64,000 nucleotides of DNA from Agapetus fuscipes (lineage: Eukaryota > Arthropoda > Insecta > Trichoptera > Glossosomatidae), in contig OX637342.1 in the NCBI GenBank assembly GCA_951799405.1, positions 15,857,298 to 15,921,297 of the forward strand, given 5' to 3'. Of the stretch, positions 1 through 64,000 are shown piece by piece (positions within the stretch are counted from its first letter, which is position 1; each line of letters begins with the position of its first letter). A program made the position numbers and the translations under genes. The notes beneath the pieces were generated by a model. That model had not been told where the DNA came from, did not search any database, and saw only the letters and a program-made list of their open reading frames with translations.

Positions 1-183
1 CTTCACTTGAAGTGGAGGTTTCCCAGCTCTCAAAGGGGGCTAGTACTCATTTCTCGTGGAGGCTGAGTAAAGATTTGAAATAAACACCGAAACGGGAAAT
101 CATTTCTGACACCCTCGGTGAAATTCGAATCCGAGCTCTCGGCATGGAATGCAAGCACCCTACCAACTGAGCTATAGACCGGA
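1..183 (-). repeat. SINE-A copy, cut by window edge
   Basis: On the minus strand this reads as a tRNA-like head (A-box-like TAGCTCAGTTGG, here TATAGCTCAGTTGG, and a B-box-like GGATTCGAATTTC) followed by the body found in other copies (CGTTTCGGTGTTTATTTC, then the AAGTGGAGGTTTCCC complement). It is a retroposed tRNA-derived SINE, not a tRNA gene. The left end leaves the window. Confidence 0.75.
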
Positions 184-186
184 CAC

Positions 187-268
187 TAAATCTAAGCTAA
201 ACTAAATCTAAGCTAAACCCAATCTCAAATGAATTTCAGCCTCTTACCAACCTATAAGTCAAGGAATT
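187..268 (-). repeat. R250 remnant, internally deleted
   Basis: Both ends of the R250 family are present (AATCTAAGCTAAAC on the left, ACCTATAAGTCAAGGAA on the right), but about 170 bp of the centre is missing. Confidence 0.6.
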
Positions 269-1326
269 AACACGTAGGCATTTATTTCGTTTTAAAAGGA
301 AAACCTAGTCATATTTAACCGCCTTTAATTCTAAACGACTCGTACATGTTTGCAACTTAGATTATCCATCATGCAGCATACATACTTAAGTGGATATGTA
401 TGTACGAGTATGTACAATACATAATATGTACCAAGTATTTCAACACTAAAAGCCACCATTTGCCTGTTATTGATTGCTTTTGGTACTCCTGGCTCATTAG
501 CGTCGTTTATTCGTGTCCCAGACCAGCCAGGGGTCGTCAACGCTGGCCCGCGAGCCGAATAGCAAAGCCATGATAGCGTGCTTTCCTTGTCATCGGCAGG
601 GGATGTCAACTACGGTCGCAGTCCACCTATATACACTAGTCATTTACAAATATACATAGATACTTAAAAATCCAGGGTTCACCAAGATGGTAGGTAACCA
701 TAAGGTATTTTCTTAATAAAATTACAAAATATATTCCAAAAAAAACAGTGTCTAAACCTTAAAGACAAAAAGTTGATGATGATGAGTTGATGATTTCTTT
801 ATAGTGCTGTTTCGAGATGTACGACGGCATATCATATTCTGTCCTATCTTCAAAAAGATACTGTAAGATCTATGGATGGTGGTCAAGACTTCCACCCCTG
901 GCTGGTAAATATAAAGGAGGGTAGGCACCTGTATTCTTCTTCACAGAAGGGGGGTGGGACTTGAATGCTACTTATAAAAGTACTTTGGTCCATAAGTATT
1001 TCACAATTTATAGCTTGGCATTTCCTGCAGTCATTTTAGTCCTGTCATTGCCAACGGTCGCCTAGGTATCGGTCAATACCTACCTACCTAATAACACAAC
1101 CTGGATATCGCATTATTGCTACAGTGGCAGCCCTTTTTTATAGTGTTGCTACCTGTCTAAATAAATACACGCGGGGAAATTAATAATATTTTAACTGCAA
1201 CAACAAACACATAGGTACACTCTAGGAGTCTGTTCACACAGAGGCAGCGCACAATAGATAGTAGTTTTTTCAAGTAAACATTACGGTATGATTTGTTTTA
1301 TAAAAAAACACTATTTTTTTATATAA
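269..1326. other. Intergenic, no gene seen
   Basis: About 1 kb of AT-rich spacer. The longest open frame (minus strand, near 331-609) has no recognisable domain and I do not call it. Short T-runs and TACCTACC tracts are present. Confidence 0.5.
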
Positions 1327-1400
1327 ACACTGTTTTATTTTCACACACAATACATTCAAATTACAATAAAACAAACGTTTTCGACCAAGATGGTCATCTT
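1327..1400 (+). repeat. Half copy of the palindromic repeat seen at 34000-34180
   Basis: ACACTGTTTTATTTTCAC and CAAACGTTTTCGAC match one arm of the inverted repeat at 34000-34180. The second arm is absent. The BEL/Pao element sits 23 bp downstream. Confidence 0.5.
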
Positions 1401-1418
1401 CGAGTAGGTACGTAAACG

Positions 1419-1423
1419 GTATG
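1419..1423. repeat. Target site duplication, left (GTATG)
   Basis: GTATG immediately before the 5' LTR is repeated exactly after the 3' LTR at 8681-8685. This is the expected 5-bp duplication from integrase-mediated insertion. Confidence 0.9.
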
Positions 1424-2008
1424 TGGTGACGCATGAATAGCGTCATCTATTTTTATTTTAATTAATAGTCTAAGAAGCGAATTTCATGTTGGACTTTCAC
1501 AATCTGAAAAAAGTGCGGATAAAAATCGCAAGATGTCGGTATGAACTTTTTTGACATCCAACGTGAAATCTCAAGATTTGATGACTTCCTTTTCCGTCGT
1601 TGTTCGCAGTAGACACGTTTTTATATGTCTCGCGACCGATTTGAAATTTACCGTTAAAAAATCTGTGAGTGAGTGTGTTTGTTTTACATATAACTTGCAA
1701 GTGTGGCAGTTCGTGAACAAAGCTCATCTCCATAGGATCCTGAGAAACGAGCATCATCTTGGACCAGAGCACAATTTGAGGTGAGTGGAGATCCTTTTGA
1801 TTTTCGCTTCTTTGGTACGGGATAGTCGTCCAAAATTGAAAGCCACCTATTGAAGGTTGGCTTTTGTTTGAGAGAGAAATACCATAGGCACTAGATCTAG
1901 GTATTTCATATCTCGCATTGGAGAATACGTTACAGTTTCTCTATTTGTCTTTTTTTGTATTTTATATACATACCCCCTGAGGGGCAAAACTTACAACTTG
2001 CCTCTCCA
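1424..2008 (+). repeat. BEL/Pao 5' LTR
   Basis: 585 bp, beginning TGGTGACGCATGAATAG and ending ACTTGCCTCTCCA, repeated almost identically at 8096-8680. It would carry the element promoter; I could not place a convincing TATA box in it. Confidence 0.93.
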
Positions 2009-2009
2009 T

Positions 2010-2026
2010 TGGTCCTTCGTAACCTT
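2010..2026 (+). promoter_or_regulatory. Probable primer binding site
   Basis: TGGTCCTTCGTAACC begins two bases after the 5' LTR. Retrotransposon primer sites begin with TGG, which pairs with the CCA end of a tRNA. I could not identify the tRNA. Confidence 0.55.
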
Positions 2027-2555
2027 ATCGAAACCAGAATGGTTGACATGAAACGGATATTCAAGGATACTGTGTCGATAGTTAATTGTTAAGAACATAA
2101 TGTAATATGCCTTTGTATTAGAATCTATATTCTAGCATTATTTATATTGTGTACAAAAATTAACGAGTGTCATATTATATATTTTTGCTGTATGTAGGTA
2201 GTTATTTTTTAATAAGTGTTGAATACACAGTAGGTACATATATTTGTTAGTTGCGGAATTAAAACACTGATGATACCTATCCATTAGCGATTAGGTATTC
2301 ATACAGCTGAGCGTTGTCTTCAGGTGCCTACCTACCTTTGTTTATATTTTTATATAAATGTCATTACAAGTTTGTTATTGTTTTTTTTTCCATTAGTAAA
2401 TAAACTATCTGGAGAAAGTAAATATTATGATACATACTGACATAAAATAAATTCAACTTTGAGGCAAATCGATTTCTTCTTTCAGAACTGAAAGTAGGTT
2501 TTTTCGATTTTGTTACCGTTTCTTCATTTTTTATTGTTTATTTTAAATAGTAAAC

Positions 2556-5500
2556 ATGGCGGATGCTTTAACAAGAACTTTGGTTATATTGAAAGAGAAA
2601 CAAAAGGTTTATTTTGAAAGAATAAATAATTTATATAAACTAGGAAAAAATGTTTCTAATTTTGCATCCAGAGAGAATAGTAATTTTTTATCGGCTTCCA
2701 AGGAAGCAGGAAGCTGGGTTAAAAAGTACGAAGATTTGATAGATCAAATAAATGCACTTTCTTTAGAGATAGACCCAGAGGCAAAGGTAAATTATCAATC
2801 ACTTATGGCCTTTGAAGAACTTTATAGTAAAATAATGGATGTTAGGGAAAGAATTTTAAAAACCGAAACACCACATGTATCGACTCAAAGTGGGCCTAGA
2901 TATGAGGTAAAATTACCACCCATACAAATTCCTTTGTTTGATGGGAATCCAAAAAATTGGTCACGATTTTTTGAATCCTTTAAGGCAAATGTCCATCTAA
3001 ATACAGGGTTGTCAGACGCCCAAAGAGTGCAATATTTAACAGGCAACTTGACGGGAAAGGCAGCGAGCATATTTTCGGGAATTGTACCGTCAGCGGAAAC
3101 CTATAACGTGGTCTGGGACAGTCTTGTTAAAAAATATCAGGATAAACGTGCGCTAGGAACATATTACATAAATAATATCCTTGATTTAAAGAAGGCCGAT
3201 CACACGGCTGCCTGTCTTGATGGCTTTATTGAGAAGTACGCCGCTTCCATTGCAGCATTAAAACAATTAGGTATTGCAGATGTGGGAGATTTTCTTTTAT
3301 TTAATTGCGCTTTGCGCAAATTGAATTCGTCTACAGTTATGGCCTTCGAGCTTTCGCTGAAAGACATCGAAATACCTTCTTGTCAGAATCTTATCAGTTT
3401 TGTTCAACAACAGGTCAAAATTTTGGAAAGATCGCACGTAAATGAATCGAAGTCGGTTTCCGAAGCTTGCCATTCGAATACACGCGTGAGGAATAATACG
3501 ACAAAATCTGTGAGTGGTCGTGCGTTCCTCGCAAGTGGTAGAGTGTCTACTGGGGACACTCTCTTTTGCGTTTTGTGTAAACGAAACGACCATAATAAAT
3601 TACATAAATGTGTGAAATTTAAGAGCTATTCTCCTAAGGAAAGGTATGAATTTATTAAATCAAAACGGGGTTGCGTTCGTTGTTTGAGTGTTACCCACTG
3701 GTCTCATTGTACTGAGACAGGAACTTGTCAAATTTGTAATAAGGGACATCACACCCTTCTGCATTTTGACGACAATGAGAATAAGGCCAGACGAGTAGTC
3801 AAGAATGCTGAGCAGGGACATCAGCTGTCGCATTCAGGTGATGATATGCAAGGGTCGGGTGTACCCTCGGTTTCTTTAAGTGCAAATGCTCGGGTGAATG
3901 CGAGCACGGTGCTGTTGGCTACGGCACAGGTTTTTGCCTGGTCAAATTACAAGAAAAATAAGATGATAGTTAGATGTCTTGTTGATAATGGTTCTCAAAA
4001 CCATTTGATAACATTAGAATGTTGTAGAAATATGAATTTACATATTGTTCCTTTAAATAATTCAGTAATTAGAGGAATCGGTCTTTCTGCACGACCGATA
4101 CATGGATGTGTCAATTTTGAAATACAATCGAGGTACAATCCTCAAAATACTTACAAGGTTAACGCGTTAGTGGTGGATCAGATCACGGATCAGTTACCTT
4201 CTAGGTACATTGATAACCGTGATATGACTTATTTAAAGGACATTTCAATGGCTGATTTATCCTGGAATGTCCCTGGAGTTGTGGACATTGTGTTGGGTGC
4301 ACAATTGTTCCCTTTCATTTATTTGGGAAAAATGATAGAGTCAAAGTCGAAAGCGCCACCTGCATTATTGACGTCCTTTGGCTATGTATTGATGGGAGAT
4401 TGTCCAAAGAGTGTTTCAGCTGCAGACAGTTGTCACGAATCTTTTTCTGCATTGGCTGTAAAAGATGCGGATTTATTATTACACAAGTTCTGGGAGTTGG
4501 AAGAAATCCCAGTGAAAAAGTTCTTAAGTCCAGATGAGACGGCGTGCGAAAACTCCTTTGTATCTTCTGTGACTAAAGACGAGGTAGGTCGTTACTCTGT
4601 TGCTCTACCCTTTTGTGCTGATCCTGAAAATTTGGGCAACTCACGAAATACTGCATTTCGGCGTTTCTTGTTATTAGAAAGAAAGTTTAAGCAGTTACCG
4701 AGTCTGCAGGAGAATTATAATTCGGTAATAAATGACTATATTCAAAAGGGATATCTCTCTGAAGTGGCAGAGTCAGATATTGGTGAACATGGATATTATA
4801 TTCCTCACCACGCTGTAGTGCGTCAAGACAAACCTATGCCTCGCATTGTTTTAGATGCTAGTGCGAAAACGCATACTGGGTTGTCACTCAATGATGTACT
4901 ACATTCTGGGCCAAATTTACAGGCTGATTTGTTTCTCCTTTTATTAGATTTTAGGCTGTTTCCTGTCGCGATGACAGCAGATGTACAGCAGATGTATTTG
5001 CAGGTTGGTGTATTTGTTGACCACCGCAGATATTTGAGAATATTATTTCGTTTTTCTGAAAAGGAGAAAGTTCGAACCTTTCAATTTAATAGGGTTCCAT
5101 TTGGATTAAAGTGTAGTCCTTTCTTGGCCATGCGATCTGTGCGTCAGTTGGCATCGGACATGGCTGAACATTTTCCGGAAGCCGCCAAAGTAGCTGGAGC
5201 TAGGTTTTATATGGATGACCTGGTTCAGTCTGTGGCAGATGAGGCTTCGGCTGTTTCTCTGGCAAAAGATCTCGTAGCTTTGTTCAAGTATGGTGGCATG
5301 GATCTGGTAAAATGGTCAAGCAATTCATCTTATCTATTAGATAGTCTTCCTAACTCACATAGAGGTTCCATAAAATTTGATGATGATAAAGGCGTAACTC
5401 TAAAAGTATTAGGGTTGTCTTGGGATCCAGTTAAGGATAATTTCTTCTTTACTTCGAATGACTCTCAGCAAAAATGCACGAAGCGATCTATTTTGTCAGT

Positions 5501-7748
5501 TGTAGCTCGTTTGTTCGATGTTTTGGGCTTAGTCGCACCAGTTATACTGGCTGCAAAGCTTCTCATCAAAGAGCTATGGCGTGCCAATATCGGTTGGGAT
5601 GACTCTCCGCCTGATGCTATAATTCGACGTTTTTCGAGTATAACACAAGAACTTCCGTTGCTCGCTACTTTAAAAATTCCTAGGCACATCGGTGTGACTA
5701 GCTCAACCAAAGTATTATTAATAGGTTTTTGTGATGCTAGTCTGAATGGTTACGGTTGTGTCATATATGTACATACAACTGACATGGATGGAAATATTTC
5801 TGTCAGGTTGTTGTGCTCAAAATCTAAGGTATCTCCCACCAAGATTACGACATTAGCACGTTTAGAGTTGTGCGCTGCTGTTTTATTGTCAAAGATGTTA
5901 AAACTTGTGATCGAGATGTATCGTGATCGGATTCATATAACTGATGTATATGCTTTTTCTGATTCAACGATTGCGTTGGCTTGGATTTGCTCTTCTCCAC
6001 ATCGTTGGTCAATTTTTGTAGGAAATAGAGTCGCTCAGTGTCAGGAGAATTTACCCCTACAGAACTTTTATCACATCTCAGGGGATGAGAACCCAAGTGA
6101 CTGTGTTTCACGTGGTATGTTACCATCTCAATTAATTTCTCATAGTTTATGGTGGAATGGTCCACTGTGGCTTCAACGCCCTTCGGATGAATGGCCGATT
6201 CAAAGATTCTCCTCGTCCGATGCGTTAGAAATTCCTGAACAGGCAACTGTACTGACAGCCATTGTAGTACATGTCGACTCTATGATTTTATATGACTTAG
6301 CACAACGAACTTCTTCGTGGAATAAATTAATTCGAATTACAGTTTACATCTTTCGCTTTATAAATAAATTTAAATCACTGTTGCATTTTATTGAATGCAT
6401 GTCCCATGCTGAAGTTAAGTTAATACAGACAATACAAACTGTTCATTTCTCGGACGACATTAAGTTGATAAAAGATAACAAGTTACCATCGAAAAAACTG
6501 CGTAATTTATCGGTTTTTCTGGATCAGGAAGGTACGTTACGAGTTGGAGGTCGGCTTTCACGGTCTGATTTACCCTTTGAAGCTAGACACCCAGCTTTAC
6601 TTCCGAAACATGACTCAGTGGTGAACTTAATAATTAAACATTTTCACGAATCCAACTGTCATACCGGTCCAGGACTTTTGATGTCTATCATACGACAAAG
6701 GTTTTGGATATTGGATGCCAGAACCGTTATACGAGCACAAACTCGTAAATGCAATATTTGCTTCCGAGTGAACCCGTCGCACCCTACGCCAAAGATGGCG
6801 GACTTGCCTGCCTGTCGCATAACAGAAGCTAAAGCATTTGTGCATACGGGGGTAGATTATGCTGGACCTTTAAAAATACTTCTTACGCGACGACGCGGAC
6901 AACATGCTCAAAAGGCATATATCTGCCTGTTTGTTTGTCTCGTGACCAAGGCGGTGCATATTGAGCTCGCAACTGATCTGTCAAGTGCCTGTTTTATAGC
7001 TGCATTTAAGCGTTTTATCTCTCGTCGTGGGCCAGTTTCCTTTATGTATTCGGACAACGGCACAAATTTTGTTGGGGCTCGTGCCCAATTAGATGAGATA
7101 TATAATCTTTTACAAAATTCACAGCATAATGTCCGAATGAAACGAGAACTTGAGGCGTATAAAATAGAGTGGAAAATGATTCCCCCTCGAGCTCCTCACT
7201 TCGGAGCTTTATGGGAATCAAATATTAAGAGTTTGAAAACTCATCTGTATCGAGTGATAGGGAATCAGTTGCTCACATATGAGGAGATGCAAACGGTGTT
7301 GACTCAAATCGAGAGTATCATGAATTCTAGACCACTAAGTGTCATCAGTTCTGATCCTCACCCTGACGTTATAACTCCTGCGCATTTCTTGATGTCCACT
7401 CCCTTAAAACATCTGCCTGCTTCTGAGCTACCTGACACACCAGTTAATCTCACTCAGCGTAAAAATCTCCTGGATCAAATAGTGTCATCTTACTGGAAGC
7501 GATGGAGGGTAGAATACCTGCACACTTTGCAGGTCAGACAAAAATGGCAAACCGATGTTAATGCAATTCAGGTAGGGACTGTTGTACTGATTGGGCAAGA
7601 GGACGCTCCTCCTTTGTCCTGGCCTCTGGGAATCATCACCAAAGTTTTCCCTGGGGATGATGGCGTGATTCGAGTAGCCACAGTAAAGACTGAGCAAGGT
7701 TTTTACAAACGTCCGGTCGTCAAACTCTACCCATTGCCGACACAATAG
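2556..7748 (+). CDS. BEL/Pao Gag-Pol polyprotein
   Basis: 1730 aa in one frame, starting at the ATG in AAACATGGCGG. Gag part: the conserved LFDGNPKNWSRFFESF region (about 125-280, DUF1759-like), then Cys/His clusters (about 338-400, including CQICNKGHH). Aspartic protease: LVDNGSQ near 475. Reverse transcriptase: LNDVLHSGPNLQ near 780, MTADVQQMYLQV near 806 and the catalytic YMDD at about 885-888. RNase H: FCDASLNGYG near 1057 and FSDSTIALAW near 1132. Integrase: an HxxxC zinc region near 1361-1401 with CNIC, then catalytic Asp near 1434 (GVDYAGP) and near 1500 (YSDNGTNF), and the Glu around 1550 (HFGALWES). The C-terminus (from about 1620) is DUF5641-like, typical of this group. Domain order protease-RT-RNaseH-integrase fits BEL/Pao. 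The protein would assemble particles, copy the RNA and integrate the cDNA. Confidence 0.95.
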   Translation: MADALTRTLVILKEKQKVYFERINNLYKLGKNVSNFASRENSNFLSASKEAGSWVKKYEDLIDQINALSLEIDPEAKVNYQSLMAFEELYSKIMDVRERILKTETPHVSTQSGPRYEVKLPPIQIPLFDGNPKNWSRFFESFKANVHLNTGLSDAQRVQYLTGNLTGKAASIFSGIVPSAETYNVVWDSLVKKYQDKRALGTYYINNILDLKKADHTAACLDGFIEKYAASIAALKQLGIADVGDFLLFNCALRKLNSSTVMAFELSLKDIEIPSCQNLISFVQQQVKILERSHVNESKSVSEACHSNTRVRNNTTKSVSGRAFLASGRVSTGDTLFCVLCKRNDHNKLHKCVKFKSYSPKERYEFIKSKRGCVRCLSVTHWSHCTETGTCQICNKGHHTLLHFDDNENKARRVVKNAEQGHQLSHSGDDMQGSGVPSVSLSANARVNASTVLLATAQVFAWSNYKKNKMIVRCLVDNGSQNHLITLECCRNMNLHIVPLNNSVIRGIGLSARPIHGCVNFEIQSRYNPQNTYKVNALVVDQITDQLPSRYIDNRDMTYLKDISMADLSWNVPGVVDIVLGAQLFPFIYLGKMIESKSKAPPALLTSFGYVLMGDCPKSVSAADSCHESFSALAVKDADLLLHKFWELEEIPVKKFLSPDETACENSFVSSVTKDEVGRYSVALPFCADPENLGNSRNTAFRRFLLLERKFKQLPSLQENYNSVINDYIQKGYLSEVAESDIGEHGYYIPHHAVVRQDKPMPRIVLDASAKTHTGLSLNDVLHSGPNLQADLFLLLLDFRLFPVAMTADVQQMYLQVGVFVDHRRYLRILFRFSEKEKVRTFQFNRVPFGLKCSPFLAMRSVRQLASDMAEHFPEAAKVAGARFYMDDLVQSVADEASAVSLAKDLVALFKYGGMDLVKWSSNSSYLLDSLPNSHRGSIKFDDDKGVTLKVLGLSWDPVKDNFFFTSNDSQQKCTKRSILSVVARLFDVLGLVAPVILAAKLLIKELWRANIGWDDSPPDAIIRRFSSITQELPLLATLKIPRHIGVTSSTKVLLIGFCDASLNGYGCVIYVHTTDMDGNISVRLLCSKSKVSPTKITTLARLELCAAVLLSKMLKLVIEMYRDRIHITDVYAFSDSTIALAWICSSPHRWSIFVGNRVAQCQENLPLQNFYHISGDENPSDCVSRGMLPSQLISHSLWWNGPLWLQRPSDEWPIQRFSSSDALEIPEQATVLTAIVVHVDSMILYDLAQRTSSWNKLIRITVYIFRFINKFKSLLHFIECMSHAEVKLIQTIQTVHFSDDIKLIKDNKLPSKKLRNLSVFLDQEGTLRVGGRLSRSDLPFEARHPALLPKHDSVVNLIIKHFHESNCHTGPGLLMSIIRQRFWILDARTVIRAQTRKCNICFRVNPSHPTPKMADLPACRITEAKAFVHTGVDYAGPLKILLTRRRGQHAQKAYICLFVCLVTKAVHIELATDLSSACFIAAFKRFISRRGPVSFMYSDNGTNFVGARAQLDEIYNLLQNSQHNVRMKRELEAYKIEWKMIPPRAPHFGALWESNIKSLKTHLYRVIGNQLLTYEEMQTVLTQIESIMNSRPLSVISSDPHPDVITPAHFLMSTPLKHLPASELPDTPVNLTQRKNLLDQIVSSYWKRWRVEYLHTLQVRQKWQTDVNAIQVGTVVLIGQEDAPPLSWPLGIITKVFPGDDGVIRVATVKTEQGFYKRPVVKLYPLPTQ

Positions 7749-8080
7749 ATTACTATTTAATTTCGTCTACTGAGTTAGTAGATCTCTACCATTGTACATA
7801 TTTACCATGTTTAGAATTAATCTTATGCTTTACTACTAAGCTTATCTGTTAGAACATGTTAAATCTAGCTTATTATATTGGCTTAAGTATTTTTGTGTCT
7901 AACCTGCTTACTTGTAGGCATACTTATTGTATTAATTATATTAAGTTTCTCTAGTTTAAGATTTTCAAACATTGATTGTAATTATACCTATATATCATTT
8001 CTCGAATATTGTTTGTAAAAATCGACATGGTTTCTTTGAATATCTGGTTTGTGTTGCAAAGCTTTTAACTTTAAGTCTTT

Positions 8081-8095
8081 GCAAAGGGGGGTGTA
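8081..8095 (+). promoter_or_regulatory. Polypurine tract of the BEL/Pao element
   Basis: GCAAAGGGGGG followed by TGTA directly precedes the 3' LTR. This is the usual place and composition for the primer of plus-strand DNA synthesis. Confidence 0.75.
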
Positions 8096-8680
8096 TGGTG
8101 ACGCATGAATAGCGTCATCTATTTTTATTTTAATTAATAGTCTAAGAAGCGAATTTCATGTTGGACTTTCACAATCTGAAAAAAGTGCGGATAAAAATCG
8201 CAAGATGTCGGTATGAACTTTTTTGACATCCAACGTGAAATCTCAAGATTTGATGACTTCCTTTTCCGTCGTTGTTCGCAGTAGACACGTTTTTATATGT
8301 CTCGCGACCGATTTGAAATTTACCGTTAAAAATTCTGTGAGTGAGTGTGTTTGTTTTACATATAACTTGCAAGTGTGGCAGTTCGTGAACAAAGCTCATC
8401 TCCATAGGATCCTGAGAAACGAGCATCATCTTGGACCAGAGCACAATTTGAGGTGAGTGGAGATCCTTTTGATTTTCGCTTCTTTGGTACGGGATAGTCG
8501 TCCAAAATTGAAAGCCACCTATTGAAGGTTGGCTTTTGTTTGAGAGAGAAATACCATAGGCACTAGATCTAGGTATTTCATATCTCGCATTGGAGAATAC
8601 GTTACAGTTTCTCTATTTGTCTTTTTTTGTATTTTATATACATACCCCCTGAGGGGCAAAACTTACAACTTGCCCCTCCA
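8096..8680 (+). repeat. BEL/Pao 3' LTR
   Basis: 585 bp, same length as the 5' LTR and nearly identical to it; ends ACTTGCCCCTCCA and is followed by GTATG. Confidence 0.93.
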
Positions 8681-8685
8681 GTATG
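8681..8685. repeat. Target site duplication, right (GTATG)
   Basis: Exact match to 1419-1423. Confidence 0.9.
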
Positions 8686-8945
8686 ATTTCACTCTCCTAA
8701 TAATTCAAGTTTTCAGCAATATTTTGCAACCATTTTAAATTATTTTTTGTAAGTTTTATTTAAACCATGCAATAATATTTTTTTTACACGTAAGTAAATT
8801 TAAAAAAATCTCAGCAGGGAGTAAAAATTCTAGAACAGTTAGGTATAGTCTACAGTTCTCTGTAAATCAAAATTCCGCTGTAGGTGGTCAGAAACTCTGC
8901 AGTGTTAGATATCTTCATTACTTTCTTTCCTAGCACACCTCTTTC

Positions 8946-9167
8946 CATAGTCTGGTATAAACGCTTCGGACTCGTAAATGGAAGGTCGGGGGCTCGAATC
9001 GCGGTTTAACAACAACAAAAAAACACCGTTTATATTTTCAAATATGCTCTCCGCTAGGTTGAAAAAAATCTTACTCCTTTACCAAAGACCGGTCACCAAA
9101 GGTCCATCAAGCCTTACACCAAACGAGTCTTGCTTGAGAATTGGCACTTTCTATAGCGACGACTAAG
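8946..9167 (+). repeat. SINE-B copy
   Basis: tRNA-like head (AACGCTTCGGACTCGTAAATG, degenerate B box GGGCTCGAATCGC), then the family body CAAATATGCTCTCCGCTAGG, CTTTACCAAAGACCGGTCAC and GAGAATTGGCACTTTC. The 3' tail is missing. Confidence 0.75.
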
Positions 9168-9332
9168 CTTTAAATTGCAGTTTTAATTTGTAGATGTGCT
9201 AAAAATTTAATAAATTTGTGTACATAAATCTTTTAACTACCTCAGATACCTTTTTGTTTTCATTAAAAGAAAATCATGTTTACAGTCATGAGTAAAGCAC
9301 GGACAAGGTACAAATGATTTGTTTTCGTCTTC

Positions 9333-9534
9333 TCTAATCTAATCTAATTTAATCTAATCTAAGTTGCAAAGATATGTTACATTAGAGATTCGCATTATAT
9401 GCATTCTCACAAGCAGACACGTACAAGTTCGCGGTTGCACATACCGCATGTGAACTTACAACATAAAAATCAAATCTCAAATGGACATACATCCTGCAAC
9501 TCTTGCCTAAAACAGGGGTGATATTGACAAAGTG
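9333..9534 (-). repeat. R250 copy, head missing
   Basis: Begins in a run of TCTAA units (CTCTAATCTAATCTAATTTA), the pentamer tail of the family, and stops after GACAAAGTG. A deletion in the centre joins CTTGCC to TAAAACAGGGG. Confidence 0.75.
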
Positions 9535-10571
9535 TCTTCTTCGTGGCATAACTTATTTTTTACATATATCAGATTATTTACATTGACCACACTTAATACT
9601 AATCACTTACTACTTGCAACTTACCAATAATGACTTAGTAGGTATCCCCATCAGAAGGAACTTACAAAAAATTATACACGCAGCATAATCGAACAGGCGT
9701 CAATCACATGATATTTTTTTGTTTGTTTGATCCATTATTTGGGTTATATTTTTGTTATCCCCGCGGTTATCTGTTGTGTTGTGATCCTCTCCTTGTGCTG
9801 GGGCAGACAATATTACTCAAAATAACATTAACAAATGCTGTTGTATAAATAAACATGTTATTTATCTGTCAATGTTATTCTAAATAACGAATATATCAAC
9901 AGATGTTATTTATACTAGTGGCTATGCCCAAATATGGACGGTGAACACTCTATACTAGCATTTTTGGTTCATCAGTTAGAGATCGACGGTCAAAAGTAAG
10001 TAGAGCATAAGCGACATAGGCTAAATTGTTCAGGAGAGCAGTTTAAAGTTTGAGATTGCAGAAAAATGGCATTACTTTTTTTATTATCAAATAGTTAAAA
10101 TCAAAACAGCTCTAAAATAAAAAAATAAGGCATTTATTGGCATTCCTATTAATGTGGTTTTAAGAAGTTTTACGATTTTTTTATGTCACAAACGCTTTTA
10201 GGACAAAAAAAAGACAAAATCTTGTCGGTTACACCAAAACCATACTTCAAAAACGCAGTTTGCTTGGGCATAAACAACAACAATCAAACAAATCTACAAA
10301 AATCATCGTAGAGCTATGGGAGTTAGCTTATTAGAGAGTTAGCTTATTAGTTATTAGAAAGAGCGGAAAATTTCATTTTTGACCAAAATGTGCCTTTTAA
10401 CCGTCGACATGTATTGTTACGAATGTGCGATTGTGTGTCTGTGTGTGTTTTACTTGTGTAATTGTGTCTGTGTCTCGAGATGTAGGTATTAAAATAGTTG
10501 TACTCGTATTAAATGATGTTTGAGTGAGTGTTTGCTCGTATATTCTAAATATAATATTGCAACAAGAACAC
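9535..10571. other. Intergenic, no gene seen
   Basis: AT-rich spacer. Around 9815-9920 an imperfect inverted repeat (AAATAACATT...AATGTTATT) is present. A TGTGTCTGTGTGTG tract lies near 10435-10480. No supported coding region. Confidence 0.5.
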
Positions 10572-10701
10572 AGCTGGGTCTTGCTTGAGAATTGGCGCTT
10601 TCTACAGCGACGACCATGCTCGCAGAGGGATCTTGAGGTGTGATTCACACAAAAACAGCGCTCACAAAATAAATCATCCTAATATTACTATTATTATTAA
10701 G
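10572..10701 (+). repeat. SINE-B 3' half with ATT tail
   Basis: Starts at CTGGGTCTTGCTTGAGAATTG and runs through GTGTGATTCACACAAAAAC to the 3' tail CATCCTAATATTACTATTATTATT. The 5' part with the tRNA-like head is absent. Confidence 0.75.
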
Positions 10702-11089
10702 CCAGCGCCTTGTTGTGCCAGCCATGTCTCTCTGTTGGTTGCCATCCTCTTGAGCTGCAAATCCATTATTGAAAATCCACGTGCAATGAAGGTCACAGTT
10801 TTCTCAGGCTCGCTGCCAACAATCCAAAGTTTTCATCGTCAAACATATTTATCTTCAAGTGGACAGCCTTTTGTTTACATCCGCTCTTCCGTCCCATTTT
10901 TCCTCACTGTTCAGATGGCTTGAAGCGAGATGGATGCTTCGGCTTTTTACCGTTGAATGATCCTCCAATCTTCGAGCCCGTTGCTGCGCTAATGATCTCT
11001 CATTATCTTCCCCAACCACCACGCAGTGGCGCAACTAGCATAGGTAGTTTCTTATGAAATCATATACAACGGGTAGGACATTTACTGTA

Positions 11090-11257
11090 CTGGAAGTCTC
11101 ATCACCACGGTAATTCTTATCTACCGAATATCGGTAATATTTGTATTAAGACTAATCAGCTGTTAACTTGCGGCCATCTTGGATTGCCAGGTCTTCACAC
11201 CAATAGGTATTACTGATATTCGGTAGGTAAGAATGACCGTGGGGATGAGACTTCCAG
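11090..11257. mobile_element. Inverted-repeat element (MITE-like), family M1
   Basis: Arms of about 50 bp: CTGGAAGTCTCATCACCACG...TACCGAATATCGG on the left, and the complement ...CCGTGGGGATGAGACTTCCAG on the right. The centre holds AATCAGCTGTTAACTTGCGG. No coding capacity. Confidence 0.7.
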
Positions 11258-11550
11258 CCCTGGTCTCAAGATCTCAAACCAAGCCATACAGCTGAAATCT
11301 AATGGTTATTGCTTCGTCATTGAAATCGGAAAGTACCTAGTTCAATTCTTATATTTATAGATTTTCAGCGATTATAAGCAATTCCGTAAAAATAAATGGA
11401 GGCTGATCTGCAATGCCGGTGGCTAAGGCTTTTCAATTTTCATTTCAATTGTTACAGATGTTTGTTTTTATTTCCAGAAGACATAGTTTATTTCTTTGTG
11501 GTTTATTTATAGATGTTTATATTCATTCAATTCATTTCAACTTATAGATG

Positions 11551-11733
11551 TTCCTGGACCTATAGGTTGGTATGAGGCTGACCAACCATACTGTAAAATG
11601 GTTCTCTTTGCCAATGTCAGTCCTGTTTCAGGGAAGGTCGGAAAAAGTTTCAGGGCTTATGTTCATTTGAGGTTTGGATTTTAATTTGTAAGTGTACCTA
11701 CATGAAGCACTTGTACGCGCGAACTTACACATG
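11551..11733 (+). repeat. R250 copy, 3' end missing
   Basis: Head TATAGGTTGGTATGAGGCTG, then CCTGTTTCAGGGAAGGTCGG and TTCATTTGAGGTTTGG; ends in the GCGCGAACTTACACATGC region. Confidence 0.75.
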
Positions 11734-12582
11734 CAACTGAGTTTCTCCCAGACCTCAAACGGTTATACACCATTGCTTTTAAAGCTCCCATAACAACAAC
11801 AAAAACAATGGTCTTCTTCAATTCTTCAAAAACAATTCTTAACCACAGTTCTTCTACAATTACTAAAAGATTCACTATGCAAAACTACAAAAAAATTCAC
11901 TAAACAAAAGAAATTGGCAAAAAATAATTTGAAATATTCGATTACATCTTATAACCTACATACCTATTTTTGCCTATTTGTTTAACAAGAACAAAAATGT
12001 TAAATTTGCCTATTTGTTCTTGATATTTTTACGTAACGTTTCTTCTTGTTAAACGCACCCTTAATAGGTCACTGTCTAGAGTCTAGACACACAATTAAAT
12101 ATTATAAAACAAAAGTCTCCAAACTAGGTAAAAAATGAAAATAATTATATGATTAAATATCTTGACGAACAATCAAATACGTCTATCTAGGGTTTGTTTT
12201 CTAAAATGAGATAAATACATAGTACTTATAAGAAAATGATTTCCTACGTTTCCAGATACTTTTTTCATGATTGATAAAATCCTACATTTCCGTATTTGAT
12301 TAATATCTGTTTACTTATCTCTCACTAAAATATTCTCGTCAAATTTGTGTAAGTATACATTTAAATTAAAGTAAACTCATTCCAAATTATTACGACATGT
12401 AGCTGTGTATATGTTTTTAGTGCTGACAGTCATTTCTCATACTTAAAACAGGGCGGTTTTCAGTCAATATGAGGCCTTGGGCAATCTCCTTTTAAATAAT
12501 TTAGATAGTTAAAGATTAACGGATAAAATCCGATAGCGCTTAGGTAATAAAATTCAAATAAACAGTGAAAATAAAACATCTA
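11734..12582. other. Intergenic, no gene seen
   Basis: AT-rich spacer with no recognised repeat or coding region. Confidence 0.5.
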
Positions 12583-12820
12583 TAATCTAAGTTGCAAGGA
12601 TATATTCATTCAAAGCTCTCAGATGTATGCCCACAAACAAACACGTGTAGTTCGCGCTTACAAATGCTGATTGTGTACTTACAAATAAAATCCAAACCTC
12701 AAATGAACATAAGCCCTGCAACTCTTGCCGACATTCCCTGAAACAGGGGTGACATTGGCAAAGTGAACCATTTTTTACAGTATGGGTGGTCAGCCTCATA
12801 CCAACCTATAAGTCAAGGAA
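12583..12820 (-). repeat. R250 copy, full length
   Basis: TATAATCTAAGTTGCAAGG to CCAACCTATAAGTCAAGGAA. Belongs to the subtype with ATCCAAACCTCAAATG and AAATGCTGATTGTG. Confidence 0.85.
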
Positions 12821-12822
12821 AT

Positions 12823-12880
12823 ATTTGTATGAAGACTAATCAGCTGTTAACTTGCGGCCATCTTGGATTGCCAGGTCAAC
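12823..12880 (+). repeat. M1 internal fragment
   Basis: ATTTGTATGAAGACTAATCAGCTGTTAACT and GCGGCCATCTTGGATTGCCAGGTC match the centre of the M1 element at 11090-11257 without its arms. It abuts an R250 end. Confidence 0.6.
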
Positions 12881-13214
12881 ATAATTTTTCATAAAAAATA
12901 TTTTTAATTAATATGTACCAATGAATTTTCACTCCATAAATGTTTTTTAGTTTCTTTAGTATTTTTTTTTCATAAACAGAAAAAGTGACAAACTTTAAGG
13001 GCCTGTTACGCCAACCTCCAATCAATATTAATTGATTGACACAATAAATTTGAATGCTTAATTCTGGTAAGGACCTCGGTTAAATATTTCTCGGAAGTGG
13101 GTAATAAAATGATGGAATTTGAACAGGCAAGATGATGTACATCAGCTGATTTATGTATTATGTAACCAAAATTTTCAATTGATGGGTCAAATAACACTTG
13201 ATTTTGATTTTTGT

Positions 13215-13390
13215 CTGATTGGATCTTGGTTCTGAAGGGATCGAACCCTTGCTCTCGGCATGGAATGCAATCTTCTACCAACTGAGCTATCGACCGGAAT
13301 TTTTACGAGCATGGTCTTCTCTACAAAATGCTAATTCTCAAGCAAGACCCAGTTGCTGTGAGACTGGATGGACCCTTGGTGACCGTTCTT
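13215..13390 (-). repeat. Dimeric SINE, SINE-A head joined to SINE-B body
   Basis: On the minus strand, the SINE-B body (GGTCCATCCAGTCTCACAGC, GAGAATTAGCATTTTG, GACCATGCTCGTAAAAATTC) runs directly into a SINE-A tRNA-like head (CGGTCGATAGCTCAGTTGG, B box AGGGTTCGATCCC). It continues, after an inserted R250, at 13646-13790. Confidence 0.75.
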
Positions 13391-13645
13391 TCTAATCTAA
13401 TCTAATGTAAGTTGCAAAGATATGTAACATTGGGAATTCACATTATATGCATTCTCGCAAGCAAACACGTACAAGTTCGCGCTTGCACATGCCGCATGTG
13501 AACCCACAAAATAAAAATCCAAATCTCAAATGAACATAAGCCCTGGAACTCTCACCATCCTTTCCTGAAACAGGGGTGACATTGGCAAAGTGAACCATTT
13601 TCTACAGCATGGGTGGTCAGCCGCATACCAGCCTATAAGTCAATG
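13391..13645 (-). repeat. R250 copy inserted in a dimeric SINE
   Basis: Starts TAATCTAATCTAATGTAAG and ends AGCCTATAAGTCAATGA. SINE sequence flanks both sides and the pentamer TCTTT occurs at both junctions, so this copy marks the limits of an R250 insertion. Confidence 0.85.
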
Positions 13646-13790
13646 ATTCAGTCTTTGGTATATGAACTTTTCACCCAGCGAAGAGCATATTTAAAAATAT
13701 AAATGATGCATTTTTGTGCTCCACCGGGATTCCAACCCACAACCTTCCATTTACGAGTGTGAAGCGTTACCACTAGACTACGGAACGGTC
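13646..13790 (-). repeat. SINE-B 5' part of the interrupted dimer
   Basis: AGTCTTTGGTATATGAAC through CACCCAGCGAAGAGCATATT to the tRNA-like head at the right end (B box complement GGGATTCCAACCC, A box complement ACCACTAGACTACGG). It continues the unit at 13215-13390. Confidence 0.8.
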
Positions 13791-13818
13791 TACTCATTTT
13801 ATAGAATTTCTCAAAAAG

Positions 13819-14067
13819 AACTTATAGGTTGGTATGAGGCTGACCACCCATACTGTAAAAAATGGTTCACTTTGCCAATCTCACACCTGTTTCAGGGAAG
13901 GTCGGCAAGAGTTGCAGGGCTTATGTTCATTTGAGATTGCGTTTTTTTATACTGTAGGTCCACATGCGGCATGTGTGAGCGCAAAATAATGCGTGTCTGC
14001 TTGTGGGAATGCATTTAATATGAATCTCAAATGATACATTTATTTGCAGCTTAGATTTAGATTTAGA
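13819..14067 (+). repeat. R250 copy, full length
   Basis: ACTTATAGGTTGGTATGAGG to TTTGCAGCTTAGATTTAG. Contains the CACATGCGGCATGTG near-palindrome typical of one subtype. Confidence 0.85.
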
Positions 14068-14167
14068 CCGTCCCTGTCTTCACGAGGTAGTGTGACTAGT
14101 AAGGCATGCTCAGGCAGAGACTTCACACTCGCCATAATCCCAAGTGGGCACTTATGTGCCATGACTG

Positions 14168-14360
14168 CGCACTTCTGCCCCTCGCTGGACTCGAACCAAC
14201 TGTAAAACTTCACGTGTAAACTCAACCAAAATATGGTTCCATGACAGAACGACGCATGACTGAACGACACAAGACAAAACATCACAAAACACCGACACTC
14301 ACTGGACTTGAACCAACTGTAAAACGTCACCTGTAAACTCAACGAAAATATTATGGTTCC
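14168..14360 (+). repeat. Direct repeat pair leading into foldback F1
   Basis: CTGGACTCGAACCAACTGTAAAAC and, about 127 bp later, CTGGACTTGAACCAACTGTAAAAC, each followed by a similar GTAAACTCAAC...TATGGTTCC segment. Confidence 0.6.
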
Positions 14361-14862
14361 TCGAAAGAACGATACATGGCATAACAACACATGATAGAAC
14401 ATCATAATGACAGTAGATCACATGACAAAACATCACATCATAAAACATTACAAGATAAAACTTCACAAAACAGAAAACAGCATAAACGGCAGGACAAAAA
14501 GTGAGAAATGAGAAACGTGAGAAAATGGAACTCATGCATGTATTATTTGGTAAAGCTTATGAAAAAAAATTAACGACCCTGATTATCATTATGAAGTAAA
14601 AAAACCTAACCAAGCTGCACATAAAGAGAAACTTCTTACCACGTTATCCACTAAGGAGTTGCATTATAGCGTGTGGAAGAAAAATAAATATTTGTGTTGT
14701 TTGTGATTTTTGTCATGTGATGTTTTTTCATGTGCCGTTTATGGTATGTTCTATTTTCGGTATGTGATGTTTTGTCATTGTGATGTTCTGTCATGTTTGG
14801 TTCTGTCATGTGTCGTTTTGTAATGTGTCGTTTTGTCACTGTGTCGTTCTATCTGCCACCCG
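14241..14862. mobile_element. Foldback-type locus F1 built of 15-bp units
   Basis: The left arm (14241-14470) is a run of diverged units like GACAGAACGACACAT and ACAAAACATCACAT. The right arm (14703-14862) is made of the complementary units TGTGATGTTTTGTCA and TGTGTCGTTTTGTCA. About 230 bp of unrelated sequence separates them. The same design recurs at 24328-24712. The open frames here are by-products of the repeat. Confidence 0.65.
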
Positions 14863-15424
14863 ACAAAATGCATTGATACTAAAACACTCATTAGAGGCGC
14901 TCTTCTATTTTCAATACATTTTTTTGGTTAACACAACGGTTGAGTGTAAACGTGGTACTTGGTCCTCATCACAGCCAGCAATTACGGAACAAGGGGCGAC
15001 TTCTCGGAGACATGGACTCTTACTCATGCAACAACTTTTTTTCTCGGTAAATGGTTAAAACCCAAGTTTTCAAAGTTGCAAGCATTTTGATGAGCGTGTA
15101 AGAGTACTGAAAGAATGCTTCGCAGGATTTTTGGATTTTTTTGTTTATCACAAATGCTGTTTGAAGGATTGGATGAGTGCGAAATATTGAATAAAAAAAT
15201 CGCAGAATTTTCATCTTTTTTGCGAGATGATTGCAATGCGAGAAGAATAGGTAGAATGCGACAGCCGTTCAATTTGGACAAATATATGACCGAGATAAAA
15301 CATCGGTCACCTTTTTCATCCCATACAAGTTGTACTGGTTGTCTGAACGTCAAACGTGATTTCCCAACATTCTTATTTTTTGAGTTATTGCTCTTTATGA
15401 TTAAGCATGCGATATAATATAATC
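14863..15424. other. Spacer with a repeat shared with 56015-56205
   Basis: About 560 bp without a supported gene. Positions 15235-15415 (GAGAAGAATAGGTAGAATGC, AAGTTGTACTGG, CATTCTTATTTTTTGAGTTA) are closely similar to 56030-56200. One frame is weakly transposase-like, too short and damaged to assign. Confidence 0.4.
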
Positions 15425-15664
15425 TATAATCGAAGTTGACAAGATACAGTAACATTTAAAATTCAAAATAAATGCATGCCCATAATTCGCGCTTACAAAT
15501 GCGGCATGTGTAGTGTGTACACTGTACTTACAAATTTAAAAGCAAACCTCAAATGAACAAACACCCTGCAATTTTTGTCGACCTTCCCTGAAACAGGGGG
15601 GCATTGGCAAAGCGAACCATTTTTTACAGTGTGGATCATACCACATCAACATATAAGTAAAGGA
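15425..15664 (-). repeat. R250 copy, diverged
   Basis: TAATCGAAGTTGACAAGATA to CACATCAACATATAAGTAAAGG, with the ACAGGGGGGCATTGGCAAAG core. Confidence 0.75.
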
Positions 15665-15707
15665 AGTTGTAAGTACTAAGCTGTAGTATAGAGCAACTTC
15701 TCCCCGC

Positions 15708-15945
15708 TAGATTCCAGGCGGCTAGGGTTCGAAACTGAATACTTTTTTTACTCAGACTTCACAAGAAATGAGAACCAGCCCCTCCGGCAGCTGGGAAACC
15801 CCCACTTCAACTGAAAGTGTTTGTTGTGAGGCCTGCCCCCTTGCCCGTAAAAATAAATAGGTCCCGAATCGCCACATGTGACTCCTTCGGGGATAACGCA
15901 GGCAAGAAGTTACTCAATATGTGTAGCTTAGTTGCGTTGCGTTTA
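15708..15945 (+). repeat. SINE-A body and tail
   Basis: From the B-box area (AGGGTTCGAAACTG) through TTCACAAGAAATGAGAACCAG, AGCTGGGAAACCCCCAC, ATAAATAGGTCCCGAATCGC and AAGTTACTCAATATGTGTAG. The 5' half of the head is lost. Confidence 0.75.
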
Positions 15946-16387
15946 TTTTATAAGTTCGCATCTCCATTCATTCCCACCCCCCCACTTCACATTCTGCGCC
16001 CAGTTTTCCGATTGGTTCGCAATTTTTTTTGCACGACGCAATAAAATTAATGTTATTGCGATAAATGGACTCTGGATGCACCCTCGAGAAGGCGACAACC
16101 CACCCCAATATTTTTTATTCACATCTAATGCCTAGCCACCCCTGTCAGTTATTTAACACCTAATATATAATGTATTGCCATCCTATATACCTACCCTTGT
16201 AACAATATTAAATGTAACAATGCATGTTTTCTGTGACTATAATTGTAATTTATTCAGTTATTGTAACGTGCTAGTAGATACTGCATTTTTTAAATAATTT
16301 ATCAAGAGGAATGCAATTCTCCATCCTCTTTTGCCTGGCCAGATTAACATTGTGAATCAATAATGCTTTATTTTTATTGCGATAAAT

Positions 16388-16452
16388 TAATAACTACTCA
16401 ATGACATCTGTTGAACCAGGGTCAAAGTTATGGTCTAGGCGCCCGACGGAAA
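16388..16452 (-). repeat. SINE-C fragment
   Basis: CTCAATGACATCTGTTGAACC and GGTCAAAGTTATGG are the complement of the body of the SINE at 31032-31150. Confidence 0.55.
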
Positions 16453-16744
16453 TCAAAGCTGCGCTGTTTTTTTTAATATTAAATATGGTAGTCGAAATTA
16501 CCGTCTTGAACCGCTTGTCTATAGCGCTGACACGTAAAATAAAATAACTATCAGGATAATTTATATGGTCAGCCCTGTTTTTTTGTCATATCATATCTCA
16601 TGAGCCTTTTGCATATTTCGACGTCTTTAATCAAGCTTCAATTTCTCATACAAGAGTACTTTTTGTAAGGTTAATAATTATACTGTGTGATTTTCATGTA
16701 GGAAGATTTTTTTATTCCAACCTATTTTTTTTTTTTTTTTTTTG

Positions 16745-16822
16745 CTTTGCTTTGCTCGGTATCGATCCACCACCTTTTGATTTCAAGTGTAGCGTTAATC
16801 ACTGGACTACGACCAGCTGTTC
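16745..16822 (-). repeat. tRNA-headed SINE fragment (fourth type)
   Basis: The minus strand reads CGTAGTCCAGTGATTAACGC (A-box region) and GGTGGATCGATACCGAGC (B-box region), with a T-rich tract just upstream at 16722-16743. A full tRNA fold is not possible. Confidence 0.5.
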
Positions 16823-18158
16823 TCAATTAGTTGAGAGACAAAATTAACATTGTTTCGTAGAGGCAAATAAAAACTGGCCTACTCCTTAATAAATATTTGG
16901 AAAAATTAATAAAAAAAACAATACATCTATTTATTTTCATTCTATTTATACAGTTAACAAAAAAAACATTGCATGTATTTAGAATTCTGCGCTTGAAATC
17001 AACATTAAATACTTGATTAATTGTTGTATGCCATAGTTTTAATGGTTTTTAAAACCTTGAATGACAAAAGATAACACTTTTATGTTCATTACCTTGAATG
17101 TTTACATGTATTTTTCAGGACTTGACCATCATAAATCATTATTTTCATAAAAACACTTTGAGGTCTGTCAATTTTTCTTGCTATACCTATTTGAAATTGT
17201 ATAGTTGTGTAGAATCATACTTACATGTTTTTTTTTATGAAATAAAGAGTCCTGAAAGTCCTGCAGAAATCTGAAGGCTTGCAACTCATTTCCGTCACAA
17301 AATGTACTGCTTACTAATTAGGAATCCAAGGGAAAATGCAAAAAATAAGAAAAACCTTTTTCCATTACTTGGCATAAGAATTTTATGCTCGTACGTTCAC
17401 TGAGCTGTAAATATACCTCATTTATACTTTCTGGAACAGTCAATATGGACATATATTATCGACGATGTCTTGTCGTTCACTTCATAAACTTAGAGAGGAA
17501 TAGGGCAGCAGAAGAACCTAGCAAGCAGGAAGATCTTGAGGAAGAAGAAACGGGGAAGTCTCCATTTGTTTTCGATTTGTCTGTCCATTAAGCTATACAT
17601 CTAGTTCTCACTCTCTAACCTTTAGATATAACAAACCTCTTAAGGTTTTACAAAGCTCTACATGTAAGGTAACAAGAGAATGCTTCTATTGAGTCTACAA
17701 CTAGATTTTCAATACTCCTTTGTACGTCTTTTGATACGAGATTCTTTCTAGACAATTTTTGAGACATCTTTTATACAAATCGCGATAGATGGGCAGTGTC
17801 AACCTAAGGCAGTCAGGGTTGTAGAGCTTATGATGATGATTGTATACAAATAAAAAAGTAATGGTGAAAGATTGGATCCTTGCCGTACTCCCAAAACAGT
17901 TAGACATGATTGCGTTACATCATTGATTCCAATTACAAACTACATAACATAACAATGCAACATGGCCGAATTTCGTTATGAAATAGCATTTTACAGAACT
18001 GTAGGTCACGCGCATAGGGGAGACTGGGAACGAATGCGATGCTAGACCCGACGGGCGGTCATTTTGCCCCTCCACCATACTCTACCAGTTTGTCCGATCT
18101 TGACGCATCACACATACGTATGCATCCACCAGACATTTATGCTTGTATCAAGTCGCCA
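16823..18158. other. Intergenic, no gene seen
   Basis: About 1.3 kb, strongly AT-rich, with no recognised repeat family and no convincing ORF; the short open frames of 65-70 codons here lack domains. Confidence 0.5.
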
Positions 18159-18272
18159 TTCCAACAGAAGTGGCCAGTACCTCCGCAGATGTGTCTCCTA
18201 TTTGTTTTGTCCTTAAACACTTCTTTCATCTCCTAGACATTCACCACTCTCTTCGTGCATCTCTTCTACATA
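18159..18272 (-). repeat. LINE 3' fragment
   Basis: AGTGGCCAGTACCTCCGCAG, TCCTTAAACACTTCTTTCATC and CATCTCTTCTACA match the layout of the minus-strand LINE ends at 45580-45680 and 52258-52330. Confidence 0.55.
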
Positions 18273-18350
18273 GTCATTTGCAATCTCGCTTAACACACGG
18301 TAGTGATATCACATTATAGCCCATATATATTACACATTATTATTACACAT

Positions 18351-18590
18351 AACCGGTCGATAGCTCAGTTGGTAGAGAGCTTACACTCCATGTCGAGAGC
18401 TCGGTTTCGAATCCCACCGAGGGTGTCAGAAAAGATTTATTATTTCAGTGTTCATTTCAAACCCATAATAAATACCGGGAAAGTTCACCCAGCCTTCACA
18501 AGAAATGAGTGTCAGTCCCCTTGGAAGCTGGGAAATACCTCTTCAACTGAAGTGGTTGGCGTAAGGCTGGTCCCCTGGTCAGCATAGAAG
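18351..18590 (+). repeat. SINE-A copy with head
   Basis: CCGGTCGATAGCTCAGTTGG (A box), GGTTTCGAATCCC (B box), then GAGGGTGTCAGAAAAGATTT, CAGCCTTCACAAGAAATGAG and CTTCAACTGAAGTGGTTGG. The anticodon region does not fold as a real tRNA. Confidence 0.85.
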
Positions 18591-18592
18591 AA

Positions 18593-18775
18593 AGTGGCGG
18601 TTTCCCAGCTCCCGAGGGGGTTGGTTCTCATTTCACCTTACTCTCGGCTTGGAAAACAAGCATTCTACCAACTGAGTCGTCGGCCGGACTTTTTACGAGC
18701 GTGATCGTCGTTACTAAGCGCCAATTTGCAAGCAAGACCCAGTTGCTGTAAGGCTGAATGGACCTTTTCATAAAT
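18593..18775 (-). repeat. Dimeric SINE fragment in inverted orientation
   Basis: Minus strand: SINE-B body (TTACAGCAACTGGGTCTTGC) joined through ACGCTCGTAAAAAGTCC to a SINE-A head, then SINE-A body (AGCTGGGAAACC). It lies tail to tail with the copy at 18351-18590, making an inverted pair. Confidence 0.75.
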
Positions 18776-18807
18776 CATATAACATAATACATATTCGCAA
18801 TACATAT

Positions 18808-19040
18808 TGTTATGATTTTAAGGTTCTAATAGTCTCCAAATTAAACACTGGTCTTCTTTTAGGGTATAAAAATTATTTTTACAGTTTTACATTCATTTAG
18901 CAATTTACATTTATTTATTTCACAGATGGTTTGTGCTCACTTATGCTGTTAGTCTTCACAGGTATATAAGGTCGCAAGAGAACTCTGCTTCTGCAAGCTG
19001 CTCGCGCCTTATATACCCCAGCAATAGAAGTTTCTAAAGG
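18808..19040 (+). repeat. LTR-like repeat, copy 1
   Basis: Begins TGTTATGATTTTAAGG and includes TCTCCAAATTAAACACTGG, TTTAGCAATTTACATTTATT and TGCAAGCTGCTCGC. It is similar over about 230 bp to 30773-31012. The TG start and A/T-rich body suggest a diverged solo LTR, which is not proven. Confidence 0.45.
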
Positions 19041-19665
19041 CGAATTTTGCCAGAAGCTTCTTGAAGCACATTATTGTAACAATCTAGCGAGTTCTCTATG
19101 TACTCCACAATCAAAAATCCTACCCACCAATATTATAAAGAATTCCTATCAGCTATAACTAATACCTATACCTATCTAAATATTTACATTGCATATACTA
19201 TTTACATAACAATATAGTTGCGAATATCTAAGTGTGTGTGGTGAATGCATTAGTATGTGTGGAGTGTCAAGATCGGACACAACGCTGGAATACTCGGCGG
19301 GGGTGCACACGCTCATTTTACACTCAATTACGCTAAAACGAACACAAAAGGCACGACTTGTTACGCCCGTCGCATACACGACAAATGCCAACTTTTGCAA
19401 TGTGCCATTTTAATAAAAAAAAATAGAAAATGGCCGCGCCCAGACTGTGAAACCATCAGACAGAATACGAATTTGATAATCTTCTTATTGCAATTTATAC
19501 TAAAGCTAATTCTCCAATGACTTTTAGTAATATTTTTGAAGACATTTTCAGTCCAGAAAATGGACTAACTTGATAGATAATATTATAGGAATAGAATGAG
19601 ACTGATTCCTCTCAAAAAGTTGCCGAGAAATCGAATTCTGAGAAGAGTTAAAATAAATATATCTC
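19041..19665. other. Intergenic, no gene seen
   Basis: AT-rich spacer. 19230-19300 weakly mirrors 18075-18135 (both carry a GATCTTGACGC/GTCAAGATCGGAC motif). No supported gene. Confidence 0.4.
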
Positions 19666-19910
19666 AATCTAAATCTAAGCTGCAAAGATATACATCATGA
19701 TTCATATTAAACGCATTCCAACAAGCAGACATGTATATTTTCGCGCTAACACATGCCGCATGTGGAACTACAATATAAAAACCCAATCTCAAATGAACAC
19801 AAGCCCTGCAACTCTTGCCGACCTTCCCTGAAACAGGGGTGACATTGGCAAAGTGGACCATTTTTCACAGTATGGATGGTCAGCCTCATACCAACCTTTA
19901 AGTCAAGGAA
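19666..19910 (-). repeat. R250 copy, full length
   Basis: AATCTAAATCTAAGCTGCAAAG to ATACCAACCTTTAAGTCAAGGAA. Confidence 0.85.
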
Positions 19911-20467
19911 TGAATAACAATATGATAAGATACTCATATTATGTAAATTTGTCTGAATGATAAAATTGCTCAAATAACATGTAGGTTTTCATAGTTTTTT
20001 GGAATACCTATGATAAATTTAAATTTGTACGGATGACAAAGATTCTCAAATACATAAAATAAAATATATATTATGTACGCATATATTATAGCGTGTATAG
20101 TATTTCGAGAATAAAAAAGTTTCCCCCCACCGAGCGGCGACATTTTAATCCGTCAAATTGAAATAATTCCATTTGGCAAGATGGCTTTTAGATCCCCAAT
20201 ACAATGCTCGCCATGTTACATTCGGGCAACACTATCCCATAATAAAATATCACGAGTTGTCGCATTTATATTCAACCGACATCGGCAGCCCCCGGAGACA
20301 CCCGAACTACCCCGATCTCCTCTTTCATCCCCTCGGTCTGGGGGTCCGAAACTCCAACTCAAAGCAACCCTCTCCTCTCTCTGCGGAATACGTTTTTATC
20401 ATGAACATAACCTAACCAATACATACGGCTCTATAGGGATGGAAACATTTTTTGAATATTAATATTA
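19911..20467. other. Spacer, no gene seen
   Basis: Around 550 bp. 20115-20400 is richer in C and codes for overlapping short frames without domains. I see no gene. Confidence 0.4.
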
Positions 20468-20581
20468 GGTCGATCCGTAGTCTAGTGGTAACGCTTCGGA
20501 CTCGTAAATGGAAGGTTGTGCGTTCGAATCCCGACGGAGCACAAAAAATATAATATTCATATTTTCAAATTTGCTCTTCGC
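20468..20581 (+). repeat. Dimeric SINE, first part (SINE-B head)
   Basis: GATCCGTAGTCTAGTGGTAACG is the A-box region, GTGCGTTCGAATCCCGACGG the B-box region, then TATTTTCAAATTTGCTCTTCGCT. The unit is split here by an R250 insertion and resumes near 20822. Confidence 0.85.
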
Positions 20582-20806
20582 TCTAATCTAATCTAAGTTG
20601 CAAAATATAAGTGACATTAGAGATTCACATTATATGCATTTTCACAAAACACAGACATGTTTAAGTTCGCGCTTAAGCATGCCGCATGTAGTCCTTCAAT
20701 ATAAAAACCCGAATCTCAAATGAACATACACCCTGCAACTCCTGCCGACCTTCCCTGAAACAGGGGTGAACCATTTTCCACAGCATGGGTGGTCAGCCGT
20801 ATACCA
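20582..20806 (-). repeat. R250 copy inserted in a dimeric SINE
   Basis: Starts CTAATCTAATCTAAGTTGC directly after the SINE sequence CTCTTCGCT. The SINE resumes at CGCTGGGTTGAAAAATTC. The CGCT on both sides may be a target duplication. Confidence 0.85.
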
Positions 20807-20821
20807 CTGGGTTGAAACCGC

Positions 20822-20974
20822 ATATCGCTGGGTTGAAAAATTCATAAGATCCATCCAGCCTTACAGCAACTGGTAGCGACGACCAAGCTCGTAAAAAGTC
20901 CGGTCGATAGCTCAGTTGATAGAATGCTTGCATTCCATGCCGAGAGCAAGGGTTCGATCCTCATCGAGGGTGTC
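20822..20974 (+). repeat. Dimeric SINE, second part (SINE-B body plus SINE-A head)
   Basis: GATCCATCCAGCCTTACAGC, GCGACGACCAAGCTCGTAAA, then CCGGTCGATAGCTCAGTTGA and the B box AGGGTTCGATCC. With 20468-20581 it gives one dimer carrying two tRNA-like heads. Confidence 0.8.
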
Positions 20975-21075
20975 TTGTATTACTCGTATAACACAATCTA
21001 CATCCATTCCAAGAATTTCTTTCTACTCCAAATACATTTCTTCTCCATTCCAAGTGTAACCTAAATTTCATAAAT

Positions 21076-21079
21076 GTAT
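21076..21079. repeat. Target site duplication, left (GTAT)
   Basis: GTAT directly before the 5' LTR; the same four bases follow the 3' LTR at 24139-24142. Confidence 0.85.
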
Positions 21080-21533
21080 TGTAACGAAATACACTGGTAG
21101 ATTTTTATTGGTGTACGTGTGTTTTGAGAGAATGTTCTGGCCCAGACGATTGTAATTGTAAGGTGTGAATGTAGGTAGGAAATGGACTCTTCATGAAATA
21201 AATATGTCCAGAATCGTCTATACAACTGTGGTAGTGGAACTTTCTAGGGCAGGCTAGAATGGCCCCTAGGTTCCGCTATAAGAAGGGCGACATTCGGCTG
21301 AAGGGAGTCAGTCTTTCGAAGCACTCACACAGTGGAATATCTAGTTACTAGGGCGACCAATATGGTGTAAAATAAATGTAATCTGTACGAAATAAATAAG
21401 TGTGTTAAAATAAATCTGTTAGAATAAGTCTGTTAAAAATAAATCTATTGTAAGAAAGTCTGTGTAATAAACTGTATGGCTAACTTGTGTTAAACTTGTG
21501 TTTTAATTAAAAGAACCCAGGAAAAACGTAACA
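21080..21533 (+). repeat. 5' LTR of the DEK-carrying element
   Basis: 454 bp, TGTAACGAAATACACTGG to AAAAACGTAACA. It differs from the 3' copy by T/G near 21096 and A/T near 21170. Confidence 0.93.
21277..21312 (+). promoter_or_regulatory. Core promoter in the 5' LTR
   Basis: TATAAGA at 21277-21283 and the arthropod initiator TCAGT at 21308-21312. The A of the initiator is 33 bases from the start of the TATA box, the expected spacing for RNA polymerase II. Transcription from here would place the LTR end and leader upstream of the DEK-like ORF. Confidence 0.65.
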
Positions 21534-21534
21534 G

Positions 21535-21551
21535 TGGTGTCTGGTGTGAAG
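21535..21551 (+). promoter_or_regulatory. Probable primer binding site
   Basis: TGGTGTCTGGTGTGAAG starts one base after the LTR end. The TGG start and position fit a tRNA primer site; the tRNA was not identified. Confidence 0.65.
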
Positions 21552-21974
21552 TTTAAAACCAAGTACCAAGTAAAAACTGTGCTTGAGAGTATTGAAAAAT
21601 ATATCTGGACAACATAATAAAAAAAAAACTTTTTAAATAAAACTGGTTAAACTTGAATTAAAAACGATCGTGTGGTTACCCGCTAAAAATTTGATTGAAG
21701 TGTACATAAATAACGTGTTAATAATATTGTGTTAGTATTAGTAAATACTCATTAGCCGATCTGACGAAGCAAAGTAAATAATCATTATCTAATATCATTA
21801 TTTGGTGATTTAAAAATAAATATTAAAAGGCGGTACCTACCTACCGTCAGTATAATTAGATAAATTATTATTTTGCTAAAGTACGTATTTAAAATAACTT
21901 TATATATGAAACTCAAAACCCGTATTAAATAAATTTGCAAATATTTTTGTTTTGAAGTTTGTTAAAATAAAAAA

Positions 21975-23684
21975 ATGGCTAAGGTGAACATCAAGGACCT
22001 CAAAGTCTATGAGCTTAAGAATGAGCTTCTGGAGAGGGACCTGGAGACCTCAGGAGGGAAGGCGGCCTTACAGGCACGCCTCATGGAGGCCTTGGAACAG
22101 TCAGGCGAAGACCCGGCATATTTTGTCATGGCGTCTGGAGGGGACCGCGAGCGAGCCGTGGAAGAGTTTAAAACAAAGATGGCTGCCAACTTCAAGAGCT
22201 TGAGGGAAGACCTAGCTGGTTGGAAGGAGGAGAGGGCTAAAAACCTAGCCTTAAGAATGTCGGTGGACACTGATAGTGTAAAATTAAGTGATAATCAGGA
22301 TGACAAAAAGGCCGATATGTCAACTGAGGATGAGTCGTCTCAGAAGTTGGGGAAGGGAGACCTGAAGGCCAAAAACAACGGCCAGCTCAAGGTTGAGGAC
22401 GCAGCTGACAGCAAAGATGACAAAGATGATGTCAAGTCGGCTGAAAACGGCAAGAGTGACTCGGCCGAGGTGAAGGCTGACAAGGATGCGAAGGAGGAGA
22501 CGGACGCCAAGGAGGAGGATGAGGACGCCAAGGACAAGAAGAAGGCCAAGAAGGCCAACAGTGTGAAGAAGAAGCCCGCGCCCAAGAAGAAGGCGGAGGA
22601 GGCCGTGGAGGAGGCTCCCAAGAAGAAGAAGGCCGTGGAGCCGCCGGTGCCCGTGCCCGCGGGCCGGGGCATCCCCATCGACCACATCCCCGACGTGGAG
22701 GTGGCCATCTCCAGGTTCAAGATGGAGGACCTCAAGTTCCGGTACAATCAATTGTGCCGCACGAACCTCATCAAGCGCAACAAAAAGAAGTTCAAGGGCT
22801 ACGAGTTTGAGAAGGACACGCCTGAGCACAAGGCCAAGCTGGAGGAGGTGCAGAAGCTGGAGCCCAAGCAGCTGCGGACGCTGTGCGAGAAGCTGGGCTT
22901 GGACAAGAGGGGCGCGCCCACGGAGCTGGCCAGCAGGGTGGTGGGCTTCCTGCTGCTGCCAAAGCAGGCCTCCTCGCACGCCAGGGGGCTGATGAAGGAG
23001 AGGCCGGTGACTGACCGCGGCGAGGCCACGGGAGGCAGGCCCAGAAGGTCCGCTGCTGCTATTGTCAAGAGAGGTTACTCTAACGAGGAGTATGAAACAG
23101 ATCCGGAAACCAAAGTGCGGGGACCCAAAGTCAGCAGGGATGATTTAGGGGATTCAGATGGCTCGTACAACCCGAGTGGCTCCGGACAGGAGGCGGACTC
23201 TGACTTTGACCCGTCAGTGAGGGAGGGGAGCGCTCCCTCCCGCAGGCGCCGCGCCCCCGCCCGCAGGGGCTCAGCCAAGCAGAGCAAGCAGAAGGGACGA
23301 CCCAAGCATGGCGCGGCAGGAAGCCACTCAGCGAGTCAGAGGACGAGAGCAAGAGTGAGAACTCCGCTTCCGAGCAGGAGAGCGGCTCCGACAACCAAGG
23401 ATTCTGATCCTTTGACGCAGGAGCCGGCGAGCAAGCGGAGCCGAGGAGCGGTGGCTGACCGGGGACGCAAGGCGGCGCCCCCAACCAAGGAAAGGCGCCC
23501 ATGCCGGCCGCCAAGAGGAAAGCACCCCCCCCCACACCAGCCAGCATTGACGGGCAAAACCCTAAGGGGAAAATTCCGTGGAACGTCATTTTTCCTGACC
23601 ACTGGATGCAACTGTGGGTCAAACTGCCCGTACCTTCTTAAAGAAAAGACTGTTCCGGGGCGGAACAGTCTAAGGGGGGGATAA
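21975..23684 (+). CDS. SAP-domain/DEK-like fusion ORF inside the LTR element
   Basis: 569 aa without introns, ATG in an AAAAAAATGGC context. Residues about 3-40 (KDLKVYELKNELLERDLETS...ALQARL) form a SAP fold, which binds DNA and is also found at the start of some insect LTR-element Gag proteins. Residue 95 is a Met that looks like the original start of the host protein: from here the sequence is acidic and lysine-rich (about 95-215), then becomes a DEK-type double SAP module (about 240-335: DLKFRYNQL, KFKGYEFEKDT, LRTLCEKLGLDKRGAPTELA). DEK proteins bind chromatin in the nucleus. The usual DEK C-terminal domain is not seen. From about residue 450 the frame seems wrong: a Ser/Glu-rich tract lies in another frame. 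The stop overlaps the element end, just before the 3' LTR. Family call is strong for the SAP/DEK part; the Gag origin of residues 1-94 is inference. Confidence 0.8.
   Translation: MAKVNIKDLKVYELKNELLERDLETSGGKAALQARLMEALEQSGEDPAYFVMASGGDRERAVEEFKTKMAANFKSLREDLAGWKEERAKNLALRMSVDTDSVKLSDNQDDKKADMSTEDESSQKLGKGDLKAKNNGQLKVEDAADSKDDKDDVKSAENGKSDSAEVKADKDAKEETDAKEEDEDAKDKKKAKKANSVKKKPAPKKKAEEAVEEAPKKKKAVEPPVPVPAGRGIPIDHIPDVEVAISRFKMEDLKFRYNQLCRTNLIKRNKKKFKGYEFEKDTPEHKAKLEEVQKLEPKQLRTLCEKLGLDKRGAPTELASRVVGFLLLPKQASSHARGLMKERPVTDRGEATGGRPRRSAAAIVKRGYSNEEYETDPETKVRGPKVSRDDLGDSDGSYNPSGSGQEADSDFDPSVREGSAPSRRRRAPARRGSAKQSKQKGRPKHGAAGSHSASQRTRARVRTPLPSRRAAPTTKDSDPLTQEPASKRSRGAVADRGRKAAPPTKERRPCRPPRGKHPPPHQPALTGKTLRGKFRGTSFFLTTGCNCGSNCPYLLKEKTVPGRNSLRGG
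23648..23670 (+). other. Perfect hairpin before the polypurine tract
   Basis: GACTGTTCCG, loop GGG, CGGAACAGTC: a 10-bp perfect stem ending directly at the purine tract. It could fold in the RNA or in cDNA. It lies inside the ORF tail and would look accidental as coding sequence. Confidence 0.8.
23671..23684 (+). promoter_or_regulatory. Polypurine tract
   Basis: TAAGGGGGGGATAA sits directly before the 3' LTR TGTAACG, as expected for the plus-strand primer of an LTR element. Confidence 0.8.
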
Positions 23685-24138
23685 TGTAACGAAATACACT
23701 GGTAGATGTTTATTGGTGTACGTGTGTTTTGAGAGAATGTTCTGGCCCAGACGATTGTAATTGTAAGGTGTGTATGTAGGTAGGAAATGGACTCTTCATG
23801 AAATAAATATGTCCAGAATCGTCTATACAACTGTGGTAGTGGAACTTTCTAGGGCAGGCTAGAATGGCCCCTAGGTTCCGCTATAAGAAGGGCGACATTC
23901 GGCTGAAGGGAGTCAGTCTTTCGAAGCACTCACACAGTGGAATATCTAGTTACTAGGGCGACCAATATGGTGTAAAATAAATGTAATCTGTACGAAATAA
24001 ATAAGTGTGTTAAAATAAATCTGTTAGAATAAGTCTGTTAAAAATAAATCTATTGTAAGAAAGTCTGTGTAATAAACTGTATGGCTAACTTGTGTTAAAC
24101 TTGTGTTTTAATTAAAAGAACCCAGGAAAAACGTAACA
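23685..24138 (+). repeat. 3' LTR of the DEK-carrying element
   Basis: 454 bp, same length and boundaries as the 5' LTR; contains the same TATAAGA (23882) and TCAGT (23913). Followed by GTAT. Confidence 0.93.
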
Positions 24139-24142
24139 GTAT
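24139..24142. repeat. Target site duplication, right (GTAT)
   Basis: Matches 21076-21079. Confidence 0.85.
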
Positions 24143-24327
24143 CTAATACTGAGAACCGCCCTCAGCCCATCTCTATCCTGTAACTCAAGTGTTAAACTTT
24201 GCGTATGCGTTTACCAAAAAATGCATAGAAAACAAGACAGCACCTCTAATGAACCGTTCAGTTTCTGTATATTTTATGGAACTTCAAATTTACGTTTAGT
24301 TTTATACTTGATGCACTGAACGGGGCA

Positions 24328-24712
24328 AGATAGAATGGCACAGTGACAAAACGGCACGTGACAGAATGACACATGACAGAACAGCACATGAAAAAACAAC
24401 ACAGAAAATATGTACCTATGACAAAACAACACAAGGACAAAATATCACATGACAAAACATAACATATCGAAAACGGCGCATGAAAAAACATCACATGATA
24501 GAACGACTTTCTTGTGATGTTTTGTCATAGTGATTTTTTGTCATGTGTTGTCCTGTCATGTGTCGTTCGGTCATGTGTCGTCCTTTCTTGTGTCGTCCTT
24601 TCCTGTGTCGTTATGTCAAGCGTCGTTCTGTCATGTCTCGTTTGTCATGTGTCGTTATGTCCCTGTGTCGTTCTGTCATGTATCGTTTTGTCACTGTGTC
24701 GTTCCATCATGT
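24328..24712. mobile_element. Foldback-type locus F2 built of 15-bp units
   Basis: Left arm 24328-24504 in units like CACAGTGACAAAACGG and ACATGACAGAACAGC. The right arm 24505-24712 holds complementary units (TGTGTCGTTCTGTCA). The outer ends pair (ATAGAATGGCACAGTGACAA against TTGTCACTGTGTCGTTCCAT). Unlike F1 there is almost no central spacer, so the whole locus could form one long stem. Confidence 0.7.
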
Positions 24713-25127
24713 AACCGCACTGAGCAGTCCCTGCCTCCCCGGTCGATGGCGGAAGCGATGGCTTATCCAGCGATTTGTTTTTCTATTGCATAAAAAAAGA
24801 TTGTTCTGCGAACTCCCCCAACCCCACCCCATCCCACCCCCGTACCGCCTCCTTCCAGCCCTTTGTGTGGATAATCTAAGCAGACTCCCAAATAGAATTC
24901 CGCCTCGAGCCTTTTATACGTGAGCCTCCATTCATTGTTTCAGGTTCTGCTTCTTTCTTCCATTTTTTCTATCGATTCACTCTCTTAAAAATCCTTTCAA
25001 GACGCAGAACAGAGTTTTGTGTTTACTTTGATCTACCTATTTAAGTAACTATACTTACAGGCGCGTGCATAGGGTATAGGCAAATACATTTCACAATTAA
25101 AAAAACCCTCACATTCCTTTAATATAA
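24713..25127. other. Spacer, no gene seen
   Basis: C-rich run near 24815-24850, otherwise AT-rich. No supported gene. Confidence 0.4.
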
Positions 25128-25370
25128 CTTATAACGCGACTGACCACTCATACTGTAAAAAAATGGTTCACTTTGCCAATGTCACCCCTGTTTTAGGGAA
25201 GGACTGCAAGAGTTGCAGGGCTTATGTTTATTTGAGATTGGATTTTTATATTGTAGGTCCACATGCGGCATGTGTTAGCGCGAAATTATACATGTCTGCT
25301 TGTGGGAATGCATTAATTATAAATCTTAAATGATATATATCTTTGCAGCTTAGATTAGGTTAGATTAGAT
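25128..25370 (+). repeat. R250 copy
   Basis: Damaged head (CTTATAACGCGACTGACCAC), then the complete body to CTTTGCAGCTTAGATTAGG with TTAGA pentamers at the end. Confidence 0.8.
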
Positions 25371-25716
25371 TTGAAATTTACTAAAGTGCTAACGATGGCT
25401 CCAATCGAACATAAATTTTAAATCTAAATATCAAGCGCAAATTAATGTTTTTTTTACCATGTATTGCCCATATTGCCTACCTATTAGGCGCATGTATGGG
25501 ATGCACGCCACTGCTATACTCGTTTAATACGTACTGGATTTTTTTACCAAAAAAAGGGAACCTTTGTTTAGTGATGCCAGTTTTGTATATTTTAACTGAA
25601 ATCGGAATAAGTTTTATTTTTCCGTTTTTAAATATTAATTAAAAACAAGCTTTTGTACAAAAAAACACTCCCTAAGAGCCCTCTGCAAGCTATCTCAAGC
25701 ATTTATAAAGCAAGAC

Positions 25717-25840
25717 CTTGACTAGGTTGGTATAAGGCTGACTACTCATACTGTAAAAAAACACTTTACCAATCTTTTGTTAAAGTGTAGGGCTCACGTT
25801 TATTTGAGACTTGGATTTTAATTTGTAAGCATTTGTAAGC
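25717..25840 (+). repeat. R250 fragment, 5' half
   Basis: CCTTGACTAGGTTGGTATAAGG to TTGAGACTTGGATTTTAATT; the centre is shortened. Confidence 0.65.
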
Positions 25841-26030
25841 ATCTCAATGATAAAGTCATTTAAATTGTCATAAAATTGAATAAGTGACTTATAATCTAAC
25901 ATGGGTTTCTCAGATAAATGCACTTTTTTCCTATTTTATACGAGAAAAAACACAAAAAAAGTGTAAATGCCTGTAGCTAAGAAATTGTCATAAGCATTAC
26001 CTTATATTCACTATCTATGAAAAGTTATCC

Positions 26031-26140
26031 TAATCTAATCTACCTTGCCGTCCTTCCCTGAAACAGGGGTGACATTGGCAAAGTGAACAATTTTTACAGC
26101 ATGGGTGGTCAGCCGCATACCAACCTATAAGTCAAGGAAC
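26031..26140 (-). repeat. R250 fragment with internal deletion
   Basis: TAATCTAATCTACC jumps to CTTGCCGTCCTTCCCTG and continues to ACCTATAAGTCAAGGAAC. Confidence 0.75.
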
Positions 26141-26619
26141 ACACAATGTCATTTTTATCCACGATTTCTCAAATCAGTGAATCAGCACTCATTCAGTTTT
26201 ACCTTTAAGGGGGGGGTGTATAAAAACAACGCTCTGGCTTCACACTTCAAAAAACATAATAATTTCATTATTTTCTATCAAAAAAATGCATGGCCACACT
26301 ACGTTTCAACACTTTCCAGCAGAATCAGTTGCTTTTATACTGGATCAATAATCCACAACTTCTCCGGCTTATAAATTTCTTCGCAGATTATTTGCGTACT
26401 TGTGCCAGAGAGCTTTTTAAATTCCGCTCCTCTCTCCACCATTCCAGATATTGCAAAGTTTTCGGCTTAAATTTTGCAAGTTTCAGTTCTCCATCCCCCT
26501 TACCCTCTTCCCTTATGTATTTCAACACCTTGTTCGCAAAATCCCACCCCGATTCGCGCCACCCCTTATTCTACAAAGACGCCATTTTTGGTTGGAAAAT
26601 AAGAACGGCTAGTCGTAAT

Positions 26620-26695
26620 ATTGTAACAATGAGGTACGCACATAAATTGATTTAGATAAAATCGTGTCATCACGCGGCTGGGTTGCTAGGGAAAA
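26620..26695 (-). repeat. Unclassified repeat shared with 40085 and 43125
   Basis: GTGTCATCACGCGGCTGGGTTGC is the complement of motifs at 40095-40120 and 43130-43155. Confidence 0.45.
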
Positions 26696-26947
26696 GGCGT
26701 AGAAATATTTTGTTATTGGAGGGTAATACAATAGTGACGTTTTCTCGCCGAGAAAAAAGTTAAAAATTCAAATCCTTTATACTCGATTTTTTAATTAAAA
26801 TAAGGCACTAAATACCACGTACTGTAAACGATAGTTTGTACCATAATACAAGGGAAAATGGGGGCGTCGTATCTATTTGTTGACATACATCTACTATCTT
26901 ACGTACACATAATGAATTTCATAAATTTTACATGACTAATAATAAAT

Positions 26948-27015
26948 AATATTAGGATGATTTATTTGGTGAGCGCTGTTTTTGTGTGTATCACACCTCA
27001 AGAGCCCTGTCATGG
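26948..27015 (-). repeat. SINE-B 3' end
   Basis: AATATTAGGATGATTTATTTGG, GTGTGTATCACACCTCAAG: the complement of the SINE-B tail, bordered by ATT-rich sequence. Confidence 0.7.
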
Positions 27016-27731
27016 ATGGAATCAAATATTTGAATTAAGAACTTTTTCTCAGCTGGTAAACATCACAATTCTATACGAGAATGATACTCAGCAACCAATA
27101 CCAACATATTTGTTTACTTTTTCTCTATTTACCCGGGCCTTGAGACATCACAATTTTATTGTCAATTCAATTTGTTCTGATTCCACTATCTATCTATTTG
27201 TACATTTTTTTCTTAGCATTAATATGCCTAAAATAACATTAATTTGTACATTTGTTATACATACATTTTTTCAGATGTAGGTAGATACATAATAACAAAA
27301 ATATGTAAAAGAAAATCTTAAGATTAATCAACTTATTTGACTTAAATTTATTCTTTTTTAATGACTGTTCTCACAAAATGCAGTTATTTTTCTATTCATA
27401 TTTTTCTACAGTTGTTTTGAAAATAAAAATAAAAATGCTTTATGCATATCTCGGTCATTCATAATAATTTATTCATTGTCAGTTGTCATAATTATCACAT
27501 ATCTGTTCCCTCCACTGGGCTAATCCATTCTCCACTGAACATTTACATACTGGTTTCTCCGAAGAAGCTCAAATACAGATAAATGAGCTTCTGAAAGTGA
27601 AGCCCGTGTCCTGCAGTGAACTGAGATGACGGTTAATAATATCATTGTGTACCATGATGAAAAACAAACATTCCCTGTGTACAGTTATGGGCAACCTTTG
27701 ACTACTTATATTTTGCTTTTTTTTTATTTAG
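27016..27731. other. Intergenic, no gene seen
   Basis: AT-rich spacer without recognised repeat or coding region. Confidence 0.5.
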
Positions 27732-27893
27732 CAGTCCATCCAGCATTTACAGCAACTGTGTCTTATTTGAGAATTGGTGGTTTGTAACGTAAAACCAAGC
27801 TCTTAAAGAGTCTGTTCGATAGCTCAGTTGGTAGAATGCTTGCACTCTATGCCGAGAGCAAGGGTTTGATCCCCACCAGTTGAGTCAGAAATG
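27732..27893 (+). repeat. Dimeric SINE copy (SINE-B body joined to SINE-A head)
   Basis: AGTCCATCCAGCATTTACAGC, then CCAAGCTCTTAAAGAGTCTG and a SINE-A head GATAGCTCAGTTGGTAGAATG with B box AGGGTTTGATCC. Same joint as at 20880-20910 and 59735-59765. Confidence 0.75.
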
Positions 27894-27949
27894 ATTTCCA
27901 ACGGTTCGTCTAATATTCGATTTTTTTTAACTGCCAAACTTAAGTTGCG

Positions 27950-28040
27950 TCTCCACTTTTTTTCTGTCTTTGTATACCTCTTTCATCTCTACAACATTCA
28001 TCACTTTCCTCATACAAACTCTTCTCTTATTCTCACTAGT
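27950..28040 (-). repeat. LINE 3' fragment
   Basis: CGTCTCCACTTTTTTTCTG, TATACCTCTTTCATCTCTAC and CTCTTCTCTTATTCTCACT match 45588-45680 closely. Confidence 0.65.
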
Positions 28041-28059
28041 AAGTAAATATTTTTATCCT

Positions 28060-28234
28060 GAAGCGCTATTCTGCTAAATTACTAAAGACCTAAAGGTGAC
28101 GTGATAGCAATTTGTGTCCAAAAATAAAGTGCAACTACTGTGATTTTTTATCTATGGAGTACTTTCGCAAGCGCTAGAACACACCGACTTGGATTGATAT
28201 CCAAAGTGTAAGGAATTTAGCAGAATAACGCTTC
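28060..28234. mobile_element. MITE-like element, family M3, copy 1
   Basis: Terminal inverted repeats GAAGCGCTATTCTGCTAAATT and AATTTAGCAGAATAACGCTTC. Interior contains GGATTGATATCCAAAGTG and CTTTCGCAAGCGCTAG. No coding capacity. Further copies at 34360 and 42200. Confidence 0.75.
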
Positions 28235-28312
28235 TGGTGCACATGCCAATGTTTACTCATCAACTATGGGTGTCCAAGCACAATGGAGCGTGCACGATAT
28301 GTTTCCGTTGGC

Positions 28313-28440
28313 ATTGTTGCCGGGATTAGTTTTGTCCTCGGCCGGAATCGAACCCGCTGCCCTGCCACTAATCCTCTCGCCTGTGAGGATTATGGGAGAT
28401 GTGGAGCGACAGCCATTATCCCAACGACAATGCTAATATA
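28313..28440 (-). repeat. Possible tRNA-headed SINE
   Basis: The minus strand contains GGCAGCGGGTTCGATTCCGG, a good B box, with TTAGTGGCAGGGCAG upstream. Only one copy in the window, so the class is uncertain. Confidence 0.35.
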
Positions 28441-28551
28441 CTACTAAACGATCGACACCTCAGAAACGCACCTATGCCTGTATCAATTTAGTAGATAAGT
28501 ACACGAATAGCGAAGTTCATAAAAATACCATTATTAATTCTGATTTATTTA

Positions 28552-28625
28552 GTGTGGGCTGTTTTTGTGTAAATCACAACTCAAAAGCCCATTGCAGGCT
28601 CGGTCGTCGCTGTAAAAAACGCGTA
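28552..28625 (-). repeat. SINE-B 3' fragment
   Basis: GGGCTGTTTTTGTGTAAATCAC, CTCGGTCGTCGCTGTAAAAA: complement of the SINE-B 3' half. Confidence 0.65.
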
Positions 28626-28644
28626 TTTTTTTTAAATAGATTTA

Positions 28645-28886
28645 TTCCTTGACTTGGTCAGTTGGTATGAGGCTGACCACCAATACTGAAAAAAAAATGG
28701 TTCACTTTGCCCATTTCACCACTGTTTCAGTAAAGGTCGGCAAAAGATGCAGGGTTTGTCTTCATTTAAGGTTTGGATTTTAATTTGTAAGTAAACACTT
28801 AGCATTCGTATGCGCGAATTTACACGTGTCTATTTGTGAGCATGCATTTGAGTTTTGAATGCTAATATGCAGCTTAGATTATAGAT
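28645..28886 (+). repeat. R250 copy, full length
   Basis: TTCCTTGACTTGGTCAGTTGG to ATGCAGCTTAGATTATAG. Confidence 0.8.
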
Positions 28887-29008
28887 TACAGATTATTACC
28901 TCAAAATCCTTACGGGCTCGCACCAATAGATACAATCAATTCGTGGATAGCTTTTTTAAGAACCCTTTGATATTTGCTGAGAAAAAATTAACTCGCGATG
29001 CCATAATC

Positions 29009-29271
29009 TATAATCTAAGTTGCAAGGATATATTCCTTTAAAGTTCTCAAATGCATGCCCACAAACAAAAACGTGTAGTTCACGCTTACAAATGCAGAAT
29101 GTGTACCTACTTACAAATAAAATCCAAACCTCAAATGAACATAAGCCCTACAACTTTTGCCGACCTTCCCTGACACAGATGTGACATTGGCAAAGTGAAC
29201 CATTTTTTACAGTATGGGTGGTCAGCCTCATACCAACCTATAAGTCAAGGCACCAACCTATAAGTCAAGGA
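29009..29271 (-). repeat. R250 copy, full length, duplicated end
   Basis: CTATAATCTAAGTTGCAAGG to CACCAACCTATAAGTCAAGG; the last 20 bases occur twice in tandem (29232-29251 and 29252-29271). Confidence 0.85.
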
Positions 29272-29822
29272 AATGCACTCGGCGCAAATTCCAAAGACAA
29301 GAAAATCGCGACGTCACACAGTCGTCTTTCTAGAGAAAAGACTATCGAATATCTTATTATTGGTTGCTAAGGATCCTAATTACTTAGACGTGTGACATTT
29401 TCCAACCAAAAGAAATAAAGTTTCACATTTTGAGCTGATTCCTTTGCAGATTGTTTATGAATAAGGTTTAGATAAAGATTTTCAAACCTCCCTTATCAGA
29501 TTAAAATACGGGGAAGATTTTCGATTTCTTCAGTTGGCAGTGTTGCCATTTGAGTTATAATCCAACGTCAGAAATAATCTTCTATGTGACATTTTCTCTT
29601 CTGAAAGCTGTTTATGGTGTTTAAAAGGATTAGCTCATTTCCAGAATACAAATATTATATTTCTAAGAAAATATTGCACTGTAATCTTTGTAGCGGCAAC
29701 CGAAAATAAACGAAAAAGATTTAAAAAATACCCATCCTGCAAATTCTACTAATAATCTTTAATTTAAGTTACCCATACAATATACATATTATCATTTAAG
29801 ATTCATATTTAATGTGTGTCTA
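29272..29822. other. Spacer, no gene seen
   Basis: About 550 bp of AT-rich sequence, nothing recognised. Confidence 0.45.
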
Positions 29823-30082
29823 CAATCTAATCTTATCTAATCTAAGTTGCAAAGATATGTTACATTGGAGATTCACATTACATGCATTTTCACAAGCAGA
29901 CACGTACAAGTTCGGGCTTGCACATGCCGCATGTGAACCTACAACATAAAAACCAAATCTCAAATGGACATACACCCTGCAACTCTTGCCGTCCTTCCCT
30001 GAAACAGGGGTGACATTGGCAAAGTGAATCAAATTTTTACAGCATGGGTGGGCAGCTGCATACCAACCTATAAGTCAAGGAA
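29823..30082 (-). repeat. R250 copy, full length
   Basis: CAATCTAATCTTATCTAATCTAAG to ATACCAACCTATAAGTCAAGG. Confidence 0.85.
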
Positions 30083-30266
30083 CTTGTCTACAATTAGACA
30101 CAGATAAGCAGTTTGACTTTCATAGGCTGCATGTCACAAATTAAAAACCCAAATCATAAGCCATGTAACTCTTTACGACATTCTCAGACACAGGAGTGAC
30201 ATTGGTTAGTGAACCATTTTTTACAGTATGGGTTGTCAGCCTTAAAAGCAACCAATAAGTCGAGGA
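30083..30266 (-). repeat. R250 copy, old and diverged
   Basis: ACACAGGAGTGACATTGG, CATTTTTTACAGTATGGG and AACCAATAAGTCGAGG show the family order with many substitutions. It directly follows the previous copy in the same orientation. Confidence 0.65.
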
Positions 30267-30772
30267 ACTTGCTTGTAAAAAATTAAAAGTTCAAAGGTTA
30301 TTTACTCCAAAATTATAGATTTTTTTTTTCCAAAAAAAAATACTTATTACATACCTACCTACAATAAAGAAATAATAAGACAGGAATCTTTGCAAAGGAA
30401 AATAAATTTCAATAAAAACCGTTACTAACCGAACCGTTCAAAAATATTTTTCAACTCCTTAGGGGTCTACAATGTATGTTTTTGTCCCCAGCTTTTAAGG
30501 ACCACAAATTGGGATTTAAAAAACCAAAAAAAAGCTCCGTATTGACGCCAGACCACAATGCCAAAAACCAATCCCAACAAGCGTATCTCACCTCAAGGGT
30601 CCCATCTCTCAAATATTATCACACAGGGGTCCATTCAATATTTTAACTGAAAATATGGACCCAGTATTGTAGACTTGTAAGTATTATATTACCAATAGGA
30701 GGTTTGCATTAAGGGGGGTTTTAATGTTGCGATCGCTCTAGGGCCCCCAAAAAATATTGTTGTGTTGTAAGG
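30267..30772. other. Spacer, no gene seen
   Basis: About 500 bp, A-rich, nothing recognised. Confidence 0.45.
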
Positions 30773-31012
30773 GTTTAAAAAGTCTTCAAATTAAAAAAAA
30801 ACTGGTTGTCTTTACAGGATATTTATTTTATCCTTAGATTTATTTAACAATTTATATTTCTTTTTAACAATTCACATTTATGGTTTAGCAATTTACATTT
30901 ATGTCACAGTTGGTGTTCACTTACAATGTCTTTCTTGTTCAAAAGCAGAGCGTCATATATAGACTGACTCCTGCAAGCCGCTTGCAGCCCAAAGGTTAAG
31001 GAATTCGTTAAA
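30773..31012 (+). repeat. LTR-like repeat, copy 2
   Basis: Begins TGTTGTAAGGGTTTAAAAAG; shares TCTTCAAATTAAAAAAAAACTGG, AGCAATTTACATTTATG and TGCAAGCCGCTTGC with 18808-19040. A short internal tandem (AACAATTTATATTTC, AACAATTCACATTTA) is extra. Confidence 0.45.
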
Positions 31013-31031
31013 AAGCAACAAATATTTGATG

Positions 31032-31150
31032 TCGGTGGTATAGCGCAGTGGATCAAGACGGTAACTTTAACTAGGGTTCAAGTCACGTCGGGCCCCTGTA
31101 CAATAACTTTGACCCTGATTCAACAGACGTCATTGGGTTAATAATAATTG
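31032..31150 (+). repeat. SINE-C copy
   Basis: GGTGGTATAGCGCAGTGGATC is an A-box region and CTAGGGTTCAAGTCACG a B-box region, followed by ACTTTGACCCTGATTCAAC. Confidence 0.6.
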
Positions 31151-32097
31151 ATTATTCAGTAAAAAAAAAAAAATGTACAATATAAAATGTAATGTGCTAT
31201 AATATCAATGCCTATGTAATGTGTAATGTGTTATAATATCAATGCCTGTTTCTGGCCAGACAATTATAGGTTGCTGAATTGTATACCGCTTCACAAATTT
31301 GTTAAATTAATTAAAACATAAATTTTCTTGGGGACTCAAGAACGCCTGGGACGCAAAAAGGCTCCCAGAAAAAGAAAAATTGTAAAGAAAAGCATTTCAG
31401 CATAATTTACTTAAAAAATTTCATTCAAAAGGCTAAAGTCAGTACTCACAGGAAATAACACTAAGTAAAAAAAGAATTAGTGATTTTTTCCAACGCCAGG
31501 GCTCCCGATGGGCTTAATCCGGACCTGATCATAAGAATAAAACTTAACGTGAAAACTGAGCTATATCCTTTACAAAAGAAAATGGAAGGAAATTGAAACA
31601 GCACCTCTAGAAAGCGTTTTAGTTTCGTACAAACATTCTTGGTAAGACGCTACGGTTTTTTTACTTTATTTTTAAGTTTACTATGTTATTATAACTGACA
31701 ATGCCTTACAAAATGTTGATGCCACCGTTTTTGAGTTTATCTTTTCTTTGTTGCAGATGTGTCAAGAGCATTTTGAATGCAACTTATGATAAAGTGAATA
31801 ATTTGTCAGAGCATAATGATGTTATCACATTAAAAAACAAATAGCACAAGAAACTGCGCTCGACTTTCTTGCTTCAATGAAATAACAAAAGAAGTGTATA
31901 AAGCTGGAATCATCAACAAGCTAATAAAGTTTCAATATTTATGATTATTCAATTTTGTTCTCATGTTCCAAGGTGTTTCACCATTACTTTATACCAACAC
32001 CTCCTTCGACTACAAATAATAGACGAATCACTTCAACCGTTCTCGATTAATACTGTTACCAACGAACGTCATTTCATTTTTATTATAATAAAATAAA
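31151..32097. other. Intergenic, no gene seen
   Basis: Holds a 35-bp imperfect tandem (TAATGTGCTATAATATCAAT, TAATGTGTTATAATATCAAT at 31179-31250). Otherwise nothing supported. Confidence 0.5.
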
Positions 32098-32335
32098 ATT
32101 ATGATGATTTATTTGAGCGTTTTTTTGTGTGAATCCCCCCTCAAGAGCCCTCTGCGAGCTTGGTGGTCGCTGTATAATGCTCCAATTCTCCCCAGATGGT
32201 GAAAAAAAACAGGATGGACCGATGGAGACCGATATTTGGTAAAGGCACATTCATTTTTCAACCCAACCGGGATTCGAACCAACTACCTTTCAATCACGAG
32301 TCAGAAGTATAAACCACTAGACTACGGACCAATCA
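32098..32335 (-). repeat. SINE-B copy, near full length
   Basis: From the tail (ATGATGATTTATTTGAGCG) to the tRNA-like head at the right (B box complement GGGATTCGAACCAAC, A box complement ACCACTAGACTACGG). Confidence 0.8.
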
Positions 32336-32829
32336 ATGTATAAACTTACTGACCCGACAGACGTTGTCCTGTCAATTTAATTACAATAAATTTGATAGTG
32401 ACCAATTAGTGATGACTTCCTTTCATTGTATGAACAAAAAAAAAAAAAAAATGTCAATTTTAGTGGCACATTTTCGTTTGGCATTAAACATTGCTTCCGA
32501 AGCTGTGAGTTCATCTTAAATCTTACATTGAAAACCGCTCGAGCCAAACTTGTCACAATCCTGATAGTTTCTGACAGGACAATGGCGGACTGCAATAAAG
32601 TAACCGACAATCCCGCGTCGTTTTGTCACTTGGACCCTCGCTGGACAACTACCGAAGCACTTTTTGTAAAATTTTGAAAAAATATTACGCATCTGTGGTC
32701 GCAATTGAATTTTTACTTTAAGCATGTATACAAACAGATGACCGCAAAAACGTGATGCCATACAAGGATAAAAGACAGGCTGAGAATTGAGCAAAATAAA
32801 AATGAATAATATGTAACAATAAAACACAA
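32336..32829. other. Spacer, no gene seen
   Basis: Two overlapping open frames on opposite strands around 32377-32827 have no domain and contain an A15 tract; I do not call them. Confidence 0.4.
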
Positions 32830-32994
32830 AGTTTTTCTACACGAGTTGATTTATTTCCTGAAGCGCTTTCGATGGGATCACATCATAATCAAGAGGACAA
32901 TTAGGGAGTTGTCCTACATATCATAATCAAGAGGACAACTGCAAAGCAACAAGGACAGCGCTCGAGGAAATAACTCAACTCGTGAAGAAAAACT
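32830..32994. repeat. Inverted repeat M8
   Basis: AGTTTTTCTACACGAGTTG pairs with CAACTCGTGAAGAAAAACT; arms are about 38 bp. Inside, ATCATAATCAAGAGGACAA occurs twice. Confidence 0.65.
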
Positions 32995-33112
32995 TATTGC
33001 TTTATTTTGGCATTATTAATTTAAAATTAATCTTCGCAATATCAATACATAAACCCTTAAACTTTTAAAATAAAAATGAGTAAGTTTACCTTTTTTTCAT
33101 TTCAATTTTTGT

Positions 33113-33426
33113 CCAATCGATAGTTCAGTTAGCAGAGCGCTTGAGTTCAAAGACAGAGTGGCAGGGCTCGTTCCCATCGAGGGTGACAGAAATGATTTTC
33201 CGTTCCTGTGTATTATTTTAAACCCAATAATTAGAGAACCGGCAAAGTTTACTCAGCCTTCACAAAAAATTAGAATCAGTCCTCTTGGAAGCTGTGAAAT
33301 CCTCACTATTGAAGTGGTTGGCTTAAAGCCGGCCTCCTTAACTGTGAAAATTAAAAGGTTCCTCTCGCCATACGCGATACCTTCCGGAACAACGCAGTAA
33401 GCAGTTACCTATGTGCAGATTAGTTA
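33113..33426 (+). repeat. SINE-A copy, old
   Basis: CAATCGATAGTTCAGTTAGC, degraded B box GGGCTCGTTCCC, then GAGGGTGACAGAAATGATTT, CAGCCTTCACAAAAAATTAG and AAGTGGTTGGCTTAAAGCCGG. Confidence 0.75.
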
Positions 33427-33479
33427 CACTTACTGGTTCCCATTAGCTCCCTAACTTTATCGGTATTTTTCAGTCAGTT

Positions 33480-33625
33480 CATCCTCAGTCGTCGTGCAGA
33501 GAAGGTGTCTCCTGAAGAACTTAGCTATGTCGCTAAAGAAACGTCGAGAATAATGTAAGTTCTCTTATAACGGTTCGTCTAATATCCGAGTAATAAATTT
33601 TAACTGTGTAGTTATTATTGTTGTA
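33480..33625 (+). repeat. Repeat related to the arms of palindrome M5
   Basis: GTCGCTAAAGAAACGTCGAG, AATAATGTAAGTTCTC and ACGGTTCGTCTAATATCCGA are shared with 42315-42425 and with 51960-52100. Confidence 0.6.
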
Positions 33626-33646
33626 AATATTTTTATTTTGGTTTAA

Positions 33647-33757
33647 AATAAGCACCGAAACGGGATCAAATGAATCATTTAAGACACCCTCGGTGTGGAT
33701 TGAACCCTAGCCTCTGACATGGAACGCAAGAATTCTACCTACTGAGCTTTAGATCCG
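33647..33757 (-). repeat. SINE-A head and 5' body
   Basis: AAGCACCGAAACGGGATC, ACACCCTCGGTGTGG and CTACTGAGCTTTAGATCCGG, the complement of the SINE-A 5' half. Confidence 0.7.
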
Positions 33758-33999
33758 GATTAAAAGAAATAATGTAGTATTAATAGTTTAGTGGGTAGGT
33801 ACAGCACTAAGCACTATGTAGTGATGGGCAGTGTTTGCATTAACTCTCCTCCTTATAAGTAATGCAATATTGATTACACGAGGGATGTTTTACACAGGAT
33901 TACAACCCTGCTCCCCGCAATATACAGATTATACTTAAAACGCTAACAAAACAATGTTTTAATACATCCCTCAAACTGTGCCAAATATATTATATTATT

Positions 34000-34180
34000 C
34001 TTTAGTTATTCAAACACTGTTTTATTTTCACTCTTTATTATTCAATTATTTGGACACAAACGTTTTCGACTACACAGTAATCATCAATCAAGATGATGAT
34101 TACGGTGTAGTCAAAAACGTTTGTGTCCAAATAATTAAATAATAAAGAGTAAAAATAAAACAGTGTTTGAATAACTAAAG
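34000..34180. repeat. Near-perfect palindrome M4 (181 bp)
   Basis: CTTTAGTTATTCAAACACTG pairs with CAGTGTTTGAATAACTAAAG; arms of about 75 bp meet at a short centre (AATCATCAATCAAGATGATG). No coding capacity. Half a related copy lies at 1327-1400. Confidence 0.8.
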
Positions 34181-34359
34181 ATAAGATGAATTTTCACAGT
34201 GTTAATGCACCAACCATCCAAAATATTATATTATTGGTGATAATATATATATCAAGGTGGTGTGTAACGACTCTCTATAATTCTAGAATGATCTTAATAA
34301 TCTGTATAAATTAGGATCAAGATCTCTTGGAAGAACATATATAAATCTCCTAAATAAAT

Positions 34360-34515
34360 CCGCTATGCTGCTAAAGTTCTTACACTTTAGATATCAATCC
34401 AAGTCGGAGCTTGCTAGCGGTTGCGAAAGAACTCCTTAGATAAAAAAAAATACTGTATCACCTTATTTTCGGACACAAATCGCAAGGAACAAGGAATTTA
34501 GCAACATACGCTTCT
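34360..34515. mobile_element. MITE-like element M3, copy 2
   Basis: ATCCGCTATGCTGCTAAAG and TTTAGCAACATACGCTTC ends, interior AGATATCAATCCAAGTCGGAGC as in the other copies. Confidence 0.65.
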
Positions 34516-35164
34516 GTAACATCTGCCGTTCCGTTTCGACTCCACACTCCTTTTAAATTCTCTCAGAGCTTCTTTTTTAACAGAAAGTATTTTTTATCAT
34601 TACTTTTTTTAACATTAAATAATTGTTTTGCCTATCTCCTCGCAAATTATAATCGTGTTGTGATGCCTCGTGACGCGCCAGAGACTGATGTGTGTACCTA
34701 CAGACAGACAGACAGACAGACAGATTTGATGGTGTCTGAAGCCCACAACCTAAACAAGCCTTCCTCATCCACCCTCCCTCCCAATCCACCCACCCCCCCT
34801 GATCCAACCCACCTTAAATACATCGACAGGAAAATCAGAGACGGCGAAAAATTAATTAAACCAAAAAAACATTTTTTTCAACCTCTTTCAGAGTGCATTT
34901 TACTATAGAAGAATAACCGAGAATGCTACTGTTTATTTTTTAAGGAGTGTTGTTACTTTGAAAAAGTAACAATAAAAAAGTAAGTTTAGAAAGATGAGAA
35001 GGATTCAGTGGTCAGGTTCTAGGCCTTGCAATTTCTCTTACATAAGCCATTAAAATACTGATTAAACTGATTATATCTACTAGTAGGTACATTCACAAAT
35101 GATGCAATGAAAGCTCACTATCTTTTAAGTGAATCCTAAGTTACAAAAAGTGTTTGGTCAGTAG
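34516..35164. other. Spacer with an ACAG microsatellite
   Basis: A short run of ACAG repeats near 34700-34725; no supported gene. Confidence 0.5.
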
Positions 35165-35167
35165 ATG

Positions 35168-35198
<31 letters not shown>

Positions 35199-35426
35199 AG
35201 TATTTTTATAGCGCCTTTTCATGACTCTTGGTCATCCCAAAGGCGCTTGCTCATATGAGCGCGCGAACAGGTGGGTCTTCAACCCCTTTCTAAAAGTACT
35301 CTCCAGATCCATTTCGCGCAGGTCATCTGGGAGGCCGTTCCATATCGTTGGAGCAGCCACCTTGAAGGCTCGATCTCCAAAAAAAAAAAAAATATATATA
35401 ATAAATAGGTCCCGAAGCGCCACATG
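35165..35426 (-). repeat. LINE 3' end (reverse transcriptase C-terminus)
   Basis: The minus strand codes for FKVAAPTIWNGLPDDLRE followed by LKTHLFARSY, the usual last segment of a CR1/L2/Jockey-type LINE protein, then a stop, short 3' UTR, and a (TTA)n tail at 35168-35197. The rest of the element is absent, as in typical 5' truncation. Confidence 0.7.
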
Positions 35427-35480
35427 CGACCCCTTGAGGATAACGTAGGTAAAAAGGCACTACATGTGTTGCTTAGTTGC
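35398..35480 (+). repeat. SINE-A 3' body fragment
   Basis: ATAAATAGGTCCCGAAGCGCC, ACATGCGACCCCTTGAGG and GTGTTGCTTAGTTGCG. Confidence 0.65.
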
Positions 35481-35624
35481 GTTTTTTTTTTGCATTGTTT
35501 ATGAGCTCTAATAATATCTGCATTTATGCATAAAAGCAAAAAAAAAACAAAATTTCTCCTAAGTATGCCTTCTTAGGCGAAAAGATTAGAGTTTATAAAT
35601 ATATTTATTTATTTTCAATCTACA

Positions 35625-35852
35625 ATCTAAGCTGCAAAGATATTATGTTAATATTAAATGTATGCCCACAGTCAGGCACATGTAGTTTCACGCCTACACA
35701 TTCTGCATGTGTGCATGCAAATAAACAAAACCTCACATGAGCATAAACCTTGCAACTCCTACCACCTTTCGCTGAAACCGGGGTAGCATTTGCAAAAGTG
35801 CACCAATTTTTACAGCACGAGGTTCAGCTTCATACCAACCTCACAGTCAAGC
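35625..35852 (-). repeat. R250 copy, diverged
   Basis: CAATCTAAGCTGCAAAGATA to CATACCAACCTCACAGTCAAG. Confidence 0.75.
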
Positions 35853-36019
35853 AGCCCATTGTCGATTTATAATTTATTTTTTAAAAATATTATCAACAAT
35901 TTGGTGTTAATTTTTTTATGAAGCTAGAAAGTTTTTTTTCAAGAAATCCTGCGCAGGAGACTCTCTAGATTCTAGAGACTCTAGGGGTCTATGACACTTG
36001 TTGTAGTGCCGCAAAGGTG

Positions 36020-36253
36020 TACGAGCTTGGTCGTCGCTACAAAACGTCAATACTCAAGCAAGATCCAGGTGCTGTAAGGCTGGATGGACGTTTTAGTGAC
36101 CGGTCTTTGGTAAAGGTTTTATGATTTTGTTCAACCCAGCGAAGAGCATATTTGGAAATATAGATTGTAAATTTTTTGTGTTCCGCCTGGATCCGAATCC
36201 ACAACCTTCCATTTACGAGTCCGAAGTGTTGCCCCTGGACTACGGACCGGTCT
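36020..36253 (-). repeat. SINE-B copy
   Basis: ACGAGCTTGGTCGTCGCTAC through CAACCCAGCGAAGAGCATAT to the head complement CTGGACTACGGACCGG. Confidence 0.8.
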
Positions 36254-36514
36254 AAGAATTTATTTTTTGTACAATATCTGCACGCGCTGGCACTGCCTGG
36301 TGCATGAATGAGCAGACATAATCCCCAGTAACCACAATATGGAGCTCAGCGCGCTAATGGACCGAGGATTAAAATATTCCCGCTCCGTGCCTGCCCCTCC
36401 CCGCGTCACAGTCCGACACCTAAGCACGCCGCTGCTCAAACTTAGGGTGCCGATAAAAAATAATTATTAAAATAACCTGTCCATTATGACTTTATATTCC
36501 GTGATCTGTGATTA

Positions 36515-36727
36515 TGACTGACAAAGTATGTATACAGAGAAAGTGGGAAAGGAAAAACAGGTAAGGGACGACAGAGAAAAGTATGGAGTGCTCAGATTGA
36601 GAAGATTGTGAAAGAATGAGATACACAAAGCGAGCGTTAAAGAAGAAAATACTTGAAAAGGGTGATGGATATGAATGAATTGAAAGAGGTATGCGTAATG
36701 ATAGGAAGAACAGCTGGTCTCCTGCCC
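36515..36727 (+). repeat. LINE 3' fragment
   Basis: Degraded C-terminal code of a LINE protein: AGTGGGAAAGGAAAAACAGG, AGATTGAGAAGATTGTGAAAG and GTGATGGATATGAATGAATTG. It is repeated in the next fragment, suggesting two insertions or a tandem duplication. Confidence 0.6.
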
Positions 36728-36734
36728 CACAAGT

Positions 36735-37050
36735 GAAAACAAACTAATTTTATATTTGAGATCTACTAAAAGTATGTACGGTGGAAACATAGTATTTGAG
36801 AGGCAAGACATGAAAATTTCTGTAGGATAGAGTTAGGAATGAATAGGTGAACAAAGAATGTAAGTTGAAAGAGGATGGGAAAGTCAGGGTAAAAAATAAT
36901 GTGATGAGATGGTGTGGGCATGTGGAAAGACTGACCAAGTAGATATACAGAGGAAGTGTGAAAGGAAAAAAAGGTAAGTGACGACCTAAAAAAATTTGGA
37001 GTAATCAGATTGAGGAGATTGTGAAAGAATGGGATATACAAAGTGAGTAA
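36735..37050 (+). repeat. LINE 3' fragment, second copy
   Basis: GAGATGGTGTGGGCATGTGG codes the RWCGHVER motif found near the end of many LINE proteins; then GAAGTGTGAAAGGAAAAAAGG and GAGGAGATTGTGAAAGAATGG. Confidence 0.65.
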
Positions 37051-37059
37051 TCTGTAATC

Positions 37060-37298
37060 CATAATCTAAGTTGCAAAGATATATTAACATTTAAAGCTCA
37101 TATCAAATGTATGGCCACGAACAGACACGTGTAGTTCGCGCTTACAAATGCTGAATGTGTACTTACAAATAAAAGCCAAACCTCAAATGAACATATTATA
37201 CGCTACAACTTTTGCCGACCTTCCCTGGCCCAGGGGTGACATTGGCAAAGTGAACCGTTTTTACAGTATGGGGGTCAGCCATATACCAACCTATTAGT
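37060..37298 (-). repeat. R250 copy inserted in LINE remnant
   Basis: CATAATCTAAGTTGCAAAG to ATACCAACCTATTAGTG. LINE sequence breaks at 37050 (AAGTGAG) and resumes at 37303 (AAAGAAGAAAATGTATG). Confidence 0.8.
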
Positions 37299-37299
37299 G

Positions 37300-37440
37300 T
37301 GAAAGAAGAAAATGTATGAAAAAGGTGATGGATACGAATGAAATGAAAGAGGTATGTAAGGATAGGATAGGAAGAAATGGAGGCAGCTCTGCAGAAGCTT
37401 TGGCCACCCTTCGCGTAACGGCGACAGAGTTACAGTTACA
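37300..37440 (+). repeat. LINE 3' end resuming after R250
   Basis: AAAGGTGATGGATACGAATG, GAGGCAGCTCTGCAGAAGC and AACGGCGACAGAGTTACAG; the last part matches 58520-58585. Confidence 0.6.
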
Positions 37441-38096
37441 GTTAGGAAGAAGATCGTTTCCTCATAACCTTCTCTCAGGGTCAGTCTCCCCTCCTCTGAC
37501 CCACGCCCCGTATATCCATCCCATCCGGGGATGTGTCACAGGACTCGCATGCAAAAATTATGTGAGATGCGAGTGGCAGAAGGCCCTCCCGTGAAGCTAC
37601 ACTTTACCAAGTGTTTACACAAAGCAGAGGAGGCTCAGAAATCACTGAAAGATTATAGCCGTGAGGGTTTAGAGCTCGAGGATTTTAAATCTACAAACAA
37701 AAATGCAAAGTTTCCTCACAGTTTAACATTCAATGTTTATCTCTTGTGTTTAGACACATCATTGCTTTTCATCAAATTGAAACTGTGTACCACAGATGAA
37801 GATGGCTACAAGTGTCTGTTGATTTTTTCTTGCTCGCGTCCAGCGTGAATAAATAAATAGGTTCCTAGCGTCTCGCTTCCATGTGCCTGTGATCTGTATC
37901 TCTAACGACGTGTCAATTGTGAAGCATTGACAGCAAATTAAGCCGCCATTCGAGGAGAGGCCATCATAACGTATTTTATCATTTCATAGAAAGTAATCCG
38001 AGCTGTGGCGTACACACGAACCAAGTGAACAAGACAGCTTAGCTTGATAATTTATTATCTATCTATAAGCTAAGTTGCAGAGATACATTATATTAG
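37441..38096. other. Spacer, no gene seen
   Basis: An open frame of about 100 codons near 37531-37848 has no recognisable domain and is not called. Confidence 0.4.
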
Positions 38097-38412
38097 GCTG
38101 ATTTGATGCTGGAGTGATGTTTTCCGGGATCTGTTGCCGTGCTCTGTGGGAGCTGGAACTTCAGTACGTTTCACCCATTTCTACGATTGGCTTTATCAGC
38201 GTGAAGTGTGATGATGATGATGATATTGATGAGATTTGATTGAGTGAAGAATGATCTTGATGAGAACTGTGAAGTTCTCATCAAGATCATCATCATCATC
38301 ATACTTCACGCTGAAGAAGCCCGTCGTAGAAATGAGCGAAACGTCCGGAAGCTCCAGCTCCCACAGACCACGGCAACAGATCCCGGAAAATATCACTCCA
38401 GCATCATCAGCC
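38097..38412. repeat. Large inverted repeat M6 (316 bp)
   Basis: GATGCTGGAGTGATGTTTTCC pairs with GAAAATATCACTCCAGCATC; arms of about 140 bp include GTAGAAATGAGCGAAACGTCC, and the centre carries GATGAT repeats and a second small inverted repeat (TTGATGAGAACT/AGTTCTCATCAA). Confidence 0.8.
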
Positions 38413-38433
38413 GGCCGTGTAAGACTAAAAATC

Positions 38434-38567
38434 TTAGGCTGATTTATTTGGTGAGCGCCGTTTTTGTTGGAATCACACCTCAATAGCCCTCTGCGAGCAA
38501 TTGGTCGTCGCTGTAGAAAGCGCTAATTCTCAAGCAAGACCCAGTTGCTGTAAGGCTGGATGGACCT
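38434..38567 (-). repeat. SINE-B 3' half
   Basis: AGGCTGATTTATTTGGTGAG through GTAAGGCTGGATGGACCT. Confidence 0.8.
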
Positions 38568-38573
38568 ACCTTC

Positions 38574-38670
38574 CGACCTAGGTGCCGACCTTCCTTGAAA
38601 CAAGGGTAACATTCGCAAAGTGAACCATTTTTTTAGAGTAAGGGTGGTCAGCCTCATACCAACCTTATAA
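38574..38670 (-). repeat. R250 fragment, head end
   Basis: CGACCTTCCTTGAAACAAGGG to CATACCAACCTTATAA, lying between SINE-B and SINE-A pieces. Confidence 0.75.
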
Positions 38671-38671
38671 T

Positions 38672-38985
38672 CCGGTCGATAGCTCAGTTGGTACGGTGCT
38701 TACATTCCTTGCCGAGAGCTCCGTTTCGAATCCCACCAAGGGTGTCAGAAATGATAACTTGTTTCGGTGTTTATTCCAAACTCTAAATAAAAACCGCCAA
38801 TATATACTCTGCCTTCACAATAAATGAGTAGGTACCAGTCCGCTCATGAGCTAGGAAACCCCCACTTCAACTAAGATGGCTGGCGTGAGGCCGGCATAAA
38901 TAAATAGGGTCCAAATCGCCACATGCGATCGATCCCTTAAGAAATAACACTTTATGTGTAGATTAGTAGGATTGTGTAGCGTTTT
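38672..38985 (+). repeat. SINE-A copy, near full length
   Basis: CCGGTCGATAGCTCAGTTGG, B box CCGTTTCGAATCCC, GAGCTAGGAAACCCCCAC, AATAGGGTCCAAATCGCC, TTTATGTGTAGATTAG. Confidence 0.85.
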
Positions 38986-40566
38986 TTTACTCGGATACTA
39001 AATACAACTTATCAGCTGTTCTATACAACTTGCACACTACATTGATGTGAACAACCTGCGATCTGGACTGAGCCTACGTATGCTTTAATTTCAGTAGCTT
39101 TTAGTGATCAATTCGAGATGCATAAGAAATTAATTCAGCGTCTTGGTGTGTCAATAACATGCCCGGCTTACAATCCCATAAAAAACGTCTTACATTCTTG
39201 AATTGTAATTATCATTAAAGTGCATTGTTATCGGACAACAAATCTTGATCCTTCTGTTCAACTACCAAGAAATACTTGTATCAATTAATAATCACACTGG
39301 CAAAAAGTTGAATGCATCAATAACGATTAATCTCATTTTTTTATCACTTCATCTAAGTACCTTTATTTTAATATTAAATTGTGTTTCATAAACGAATAGC
39401 AATAGCTAACTCAAGCGAAACCATTTTGAATTAGATATTTGAAATTGTAACTAGGTAGGTACGTATATGTTCGAAATTTAAATTTGAAATGTAACATTTA
39501 AAGGTTGGTGTTTGTGATTGAAACATTCATACCACCCTTCTATTTTTTTAATTAATAGAGCTACAAAATAAAAATGTTGCAATACTGAAAAATACTTTTC
39601 TATACGTCCATACATAAAAAATGAAATTTAGATTATTGTTATCCAGCCTTGGATGGCATTTTCAGTTTATTCTCGCTAATTACACAGGTAAAATGTCAGC
39701 CTGTGTGATACGAGCACTGGTAGTTTGCAACTTTGCTCTCCTTTGTACGGGATCCATCCCATAATGACATAATAAGTAACCAAAGATCAAAGGGGTGGCC
39801 TTCTCATCGTTACAAACGAGAGCGACTCTTGTTATTCGTTACAAATTATTACGCTAACGGGCCGTAATGGCTACGTGCACCTACTTTACCTGGAATACGT
39901 ACAGGGAAAAGCAGAACAGAACTGGAAAAACTTAACTAAAAAAATAAACATGAAATTTACCTATTTCACAAAACTATCATTCTACTAACACTTATTTTAA
40001 TTTCAATATTTTTTTTCTTGGCGGGCACACGTCACTTTTGTACGGGACTATTGCCCTGAATATCCAAGAAAAAAAATGTATGCCTTTTCTATAGCAATCC
40101 AGCCGCGTGACGGCACAATTTTGTCTATGTCAACTCATATGCGGACCTCATTGTTGTTTCCTGGAGATTACGATACGTAATATTGATCTTAAAAGAAAAT
40201 CTTAGAAAAATATATAGTAAATGTACAATAAGTACAGGTAGGTGCCTATACAGAATGGGATTGTTAGTTACCCGATGATGGAAGTGATTCCGAACATATT
40301 TGTAACATACTTACTCAAAAAATGAATTCCCACAGTGTTTCACAAAAATCTGTTGAAAATTTATTATCTTCTTCTGTCTTAATCCTAATATTGGCTTGCA
40401 ATAATTCTCTTCAATCTTTCTCGCCATTCTTCCCTGTCTGTGGCAACTTTTTTGAGCTCCTCAATCATAGATAATATATCATTCTAAATATTCGTTGAAT
40501 CGCATGTATGCCAAAAAAAATCTAGCATAGTTTTAAAGAGATTAATAAGAAAGCATATATTTAATA
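38986..40566. other. Intergenic, no gene seen
   Basis: About 1.6 kb of AT-rich spacer; the only recognised item is the short repeat at 40085-40175. Confidence 0.5.
40085..40175 (+). repeat. Unclassified repeat shared with 26620 and 43125
   Basis: TAGCAATCCAGCCGCGTGACG, ACAATTTTGTCTATG and CTCATTGTTGTTTCC. Confidence 0.45.
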
Positions 40567-40763
40567 TATAATCTAAGCTGCAAAGATATGTATCATTTGA
40601 GATTCATATTAAATGTATTCCCACAAGCAGACACGCATAATTTCGCGCTCACACATGCCGCATGTGGACCTACAATATAAAAAACCCAATCTCAAATGAG
40701 CATAAGCCCTGCAGCTCTTGCCGACCTTCCCTGAAGCAGGGGTGACATTGGCAAAGTGAACTT
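40567..40763 (-). repeat. R250 copy, head missing
   Basis: TATAATCTAAGCTGCAAAG to GACATTGGCAAAGTGAAC. Confidence 0.8.
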
Positions 40764-40802
40764 AATTGTCAAAGTAAACTAATAATTCCAAAAATGCACT
40801 AA

Positions 40803-40870
40803 GCCTTTATTTACGGTCCATACATGCTTCCTTCATTTCATCCAGAGTTACAACTTTTTTCATATAAGCT
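40803..40870 (-). repeat. LINE 3' fragment
   Basis: TTCATTTCATCCAGAGTTAC and TTTTTTCATATAAGC are similar to the LINE end at 52280-52320. Confidence 0.4.
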
Positions 40871-41185
40871 GCTTATTCATAATGGAAAACCTAAGTATCT
40901 CCTTTCTAAATCAGCCCCTATTTCGCTTCTGCCCATCATCCAGCCTCCGCCAATTAGTAGTTCTCGAGTTACGTCGAGTTTCGGCCGCCCCACCGCACGG
41001 CGTCCTCCGGCGCAGTCTGTCTTCCTTCCACCACCAGCCTGGTGTACTCCCAGCCTGCTTGTGCTCCCTCCAGCTCCTCACTCCTGCCAGGATTAGAGAC
41101 AACCAGGCAAATGAGGTTTACACAGTCTGACAGACTTCCGCCATCAAACAAGGGGGTGACGTTTGTGAAGGAAATTCATACAGCA
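40871..41185. other. GC-rich spacer, no gene called
   Basis: 40930-41100 is G+C-rich and open in several frames on both strands. No domain is recognisable. It might be a decayed element or exon. Confidence 0.3.
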
Positions 41186-41245
41186 AGACCCCTTCGGAGC
41201 AAAACGCGGCAAGAAGTTACATTATATGTGCAGCGTTAGTAGCGC
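41186..41245 (+). repeat. SINE-A 3' fragment
   Basis: AAGACCCCTTCGGAGCAAAAC and CAAGAAGTTACATTATATG. Confidence 0.6.
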
Positions 41246-41297
41246 TTAGTAAGATTGTTTTATACAAAAAGGAAACAATGAATTTTCTTTTTATGCT

Positions 41298-41555
41298 TCC
41301 TTGACTTAGTTGGTATGCGGCTGACCACCCATGCTGTAAAAAATGGTTCACTTTGCAAATGTCACCCCTGTTTCTGGGAAGGTCGACAAGAGTTGCAGGA
41401 TGTATGTCCATTTGAGATTTGGGTTTTTATGTTGCAGGTTCACATGCGGCATGTGCAAGTGCGAACTTGTACCTACGTGTCTGCTTGTGAGAATGCATAT
41501 AATGTGAATCCCCATTGTTATATATCTTTGCAACTTAGATAAGGTTATATTAGAT
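41298..41555 (+). repeat. R250 copy, full length
   Basis: CCTTGACTTAGTTGGTATGCGG to TTTGCAACTTAGATAAGG. Confidence 0.85.
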
Positions 41556-41769
41556 GACAATCAGCCTTGAAAATGCTTTCTTCTCATGTAAGCGAAACGT
41601 CGGCAGATAAAAAATCTGCGAATAGAAAGTGGTCTAACCTGAAAAAATTCCGAAATAATTTGTCAGGCATCGCCGATCATGAAAATAAAAACTTAAGATA
41701 TTATTTTTTTAATGAAAGAAGCAATGGCAAATTTCTGAAAATAGTATTTTAGAGCACTCAACTGTACCT

Positions 41770-41999
41770 TTAGTACGAGTTGCAAAACTTGAGTAATGTA
41801 AAGTTTACGGCAATTATTAAAGAGTGATTTCCCCCAAAATCTGCCGTTTTTGTTTGTTTGAATTTTATTTTCTTCATCAATGTAACTCTTTTGCTAAGAC
41901 CATAAAGTGTAAAAAACAAAAACGGCAGAATTTGGGAGATATCACGCTTTAATATTTTCCGTAAACTTTACTTTTCTCAAGTTTTGCAACTCGTACTAA
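41770..41999. mobile_element. MITE-like element M7 with long inverted ends
   Basis: TTAGTACGAGTTGCAAAACTT pairs with AAGTTTTGCAACTCGTACTAA; arms of about 85 bp surround about 55 bp. No coding capacity. Confidence 0.8.
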
Positions 42000-42199
42000 G
42001 GGTTCTGGTCAGTGGTCGCTAAAAGCTCGATCCTCATCAAATACTTATTGTGAGGCTAGATGAACCATTCTGACCAGTTTCAAGAAAGGCTTACAATTTC
42101 TAACGCGAGGTTTCTTTGAAAGTCAATTCATTGTATTTTTTTGTTCTTCTGGAAATCGAACCATTTGCTTTCCAATCAGTCATGTGATATTGATCCACC

Positions 42200-42585
42200 A
42201 GAAGCGCTTTTGTGCTAAATTCCTTACACTTCGGATATCAATCCAATTCGGAGCTTGCTAGCGCTTGCGAAAGAGCTCAATAGACAAAAAAAATCACAAT
42301 AGGTAGGTACAGTGTTCATCCCTAGTCGTCGTGCAGAGAGGTTGTCTCCTGAAGACGTTAGCTACGTCGCTAACGAAACGTCGACAATAATGTAAGTTCT
42401 CACGGTTCGTCTAATATCCGATAAATAAATTGTAACTGTGAAGGTAGCTATTTTTATTGTAAATATATTAAACTACCGTAATTCCAACCTAAACCTAGCA
42501 GTAGGTAGGTGCACCTTATTTTTGGACACGAATCGCTATCTCGTCGCCTTAAAATTGTAAGGAATTTAGCAGAATAGCGCTTCAG
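42200..42585. mobile_element. MITE-like element M3, copy 3, with nested insertion
   Basis: Ends CAGAAGCGCTTTTGTGCTAAATTCC and GGAATTTAGCAGAATAGCGC. The interior is interrupted at 42303-42505 by another repeat. Confidence 0.75.
42303..42505 (+). repeat. Repeat nested in M3, related to palindrome M5
   Basis: GTCGCTAACGAAACGTCGAC, AATAATGTAAGTTCTCACGG and TTCGTCTAATATCCGATAA; TAGGTAGGT occurs at both ends (42300 and 42502), a possible target duplication. Confidence 0.6.
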
Positions 42586-43124
42586 TCCACCAAAACCATA
42601 TGGAAAATAAAAAAGTTAAATGTAAAAAGGCAATCTACTGCACTGTCGACTTTGCTAAAACAGTAGCATCCGTTTATCTCCTTTCTCTCCTCTCATCTCG
42701 TTCCATCCTTCTGCTTCAGCTTTCTCTCCCGCCTCCCAGTCATTTGATCCCGAAATTAGAGCAAAATTATCCCAGCGATGTCTTTCATGTCAAATTAGAT
42801 GGTAATTTGAAATTGCTTTGTGTACGCAGCCCGCGGCCTCCAGCTATAAATGCTCCATTACTCCTGCCTCTTTGGGAGACGGCTCATGGCTGGTGAGCAT
42901 TTCAGATGGAGACGATATACGAGGGATTGCATCTCACCATAACATAATTCATTTGCCTTAGATATCCCTAGTTAGATCCCCAAATTACTTACAAGCTAAT
43001 AATATCTATCAATAGACTCAGAACAAATTTGAATTGTCGCGTCGCTAGCAAATGTCACATTTGTATGACAATAGTTCTTACAATAACAACCAATAAAATA
43101 ACACAATGTTTGTTTACTTTTTCC
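42586..43124. other. Spacer, no gene seen
   Basis: An open frame of 98 codons (42600-42896) has no domain and is not called. Confidence 0.4.
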
Positions 43125-43190
43125 CTAGCAACTCGGCCGTGTGACGACACCATTTTGACTATGCAAATTCACGTATGGAACTCATTGGTA
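43125..43190 (+). repeat. Unclassified repeat shared with 26620 and 40085
   Basis: CCCTAGCAACTCGGCCGTGTGACG and CACCATTTTGACTATG. Confidence 0.45.
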
Positions 43191-43195
43191 GATAG

Positions 43196-43472
43196 GCAGG
43201 TCCAGACTAGTGGTTAACGCTTCGGACTCGGATTTGGAAGGTAGTGGGTCCGAATCCCGACGGAGCATTTTTTTTTTCAATTTTCATATATTATGCTCCT
43301 CCGCTGGGTTTGAAAATTAATCTACCTTTACGAAAGGCCGGTCACCAACTGGGTCTTGCTTGAGAATTGGGGTTTTTTACAGCCAAGCTCGCACATGGCT
43401 CTTGAGGTGTGATTCACACAAAAACAGTGCGCGCCAATAAATCATAGGTACTAATATTATTATTTTTATTGC
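43196..43472 (+). repeat. SINE-B copy, full length
   Basis: Head GTCCAGACTAGTGGTTAACG with B box GTGGGTCCGAATCCCG, body CTTTACGAAAGGCCGGTCACC, GTGTGATTCACACAAAAAC and the tail CTAATATTATTATTTTTATT. Confidence 0.85.
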
Positions 43473-44379
43473 TACTACTATAGCTACGACAAAATGTACT
43501 AACGAAAATTACGAAGATTTAGGTAACAGTTTTAATTTTATTGTAGCTACCACATACCTACCTGTTTTATGGAAACTGCAAAATTAATTGAAAAATAAAA
43601 TGTATGAAAATGGGTAATTCACCCAGCAAATTAGAAAGGCCATAGGAAAGCTTACAATTTTATTTTTTTAAGGATAAGCCATATTTCAAGCCTTACTACT
43701 TTTTTTAAGTAGTTCATCTTCATCGATCTATAAAAAATAAGAAAATTGTAAGCCACTTCTTTTACTTGTTTCCAAAATAATTTATTGCAGAGCAACGATA
43801 TCTACCAAATTTTACCAAAAGCGTTTTCTAAGTTACGAACAAATATTTTGTAGATACATTTACGAACACACTAGTGAAGCAAGCCGTAAACCAAACGTCA
43901 AAACCAGACCCCGTTAACTAGTATTTTGCTACTGGTAACCTTGTTTTATAATATCGGTAGCCATATTGGAATCCATCTTGGGTGTGGACATACTTGGGCA
44001 CAATGGGAAGGAGTAAGGAGGAAGGAGAAGAGGTGGTTTTTTTTAACTGAAATCAGAATGAGCGTAAATAAAATTGAAATAATGATTTATATTTACCTAC
44101 TGTTATTCATTTAAAAAAAGAGTTTAAGTGTTATTAACTTTGTATTGTTTATTATTTATTAAATTACTGGTTTTTTTTTATGAAAAACTGATTAATAAAT
44201 ATATATTTAATGATGGTTGAATTGTGCTTAGCACCGGCCTGTTAGACGCCGTCGATCGTCTCAAACGTCAACTCACGTCAACTCTGTGAACGTCAATGCG
44301 TCAAGCGTATTTGAAATTAACTGTTATATTTTCACTGCAATTGAAGAGAGTGTAGAGATTAATGAAATCAAGAAGACTC
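43473..44379. other. Spacer, no gene seen
   Basis: About 900 bp, AT-rich, nothing recognised. Confidence 0.45.
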
Positions 44380-44635
44380 CAGTGTCCGGAAATGTAGCAC
44401 GTGCAGAAGACTCCAGGATCATCAGAACTGTCTTGGATGGTGCCCCCTCAGGTGTTAACCACGTAGACGAGGATGCGGTGGGCAAAGAACTTCGAAGCTG
44501 ACGCCGAAGTTTTGGGAGTGAGGGGACCATCTGTGGGGACCATGGAGGGAAGCAGCACAAGGCAGAGTCCTGGAAGATTGTGGTGCAGGAGTCCCTGGAT
44601 CCTTTAAGGCTGATGAGCCGAAGGAAGTGAAAGTA
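44380..44635 (+). repeat. Unclassified repeat shared with 51418-51645
   Basis: GTGCAGAAGACTCCAGGATC, TTGGATGGTGCCCCCTCAGG and GAGGGAAGCAGCACAAGGC correspond, in inverse orientation, to 51418-51645. One frame is partly open, but with no domain. Confidence 0.6.
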
Positions 44636-45247
44636 AAGTGTATAGATTTCATATTATAAACATTTCCAGTCCTCAGACCATCATCAGGACAATCATCAGG
44701 GATCCAAAACTTTTGCAAGAAATACAGATACAGAATGCCAGTGTCCTTGACAATATTATCTTCTCTGGCAGGTGCCTATTTGATTGTTTATCTACCTACT
44801 TAGTTTATTTTTGTGTTATATCATATCATTTGTGTTTTTTATTATTTTTTTTCTTTGCACAGTGTACCTATATTTTTGTGATTGTATGACTAATCTTTTT
44901 TGAATAAATAAATATTGTGCAAAATCTAATCGTTTTATTTTGACAGCTTTAGCAATAATAATAATATTTATTAATAATATCAGGGCAGATAATAATATAT
45001 GAATATAGTGGTGTGGGTGTACCCGCCTGTCGCGTGTTTATACACACATGCATACAAGATCAAAGTCCGAATAGGTACTTGTTGAGGCAGCGAAGCAAGA
45101 AAGACGGAGAAGGGAGTTTCGAAGTACGTACCTACCTCAAAGCTATAGAGTGGCTTCTCTAAGTACCTATATACTCTGTGGTCAAAACTCAAAGTTAGAA
45201 ATGTCAAAATAGGCGTCAATATTAACCTGTTATTTTAATAATTCAAA
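44636..45247. other. Upstream region of IntS7
   Basis: AT-rich, with the presumed IntS7 promoter in its last part. I see no clear TATA box or initiator. Confidence 0.4.
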
Positions 45248-45338
45248 ATGTTAGGAGTACGTTTAAACTCCTTTAATGACAATCCTCCTGGCGAGCAAGA
45301 TCAAGATGCCAATTCTGCACTCACAGAACTAGACAAAG
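45248..45338 (+). CDS. IntS7: IntS7 exon 1
   Basis: Starts ATG; codes MLGVRLNSFNDNPPGEQDQD and on to LDK; ends AAAG|GTATCC after one base of a Gly codon. Confidence 0.9.
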
Positions 45339-48300
45339 GTATCCATTCTCTCTCGTCAACAAAATTATAAAAACCTAACCTATAAATATAGCCGCTTTAT
45401 GATTTTCCTTCGTATTTCATCATCATCATCACTGAAACGGCAACCCGGGATGGATCTTGGCTTCCATGATCAACTGCAGGCAACGCTGCTTGTCCAACGC
45501 CTTACTTCTCCAGTCTTACCCCACAGCAGTTACTGTCACTGTATCCTGCCGCCGTTCCACTAGGGGTGGCCGGTACCTCCGTAGATGCGTCTCCACTTTT
45601 TTCTGCCCTTGTATACCTCTTTCATCTCTTTAACATTCATCACTTTCTTGATACATACTATTCTCTTATTCTCACTGCAGGTTCCATTCTTTCGCAATCT
45701 CACCTATTTGGCTATCCATCGCTTCCTCGATCTTCCCCTTCCACGCTTTCCTCTGACATTTCCTCTGGACACTTTCTTCGTTAGTCGTTCATCATCCATT
45801 CTTTCAAGATGTCCGAACCATCTCATTGTGCTTTTTTGTACCTATAACATTCTTAAATTCTCTTTTATACCACACTCGTTCATTACCCAATCATTGTGGA
45901 CTCTATCATTCAGTGTCTTTCCAGCCATTGCTCTCAGATAAGCTATTTCTACTGTACATACTTTACTCAACTCACAACTGTCCACACCCCACTTCCAAAC
46001 ATCAATGTCGGTACCAATATGCCGTTGTGTACCGCCAATCTCATATTATTTGTGAGCTTCCTATTTTTTGCAATCGTTCCCATCACACTTCTTCCTCTGG
46101 ACTTCTAAAGATTCTGTTATATTGTTTTCAGGGCTAAGATCCAGCAAAGTTGGAGAGCAATGTGAGGCCATTGTCCGCTTCCCTCGTTTATTCGAGAAGT
46201 TCCCCTTCCCCATCATCATAAACTGCTCCTTCTTGAAGTTGGCAGACGTGTTTCTGCTCGGGAACAACTTCCTGCGACTATGGGTGCTCAGGGTGTGTCA
46301 GCAAAGTGAAAAGCATCTGGACAAGATCATCAACTTGGATGAGGTAAATATCTTCTAATTCTTTCCTTCTTCATAATATAATATAGGATGATTTATTTGG
46401 TGAGCGCTCTGTTTTTGTGTGAATCACACCTTAAGAGACCTCTGCGAGCTTGGTCGTCTCTATAGAAAGCGCCAATTCTCAAGCAAGACACAGTTGCTGT
46501 AAGGCTGGAAGTACCTTTGATGACCGGTCTTTCACTTATACGTGTCTGCTTGTGAAAATGCATATAATTTGAGTCCTTAATGTTGCATATCTGTACAACT
46601 TAGATTAAATTAGATAAATCAGAATTTTTATCATTTGAATATGATTTACTTTCAGATGGTGCGTCGAATATTCAGCATAATTCACTCTAACGACCCCGTG
46701 GCGCGAGCTTTGGCCTTGAAAACCCTCGGCGCCCTGGCAGGGATCATCCCGGAGAAGCAAAACGTCCACCATGCCATCCGCAGGGGGCTGGACAGCCATG
46801 ACAGTGTGGAAGTGCAAGCTGCCATCTATGCTGCTTCACAATTCGCAGCACAATCCAAGTGAGAATCATTCTAATGATTAATGCAATCTATAAACAAAGT
46901 TTTTAATGATTAAGATGAAAGATTACAAAGTTAACGCCTCTACATTCAATGAAGGGAAAAGCAGCAAGTGTCTATTTCGAGTCACAGCATCTAAAATTAA
47001 ACAAATTAAAACTTTCTTTATAGCCTTCAGCTAAAGCAAGAAAGTAAAAATACATGATGATTGCTGATCTTGGTTAGAAGTTGCACTGAAATAAAAAGAC
47101 AATGAAATGAATTCCTCTTCACAAATCTATTTAAAAAACAAATATAAATATATCAACTAAAAATATAAGCAAAAAACGAGTTTTCCATTTCAGAGTGTTT
47201 GCCGTGTCAATGTGCAACAAGATATCAGAGATGATCCGCGGGCAGGCCACCCCGGCTGGCATGAAGCTGCAGCTGCTGCCCGCATTGCGGCACATGCACC
47301 ACGACGCGGCGGCCGCGGGGCCCGTGCGCAGCCTGCTCACAGGACTGCTGCCCAGGCTGCCCGCTGCACCCTTCCTTAGGCTGATGATGCACACTCTCAC
47401 CTCGCTCGCGGCGGCCACGCTCATTGATATACCCGATCAGGTAAAACTAAAACTAAACAGGATTAAAGAGTGGCAATCATATCTGATGAAGTCAAGAAAA
47501 CAGTTAAAATCACAGATATGGCAGACTTCACAGCTAAACAGTCGAGGTAAACCGACCTTCATATTGAAATTGTCGACAGGGAGTAGGAGGGTTGAAGCGC
47601 ACTTAATTACAGACTACAACTACACTTTCAGTTTAAATTTTTGCTGTTTTGTTTTTAATACAGTACTGTTTTAATTTTTACCCCTTTGAATACTTAGGTT
47701 GGTATCAGGCTGACCACCCATGCTGTAAAAAATGGTTCACTTTTCCAGTGGCACCCCTGTTTCAGAGAAGTTCGGCAAAAGTTTCAGGGCTTATGTTCAG
47801 TTGAGGCTTGTTTTTTAATTTGTTAGTACACATGCAGCATTTATTAGCGCAAACTTACACATGTCTGTTTTTGGGCATACATTTAATTGATATTTAAATG
47901 TTCATACATCTTTGCAATTTAGATTATAGATTATTATTATACTCATCGTCCCCCAATCGCGCATAATTATTTCTCCCCTGAGAACCCAAATCGCAATCAT
48001 CCCCAGGTTTGAAACTACTTGGTTAATATATCGTTGGATGATATGATATTTTTTATGGGTTTGTCTTCTTCAAAGCCATGTGGATTACTGTATATCAATG
48101 TAATCATAATATATTTTAATTTTTTACAAATTATCAACGCCTATTCTTCCAGGTTGAGCTATTACTGTCTCACTTGGGGGCTGCTCGTGCCTCTGCCAGG
48201 ACGGCAGCCGTTTTAGGTCTCAGGAAGCTGGCCAGCGGGGGCCGGGCAAGCCTGTGGCCTCCTGGGGCTGCTGGGGACCTCGCCACCAAAGCCCTGGCCC

Positions 48301-51300
48301 TGTCTGAGCCCCATCCCGCCACACTGGCACACTGCCTGGGGGTCTTAGAGGTGAGGACACTTTTTCTTTGTGCTTTAAAAAAGACAGGATGAATTCTTAT
48401 TGTAAATTTGAGGTTTCAATTCAGGTGAAGAGATGATATTTTTGTGCCAAAGCTGCTGAAGAAACACTAGTCTAAAAATATTATAATTTTTAATAGAAGT
48501 TTTAATTAAATTTATAAAAAAAAACACTGAAATAAGGAATAAGTGTAGTACGAAAGACATTGTAAGATGGGGAAGACAGCGAAGACGATACTGGTACCAG
48601 CATATCAATGGAATGAGAAACGATAGGATCCCACGTACCTCTCTTCAAGGGAATGCAAAGGGAAGAAGGCCCTCAGGAAGACCTCCGAAGAGATGGTGTG
48701 ACAGTTGGCAGTGTGGATCACAGAAGGAAGTAGCGGCACAAATATCCTTGGGATCTGTAAAAGGAAGAAGCAGAAAAAGGATAGAGAAAAATGTGTGTAT
48801 TGTTATAGAGTGAGAAATGTGTTATTGTATACTTTGTAAGTATGAGTAAATTGTAAATAAGATCTATGTATGTCTCCAAGTCTACAAGCAAGAGGTAAAT
48901 CCTCTTTTGTAGGTTTTAACAGTATGCTCTAACCCTGTGTTAGATGACTGCTAATGAATCCTTGCATATAAAATAAATAAGCCCGGAAAAAACTCAAAAT
49001 AATTTGTCATACCTATACGTCGACAATGAAACTGAAATCTTATAACTTTATCATTTACCGTTGTCTGTGTAGATTCTGATGAAGGAGCCCCTCATGGTGC
49101 AGGCACACATGCAGCCTGACGACCCTGTGAGAGAGCTGTGCTCCGTCAGCCTGTACAGTCAGGACCTGCTCATCTCTTCCAAAGCCGCTCACATCCTCAC
49201 CGTCATAGCTGTGCACTGGTAACTTCCATTTCCATCCTGCGACTTTGACTACATGATCCAAAACTACTGTAACGCAAATAGACGCTTTATCTGTTTCAAC
49301 CTACCTCAACACAAATCTTCCTTATTTAGAAAGAGGACAAAGATGCTCCGTGCGTGACTTCACTGTTCACAGGCAAATGTGAGAGATGCTAGAAAACTTC
49401 TCTGCAATGTTGGCATGACTAAAATATCATCTCTGTACGGAAATTGTGCGCACGGCGGTGAAATTGAGAATTTTGAAAAAAAAAAGGTATTAGTATATTT
49501 TGGAGCTGCCGAAAAGATAGTCATGCACAGTCTTCGGGAACCGCTCTTTCCGTGTTGCCGGGCCAGCGGCATGGAATGCTCTCCGAGAGAGGCTGAGAGT
49601 CCAGGAAGATAAGACAGCCTTCAGGAAGATGCTCAAACTATTCTTGTTTTCCCTCTAGAGCCCACATGCGCCTTTGTAGTGATGTAAATCACAAAAAGGC
49701 CCATATAAATCTAGTTTATTATTATTATTATAAACCATCATAGCACATGCAGCGATCGGTCTGAAGTCTAGTGGGTAAGCTACAAATTCGTAATCCAAAG
49801 GTTGTGAGCTTGATTCCTGGAGAAGCACAAAATTCATATACCTTTACCAAAGACTGGTCACCAAAAATCCATCCAGCCTTACAGCAAATGAGTCTTTCTT
49901 GAAAACTGGCGCTTTTTATAACAACGACCAAGCCAGCAGAATGATCTCTATTTGGTGAGCGCTGTTTTTGTATGAATCACACCTCAGGTATCACTAAAAT
50001 TGATTCTCTTTAAGCTTTTAAATGATTCTAGCTTTACACGCGCTTTTTGCGTTTTGATTAAAGCAAGAAATTAGAGTGCATTTCCTTGTATGATTTATAT
50101 CCATAAGCCTTTGATGATTTATTTTTAATAATTTGTATTCTTGTTCATCCAGCTACCAAGAATCCCTGCCGGTCCATGACATTGATGAGTTGCTGATTGG
50201 CTTGGAGTCTCTGATTATTTTAACTGGACAAGATGAAGACAGCGACAGCAAAATTTACCAACTAAAGGTCATCCTCAAGTGTGTGGTATGTTTCACAGTG
50301 TTGCATTAAAGTCATTCTTATACAAGCTTGTTAATATAATATTTTGATTACCAAATAATTCTCACAACTCTTGATTTGATTCTATGTTTGTCAAGAATAT
50401 GTTAAAATTGCAAGTCTAGTACCCCTAGTATAAAAATTACCCCAATCATATTGAATCTAATCTAAGTTGCCAAGATATATCAACATTTAAAATTCATGTT
50501 AAATGCGTGCCTACAAACAGACACGTGTAAGTTTACACTTACAAATGCTGCATGTGTACTTGCAATTCAAAAATCAAATCTCAAATGAACATAAGACCTG
50601 CTATTTTTACCAACCTTCCCTGAAACATGGGTGACATTGGCTAAGTGAACCATTTTTTACAGCACGGGGGGTCAGTCACATATCAACCTACAAGTTAAGA
50701 AACTATCAACGTAACATATTCCCTGTTGTAGGTCCAGATATGTGAGTGCTGCGCCGAGCAGTGCCCGCGTCTCGTCACCCTGCTGGGGGAGCAGACGGAG
50801 GCGGCCACGGGCAGGAGGGCCGTGTGCTTGGCCTCTGCCCTGGGGGCGCTGGGGGCGCGCAGGCCCGCCCTGGTGAGGGCCGCGCTGCCTTCCATCATGC
50901 GGCGACTCAAATACAACGGACAACAAGACAATGCCATGGCCACTGACGAGTGAGTGATCCTTAAGACATACTAACTAAAAAAAATTTATTTTTTATTTTA
51001 GCTTTTTATACCACCATACTTTATTTGTCATACTGGCATTCATTATATTTGTTAGGGTTTGGTGATTCACACAGTGAAAGTCCATTGTATTTATTTAAAA
51101 AAATAACACAGTTTTAATTCACTAATTAAACTTTATTTTTATTTTTTGGCTCAAATATTTTTGCCTCAAAAAGGCATCCTCATCCTCAACTGCTCCTCAG
51201 GAGAAACCTGTGGTGTAAGGCCGGCCCCTTTAAATAAATAGGTTCCACTTGCCACATGCGAAACCCTTAGAAGTTACTCTATATGTGTAGCTTAGTTGTG

Positions 51301-54300
51301 TTGCGTTTATCAGGAGTTCAGCTCTGGTATCCATACAGGAAAGAACCTCCGCATTTGTGACTTGATCTTAGCTGTGTCTGTATATCTATACCTAAACTCA
51401 CTTTACTTTCTTTCTTCGGCTCATAAGCCTTGAAGGCTCAGGGCCTCCCGCACCGCAATCCTTCAGGACTCTCTGTCTTGTGCTGCTTCCCTCCACGGTC
51501 CGCTCTGTCCCAGAACTTCGGCGTCGGCCTCAACATTGTCTGCCCACCACATCCTGGACGTCCGAGTGGTCTAACACCTGAGGGGGCACCATCCAAGACA
51601 GTTCTGATGATCATGGAGTCCTCTGCACGTGCTACATGTCCGGCCTAAGCTGCGACTACTAATCGTATCTAATCTAATCTAAGTTGCAAAGATATGTTAC
51701 ATTGGAGATTCACATTACATGCATTCCCACAACCAGGCACGTACAAGTTCGCGCTTGCACATGCCTCATGTGAACCTACAACATAAAAACCAAATCTCAA
51801 ATGGACATACACCCTGCAATTCTTGCCGTCCTTCCCTGAAACAGGGGTAACATTGGCAAAGTGAACCATTTTTACAGCATGGGTGGTCAGCCGCATACCA
51901 ACCTATAAGTCAAGGAGCATACACGACAAATTACATTTTATAATTTTGACAATTATATTAATTTTCGGATATTTAACGAACCGTTCGGTGAGAACTTACA
52001 TTATTCTCTACGTTTCGTCAGCAACGTAGCCGACGTCGCTGACGAAACATAGAGAATAATGTAAGTTCTCACCGAACGGTTCGTTAAATATCCGAAAATT
52101 AATATAATTGTCAAAATGTCAAACAACCGTAATTCTAACTTAAACCTAGCTATTACATTTTATAAATCAATAAATAATAATATCTATGGACAACAAACAG
52201 ATAACAAATTCCAATTTAATAAACCCTAGCCGCCAACATTACAGATCAACCGACTTTTATTTCTGTCCTTAAATACTTCTTTCATTTTCTTCCAGAGTCA
52301 TAACCTTTTTCATACAGGTTCTTCTTTTATTATGACTCTGGATATTCCATTCATTCGCATTTTCGGAAATTTGGTCCATCCGTACTTTTCTCGGTCTTCC
52401 TCTACAAATACAGCAAGTCTTGTATTGCTTCTGTTCCAGTGCCCAGGACGCGGAGCCTGAAGTGGAGGACAACTTTGAGCTGGACACGGTTGTGATCTTG
52501 TGCACCGTGGTCTTTCAAGTGGTAGCTGGCCATGCCTGGCCTGAAGGAATCCTGCAAGCAGTCATGGCCGCCGTGGCCCCTAGAAACTTGTGGGTGCACT
52601 TCAGAATCGCCAGAGCTGCCATGAGGTAAGAACTACTTTTTTATAATTAACAGGAAATTAACCACTGTGTTTAGCAATTGTGTGTTTGCTGCTGCGGGTC
52701 CCTCTTCGTGGAACCAGCTGCCACCGGAAGTTCGAGCATCGAAAACCAGGGAAAACCTTAAAACATCCCTCAAGACTCACTACTTCGCCGCGATAGCACA
52801 GAAAGCGCCCTTGGAGTGACAATTTTCACGAAACGGCGCTATATCAAGTCATCATCATCATCTCCACTTCATCCATCAATAAATTTTTTGTTTTTTTTAT
52901 TTTTGTCTTTATGAATGGTCTCGCTACTTCTTCTTAGATCGGCGATAAGCTATAATCTAAGTTGCAAATATTATAAATATTACATTTAAGATTTATATTA
53001 AATGTATTCCCACAAGCAGACACGTTTAAGTTCGCACTTAAACATGCTGCATGTCAACCTACAATATAAAACCCAATCTCGAATGAACATAAGACCTGCA
53101 ACTCTTGCCAACCTTCCCTGAAACAGGGGTGTATGTCCATTTGAGATTTGGGTTTTTATGTTGTAGGTTCACATGCGGCATGTGCAAGCGCAAACTTGTA
53201 CGCGTCTGCTTATGAGAATGCATATAATGTGAATCCCCAATGTTACATATCTTTGCAACTTAGATTAGATTAGAATCTGGCAACATACCTTGCTCACGTC
53301 CACTTATAATTTGTTTCACCTATTATCTCTACATTATTGAATATCTTGTTATCCCAGATATGGTCAGCACAGTGTCGGGGCAGAGATCCTGGGTGGAGTA
53401 GCAGGCCGAGCAGGCAGTGAGCTGGCACATCACTGGCTGGCCGCCCTGCACCTAGTAGCACGAGCAGAGGCCTCGCTGCAGCTGGCCAACAACAAGCAGC
53501 TTCCCGTCAGCTTACGCCAGGCGGCTACACTCTACCACCAGGCCATGGCTGCTCTCAAGGTAAGACAGCTGGCCAACAACAAGCAGCTGCCCGTCATCAG
53601 TTTATCACGTGACAACCTTCTACCACCAGGCCATAGCTGCTCTCAAAGTAAGACAGCTGGCCAACAACAAGCAGCTCCCTGCCATCAGTTTATCAGGTGA
53701 CAACCTTCTACCACCAGGGCATAGCTGCTCTCAAGGTAAGACAGCTGGCCAACAACAAGCAGCTCCCTGCCATCAGTTTATCAGGTGACAACCTTCTACC
53801 ACCAGGCCATAGCTGCTCTCAAGGTAAGACAGATGGCCAACAACAAGCAGCTCCCTGCCATCAGTTTATCAGGTGACAACCTTCTACCACCAGGCCATAG
53901 CTGCTCTCAAGGTAAGACAGCTGGCCAACAACAAGCAGCTCCCTGCCATCAGTTTATCAGGTGACAACCTTCTACCACCAGGCCATAGCTGCTCTCAAGG
54001 TAAGACAGCTGGACAACAACAAACAACTTTCCATTGTCAGCTTACGCCAGGCAAAAATCCTCCACCACCAGGCAATGGCTATTGTCAAGATAAAATAGCT
54101 GGCCAACAACGAGCAGCTTCCCGTCAGCTCACTGCAGGCTAATGACAGAACAAAGCAGAAATACAATATCTTGGCGGTACAGGCTACCCCTAGCAGAATA
54201 GCGGCTGGATACAAGTAAGCGATTAAGCTATTGCATTAGCTTCTAGTCCATATATTATGTATACAAAGATAATTTATTTAGAAGGTTCCTTGACTTATAG

Positions 54301-57300
54301 GTTGGTATGAGGCTGAACACCCATACTGTAAAAAATGATTCTCTTTGCCAATCTCACCCCTGTGTCAGGGAAGGTCGGCAATAGTTGTAGGGCTTATGTT
54401 CATTTGAGGTTTGGATTTTATTTGTAAGTACACATTCAGCATTTGTAAGCGCGAACTACACGTGTTTGTTTGTGGGCATACATTTGAGAGCTTTAAATGA
54501 ATATATCCTTGCAACTTAGATTATTATTATTATTACACAAAAAAAAAAAAAAAAAAAAAAAAAAATGTAATTTGTCATGTATGTTCCTTGACTTATAGGT
54601 TGTTATGCGGCTGACCACCCATAATATAAATTTGGTTCACTTTGCCAATGTGACCCCTGTTTCAGGGAAGGACGGCAAGAGTTGCAAGGCTTATGTTCAT
54701 TTGAGATTGGGTTTTTATATTGTAGGTCCACATGCGGCATGTGTTAGCGCGAAATTATACATATCTGCTTGTGGGAATGCATTTAGTATAAATCTTAAAT
54801 GATATATATCTTTGCAGCTTAGATAAGATTAGATACATGATTAAAGAGCGCCGTTTTTGTGTGTGTCACACCTCAAAGGCCCTCTCAAATCACAGAATAT
54901 AGTACCTGATAGCTTAAATTTGAGAACACATTACTGTTTCATCATCCTTGAATATCATGAATATGTTCCTGCTGTGCATGTTGCAGGCTGGCTGGTCGGG
55001 GGGGCAGTGTGCCGCCTTCCAGTGGGAGTGTGTGAGGCTGCGCGGGGAGCTGCTGGGGGCGCTGGGCAGGGTGCTGGCCGCCTGCAGGGCCTTCTGCGCC
55101 CAGCCTCCTCCCGCCATAGCTCTGTCACAGGCACAGGTACATGTTCCACATATTACTACTTTGTATTGCTACAATTTACTTAGGTGCCATTTAATAAAAC
55201 TTCAATTAAAGTTATTTTACACAATTTATTTTAGAATTTCCTCACATTTGGTTTACAGTCTAATCTTTGTACTTCTCGATTAACAGCTCGGGAACTTATC
55301 GGATACTGATCCGCTTCAAAGCACTGAAGTGCAATTCTCGATGTTCGGTTGCACTAAAGATATTAGTTGCCGGTGGAGATTAATAGCCCTTGCGAAAGAG
55401 TTCCTTTGCCGTTTTGCGATTCTCGTTCCTACCGACCTTCCGACTATCCTTACAAGGGACAGCAATGGGTTTTGTATGTTTTTTCTCGATTGGCCAGACT
55501 GACGGATGATCGATGTGATAATCGTCCGACAGGTGCCAGCCCAAAGGGTAAATTTCCCCATATATTTAAAAAAATACTAAAACTTCATCAAAAAGTAGTA
55601 AAACAATAATAAGTGCAAATAAGTACGAAACAACGGAATGAAAATACATAAAACTACATTACAATGTAATAAAAAACTCAGTTCTCAACAATACAATGTT
55701 TGGTGAAAACTATTGTTTATATTGTACTTTTACTCCTTCAACTTGTTAAAACTAGCCCAATTTATTTTAATTAAAAAATTTAAGGTGATTTGTTTATTTC
55801 AAATATGTTAAAATTAGGAAATGATTATAAATAACATTTTATGTGAAATTATTTTTCCTTGGACTTTGGGGGCAATTCTCATAGTTCACAGCTCTCGCAT
55901 AGCAGGCTGGCAAATCAGGCTAACTTCACGTCTGCTGTCAACTGACATTTCGCACGTTTAATAATAAAGAGAAATAACTCGAAAATTGGGAAAATCGAGA
56001 TTTTGTAATAAAACGCAAGAACAATGCGAGAAGAATGCGTAGAATGCGACAGCCGTTCAATTTAGACGAATATGACCGAGATAAAACATCGGCCGCCTTT
56101 TTCATCCCATACAAGTTGTACTGGGTGTCTGAACTTCAAACGCGTTTTCCCAACATTCATGTTTTTTGAGTTATTGCTCTTTATTATTAAACGTGCGATT
56201 TGACAATTAAATCTATGCTTAAATCTTTGTAAATTGAGCGTTATAATGATTGAAAATCACTTGTAAATAATTATGTTTACAATTTATCACAAATGAAGAT
56301 GAAACTGTGAAAAAATAACGCAATTTCTTAGTGCAAATTTATTGTTGTCAAAAGCATAATAATTATCTGCATGACGTACTTAGCGACGCGCATATTATGC
56401 CGTTCAGAATGCCAATTTTCGTAAGATCGTAATTCCTATTCTACGTCATAATTTCCTATAATAATGTCACGTGGGTCACAAATAAACATAAGGAATGAGT
56501 TTGCGAATACATTTATTTAGGTCATTAAAGAAAATAAGTCATATATTTGTAATAATCTACTGACAATTTCTGTCCTTCGCTGTACGGCGGGGTAAATCGG
56601 CCGCGCTATATTTTGACAGTTCCGGGAGATTCCTCACCTTTATAAGAAATAGCCTTCAGCCAAATTTTCAAACGAGAATCACAATTCACCTTTCATTCGG
56701 CAACGAATCGGTATCAGTCGCCTTCGGCCTCGCCTTAGACATCCAGAATAGCCCTTCTGCAATCCATATTTATAGGTGTCTTAAGATTATTCTAGCACAC
56801 ACCAGATCATGCCAGAATGGTTTCGGGCAGAAGCTTTGAGTAAATACAAGTAGGTACAACCATCCAAATACTTACTTTTAGACACACATAATCCGAAATA
56901 CTTTCATATCGGTATCCATTTTGTATCCATATCAAAACTTTATATCTATAAAATCCCTAGTCTGGATTGAACTCTATTTCTTATAAGAGTACCCTGGCAA
57001 ATATACCTGCCTAAAAGTATATGTGTATTGCAGGCGCGTGCATAGGTTACAGGCAAATGCATTTCAGAATAAATATTTTCTCCCATTCCTTTAAAATATC
57101 TCATTTGAAATTGACTGAAGTACTAACGCTGGCTCCAATCAAACTTAAATTTTGTTATTTTAAATCTCAATATCAAGCTTAAATGTGTTTTTTACCATAT
57201 ATTACTAACCTATTAAGCCCATGTGCCTGTATGGGATGCACGCCCCTGGTGTATTGCCATATGGTAAAGATGCCGCAAACAGTGGTTATGGTGAACATTC

Positions 57301-60300
57301 AAATACCAAGTAATCGCCATTCCCTATGGCGAATATCAAATAACTCGGCATTATTACTTTATCAACTTTTACAAGTTGCGAACTGTACAGCGGCACCAGA
57401 GTCAAGCGCAGTTGGAGGCAGAACTTGAAATAGGCCAAGGCTCAAATTCAGCTGTAGATCCATTGAAGAAGAAGATGATTGAAGTTGTCATAATGTATTT
57501 ATGGTTTTCAGACGAGCAGAGACGAATTCCTCCGATGTGGGCACATCACCCAACAGCTGCGCAAAGCCGCAGCGGAATTCCGAGGCCTAGCCGAGGGGTA
57601 CTGCCATCTATACCAGTCCAGTTTCGATGCGGATCCCTCGTCTCTAGAACATTTACAGATGTAAGACACGCCTCGTCAACTTTTTGTCAAACTAAAACAA
57701 AGGAATGATGATTAATTAATCTTGATTTGTTTTTGTAAACGCAGCTTGCAGCAGATGTGCTCAATGATGGCGCAGTCCTTGGAAAGAGTTTCTACTACAA
57801 GTCTTCAAGAGCAAGCTGTTCCAGATTTCATATATTCTCAAGGTAAACTTCATCACTTAATGCCTTCTTCATTCTTCTTCTGCCAATTCTATCGAAGATC
57901 AGCGATCATCGTGGCTATTTTGACCTTGGATGCGGCGGCTCTAAACAGGGGCTGTTGTTGAACCATTACCGCAGGCTTTTCAGCCACAATGTCCTTTGGT
58001 GCCCCTGAGCTCTTCTCCCCTCAATCTTACACTGTATGATAAGATGAAGAAAGTCTTGAATTTTTAAAAAGTAAAGACCTGACTCGGTGAGACCATAGAT
58101 TGCTTAGTTATTTCACAAACACGTATCATATTTTTTTATCATGCACACTGAAGTGATTTTTAATCAATTTTATTTTGTAAACACGTCACACAATCATAGT
58201 TCTGTATTATGATTAAACCGCAAATTTGTATTTTCAGATCTTTCAAATTGTTGTCTTGAATCGCAGTTGCTAATGGCTACCTGTCAGAAAATCAATGAAA
58301 TCTCATTAAAGATGGCTGAAGCTCAGGATATGAAGCCAATCATCACTCACAAGGTTTGTATTGCCCTACTTCTTTCTCTACTATTGAAAAACTAGATAAA
58401 AATTTAAACCATATTATTTATAAAAGGGAATATGATTAAAGTACTGTTTAACGTAAAGGTAAAGAAAGAAATGTAAGAAAAGTATGGATGTTAATGAACT
58501 GAGAGTCAAGATAGGAATAAGTGGAGAAGACTGCAGAGGTTCTGGCCACTAATAGTGGAACGGCGACAGTCTTAGAATTACAGCCTTGCAGCTAAAACTG
58601 TCCCGTCCAATTGGTCAATACATCTGCACTAAATGTCTGTTACTTCCTCAGCACGTGGAGGGAATATGGAGACAAGCGGCCGGCATGTGCCGCGGTCCCC
58701 TGCCGCTGCCCAGGTTCCTGTTCCAGCCGCTGCAGAGCACCGCTGTCCGGCTGGCCATCATCAGGCCGCAGCTCAACCCGCCCGCGGACCACATCCCTGT
58801 ACCGCACAACCAGCACGTGACCGTCAAGGTAACAACTACGCAAAACAACTTAGCTGCACATGTATCGCGACTTCTTACAGTGTGGATATTTTTTTTACAG
58901 GTAAAATCTGGCCTACATGTGGTACTAAATGGCGCAACAATTAATTACTAATTAAATACCATTGTTTATAATTAGTTGTAAACAATGACCTGATATCTAC
59001 ATTTTATCAACATCAACCTAAACGGCCTAATATCAACATTTTTCATTAAATTGTAATATTTCATTTCCACAGATGATTTTTTTTTAATTTATGAATATTT
59101 CACCTGAAAATTGCAAGTCATTTGATCTCCCATTGTTGGCATCTGGCATCCCAAAATATATAGATACTTCACTAAATCAATAAAATTCTCCTCAATCCAG
59201 TAAATAGAAAACATCTATGAAAATTACAACAGCACCCCTAGTGAGTGATTTGGTTTTCATTAATTTTTTTCTATTTACACGATCGAGGGGAATTACGCAA
59301 TGTTGTTTACTTGGGGTACAGGATTTGCCATTTTGGAGGTCGTTTGAACATTTTATTTTGTATTTGTTTTTTTGACAGATTGAGGGAGTAATCCAAGGTG
59401 GACAACGAGCTGGACTATTCCGGAAAGCGGCTGAAGTGCAGCTCACCCTAACTGCTCATCTCCAGAGACCTCCAGATGCCAAGGTAGTGTATTCTCACTG
59501 TCCATGATCCACTAACATCTCAGATGTCTCTTCTTCTTTTTGTATTGTATGATTAACTTTATCTGCACATTTGTCTTCTTTGTGAAGAAACACAAATAAG
59601 CTACACATATAGTGTAACTTCTTGCCTGCTGAGTAAACCTTGCCGGTATTTATTTGAAGTCATTTCTGACACCCTCGGTGGGGATCAAACCCTTGTTCTC
59701 GGCATGGAATGCAAGCATTCTACCAACTGAGCTGTCGACCGGACTTTTTACGAGCTTGATCGTCGCTACAATGCGCCACTTCTCAAACAAGACCCAGTTG
59801 CTGTAAGGCTGGATGGACCCTTGGTGACCGGTCTTTGGTAAAGGTTTATGAATTTTTTCAGACCAGCGAAGAGCATATTTGAAGATATAAATAGTATATT
59901 TTCACAACCTTCCATTTACGAGTCCAAAGTGTTATCACTGGACTACGGACCGGTCTATGTACTAACCTAAAAATGGTATATGGTGTTCGGTGTGATAAAC
60001 GGTTTTCCTTGACTAAGAGGTTGGTATGAGGCTGACCCCCATGCTGTAAAAACTTGGTTCACTTTTGCCAATGCCACCTTGGTTTCATAAAATAAAATAA
60101 AGTCTCAACCTATTAGTCTAAGGAATCACTAAAATTTATTCTTATGACATCAACTATCACTCAAAAAACATTTAATATTTCTGTTTAGTCTGACTCGGTG
60201 TCTCCGTTCTTGACTCTGACGGAGCGAGTGAAGCCAGCCCGGGACTTCTTCTCCGCGGGCATGTTGGTGGGGCTGTCTGGGGCAGGGGCAGCGGCGGGGG

Positions 60301-61263
60301 GCTCGGGGGCCAGCGTGGTGCTGGCTGTGGAGGCTGCGCTACTGGACGAGACGGGGGCGCTGTGGAGAACAGGGCCCAGACTGACTCTCAACATCAAGGT
60401 AAACATTTATCTTCAGCATCATTAAAAATGTAATTTGTTGTGTATGTTCCTTGACTTATAGGTTGGTATGCGGCTGACCACCTATGCTGTAAAAATGGTT
60501 TACTTTGCCAATGTCGTCCCTGTTTCAGGGAAGGGCGGCAAGAGTTGCAGGGTGTATGTCCATTTGAGATTTGGGTTTTTATGTCGTAAGTCCACATGCG
60601 GCATGTTTAAGCGCAAAATTATACATGTCTGCTTGTGGGAATGCATTTAATATGAATCTCAAATGTAATATATCTTTGCAACTTAGATTATAGATATTAT
60701 AGATCATCGTGACTTCCGCAGCCCTGGGTGGGCCTTGGCTGAATCCAGGGTTCTCCTCCACTCTCGCCTGTCATCGCCTTTGCTCTCCAGACACTTTTGT
60801 CTTGTATTCTTTGTGCTCTTGAATTGTCACCCGTTCAAGTTCTATCATTTGTCATTCGTGTAACTTAACTTAAGTGATCAAATAAGTATATTTTGGTGTT
60901 ATCCTTTTTTAGTTTTCCTAGCTTATCTATAATCTAAGTTGCACAGATGTATTGGCATTTAAGGCTCATATTAAAAGCATGCCCACAAGCAGGCACATGG
61001 CATTTTGCACTTACACATATTGCATGTGTACATACAAAATAAAACAAACCTCATATAAACATAAGCCTTGCAGCTCTTGCCGCCTTTCACTGATACCGGG
61101 GTGGCATTGGAAAATATTTTTACAGTAAGGAGGGCCCTTATCAACGCACCAACATATCAATGAAGGAACTTGTAATATTCATGTTAGTGTTTCGTTTCTT
61201 TTCTAGGTTCTGGAAGACTCCGCTTCAAAAAATACACAATCACAGGCTGCTAGGAGATACTAA
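45248..61263 (+). CDS. IntS7: Integrator complex subunit 7, 18 coding exons
   Basis: Joining 45248-45338, 46132-46343, 46656-46858, 47194-47440, 48153-48350, 49073-49218, 50153-50285, 50732-50949, 52440-52625, 53358-53559, 54987-55136, 57512-57660, 57745-57842, 58238-58353, 58652-58828, 59379-59483, 60189-60398 and 61207-61263 gives 2898 nt in one frame: 965 aa plus stop, near the ~960 aa of animal INTS7. All introns have GT-AG borders and phases agree throughout. Recognised family stretches include FPRLFEKFPFPIIIN, NNFLRLWVLRVCQQSEKHLD, SHDSVEVQAAIYAASQFAAQ, SMCNKISEMIRG and LYQSSFDAD. The protein is largely alpha-helical with ARM/HEAT-like repeats in its N-terminal half. It is a part of the nuclear Integrator complex, which binds RNA polymerase II and cuts snRNA and other nascent transcripts. 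Introns contain many R250, SINE and LINE pieces. Start chosen at the first ATG with family-like sequence (MLGVRLNSFNDN). Confidence 0.93.
45430..46060 (-). repeat. LINE fragment in IntS7 intron 1
   Basis: The minus strand carries decayed code of a LINE reverse-transcriptase C-terminal region followed by its 3' part. Signs are CCGTTCCACTAGGGGTGG and CTCTTTCATCTCTTTAAC at the left, and AGATGTCCGAACCATCTCATT, the complement of a RMVRTS-type motif. It is oriented against IntS7. Confidence 0.6.
46132..46343 (+). CDS. IntS7: IntS7 exon 2
   Basis: Acceptor TTTTCAG|GGC, donor GAG|GTAAAT. Codes GLRSSKVGEQCEAIVRFPRL to KIINLDE, the most conserved part of the family. Confidence 0.93.
46384..46532 (-). 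repeat. SINE-B 3' half in IntS7 intron 2
   Basis: AGGATGATTTATTTGGTGAGC through GTAAGGCTGGAAGTACC to GACCGGTCTTTC. Confidence 0.8.
46533..46614 (+). repeat. R250 3' fragment in IntS7 intron 2
   Basis: ACTTATACGTGTCTGCTTGTG to CAACTTAGATTAAATTAGAT, starting exactly where SINE-B breaks at GGTCTTTC. Confidence 0.75.
46656..46858 (+). CDS. IntS7: IntS7 exon 3
   Basis: Acceptor CTTTCAG|ATG, donor CCAA|GTGAGA. Codes MVRRIFSIIHSNDPVARALA to QFAAQS plus two bases of Lys. Confidence 0.93.
46865..47193. other. IntS7 intron 3
   Basis: 335-bp intron without recognised repeat. Confidence 0.6.
47194..47440 (+). CDS. IntS7: IntS7 exon 4
   Basis: Acceptor ATTTCAG|AGTG, donor CAG|GTAAAA. Codes VFAVSMCNKISEMIRGQATP to LIDIPDQ. 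Confidence 0.93.
47692..47932 (+). repeat. R250 copy in IntS7 intron 4
   Basis: ACTTAGGTTGGTATCAGGCTG to TTTGCAATTTAGATTATAG. Confidence 0.8.
48153..48350 (+). CDS. IntS7: IntS7 exon 5
   Basis: Acceptor TTCCAG|GTT, donor GAG|GTGAGG. Codes VELLLSHLGAARASARTAAV to LAHCLGVLE; strongly G+C-rich. Confidence 0.9.
48550..48815 (+). repeat. LINE 3' end in IntS7 intron 5
   Basis: Decayed code for the end of a LINE protein: NDRIPRTSLQGNAKGRRPSG then RPPKRWCDSW, a common C-terminal motif of Jockey-like and related elements. Confidence 0.65.
49073..49218 (+). CDS. IntS7: IntS7 exon 6
   Basis: Acceptor GTGTAG|ATT, donor ACTG|GTAACT. Codes ILMKEPLMVQAHMQPDDPVR to LTVIAVH plus two bases of Cys. Confidence 0.9.
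49500..49735 (+). repeat. LINE 3' end in IntS7 intron 6
   Basis: Frames give RHWNALPERLR-like code and DKTAFRKMLKLFLFSL then stop, followed by a (TTA)n tail at 49721-49735. This is the truncated end of a LINE. Confidence 0.65.
49754..49936 (+). repeat. SINE-B copy in IntS7 intron 6
   Basis: TCGGTCTGAAGTCTAGTGGG head, CTTTACCAAAGACTGGTCACC and TTACAGCAAATGAGTC body. Confidence 0.75.
49937..49990 (-). repeat. SINE-B tail fragment, inverted to the preceding copy
   Basis: GATCTCTATTTGGTGAGCGC and GTATGAATCACACCTCAGG. Confidence 0.7.
50153..50285 (+). CDS. IntS7: IntS7 exon 7
   Basis: Acceptor CATCCAG|C, donor GTG|GTATGT. Codes YQESLPVHDIDELLIGLESL to VILKCV. Confidence 0.92.
50453..50701 (-). 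repeat. R250 copy in IntS7 intron 7
   Basis: GAATCTAATCTAAGTTGCC to TATCAACCTACAAGTTAAG; its end lies 30 bp from the exon 8 acceptor. Confidence 0.8.
50732..50949 (+). CDS. IntS7: IntS7 exon 8
   Basis: Acceptor TTGTAG|GTC, donor CGA|GTGAGT. Codes VQICECCAEQCPRLVTLLGE to NAMATD plus two bases. About 70% G+C. Confidence 0.9.
51206..51310 (+). repeat. SINE-A 3' body in IntS7 intron 8
   Basis: GTGGTGTAAGGCCGGCCCC, AATAAATAGGTTCCACTTGCC, TCTATATGTGTAGCTTAG. Confidence 0.75.
51418..51645 (-). repeat. Unclassified repeat shared with 44380-44635
   Basis: CGGCTCATAAGCCTTGAAGG, TGCTTCCCTCCACGGTCC, CCTGAGGGGGCACCATCC and TCCTCTGCACGTGCTACATG. Confidence 0.6.
51665..51917 (-). repeat. R250 copy in IntS7 intron 8
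   Basis: GTATCTAATCTAATCTAAG to CAACCTATAAGTCAAGGAG. Downstream CATACACGACAAATTACATT is shared with copies at 54564 and 60427, so the true end of some copies lies about 30 bp further out. Confidence 0.85.
51944..52116. repeat. Near-perfect palindrome M5 (173 bp)
   Basis: TTTTGACAATTATATTAATT pairs with AATTAATATAATTGTCAAAA; arms of about 75 bp contain ACGAACCGTTCGGTGAGAAC and TACATTATTCTCTACG, with a short centre near 52030. IntS7 intron 8. Confidence 0.85.
52258..52424 (-). repeat. LINE 3' fragment abutting the exon 9 acceptor
   Basis: CTTAAATACTTCTTTCATTTTC, AGTCATAACCTTTTTCATACAGG and TTTTCTCGGTCTTCCTCTAC match other minus-strand LINE pieces. It ends about 15 bp before the splice acceptor. 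Confidence 0.6.
52440..52625 (+). CDS. IntS7: IntS7 exon 9
   Basis: Acceptor CTGTTCCAG|TGC, donor ATGAG|GTAAGA. Codes AQDAEPEVEDNFELDTVVIL to RIARAAM plus two bases of Arg. Confidence 0.92.
52665..52865 (+). repeat. LINE 3' end in IntS7 intron 9
   Basis: Codes SSWNQLPPEVRASKTRENLK then TSLKTHYFAAIAQKAPLE and stop, followed by (TCA)n at 52846-52862. Typical C-terminus of an L2/CR1-like LINE. Confidence 0.7.
52952..53131 (-). repeat. R250 copy, head missing, IntS7 intron 9
   Basis: TATAATCTAAGTTGCAAATA to CCTTCCCTGAAACAGGGGTG. Confidence 0.8.
53132..53276 (+). repeat. R250 copy, head missing, inverted to preceding
   Basis: GTATGTCCATTTGAGATTTGGG to TTGCAACTTAGATTAGATTAG. The two copies join near the same internal point with no spacer. 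Confidence 0.8.
53358..53559 (+). CDS. IntS7: IntS7 exon 10
   Basis: Acceptor TATCCCAG|A, donor CTCAAG|GTAAGA. Codes YGQHSVGAEILGGVAGRAGS to LYHQAMAALK. Its last ~85 bp are the parent of the downstream minisatellite; reading through the repeat soon hits a stop, so the first donor must be used. Confidence 0.9.
53470..54095 (+). repeat. 88-bp minisatellite copying the exon 10 end and its splice donor
   Basis: GCTCTCAAGGTAAGACAGCTGG recurs at 53551, 53639, 53727, 53815, 53903 and 53991 (period exactly 88), with a diverged last unit near 54081. Units contain CTGGCCAACAACAAGCAGCT and CTTCTACCACCAGGCCAT from exon 10. Most keep the AAG|GTAAGA donor. Confidence 0.92.
54286..54535 (+). repeat. R250 copy in IntS7 intron 10
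   Basis: TTCCTTGACTTATAGGTTGG to TTGCAACTTAGATTATTATT. Confidence 0.85.
54536..54565 (+). repeat. Poly-A tract
   Basis: About 27 uninterrupted A between two R250 copies of the same orientation. Confidence 0.85.
54564..54835 (+). repeat. R250 copy with extended head, IntS7 intron 10
   Basis: Starts ATGTAATTTGTCATGTATG before the usual TTCCTTGACTTATAGG; ends TTTGCAGCTTAGATAAG. The extra head is shared with 60427 and 51917-51944. Confidence 0.85.
54987..55136 (+). CDS. IntS7: IntS7 exon 11
   Basis: Acceptor GTTGCAG|GCT, donor CAG|GTACAT. Codes AGWSGGQCAAFQWECVRLRG to PPPAIALSQAQ; the PPPAIA motif is typical of the family. Confidence 0.9.
55137..57511. other. IntS7 intron 11
   Basis: 2375 bp, the longest intron. 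It holds the repeat at 56015-56205, AT-rich spacer, and 57005-57250, which resembles 25060-25510 (GGCGCGTGCATAGG, TTAAGCCCATGTGCCTGTATGG). No nested gene seen. Confidence 0.6.
56015..56205 (+). repeat. Unclassified repeat shared with 15235-15415
   Basis: GAAGAATGCGTAGAATGCGAC, CCCATACAAGTTGTACTGGG and GTTTTTTGAGTTATTGCTC. Confidence 0.55.
57512..57660 (+). CDS. IntS7: IntS7 exon 12
   Basis: Acceptor TTTTCAG|ACG, donor CAGAT|GTAAGA. Codes TSRDEFLRCGHITQQLRKAA to SSLEHLQ plus two bases. Confidence 0.92.
57745..57842 (+). CDS. IntS7: IntS7 exon 13
   Basis: Acceptor AACGCAG|C, donor CAAG|GTAAAC. Codes LQQMCSMMAQSLERVSTTSL to PDFIYSQ. Confidence 0.9.
58238..58353 (+). CDS. IntS7: IntS7 exon 14
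   Basis: Acceptor TTTTCAG|ATC, donor AAG|GTTTGT. Codes LSNCCLESQLLMATCQKINE to PIITHK. Confidence 0.9.
58440..58590 (+). repeat. LINE 3' fragment in IntS7 intron 14
   Basis: AAGTATGGATGTTAATGAAC, GACTGCAGAGGTTCTGGCC and AACGGCGACAGTCTTAG resemble 37310-37440. Confidence 0.55.
58652..58828 (+). CDS. IntS7: IntS7 exon 15
   Basis: Acceptor TTCCTCAG|CAC, donor AAG|GTAACA. Codes HVEGIWRQAAGMCRGPLPLP to NQHVTVK. Confidence 0.9.
59379..59483 (+). CDS. IntS7: IntS7 exon 16
   Basis: Acceptor TTGACAG|ATT, donor AAG|GTAGTG. Codes IEGVIQGGQRAGLFRKAAEV to PPDAK. Confidence 0.9.
59589..59956 (-). repeat. Full dimeric SINE in IntS7 intron 16
   Basis: Minus strand, in order: SINE-B head (CCGGTCCGTAGTCCAGTGAT, B box lost), SINE-B body (GCTCTTCGCTGG, GACCGGTCACCAAGGG, TTACAGCAACTGGGTC), joint (GATCAAGCTCGTAAAAAGTC), SINE-A head (CGACAGCTCAGTTGG, AGGGTTTGATCCCC) and SINE-A tail (AAATACCGGCAAGG, AAGTTACACTATATGTGTAG). 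The only uninterrupted dimer in the window. Confidence 0.85.
60005..60092 (+). repeat. R250 5' fragment in IntS7 intron 16
   Basis: TTCCTTGACTAAGAGGTTGG to CCACCTTGGTTTCATAA. Confidence 0.7.
60189..60398 (+). CDS. IntS7: IntS7 exon 17
   Basis: Acceptor CTGTTTAG|TCT, donor AAG|GTAAAC. Codes SDSVSPFLTLTERVKPARDF to RTGPRLTLNIK. Confidence 0.9.
60427..60692 (+). repeat. R250 copy with extended head, IntS7 intron 17
   Basis: AATGTAATTTGTTGTGTATG before TTCCTTGACTTATAGG; ends TTTGCAACTTAGATTATAG. Confidence 0.85.
60926..61168 (-). repeat. R250 copy, diverged, IntS7 intron 17
   Basis: CTATAATCTAAGTTGCACAG to CACCAACATATCAATGAAGG, ending 38 bp before the exon 18 acceptor. Confidence 0.75.
61207..61263 (+). 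CDS. IntS7: IntS7 exon 18 (last coding exon)
   Basis: Acceptor TTTCTAG|GTT. Codes VLEDSASKNTQSQAARRY then TAA. Confidence 0.85.
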   Translation, partial: VLEDSASKNTQSQAARRY

Positions 61264-61676
61264 GAGTAAGAATTATTGATCACAAAATTTATTTCATGAT
61301 TCAAAAATGTATTTACACATCTTCAAACATTGCATCACCGCTAAAAAAGCAAGCTGATCCAAGAGACAATTTCTCATTGTGTAAAAATAGTCTTTATTTA
61401 CATTATACTATCATTCCCTCACCTTACAGTTAGTCACTGTAATTGATATCAGGACATACCTACTTCTTTACTTTTGTTGTTTAGATAACAGGCCTTTTGA
61501 TAATCTTATCACTTCAGCAAACATATAATATTTCAGGAGTTAATTCACTAAATACAAATTTAATGTCTCAAAATTTTATTTTGAAATCTAAACAATGATA
61601 CCTTCTAATTTTCCACTTTTAAACATAACCTATTAAAATTGAATTAGTGAAACAAGTAGTCATTATTTTCTCTAAA
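61264..61676. other. IntS7 3' UTR and spacer before the LRR gene
   Basis: 413 bp between the IntS7 stop and the next start codon on the same strand. No canonical AATAAA is visible; the short gap must hold both the IntS7 3' end and the next promoter. Confidence 0.5.
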
Positions 61677-62839
61677 ATGGAAAACTTTTTTTTTGTGTTA
61701 CTTATTGTGTCATTATCAGCTGTGTGTGTGTGTGAAACAAACAATAAAAAACTATCATCAATCTGTTCGGAAGAAAAATCATACGCTTGTCGATGCATAG
61801 CATTCACAAGTGAGGTTACTGACTTGTACGCAATTGACGTTATTTGTACATACAGAAACATAACCACGCTAACTTCAAAACATTATGTACCAGAATACAC
61901 AGAAATCCTTGATTTTTCCAATAATAAAATATCAACAATAAAAGCGGATAATAATTTAAACGCTCCAACGATGATTAAATTATCATTGAAAAGAAACAAC
62001 TTGAGGAAAATTGAAGATAACGCTTTCGTCGGACTGCCGAAGCTTAAACAATTAGATTTGAGTGAAAATTCCTTAAGTGATCTCTCTCCAGGAGTGTTTC
62101 ACGGCATTTTTAAATTACAAGTCTTGAGCTTAGCTTCGAACCGATTAAAATCATTTGAACAGTACACATTCCATCCACTCCCACAGCTTGAAATATTAAT
62201 TTTAAACGACAACGATCTGGGAGAATTCTTTTCCGGCATTGCCGACATCTTTGCAAGCAGTGGGCTGTCTCTGAATCCAAAAATAACAGCTCTGCACATG
62301 GACAACCTTAACATAACGAATTTACCGTCAACATTTTTCTATCCAGCTTACAACTTGAGACACATAAGCCTGGCTGGCAACCACATCAACTATATCCCAT
62401 TATTTCCATTCACAATCGAATACTTGGAATTATCATCAAACGACATCTTCTCCATAACAGCCACCGACACAAATTTCTTCCCAGGACTCAAAACATTGAT
62501 CCTCAACAACTTACAAAGCTTGAAAGCCATAAACGCTTACACCTTTCAACCGTTACGAGGTTTGAATCGTTTGGAATTGGAAAACTGTAAGAATCTGCGT
62601 AGCTTCAGTGTCGCCGCTTTCGGAAATAATTTAGTCAACGGTGAACTGGAAGTGGAAGACTTTCCTGTCACAAGCATAAGCTTTCGTGGCTCTGGTTTGC
62701 GGACCTTGGATGAGAGATGGCTTCCTCTTTTCTCTCGTCTCCATTCTCTGGACTTGCGTGGGAACCCTTGGGAATGTGACTGTCGCATTGCGTGGTTCTT
62801 AAAACTTCAATTGGATGAAAAGCACAAGGAGTTTATCAG
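61677..62839 (+). CDS. LRR membrane protein exon 1
   Basis: 1163 nt, ending at TTTATCAG|GTTTGACC after two bases of a Ser codon. Read-through would stop at 62877-62879. Confidence 0.85.
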
Positions 62840-63819
62840 GTTTGACCATGTACACTTTTCAACTTATTTAGTAACTTAAAATATTATCATTTTGTTGATT
62901 TTAGACACATTAACTTTGTAATCTTTCATCTCAATATGTAGATTCAACCGACAACCTGCTGATTACGAGTCCGTAGTGTAAGCTTCTAGACCACAGACAG
63001 GTCATGTGGCATGTTAGAATTCTGAAGATATGAGTGTTTACTTGAAATGCAACCACCAATCATAAGCTTTTAATACACATATGAGTAAAGTGTTGTGAAA
63101 TTGACAAAATTATTTTTCCTTTCTGAAATGTGTCTACCGATGACGATGATTATCATTTTGGCATAAGTGGGTGATGAGCCTGTCTATTTACACATAAGGG
63201 GTCACTCTTATACTAAGACTATACGGTGCTATTCTTACACATTTTAGTCCGTTGAGCCCACGCTTTGACAAACTAATGATGCCTGGGCTGGAAGGTTCAT
63301 CACCATGGTAATTCTTACCTACCGAATTTTGGTAATATTTGTATGAAGGTTAATCAGCTGTTCACTTGCGGCATCATGGATTGACAGGTCTTCATACAAA
63401 TGTATCATTAGTTTGTCAAAGCGTGGGCTCAACGGACGACTAAAATGTCTAAGAATAGCACTGTTTGAGTTTAAGAAACAGATTTGCTAAAGCTTGGTAA
63501 TTTTATGGAAGGGCCGTCTGAAACACAACTTTATTAATCAATGCAATCAACAAAAATATTCATCCAAAATTCAATCTCTTTTCACAGCTGCTGGAGCAAT
63601 TCTGAATCCCGCAGTCGCCAGCTGTGGTCTCTGAAGCCTCGCGAGCTAGCGTGTCCCACATGGCGCGGAACTGTCTTCTCCATGACCCGGGCGGCCATCA
63701 TTGTTCTGTGCCTCGTCCTCGCAGGCCTCGTCATCTGGCTGGTGGTCATATGGAAGCCAGAGGTCTACGCAAGGTACTCCACGCTGCAGATAAACCCTAA
63801 CCGCGCTGAAGCTTATTAA
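61677..63819 (+). CDS. Leucine-rich repeat single-pass membrane protein
   Basis: Two coding exons (61677-62839 and 63588-63819) give 464 aa. Start at the ATG of AAAATGGAAAAC: it opens directly into a signal peptide (MENFFFVLLIVSLSAVCVCE), while an upstream in-frame GTG is not a plausible start. Cysteines near 29-52 may form an N-terminal cap. About ten leucine-rich repeats follow (LDFSNNKIS, LKQLDLSENSLSDLSPGVF, LQVLSLASNRLKSF, LRHISLAGNHI), then a C-terminal cap (NPWECDCRIAWFL plus CW and CP from exon 2, giving the usual four cysteines). One membrane segment (about 423-443, AIIVLCLVLAGLVIWLVVIW) and a 21-aa cytoplasmic tail ending NRAEAY complete it. The repeat face would lie outside the cell and bind a partner that I cannot name. 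The splice (CAG|GTTTGA, TTCACAG|CTG) restores the cap cysteines, which supports the model. The specific family member is not identified. Confidence 0.85.
62941..63002 (-). repeat. SINE-B head fragment
   Basis: ATTCAACCGACAACCTGCTG and GATTACGAGTCCGTAGTG, then CTAGACCACAGACAGGTC: complement of a degraded tRNA-like head. Confidence 0.6.
63227..63460. mobile_element. Inverted repeat M2 with M1 material inside
   Basis: Outer arms TGCTATTCTTACACATTTTAG and CTAAAATGTCTAAGAATAGCA (about 57 bp each). The inside (GGTAATTCTTACCTACCGAA, AATCAGCTGTTCACTTGCGG) matches element M1 at 11090-11257. Confidence 0.75.
63588..63819 (+). CDS. LRR membrane protein exon 2
   Basis: Acceptor TTTTCACAG|CTG; codes the last two cap cysteines, the membrane segment and the tail; TAA at 63817-63819. 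It is clearly richer in G+C than exon 1. Confidence 0.85.
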
Positions 63820-64000
63820 GTAGAGTCAGGGAAACAAAAAGACTTTGAACCACCGAGGAAAAAATTATGTCATCGGGCCGGATAAGTTCCAAATCTGACC
63901 ACCACCAGAGGCACTGGTATCTAATCCAAACAAAGCTTTTGAATCTGTGAAGTTTGTTCAACTCTTTTGGAATTATAGTTTTGTGTTTTTATGCAAACTA

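What the first reader, a model, noticed from the sequence alone, without database searches (positions are those of the whole stretch)
21080..24138. LTR retroelement that has captured a DEK-like chromatin gene
Seen directly: 454-bp near-identical LTRs, GTAT on both sides, primer-site and purine-tract positions correct, and one intronless ORF joining a SAP domain to a DEK-type SAP module, with no pol gene. Known: LTR elements and retroviruses can package and integrate host mRNA. Inference: residues 1-94 are the start of a Gag from an autonomous partner, and the host mRNA was joined at or just before its own ATG (22257). A capture this recent, with host coding sequence fully inside LTRs and a clean target duplication, is unusual in insects.
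Basis: partly seen in the sequence, partly recalled or inferred. Interest (0 to 1): 0.87.

Follow-up and report, generated by a model that had tools for sequence, protein, structure and literature searches.

The report
Jumping gene carrying captured DEK gene
A small retrovirus-like jumping gene in an insect genome once swallowed part of a chromatin gene called DEK, fused it to its own shell-protein gene, and has since copied itself to many places, apparently with machinery borrowed from related elements.

Summary
The anatomy reported is real: 454-bp LTRs (2 mismatches), GTAT on both sides, primer site, purine tract, and one 569-aa ORF joining a Gag-type SAP N-terminus to a DEK-like part. A recent capture at this locus is wrong: 43 other insertions carry the same fusion. 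Of the 44, 41 have both LTRs; 35 of these pairs show no base mismatch and 37 a matching target duplication. This is a young burst of a non-autonomous LTR family whose capture came before the burst. The joint is DEK's start codon; DEK_C is missing and a stretch is out of frame. The DEK module is 56-59% identical to the four longest lepidopteran DEKs, which are 84-93% identical to one another. An element with a 1880-aa frame and Ty3-type RT shares the SAP segment at 94.7%, up to a break near 22150, so the 5' module was exchanged with a pol-bearing relative. Young copies show no amino-acid constraint on the DEK part. The host's own DEK gene was not seen: that search did not complete.

The parts
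21076..21079 (.). target-site duplication GTAT, left copy
21080..21533 (+). 5' LTR, 454 bp, TGTAAC...GTAACA
   Evidence: 2 mismatches to the 3' LTR; 38 other near-identical LTRs among the 40 scored
21535..21551 (+). primer-binding site TGGTGTCTGG... 1 nt after the LTR; of 21 copies read, 12 have TGGTGTCGG, 6 TGGTGTCCGG, 2 TGGTGTCAGG, 1 TGGTGTCTGG (a leucine tRNA is my recalled guess)
21534..21974 (+). untranslated leader; 91 to 470 nt in 18 of 20 copies measured, longer in L034 and L035 through inserts
21790..22150 (+). recombinant segment (leader 3' part plus SAP): like the pol-bearing relative L077, unlike the DEK-bearing copy L076
21975..22256 (+). Gag N-terminus: SAP domain (residues 6-41) and most of a long predicted helix (56-99)
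22257..22257 (+). fusion joint: first base of DEK's ATG (MSVDTD...; lepidopteran DEKs P0001, P0002 and P0004 have MSGDTDKAKISDNQD)
   Evidence: same joint in L076
22257..23535 (+). DEK-derived part, 3'-truncated (DEK_C missing); about 23310-23425 is read out of frame relative to DEK
23540..23684 (+). non-DEK 3' tail ending in the purine tract (23672-23684); ORF stop inside it
23685..24138 (+). 3' LTR, 454 bp
24139..24142 (.). target-site duplication GTAT, right copy

Best explanation
This is one young copy of a multi-copy, non-autonomous LTR retrotransposon family of Ty3/gypsy descent. In its founder the Gag capsid part and pol had been replaced by a 3'-truncated DEK coding sequence, joined in frame at DEK's ATG to the Gag N-terminus (SAP plus coiled coil). 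Shown: structure, fusion in 44 insertions, shared joint, near-identical LTR pairs, target duplications, and a mosaic junction with an RT-encoding relative. Inferred: LTR-driven RNA is copied and integrated in trans by proteins of autonomous SAP-Gag elements; the capture came from template switching onto co-packaged DEK mRNA; the fusion protein is at present mostly a passenger.
For: 44 distinct insertions carry the fusion; 41 have both LTRs, 35 of these pairs without a base mismatch (L035 and L065 with small gaps), 37 with matching 4-bp duplications (ATAT 19, GTAT 8, ATAC 7, CTAT 2, GTAC 1). In the window copy and 15 mapped copies the interior consists of leader, Gag-N, DEK and tail, apart from inserts in L034 and L035. 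SAP-Gag elements without the DEK-type frame length are abundant: 116 scored of 1737 candidates, one stop in 146 matches, three frames of 1880-1896 aa. One of these has, in the same frame, Ty3-type RT (PDB 4ol8 E 1.8e-26, RVT_1 E 3.1e-10) and shares the SAP segment at 94.7%, the match ending near 22150. L076 has the same DEK joint: Gag-N dS 1.34, dN/dS 0.16, against DEK part (95-440) dS 0.022, dN/dS 0.93. Polymorphism in 41 copies, codons 1-515: 37 synonymous changes against 42.4 expected without constraint.
Against: No element with exactly these LTRs plus pol was found; only 40 of 1088 LTR candidates were scored, and the RT-bearing relative has a different LTR body. Only 1.15 kb and 0.6 kb of that relative were read, and about 47 bases beyond the break, so the break rests on a short stretch there plus the L076 comparison. 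The host DEK gene was not recovered, so source and loss of introns are inferred. Stops are somewhat rarer than expected (1 against 4.5, P 0.054); Gag codons 1-94 lean to synonymous changes (9 against 6.0, P 0.12); DEK codons 95-222 give dN/dS 0.32 on 12 changes; and indels before alignment column 1563 are multiples of three except two in L031. These hint at some coding constraint.
Confidence: 0.87

Rival explanations
1. The Gag-DEK fusion protein works for the element: the SAP-coiled-coil part joins partner Gag particles and the DEK SAP module tethers complexes to chromatin or protects the DNA, which explains the family's spread.
For: ORF of 566 aa or more in 35 of 44 copies; 62 of 67 scored DEK-like matches without a stop; in-frame indels; three confident helices at 283-327, where DEK's SAP lies (block pLDDT 78-93).
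Against: No synonymous excess among young copies (37 against 42.4 expected; in DEK codons 95-440, 22 against 29.8 with more amino-acid changes than expected); DEK part dN/dS 0.93 between L076 and the window; a stretch of DEK is out of frame in the window copy, and L076 reads it the same way; the C-terminal end varies among copies.
Confidence: 0.15
2. A recent capture at this locus.
For: The two LTRs differ by 2 of 454.
Against: The same fusion is in 43 other distinct insertions and in L076 with a different SAP segment.
Confidence: 0.01
3. The capture happened in another insect and the element came into this genome by horizontal transfer, which would explain why its DEK is unlike the lepidopteran DEKs.
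For: DEK module 56-59% to the four longest lepidopteran DEKs, 33% to the DEK of Hetaerina; the copies read are very young.
Against: One search lists DEK-like frames of other lengths (384-666 aa) that may be older residents, but of these only L076 was read, and its DEK part is close to the window's.
Confidence: 0.15
4. A domesticated host gene family rather than a mobile element.
For: The ORF is open in most copies examined.
Against: LTR pairs and different target duplications at unlinked sites; a solo LTR with GTAT on both sides (L009).
Confidence: 0.01

Closest known systems
Bs1 LTR element of maize (passages of review PMC13317346)
   Same: LTR element carrying fragments of host genes; the reference list names a paper on its hybrid ORF formed by cellular gene transductions (title seen only)
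   Different: Bs1 took pieces of three plant genes; here an insect family with one chromatin gene, many young copies, and a Gag 5' module exchanged with an RT-bearing lineage. That Bs1 is low-copy and lacks pol function is recalled, not looked up
Crocodilian ERVs with captured KIT-ligand and nectin3 mRNA (passages of PMC4299795)
   Same: animal LTR elements carrying captured host mRNA in several insertions
   Different: vertebrate ERVs; one capture without loss of an ERV domain, the other at the expense of env (six insertions named); purifying selection reported for the KIT-ligand ORFs, whereas the DEK part here shows none in young copies
Orchid Gypsy elements with an AlkB-type demethylase (abstract of PMC9289625)
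   Same: Ty3/gypsy lineage that fixed a host-like domain
   Different: 25-kb elements with an additional ORF and shown enzyme activity; here a 3-kb element without pol
TRIMs in animals, such as PbTRIM of the harvester ant (abstract start in search listings, PMC3532108)
   Same: small non-autonomous LTR elements
   Different: a long host-derived ORF is present here; that TRIMs are non-coding is recalled

Membership tests
LTR retrotransposon | two direct LTRs with short target duplication | tested here: met
   37 of 41 LTR pairs with matching duplication
LTR retrotransposon | PBS after the 5' LTR and PPT before the 3' LTR | tested here: met
   the tRNA was not identified by a tool
Ty3/gypsy | Ty3-type RT in the element | tested here: inconclusive
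   the element has no RT; a relative sharing its Gag segment at 94.7% has Ty3-type RT, but a different LTR
Ty3/gypsy | Gag shared with Ty3-RT-bearing elements | tested here: met
   (N-terminal part only; the capsid part is missing here)
Non-autonomous LTR element | no protease, RT, RNase H or integrase | tested here: met
   the single long ORF of the window copy reaches Pfam's cut-off only for SAP; for 15 further copies
DEK protein family | SAP / pseudo-SAP module | tested here: met
   PDB 2jx3 E 3.1e-11
DEK protein family | C-terminal DEK_C domain (PF08766) | tested here: not met
   homology ends near 23535
Captured host mRNA (processed) | introns of the host gene absent in the element | not tested
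   host DEK search did not complete (35 tries, first, last)

The most novel reading that the evidence does not exclude
The captured DEK module is an adaptation of a parasite of a parasite: a Gag-DEK protein enters the particles of autonomous SAP-Gag elements and, through its chromatin-binding module, favours reverse transcription or integration of its own RNA, while the family swaps its SAP/leader module to match whichever autonomous lineage is active.
Probability: 0.13. Interest if true: 0.87.

Novelty: new variant of a known kind. Interest (0 to 1): 0.64.

Why it matters
Host-gene capture by LTR elements is known from plants and vertebrate retroviruses. My nine literature searches (listings, with four papers opened in part) listed no insect LTR family built around a captured chromatin gene; the library is open-access only. 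This family offers dozens of near-identical insertions, a copy with the same joint but another SAP segment, and a mosaic junction with an RT-bearing relative, so the order of events (fusion, 5' module exchange, burst) can be worked out, and whether a captured chromatin protein helps an element spread becomes testable.

Tried and rejected
Recent capture at this locus: rejected, since the fusion is in 43 other insertions. Domesticated gene: rejected on LTRs and target duplications. Strong purifying selection on the fusion ORF: not supported in young copies. Viral contigs (11 pattern matches, no relative by tblastn) and phage records (no match): nothing. A structure model of the whole ORF is mostly low confidence (mean pLDDT 51.7), useful only for parts; no fold search was run. 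In counting polymorphism I left out L031 and L044 (broken or with a large deletion) and L067 (start pattern not found), and counted L053 once with L042 and L046 as the window copy; L031, L044 and L067 are included in the tallies. differ slightly (0 and 1 stop; 39 and 37 synonymous) because one counts by codon and the other by base. An earlier count gave 61 of 67 matches without stops; the list gives 62.

Full report
What is there. The element spans 21080-24138. LTRs of 454 bp differ at two places; GTAT flanks both sides; a TGG primer site lies one base after the 5' LTR; a purine tract ends at the 3' LTR. One ORF (21975-23684, 569 aa) has a SAP domain at residues 6-41 (E 1.1e-8). Residues 172-345 match solved DEK chains (best E 1.6e-12) and 228-333 match the DEK module 2jx3 (E 3.1e-11). 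The protein database gives six hits to the whole ORF: four lepidopteran DEKs, one similar unnamed fragment and the DEK of Hetaerina (an odonate, recalled); a search of residues 222-425 adds a partial Manduca DEK; a search of residues 1-100 gives one SAP-type protein, P0007. None of these eight is a Gag-DEK fusion. The searches were capped and favour close relatives.

Where the DEK part begins and ends. Lepidopteran DEK reads MSGDTDKAKISDNQD; the ORF reads MSVDTDSVKLSDNQD from codon 95, base 22257. Homology ends near 23535; DEK_C is missing. Between about 23310 and 23425 the DEK-like reading lies in another frame, so the ORF there encodes non-DEK residues. In the module (element residues 218-334) the element is 56-59% identical to the four longest lepidopteran DEKs (58% to fragment P0005, 50% to the partial Manduca protein), while those four are 84-93% identical to one another; comparisons of these with the two partial proteins, and of the two with each other, run from 74 to 90%. 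The Hetaerina DEK is 33% to the element. Either the capture is old, or the part has changed fast, or the donor was another insect; the host's own DEK is needed to decide.

It is a family. The LTR search scored 40 of 1088 candidates in the 618-Mb genome: the window pair, 15 further pairs and 8 single LTRs. All 15 pairs carry leader, Gag-N, DEK and tail pieces (L031 and L044 lack parts of DEK, leaders vary, L034 and L035 have inserts). Of the 8 singles, 6 were read: four have DEK sequence beside them (two of these, L006 and L010, belong to copies counted again below as L056 and L050), two have none within 1.5 kb, and one of these (L009) is a solo LTR with GTAT on both sides. The ORF search scored 40 of 1362 candidates; 39 of 41 matches cover the whole query. 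A DEK protein search scored 67 of 1312 candidates, 62 without a stop in the match; only L076 of its further places was read. By my hand count the rows name somewhat over 100 distinct places, those being unproved as LTR elements. Counting the window, 44 distinct insertions were examined: 41 have both LTRs, 35 of these pairs without a base mismatch (two with small gaps), 7 mismatches in all; 37 have matching 4-bp duplications, four do not (L037, L049, L058, L063); the ORF is 566 aa or longer in 35, 554-556 aa in 4, 539 aa in 2, and broken, shortened or not found in 3. These copies were picked by similarity to the window copy, so they are a young sample and do not estimate total copy number.

Selection. 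In 41 copies, 136 changes in codons 1-515 gave 37 synonymous, 98 amino-acid and 1 stop change, against 42.4, 89.1 and 4.5 expected when the same changes are placed at random (P 0.054 for stops). By part: Gag codons 1-94, 9 synonymous against 6.0 (P 0.12); DEK codons 95-440, 22 against 29.8, with 64 amino-acid changes against 53.4; codons 441-515, 6 against 8.0. A count by codons gave 39 and 101 with no stop. Indels before alignment column 1563 are multiples of three apart from two in L031, while the tail has frame-changing ones. So the ORF mostly stays open, but amino-acid constraint is not seen in the DEK part of young copies.

Recombination with a pol-bearing lineage. L076 has the same DEK joint but a longer and different Gag part. 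Its Gag-N differs from the window's with dS 1.34 and dN/dS 0.16; its DEK part with dS 0.022 and dN/dS 0.93 over codons 95-440 (0.32 over 95-222, no synonymous and 4 amino-acid changes over 223-362, 1.41 over 363-515). Nucleotide identity is 92-93% in the leader from 21680 to 21799, 55-76% from 21800 to 22159 with many gaps, then 92-100%. L077, the 5' end of an element with a 1880-aa frame, is the mirror image: 85% or better in 8 of 9 forty-base steps from 21781 to 22140 (29 of 40 in the ninth), 40 of 40 at 22101-22140, then falling off; the fetched piece ends some 47 bases later. By BLAST it is 94.7% over Gag nt 5-175 and 88.7% over leader nt 269-425. All 44 insertions have the L077-type SAP segment at 94-96%. 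A 601-bp piece of the L077 element, in the same frame, encodes Ty3-type RT (RVT_1 E 3.1e-10; PDB 4ol8 E 1.8e-26). Its LTR is not that of the DEK family. The rest of that element was not read; no DEK was seen in what was. The simplest reading is template switching between co-packaged RNAs of the DEK family and an autonomous SAP-Gag lineage, at about 21790 and 22150; exchange between DNA copies is not excluded.

Mechanism. LTR transcription, packaging by a partner Gag, reverse transcription and integration in trans are inferred from structure and from the mosaic junction. Founding: read-through or template switching joined Gag codons to DEK mRNA at its ATG and rejoined element sequence near 23535; that is inferred. 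The model shows a long helix at 56-99 and three confident helices at 283-327, where DEK's SAP lies; the N-terminal SAP helices have low to middling confidence and the rest is low, so a chromatin-binding role is possible but unproven.

Literature. Nine searches of open papers listed no such insect family. I saw the abstracts and section lists of PMC5408684 and PMC9289625, and passages of PMC13317346 and PMC4299795. Most subscription papers are not held, so absence from these listings is weak evidence of novelty.

Noticed in passing
window 1497-8612: Bel/Pao element with one open 1733-aa frame (Peptidase_A17, RT, integrase zinc domain); near-identical 147-aa frames at 1497-1940 and 8169-8612 suggest its two LTRs.
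   Followed up: partly
window 47135-47674: Frame matching Integrator complex subunit 7 (INTS7_N, E 2.4e-30): a host gene exon.
   Followed up: no
window 61629-62879: Leucine-rich-repeat protein, 416-aa open frame.
   Followed up: no
window 24339-24698: 15-bp-period repeats on both arms of an imperfect palindrome just 3' of the element.
   Followed up: no
L034 947-2692: A copy whose leader holds about 1.75 kb of insert with a 418-aa frame that looks like a non-LTR reverse transcriptase (label recalled).
   Followed up: no
G000:C33:22144204, C20:16485103, C25:12487173: SAP-Gag frames of 1880-1896 aa without stops, among 116 scored SAP-Gag places of 1737 candidates; only two pieces of the first were read.
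   Followed up: partly
family-wide leader, L031-L075: Leader length varies widely (91 to 470 nt in 18 of 20 copies, longer in two with inserts) and the primer site differs between copies (TGGTGTCGG, TGGTGTCCGG, TGGTGTCAGG, TGGTGTCTGG).
   Followed up: no
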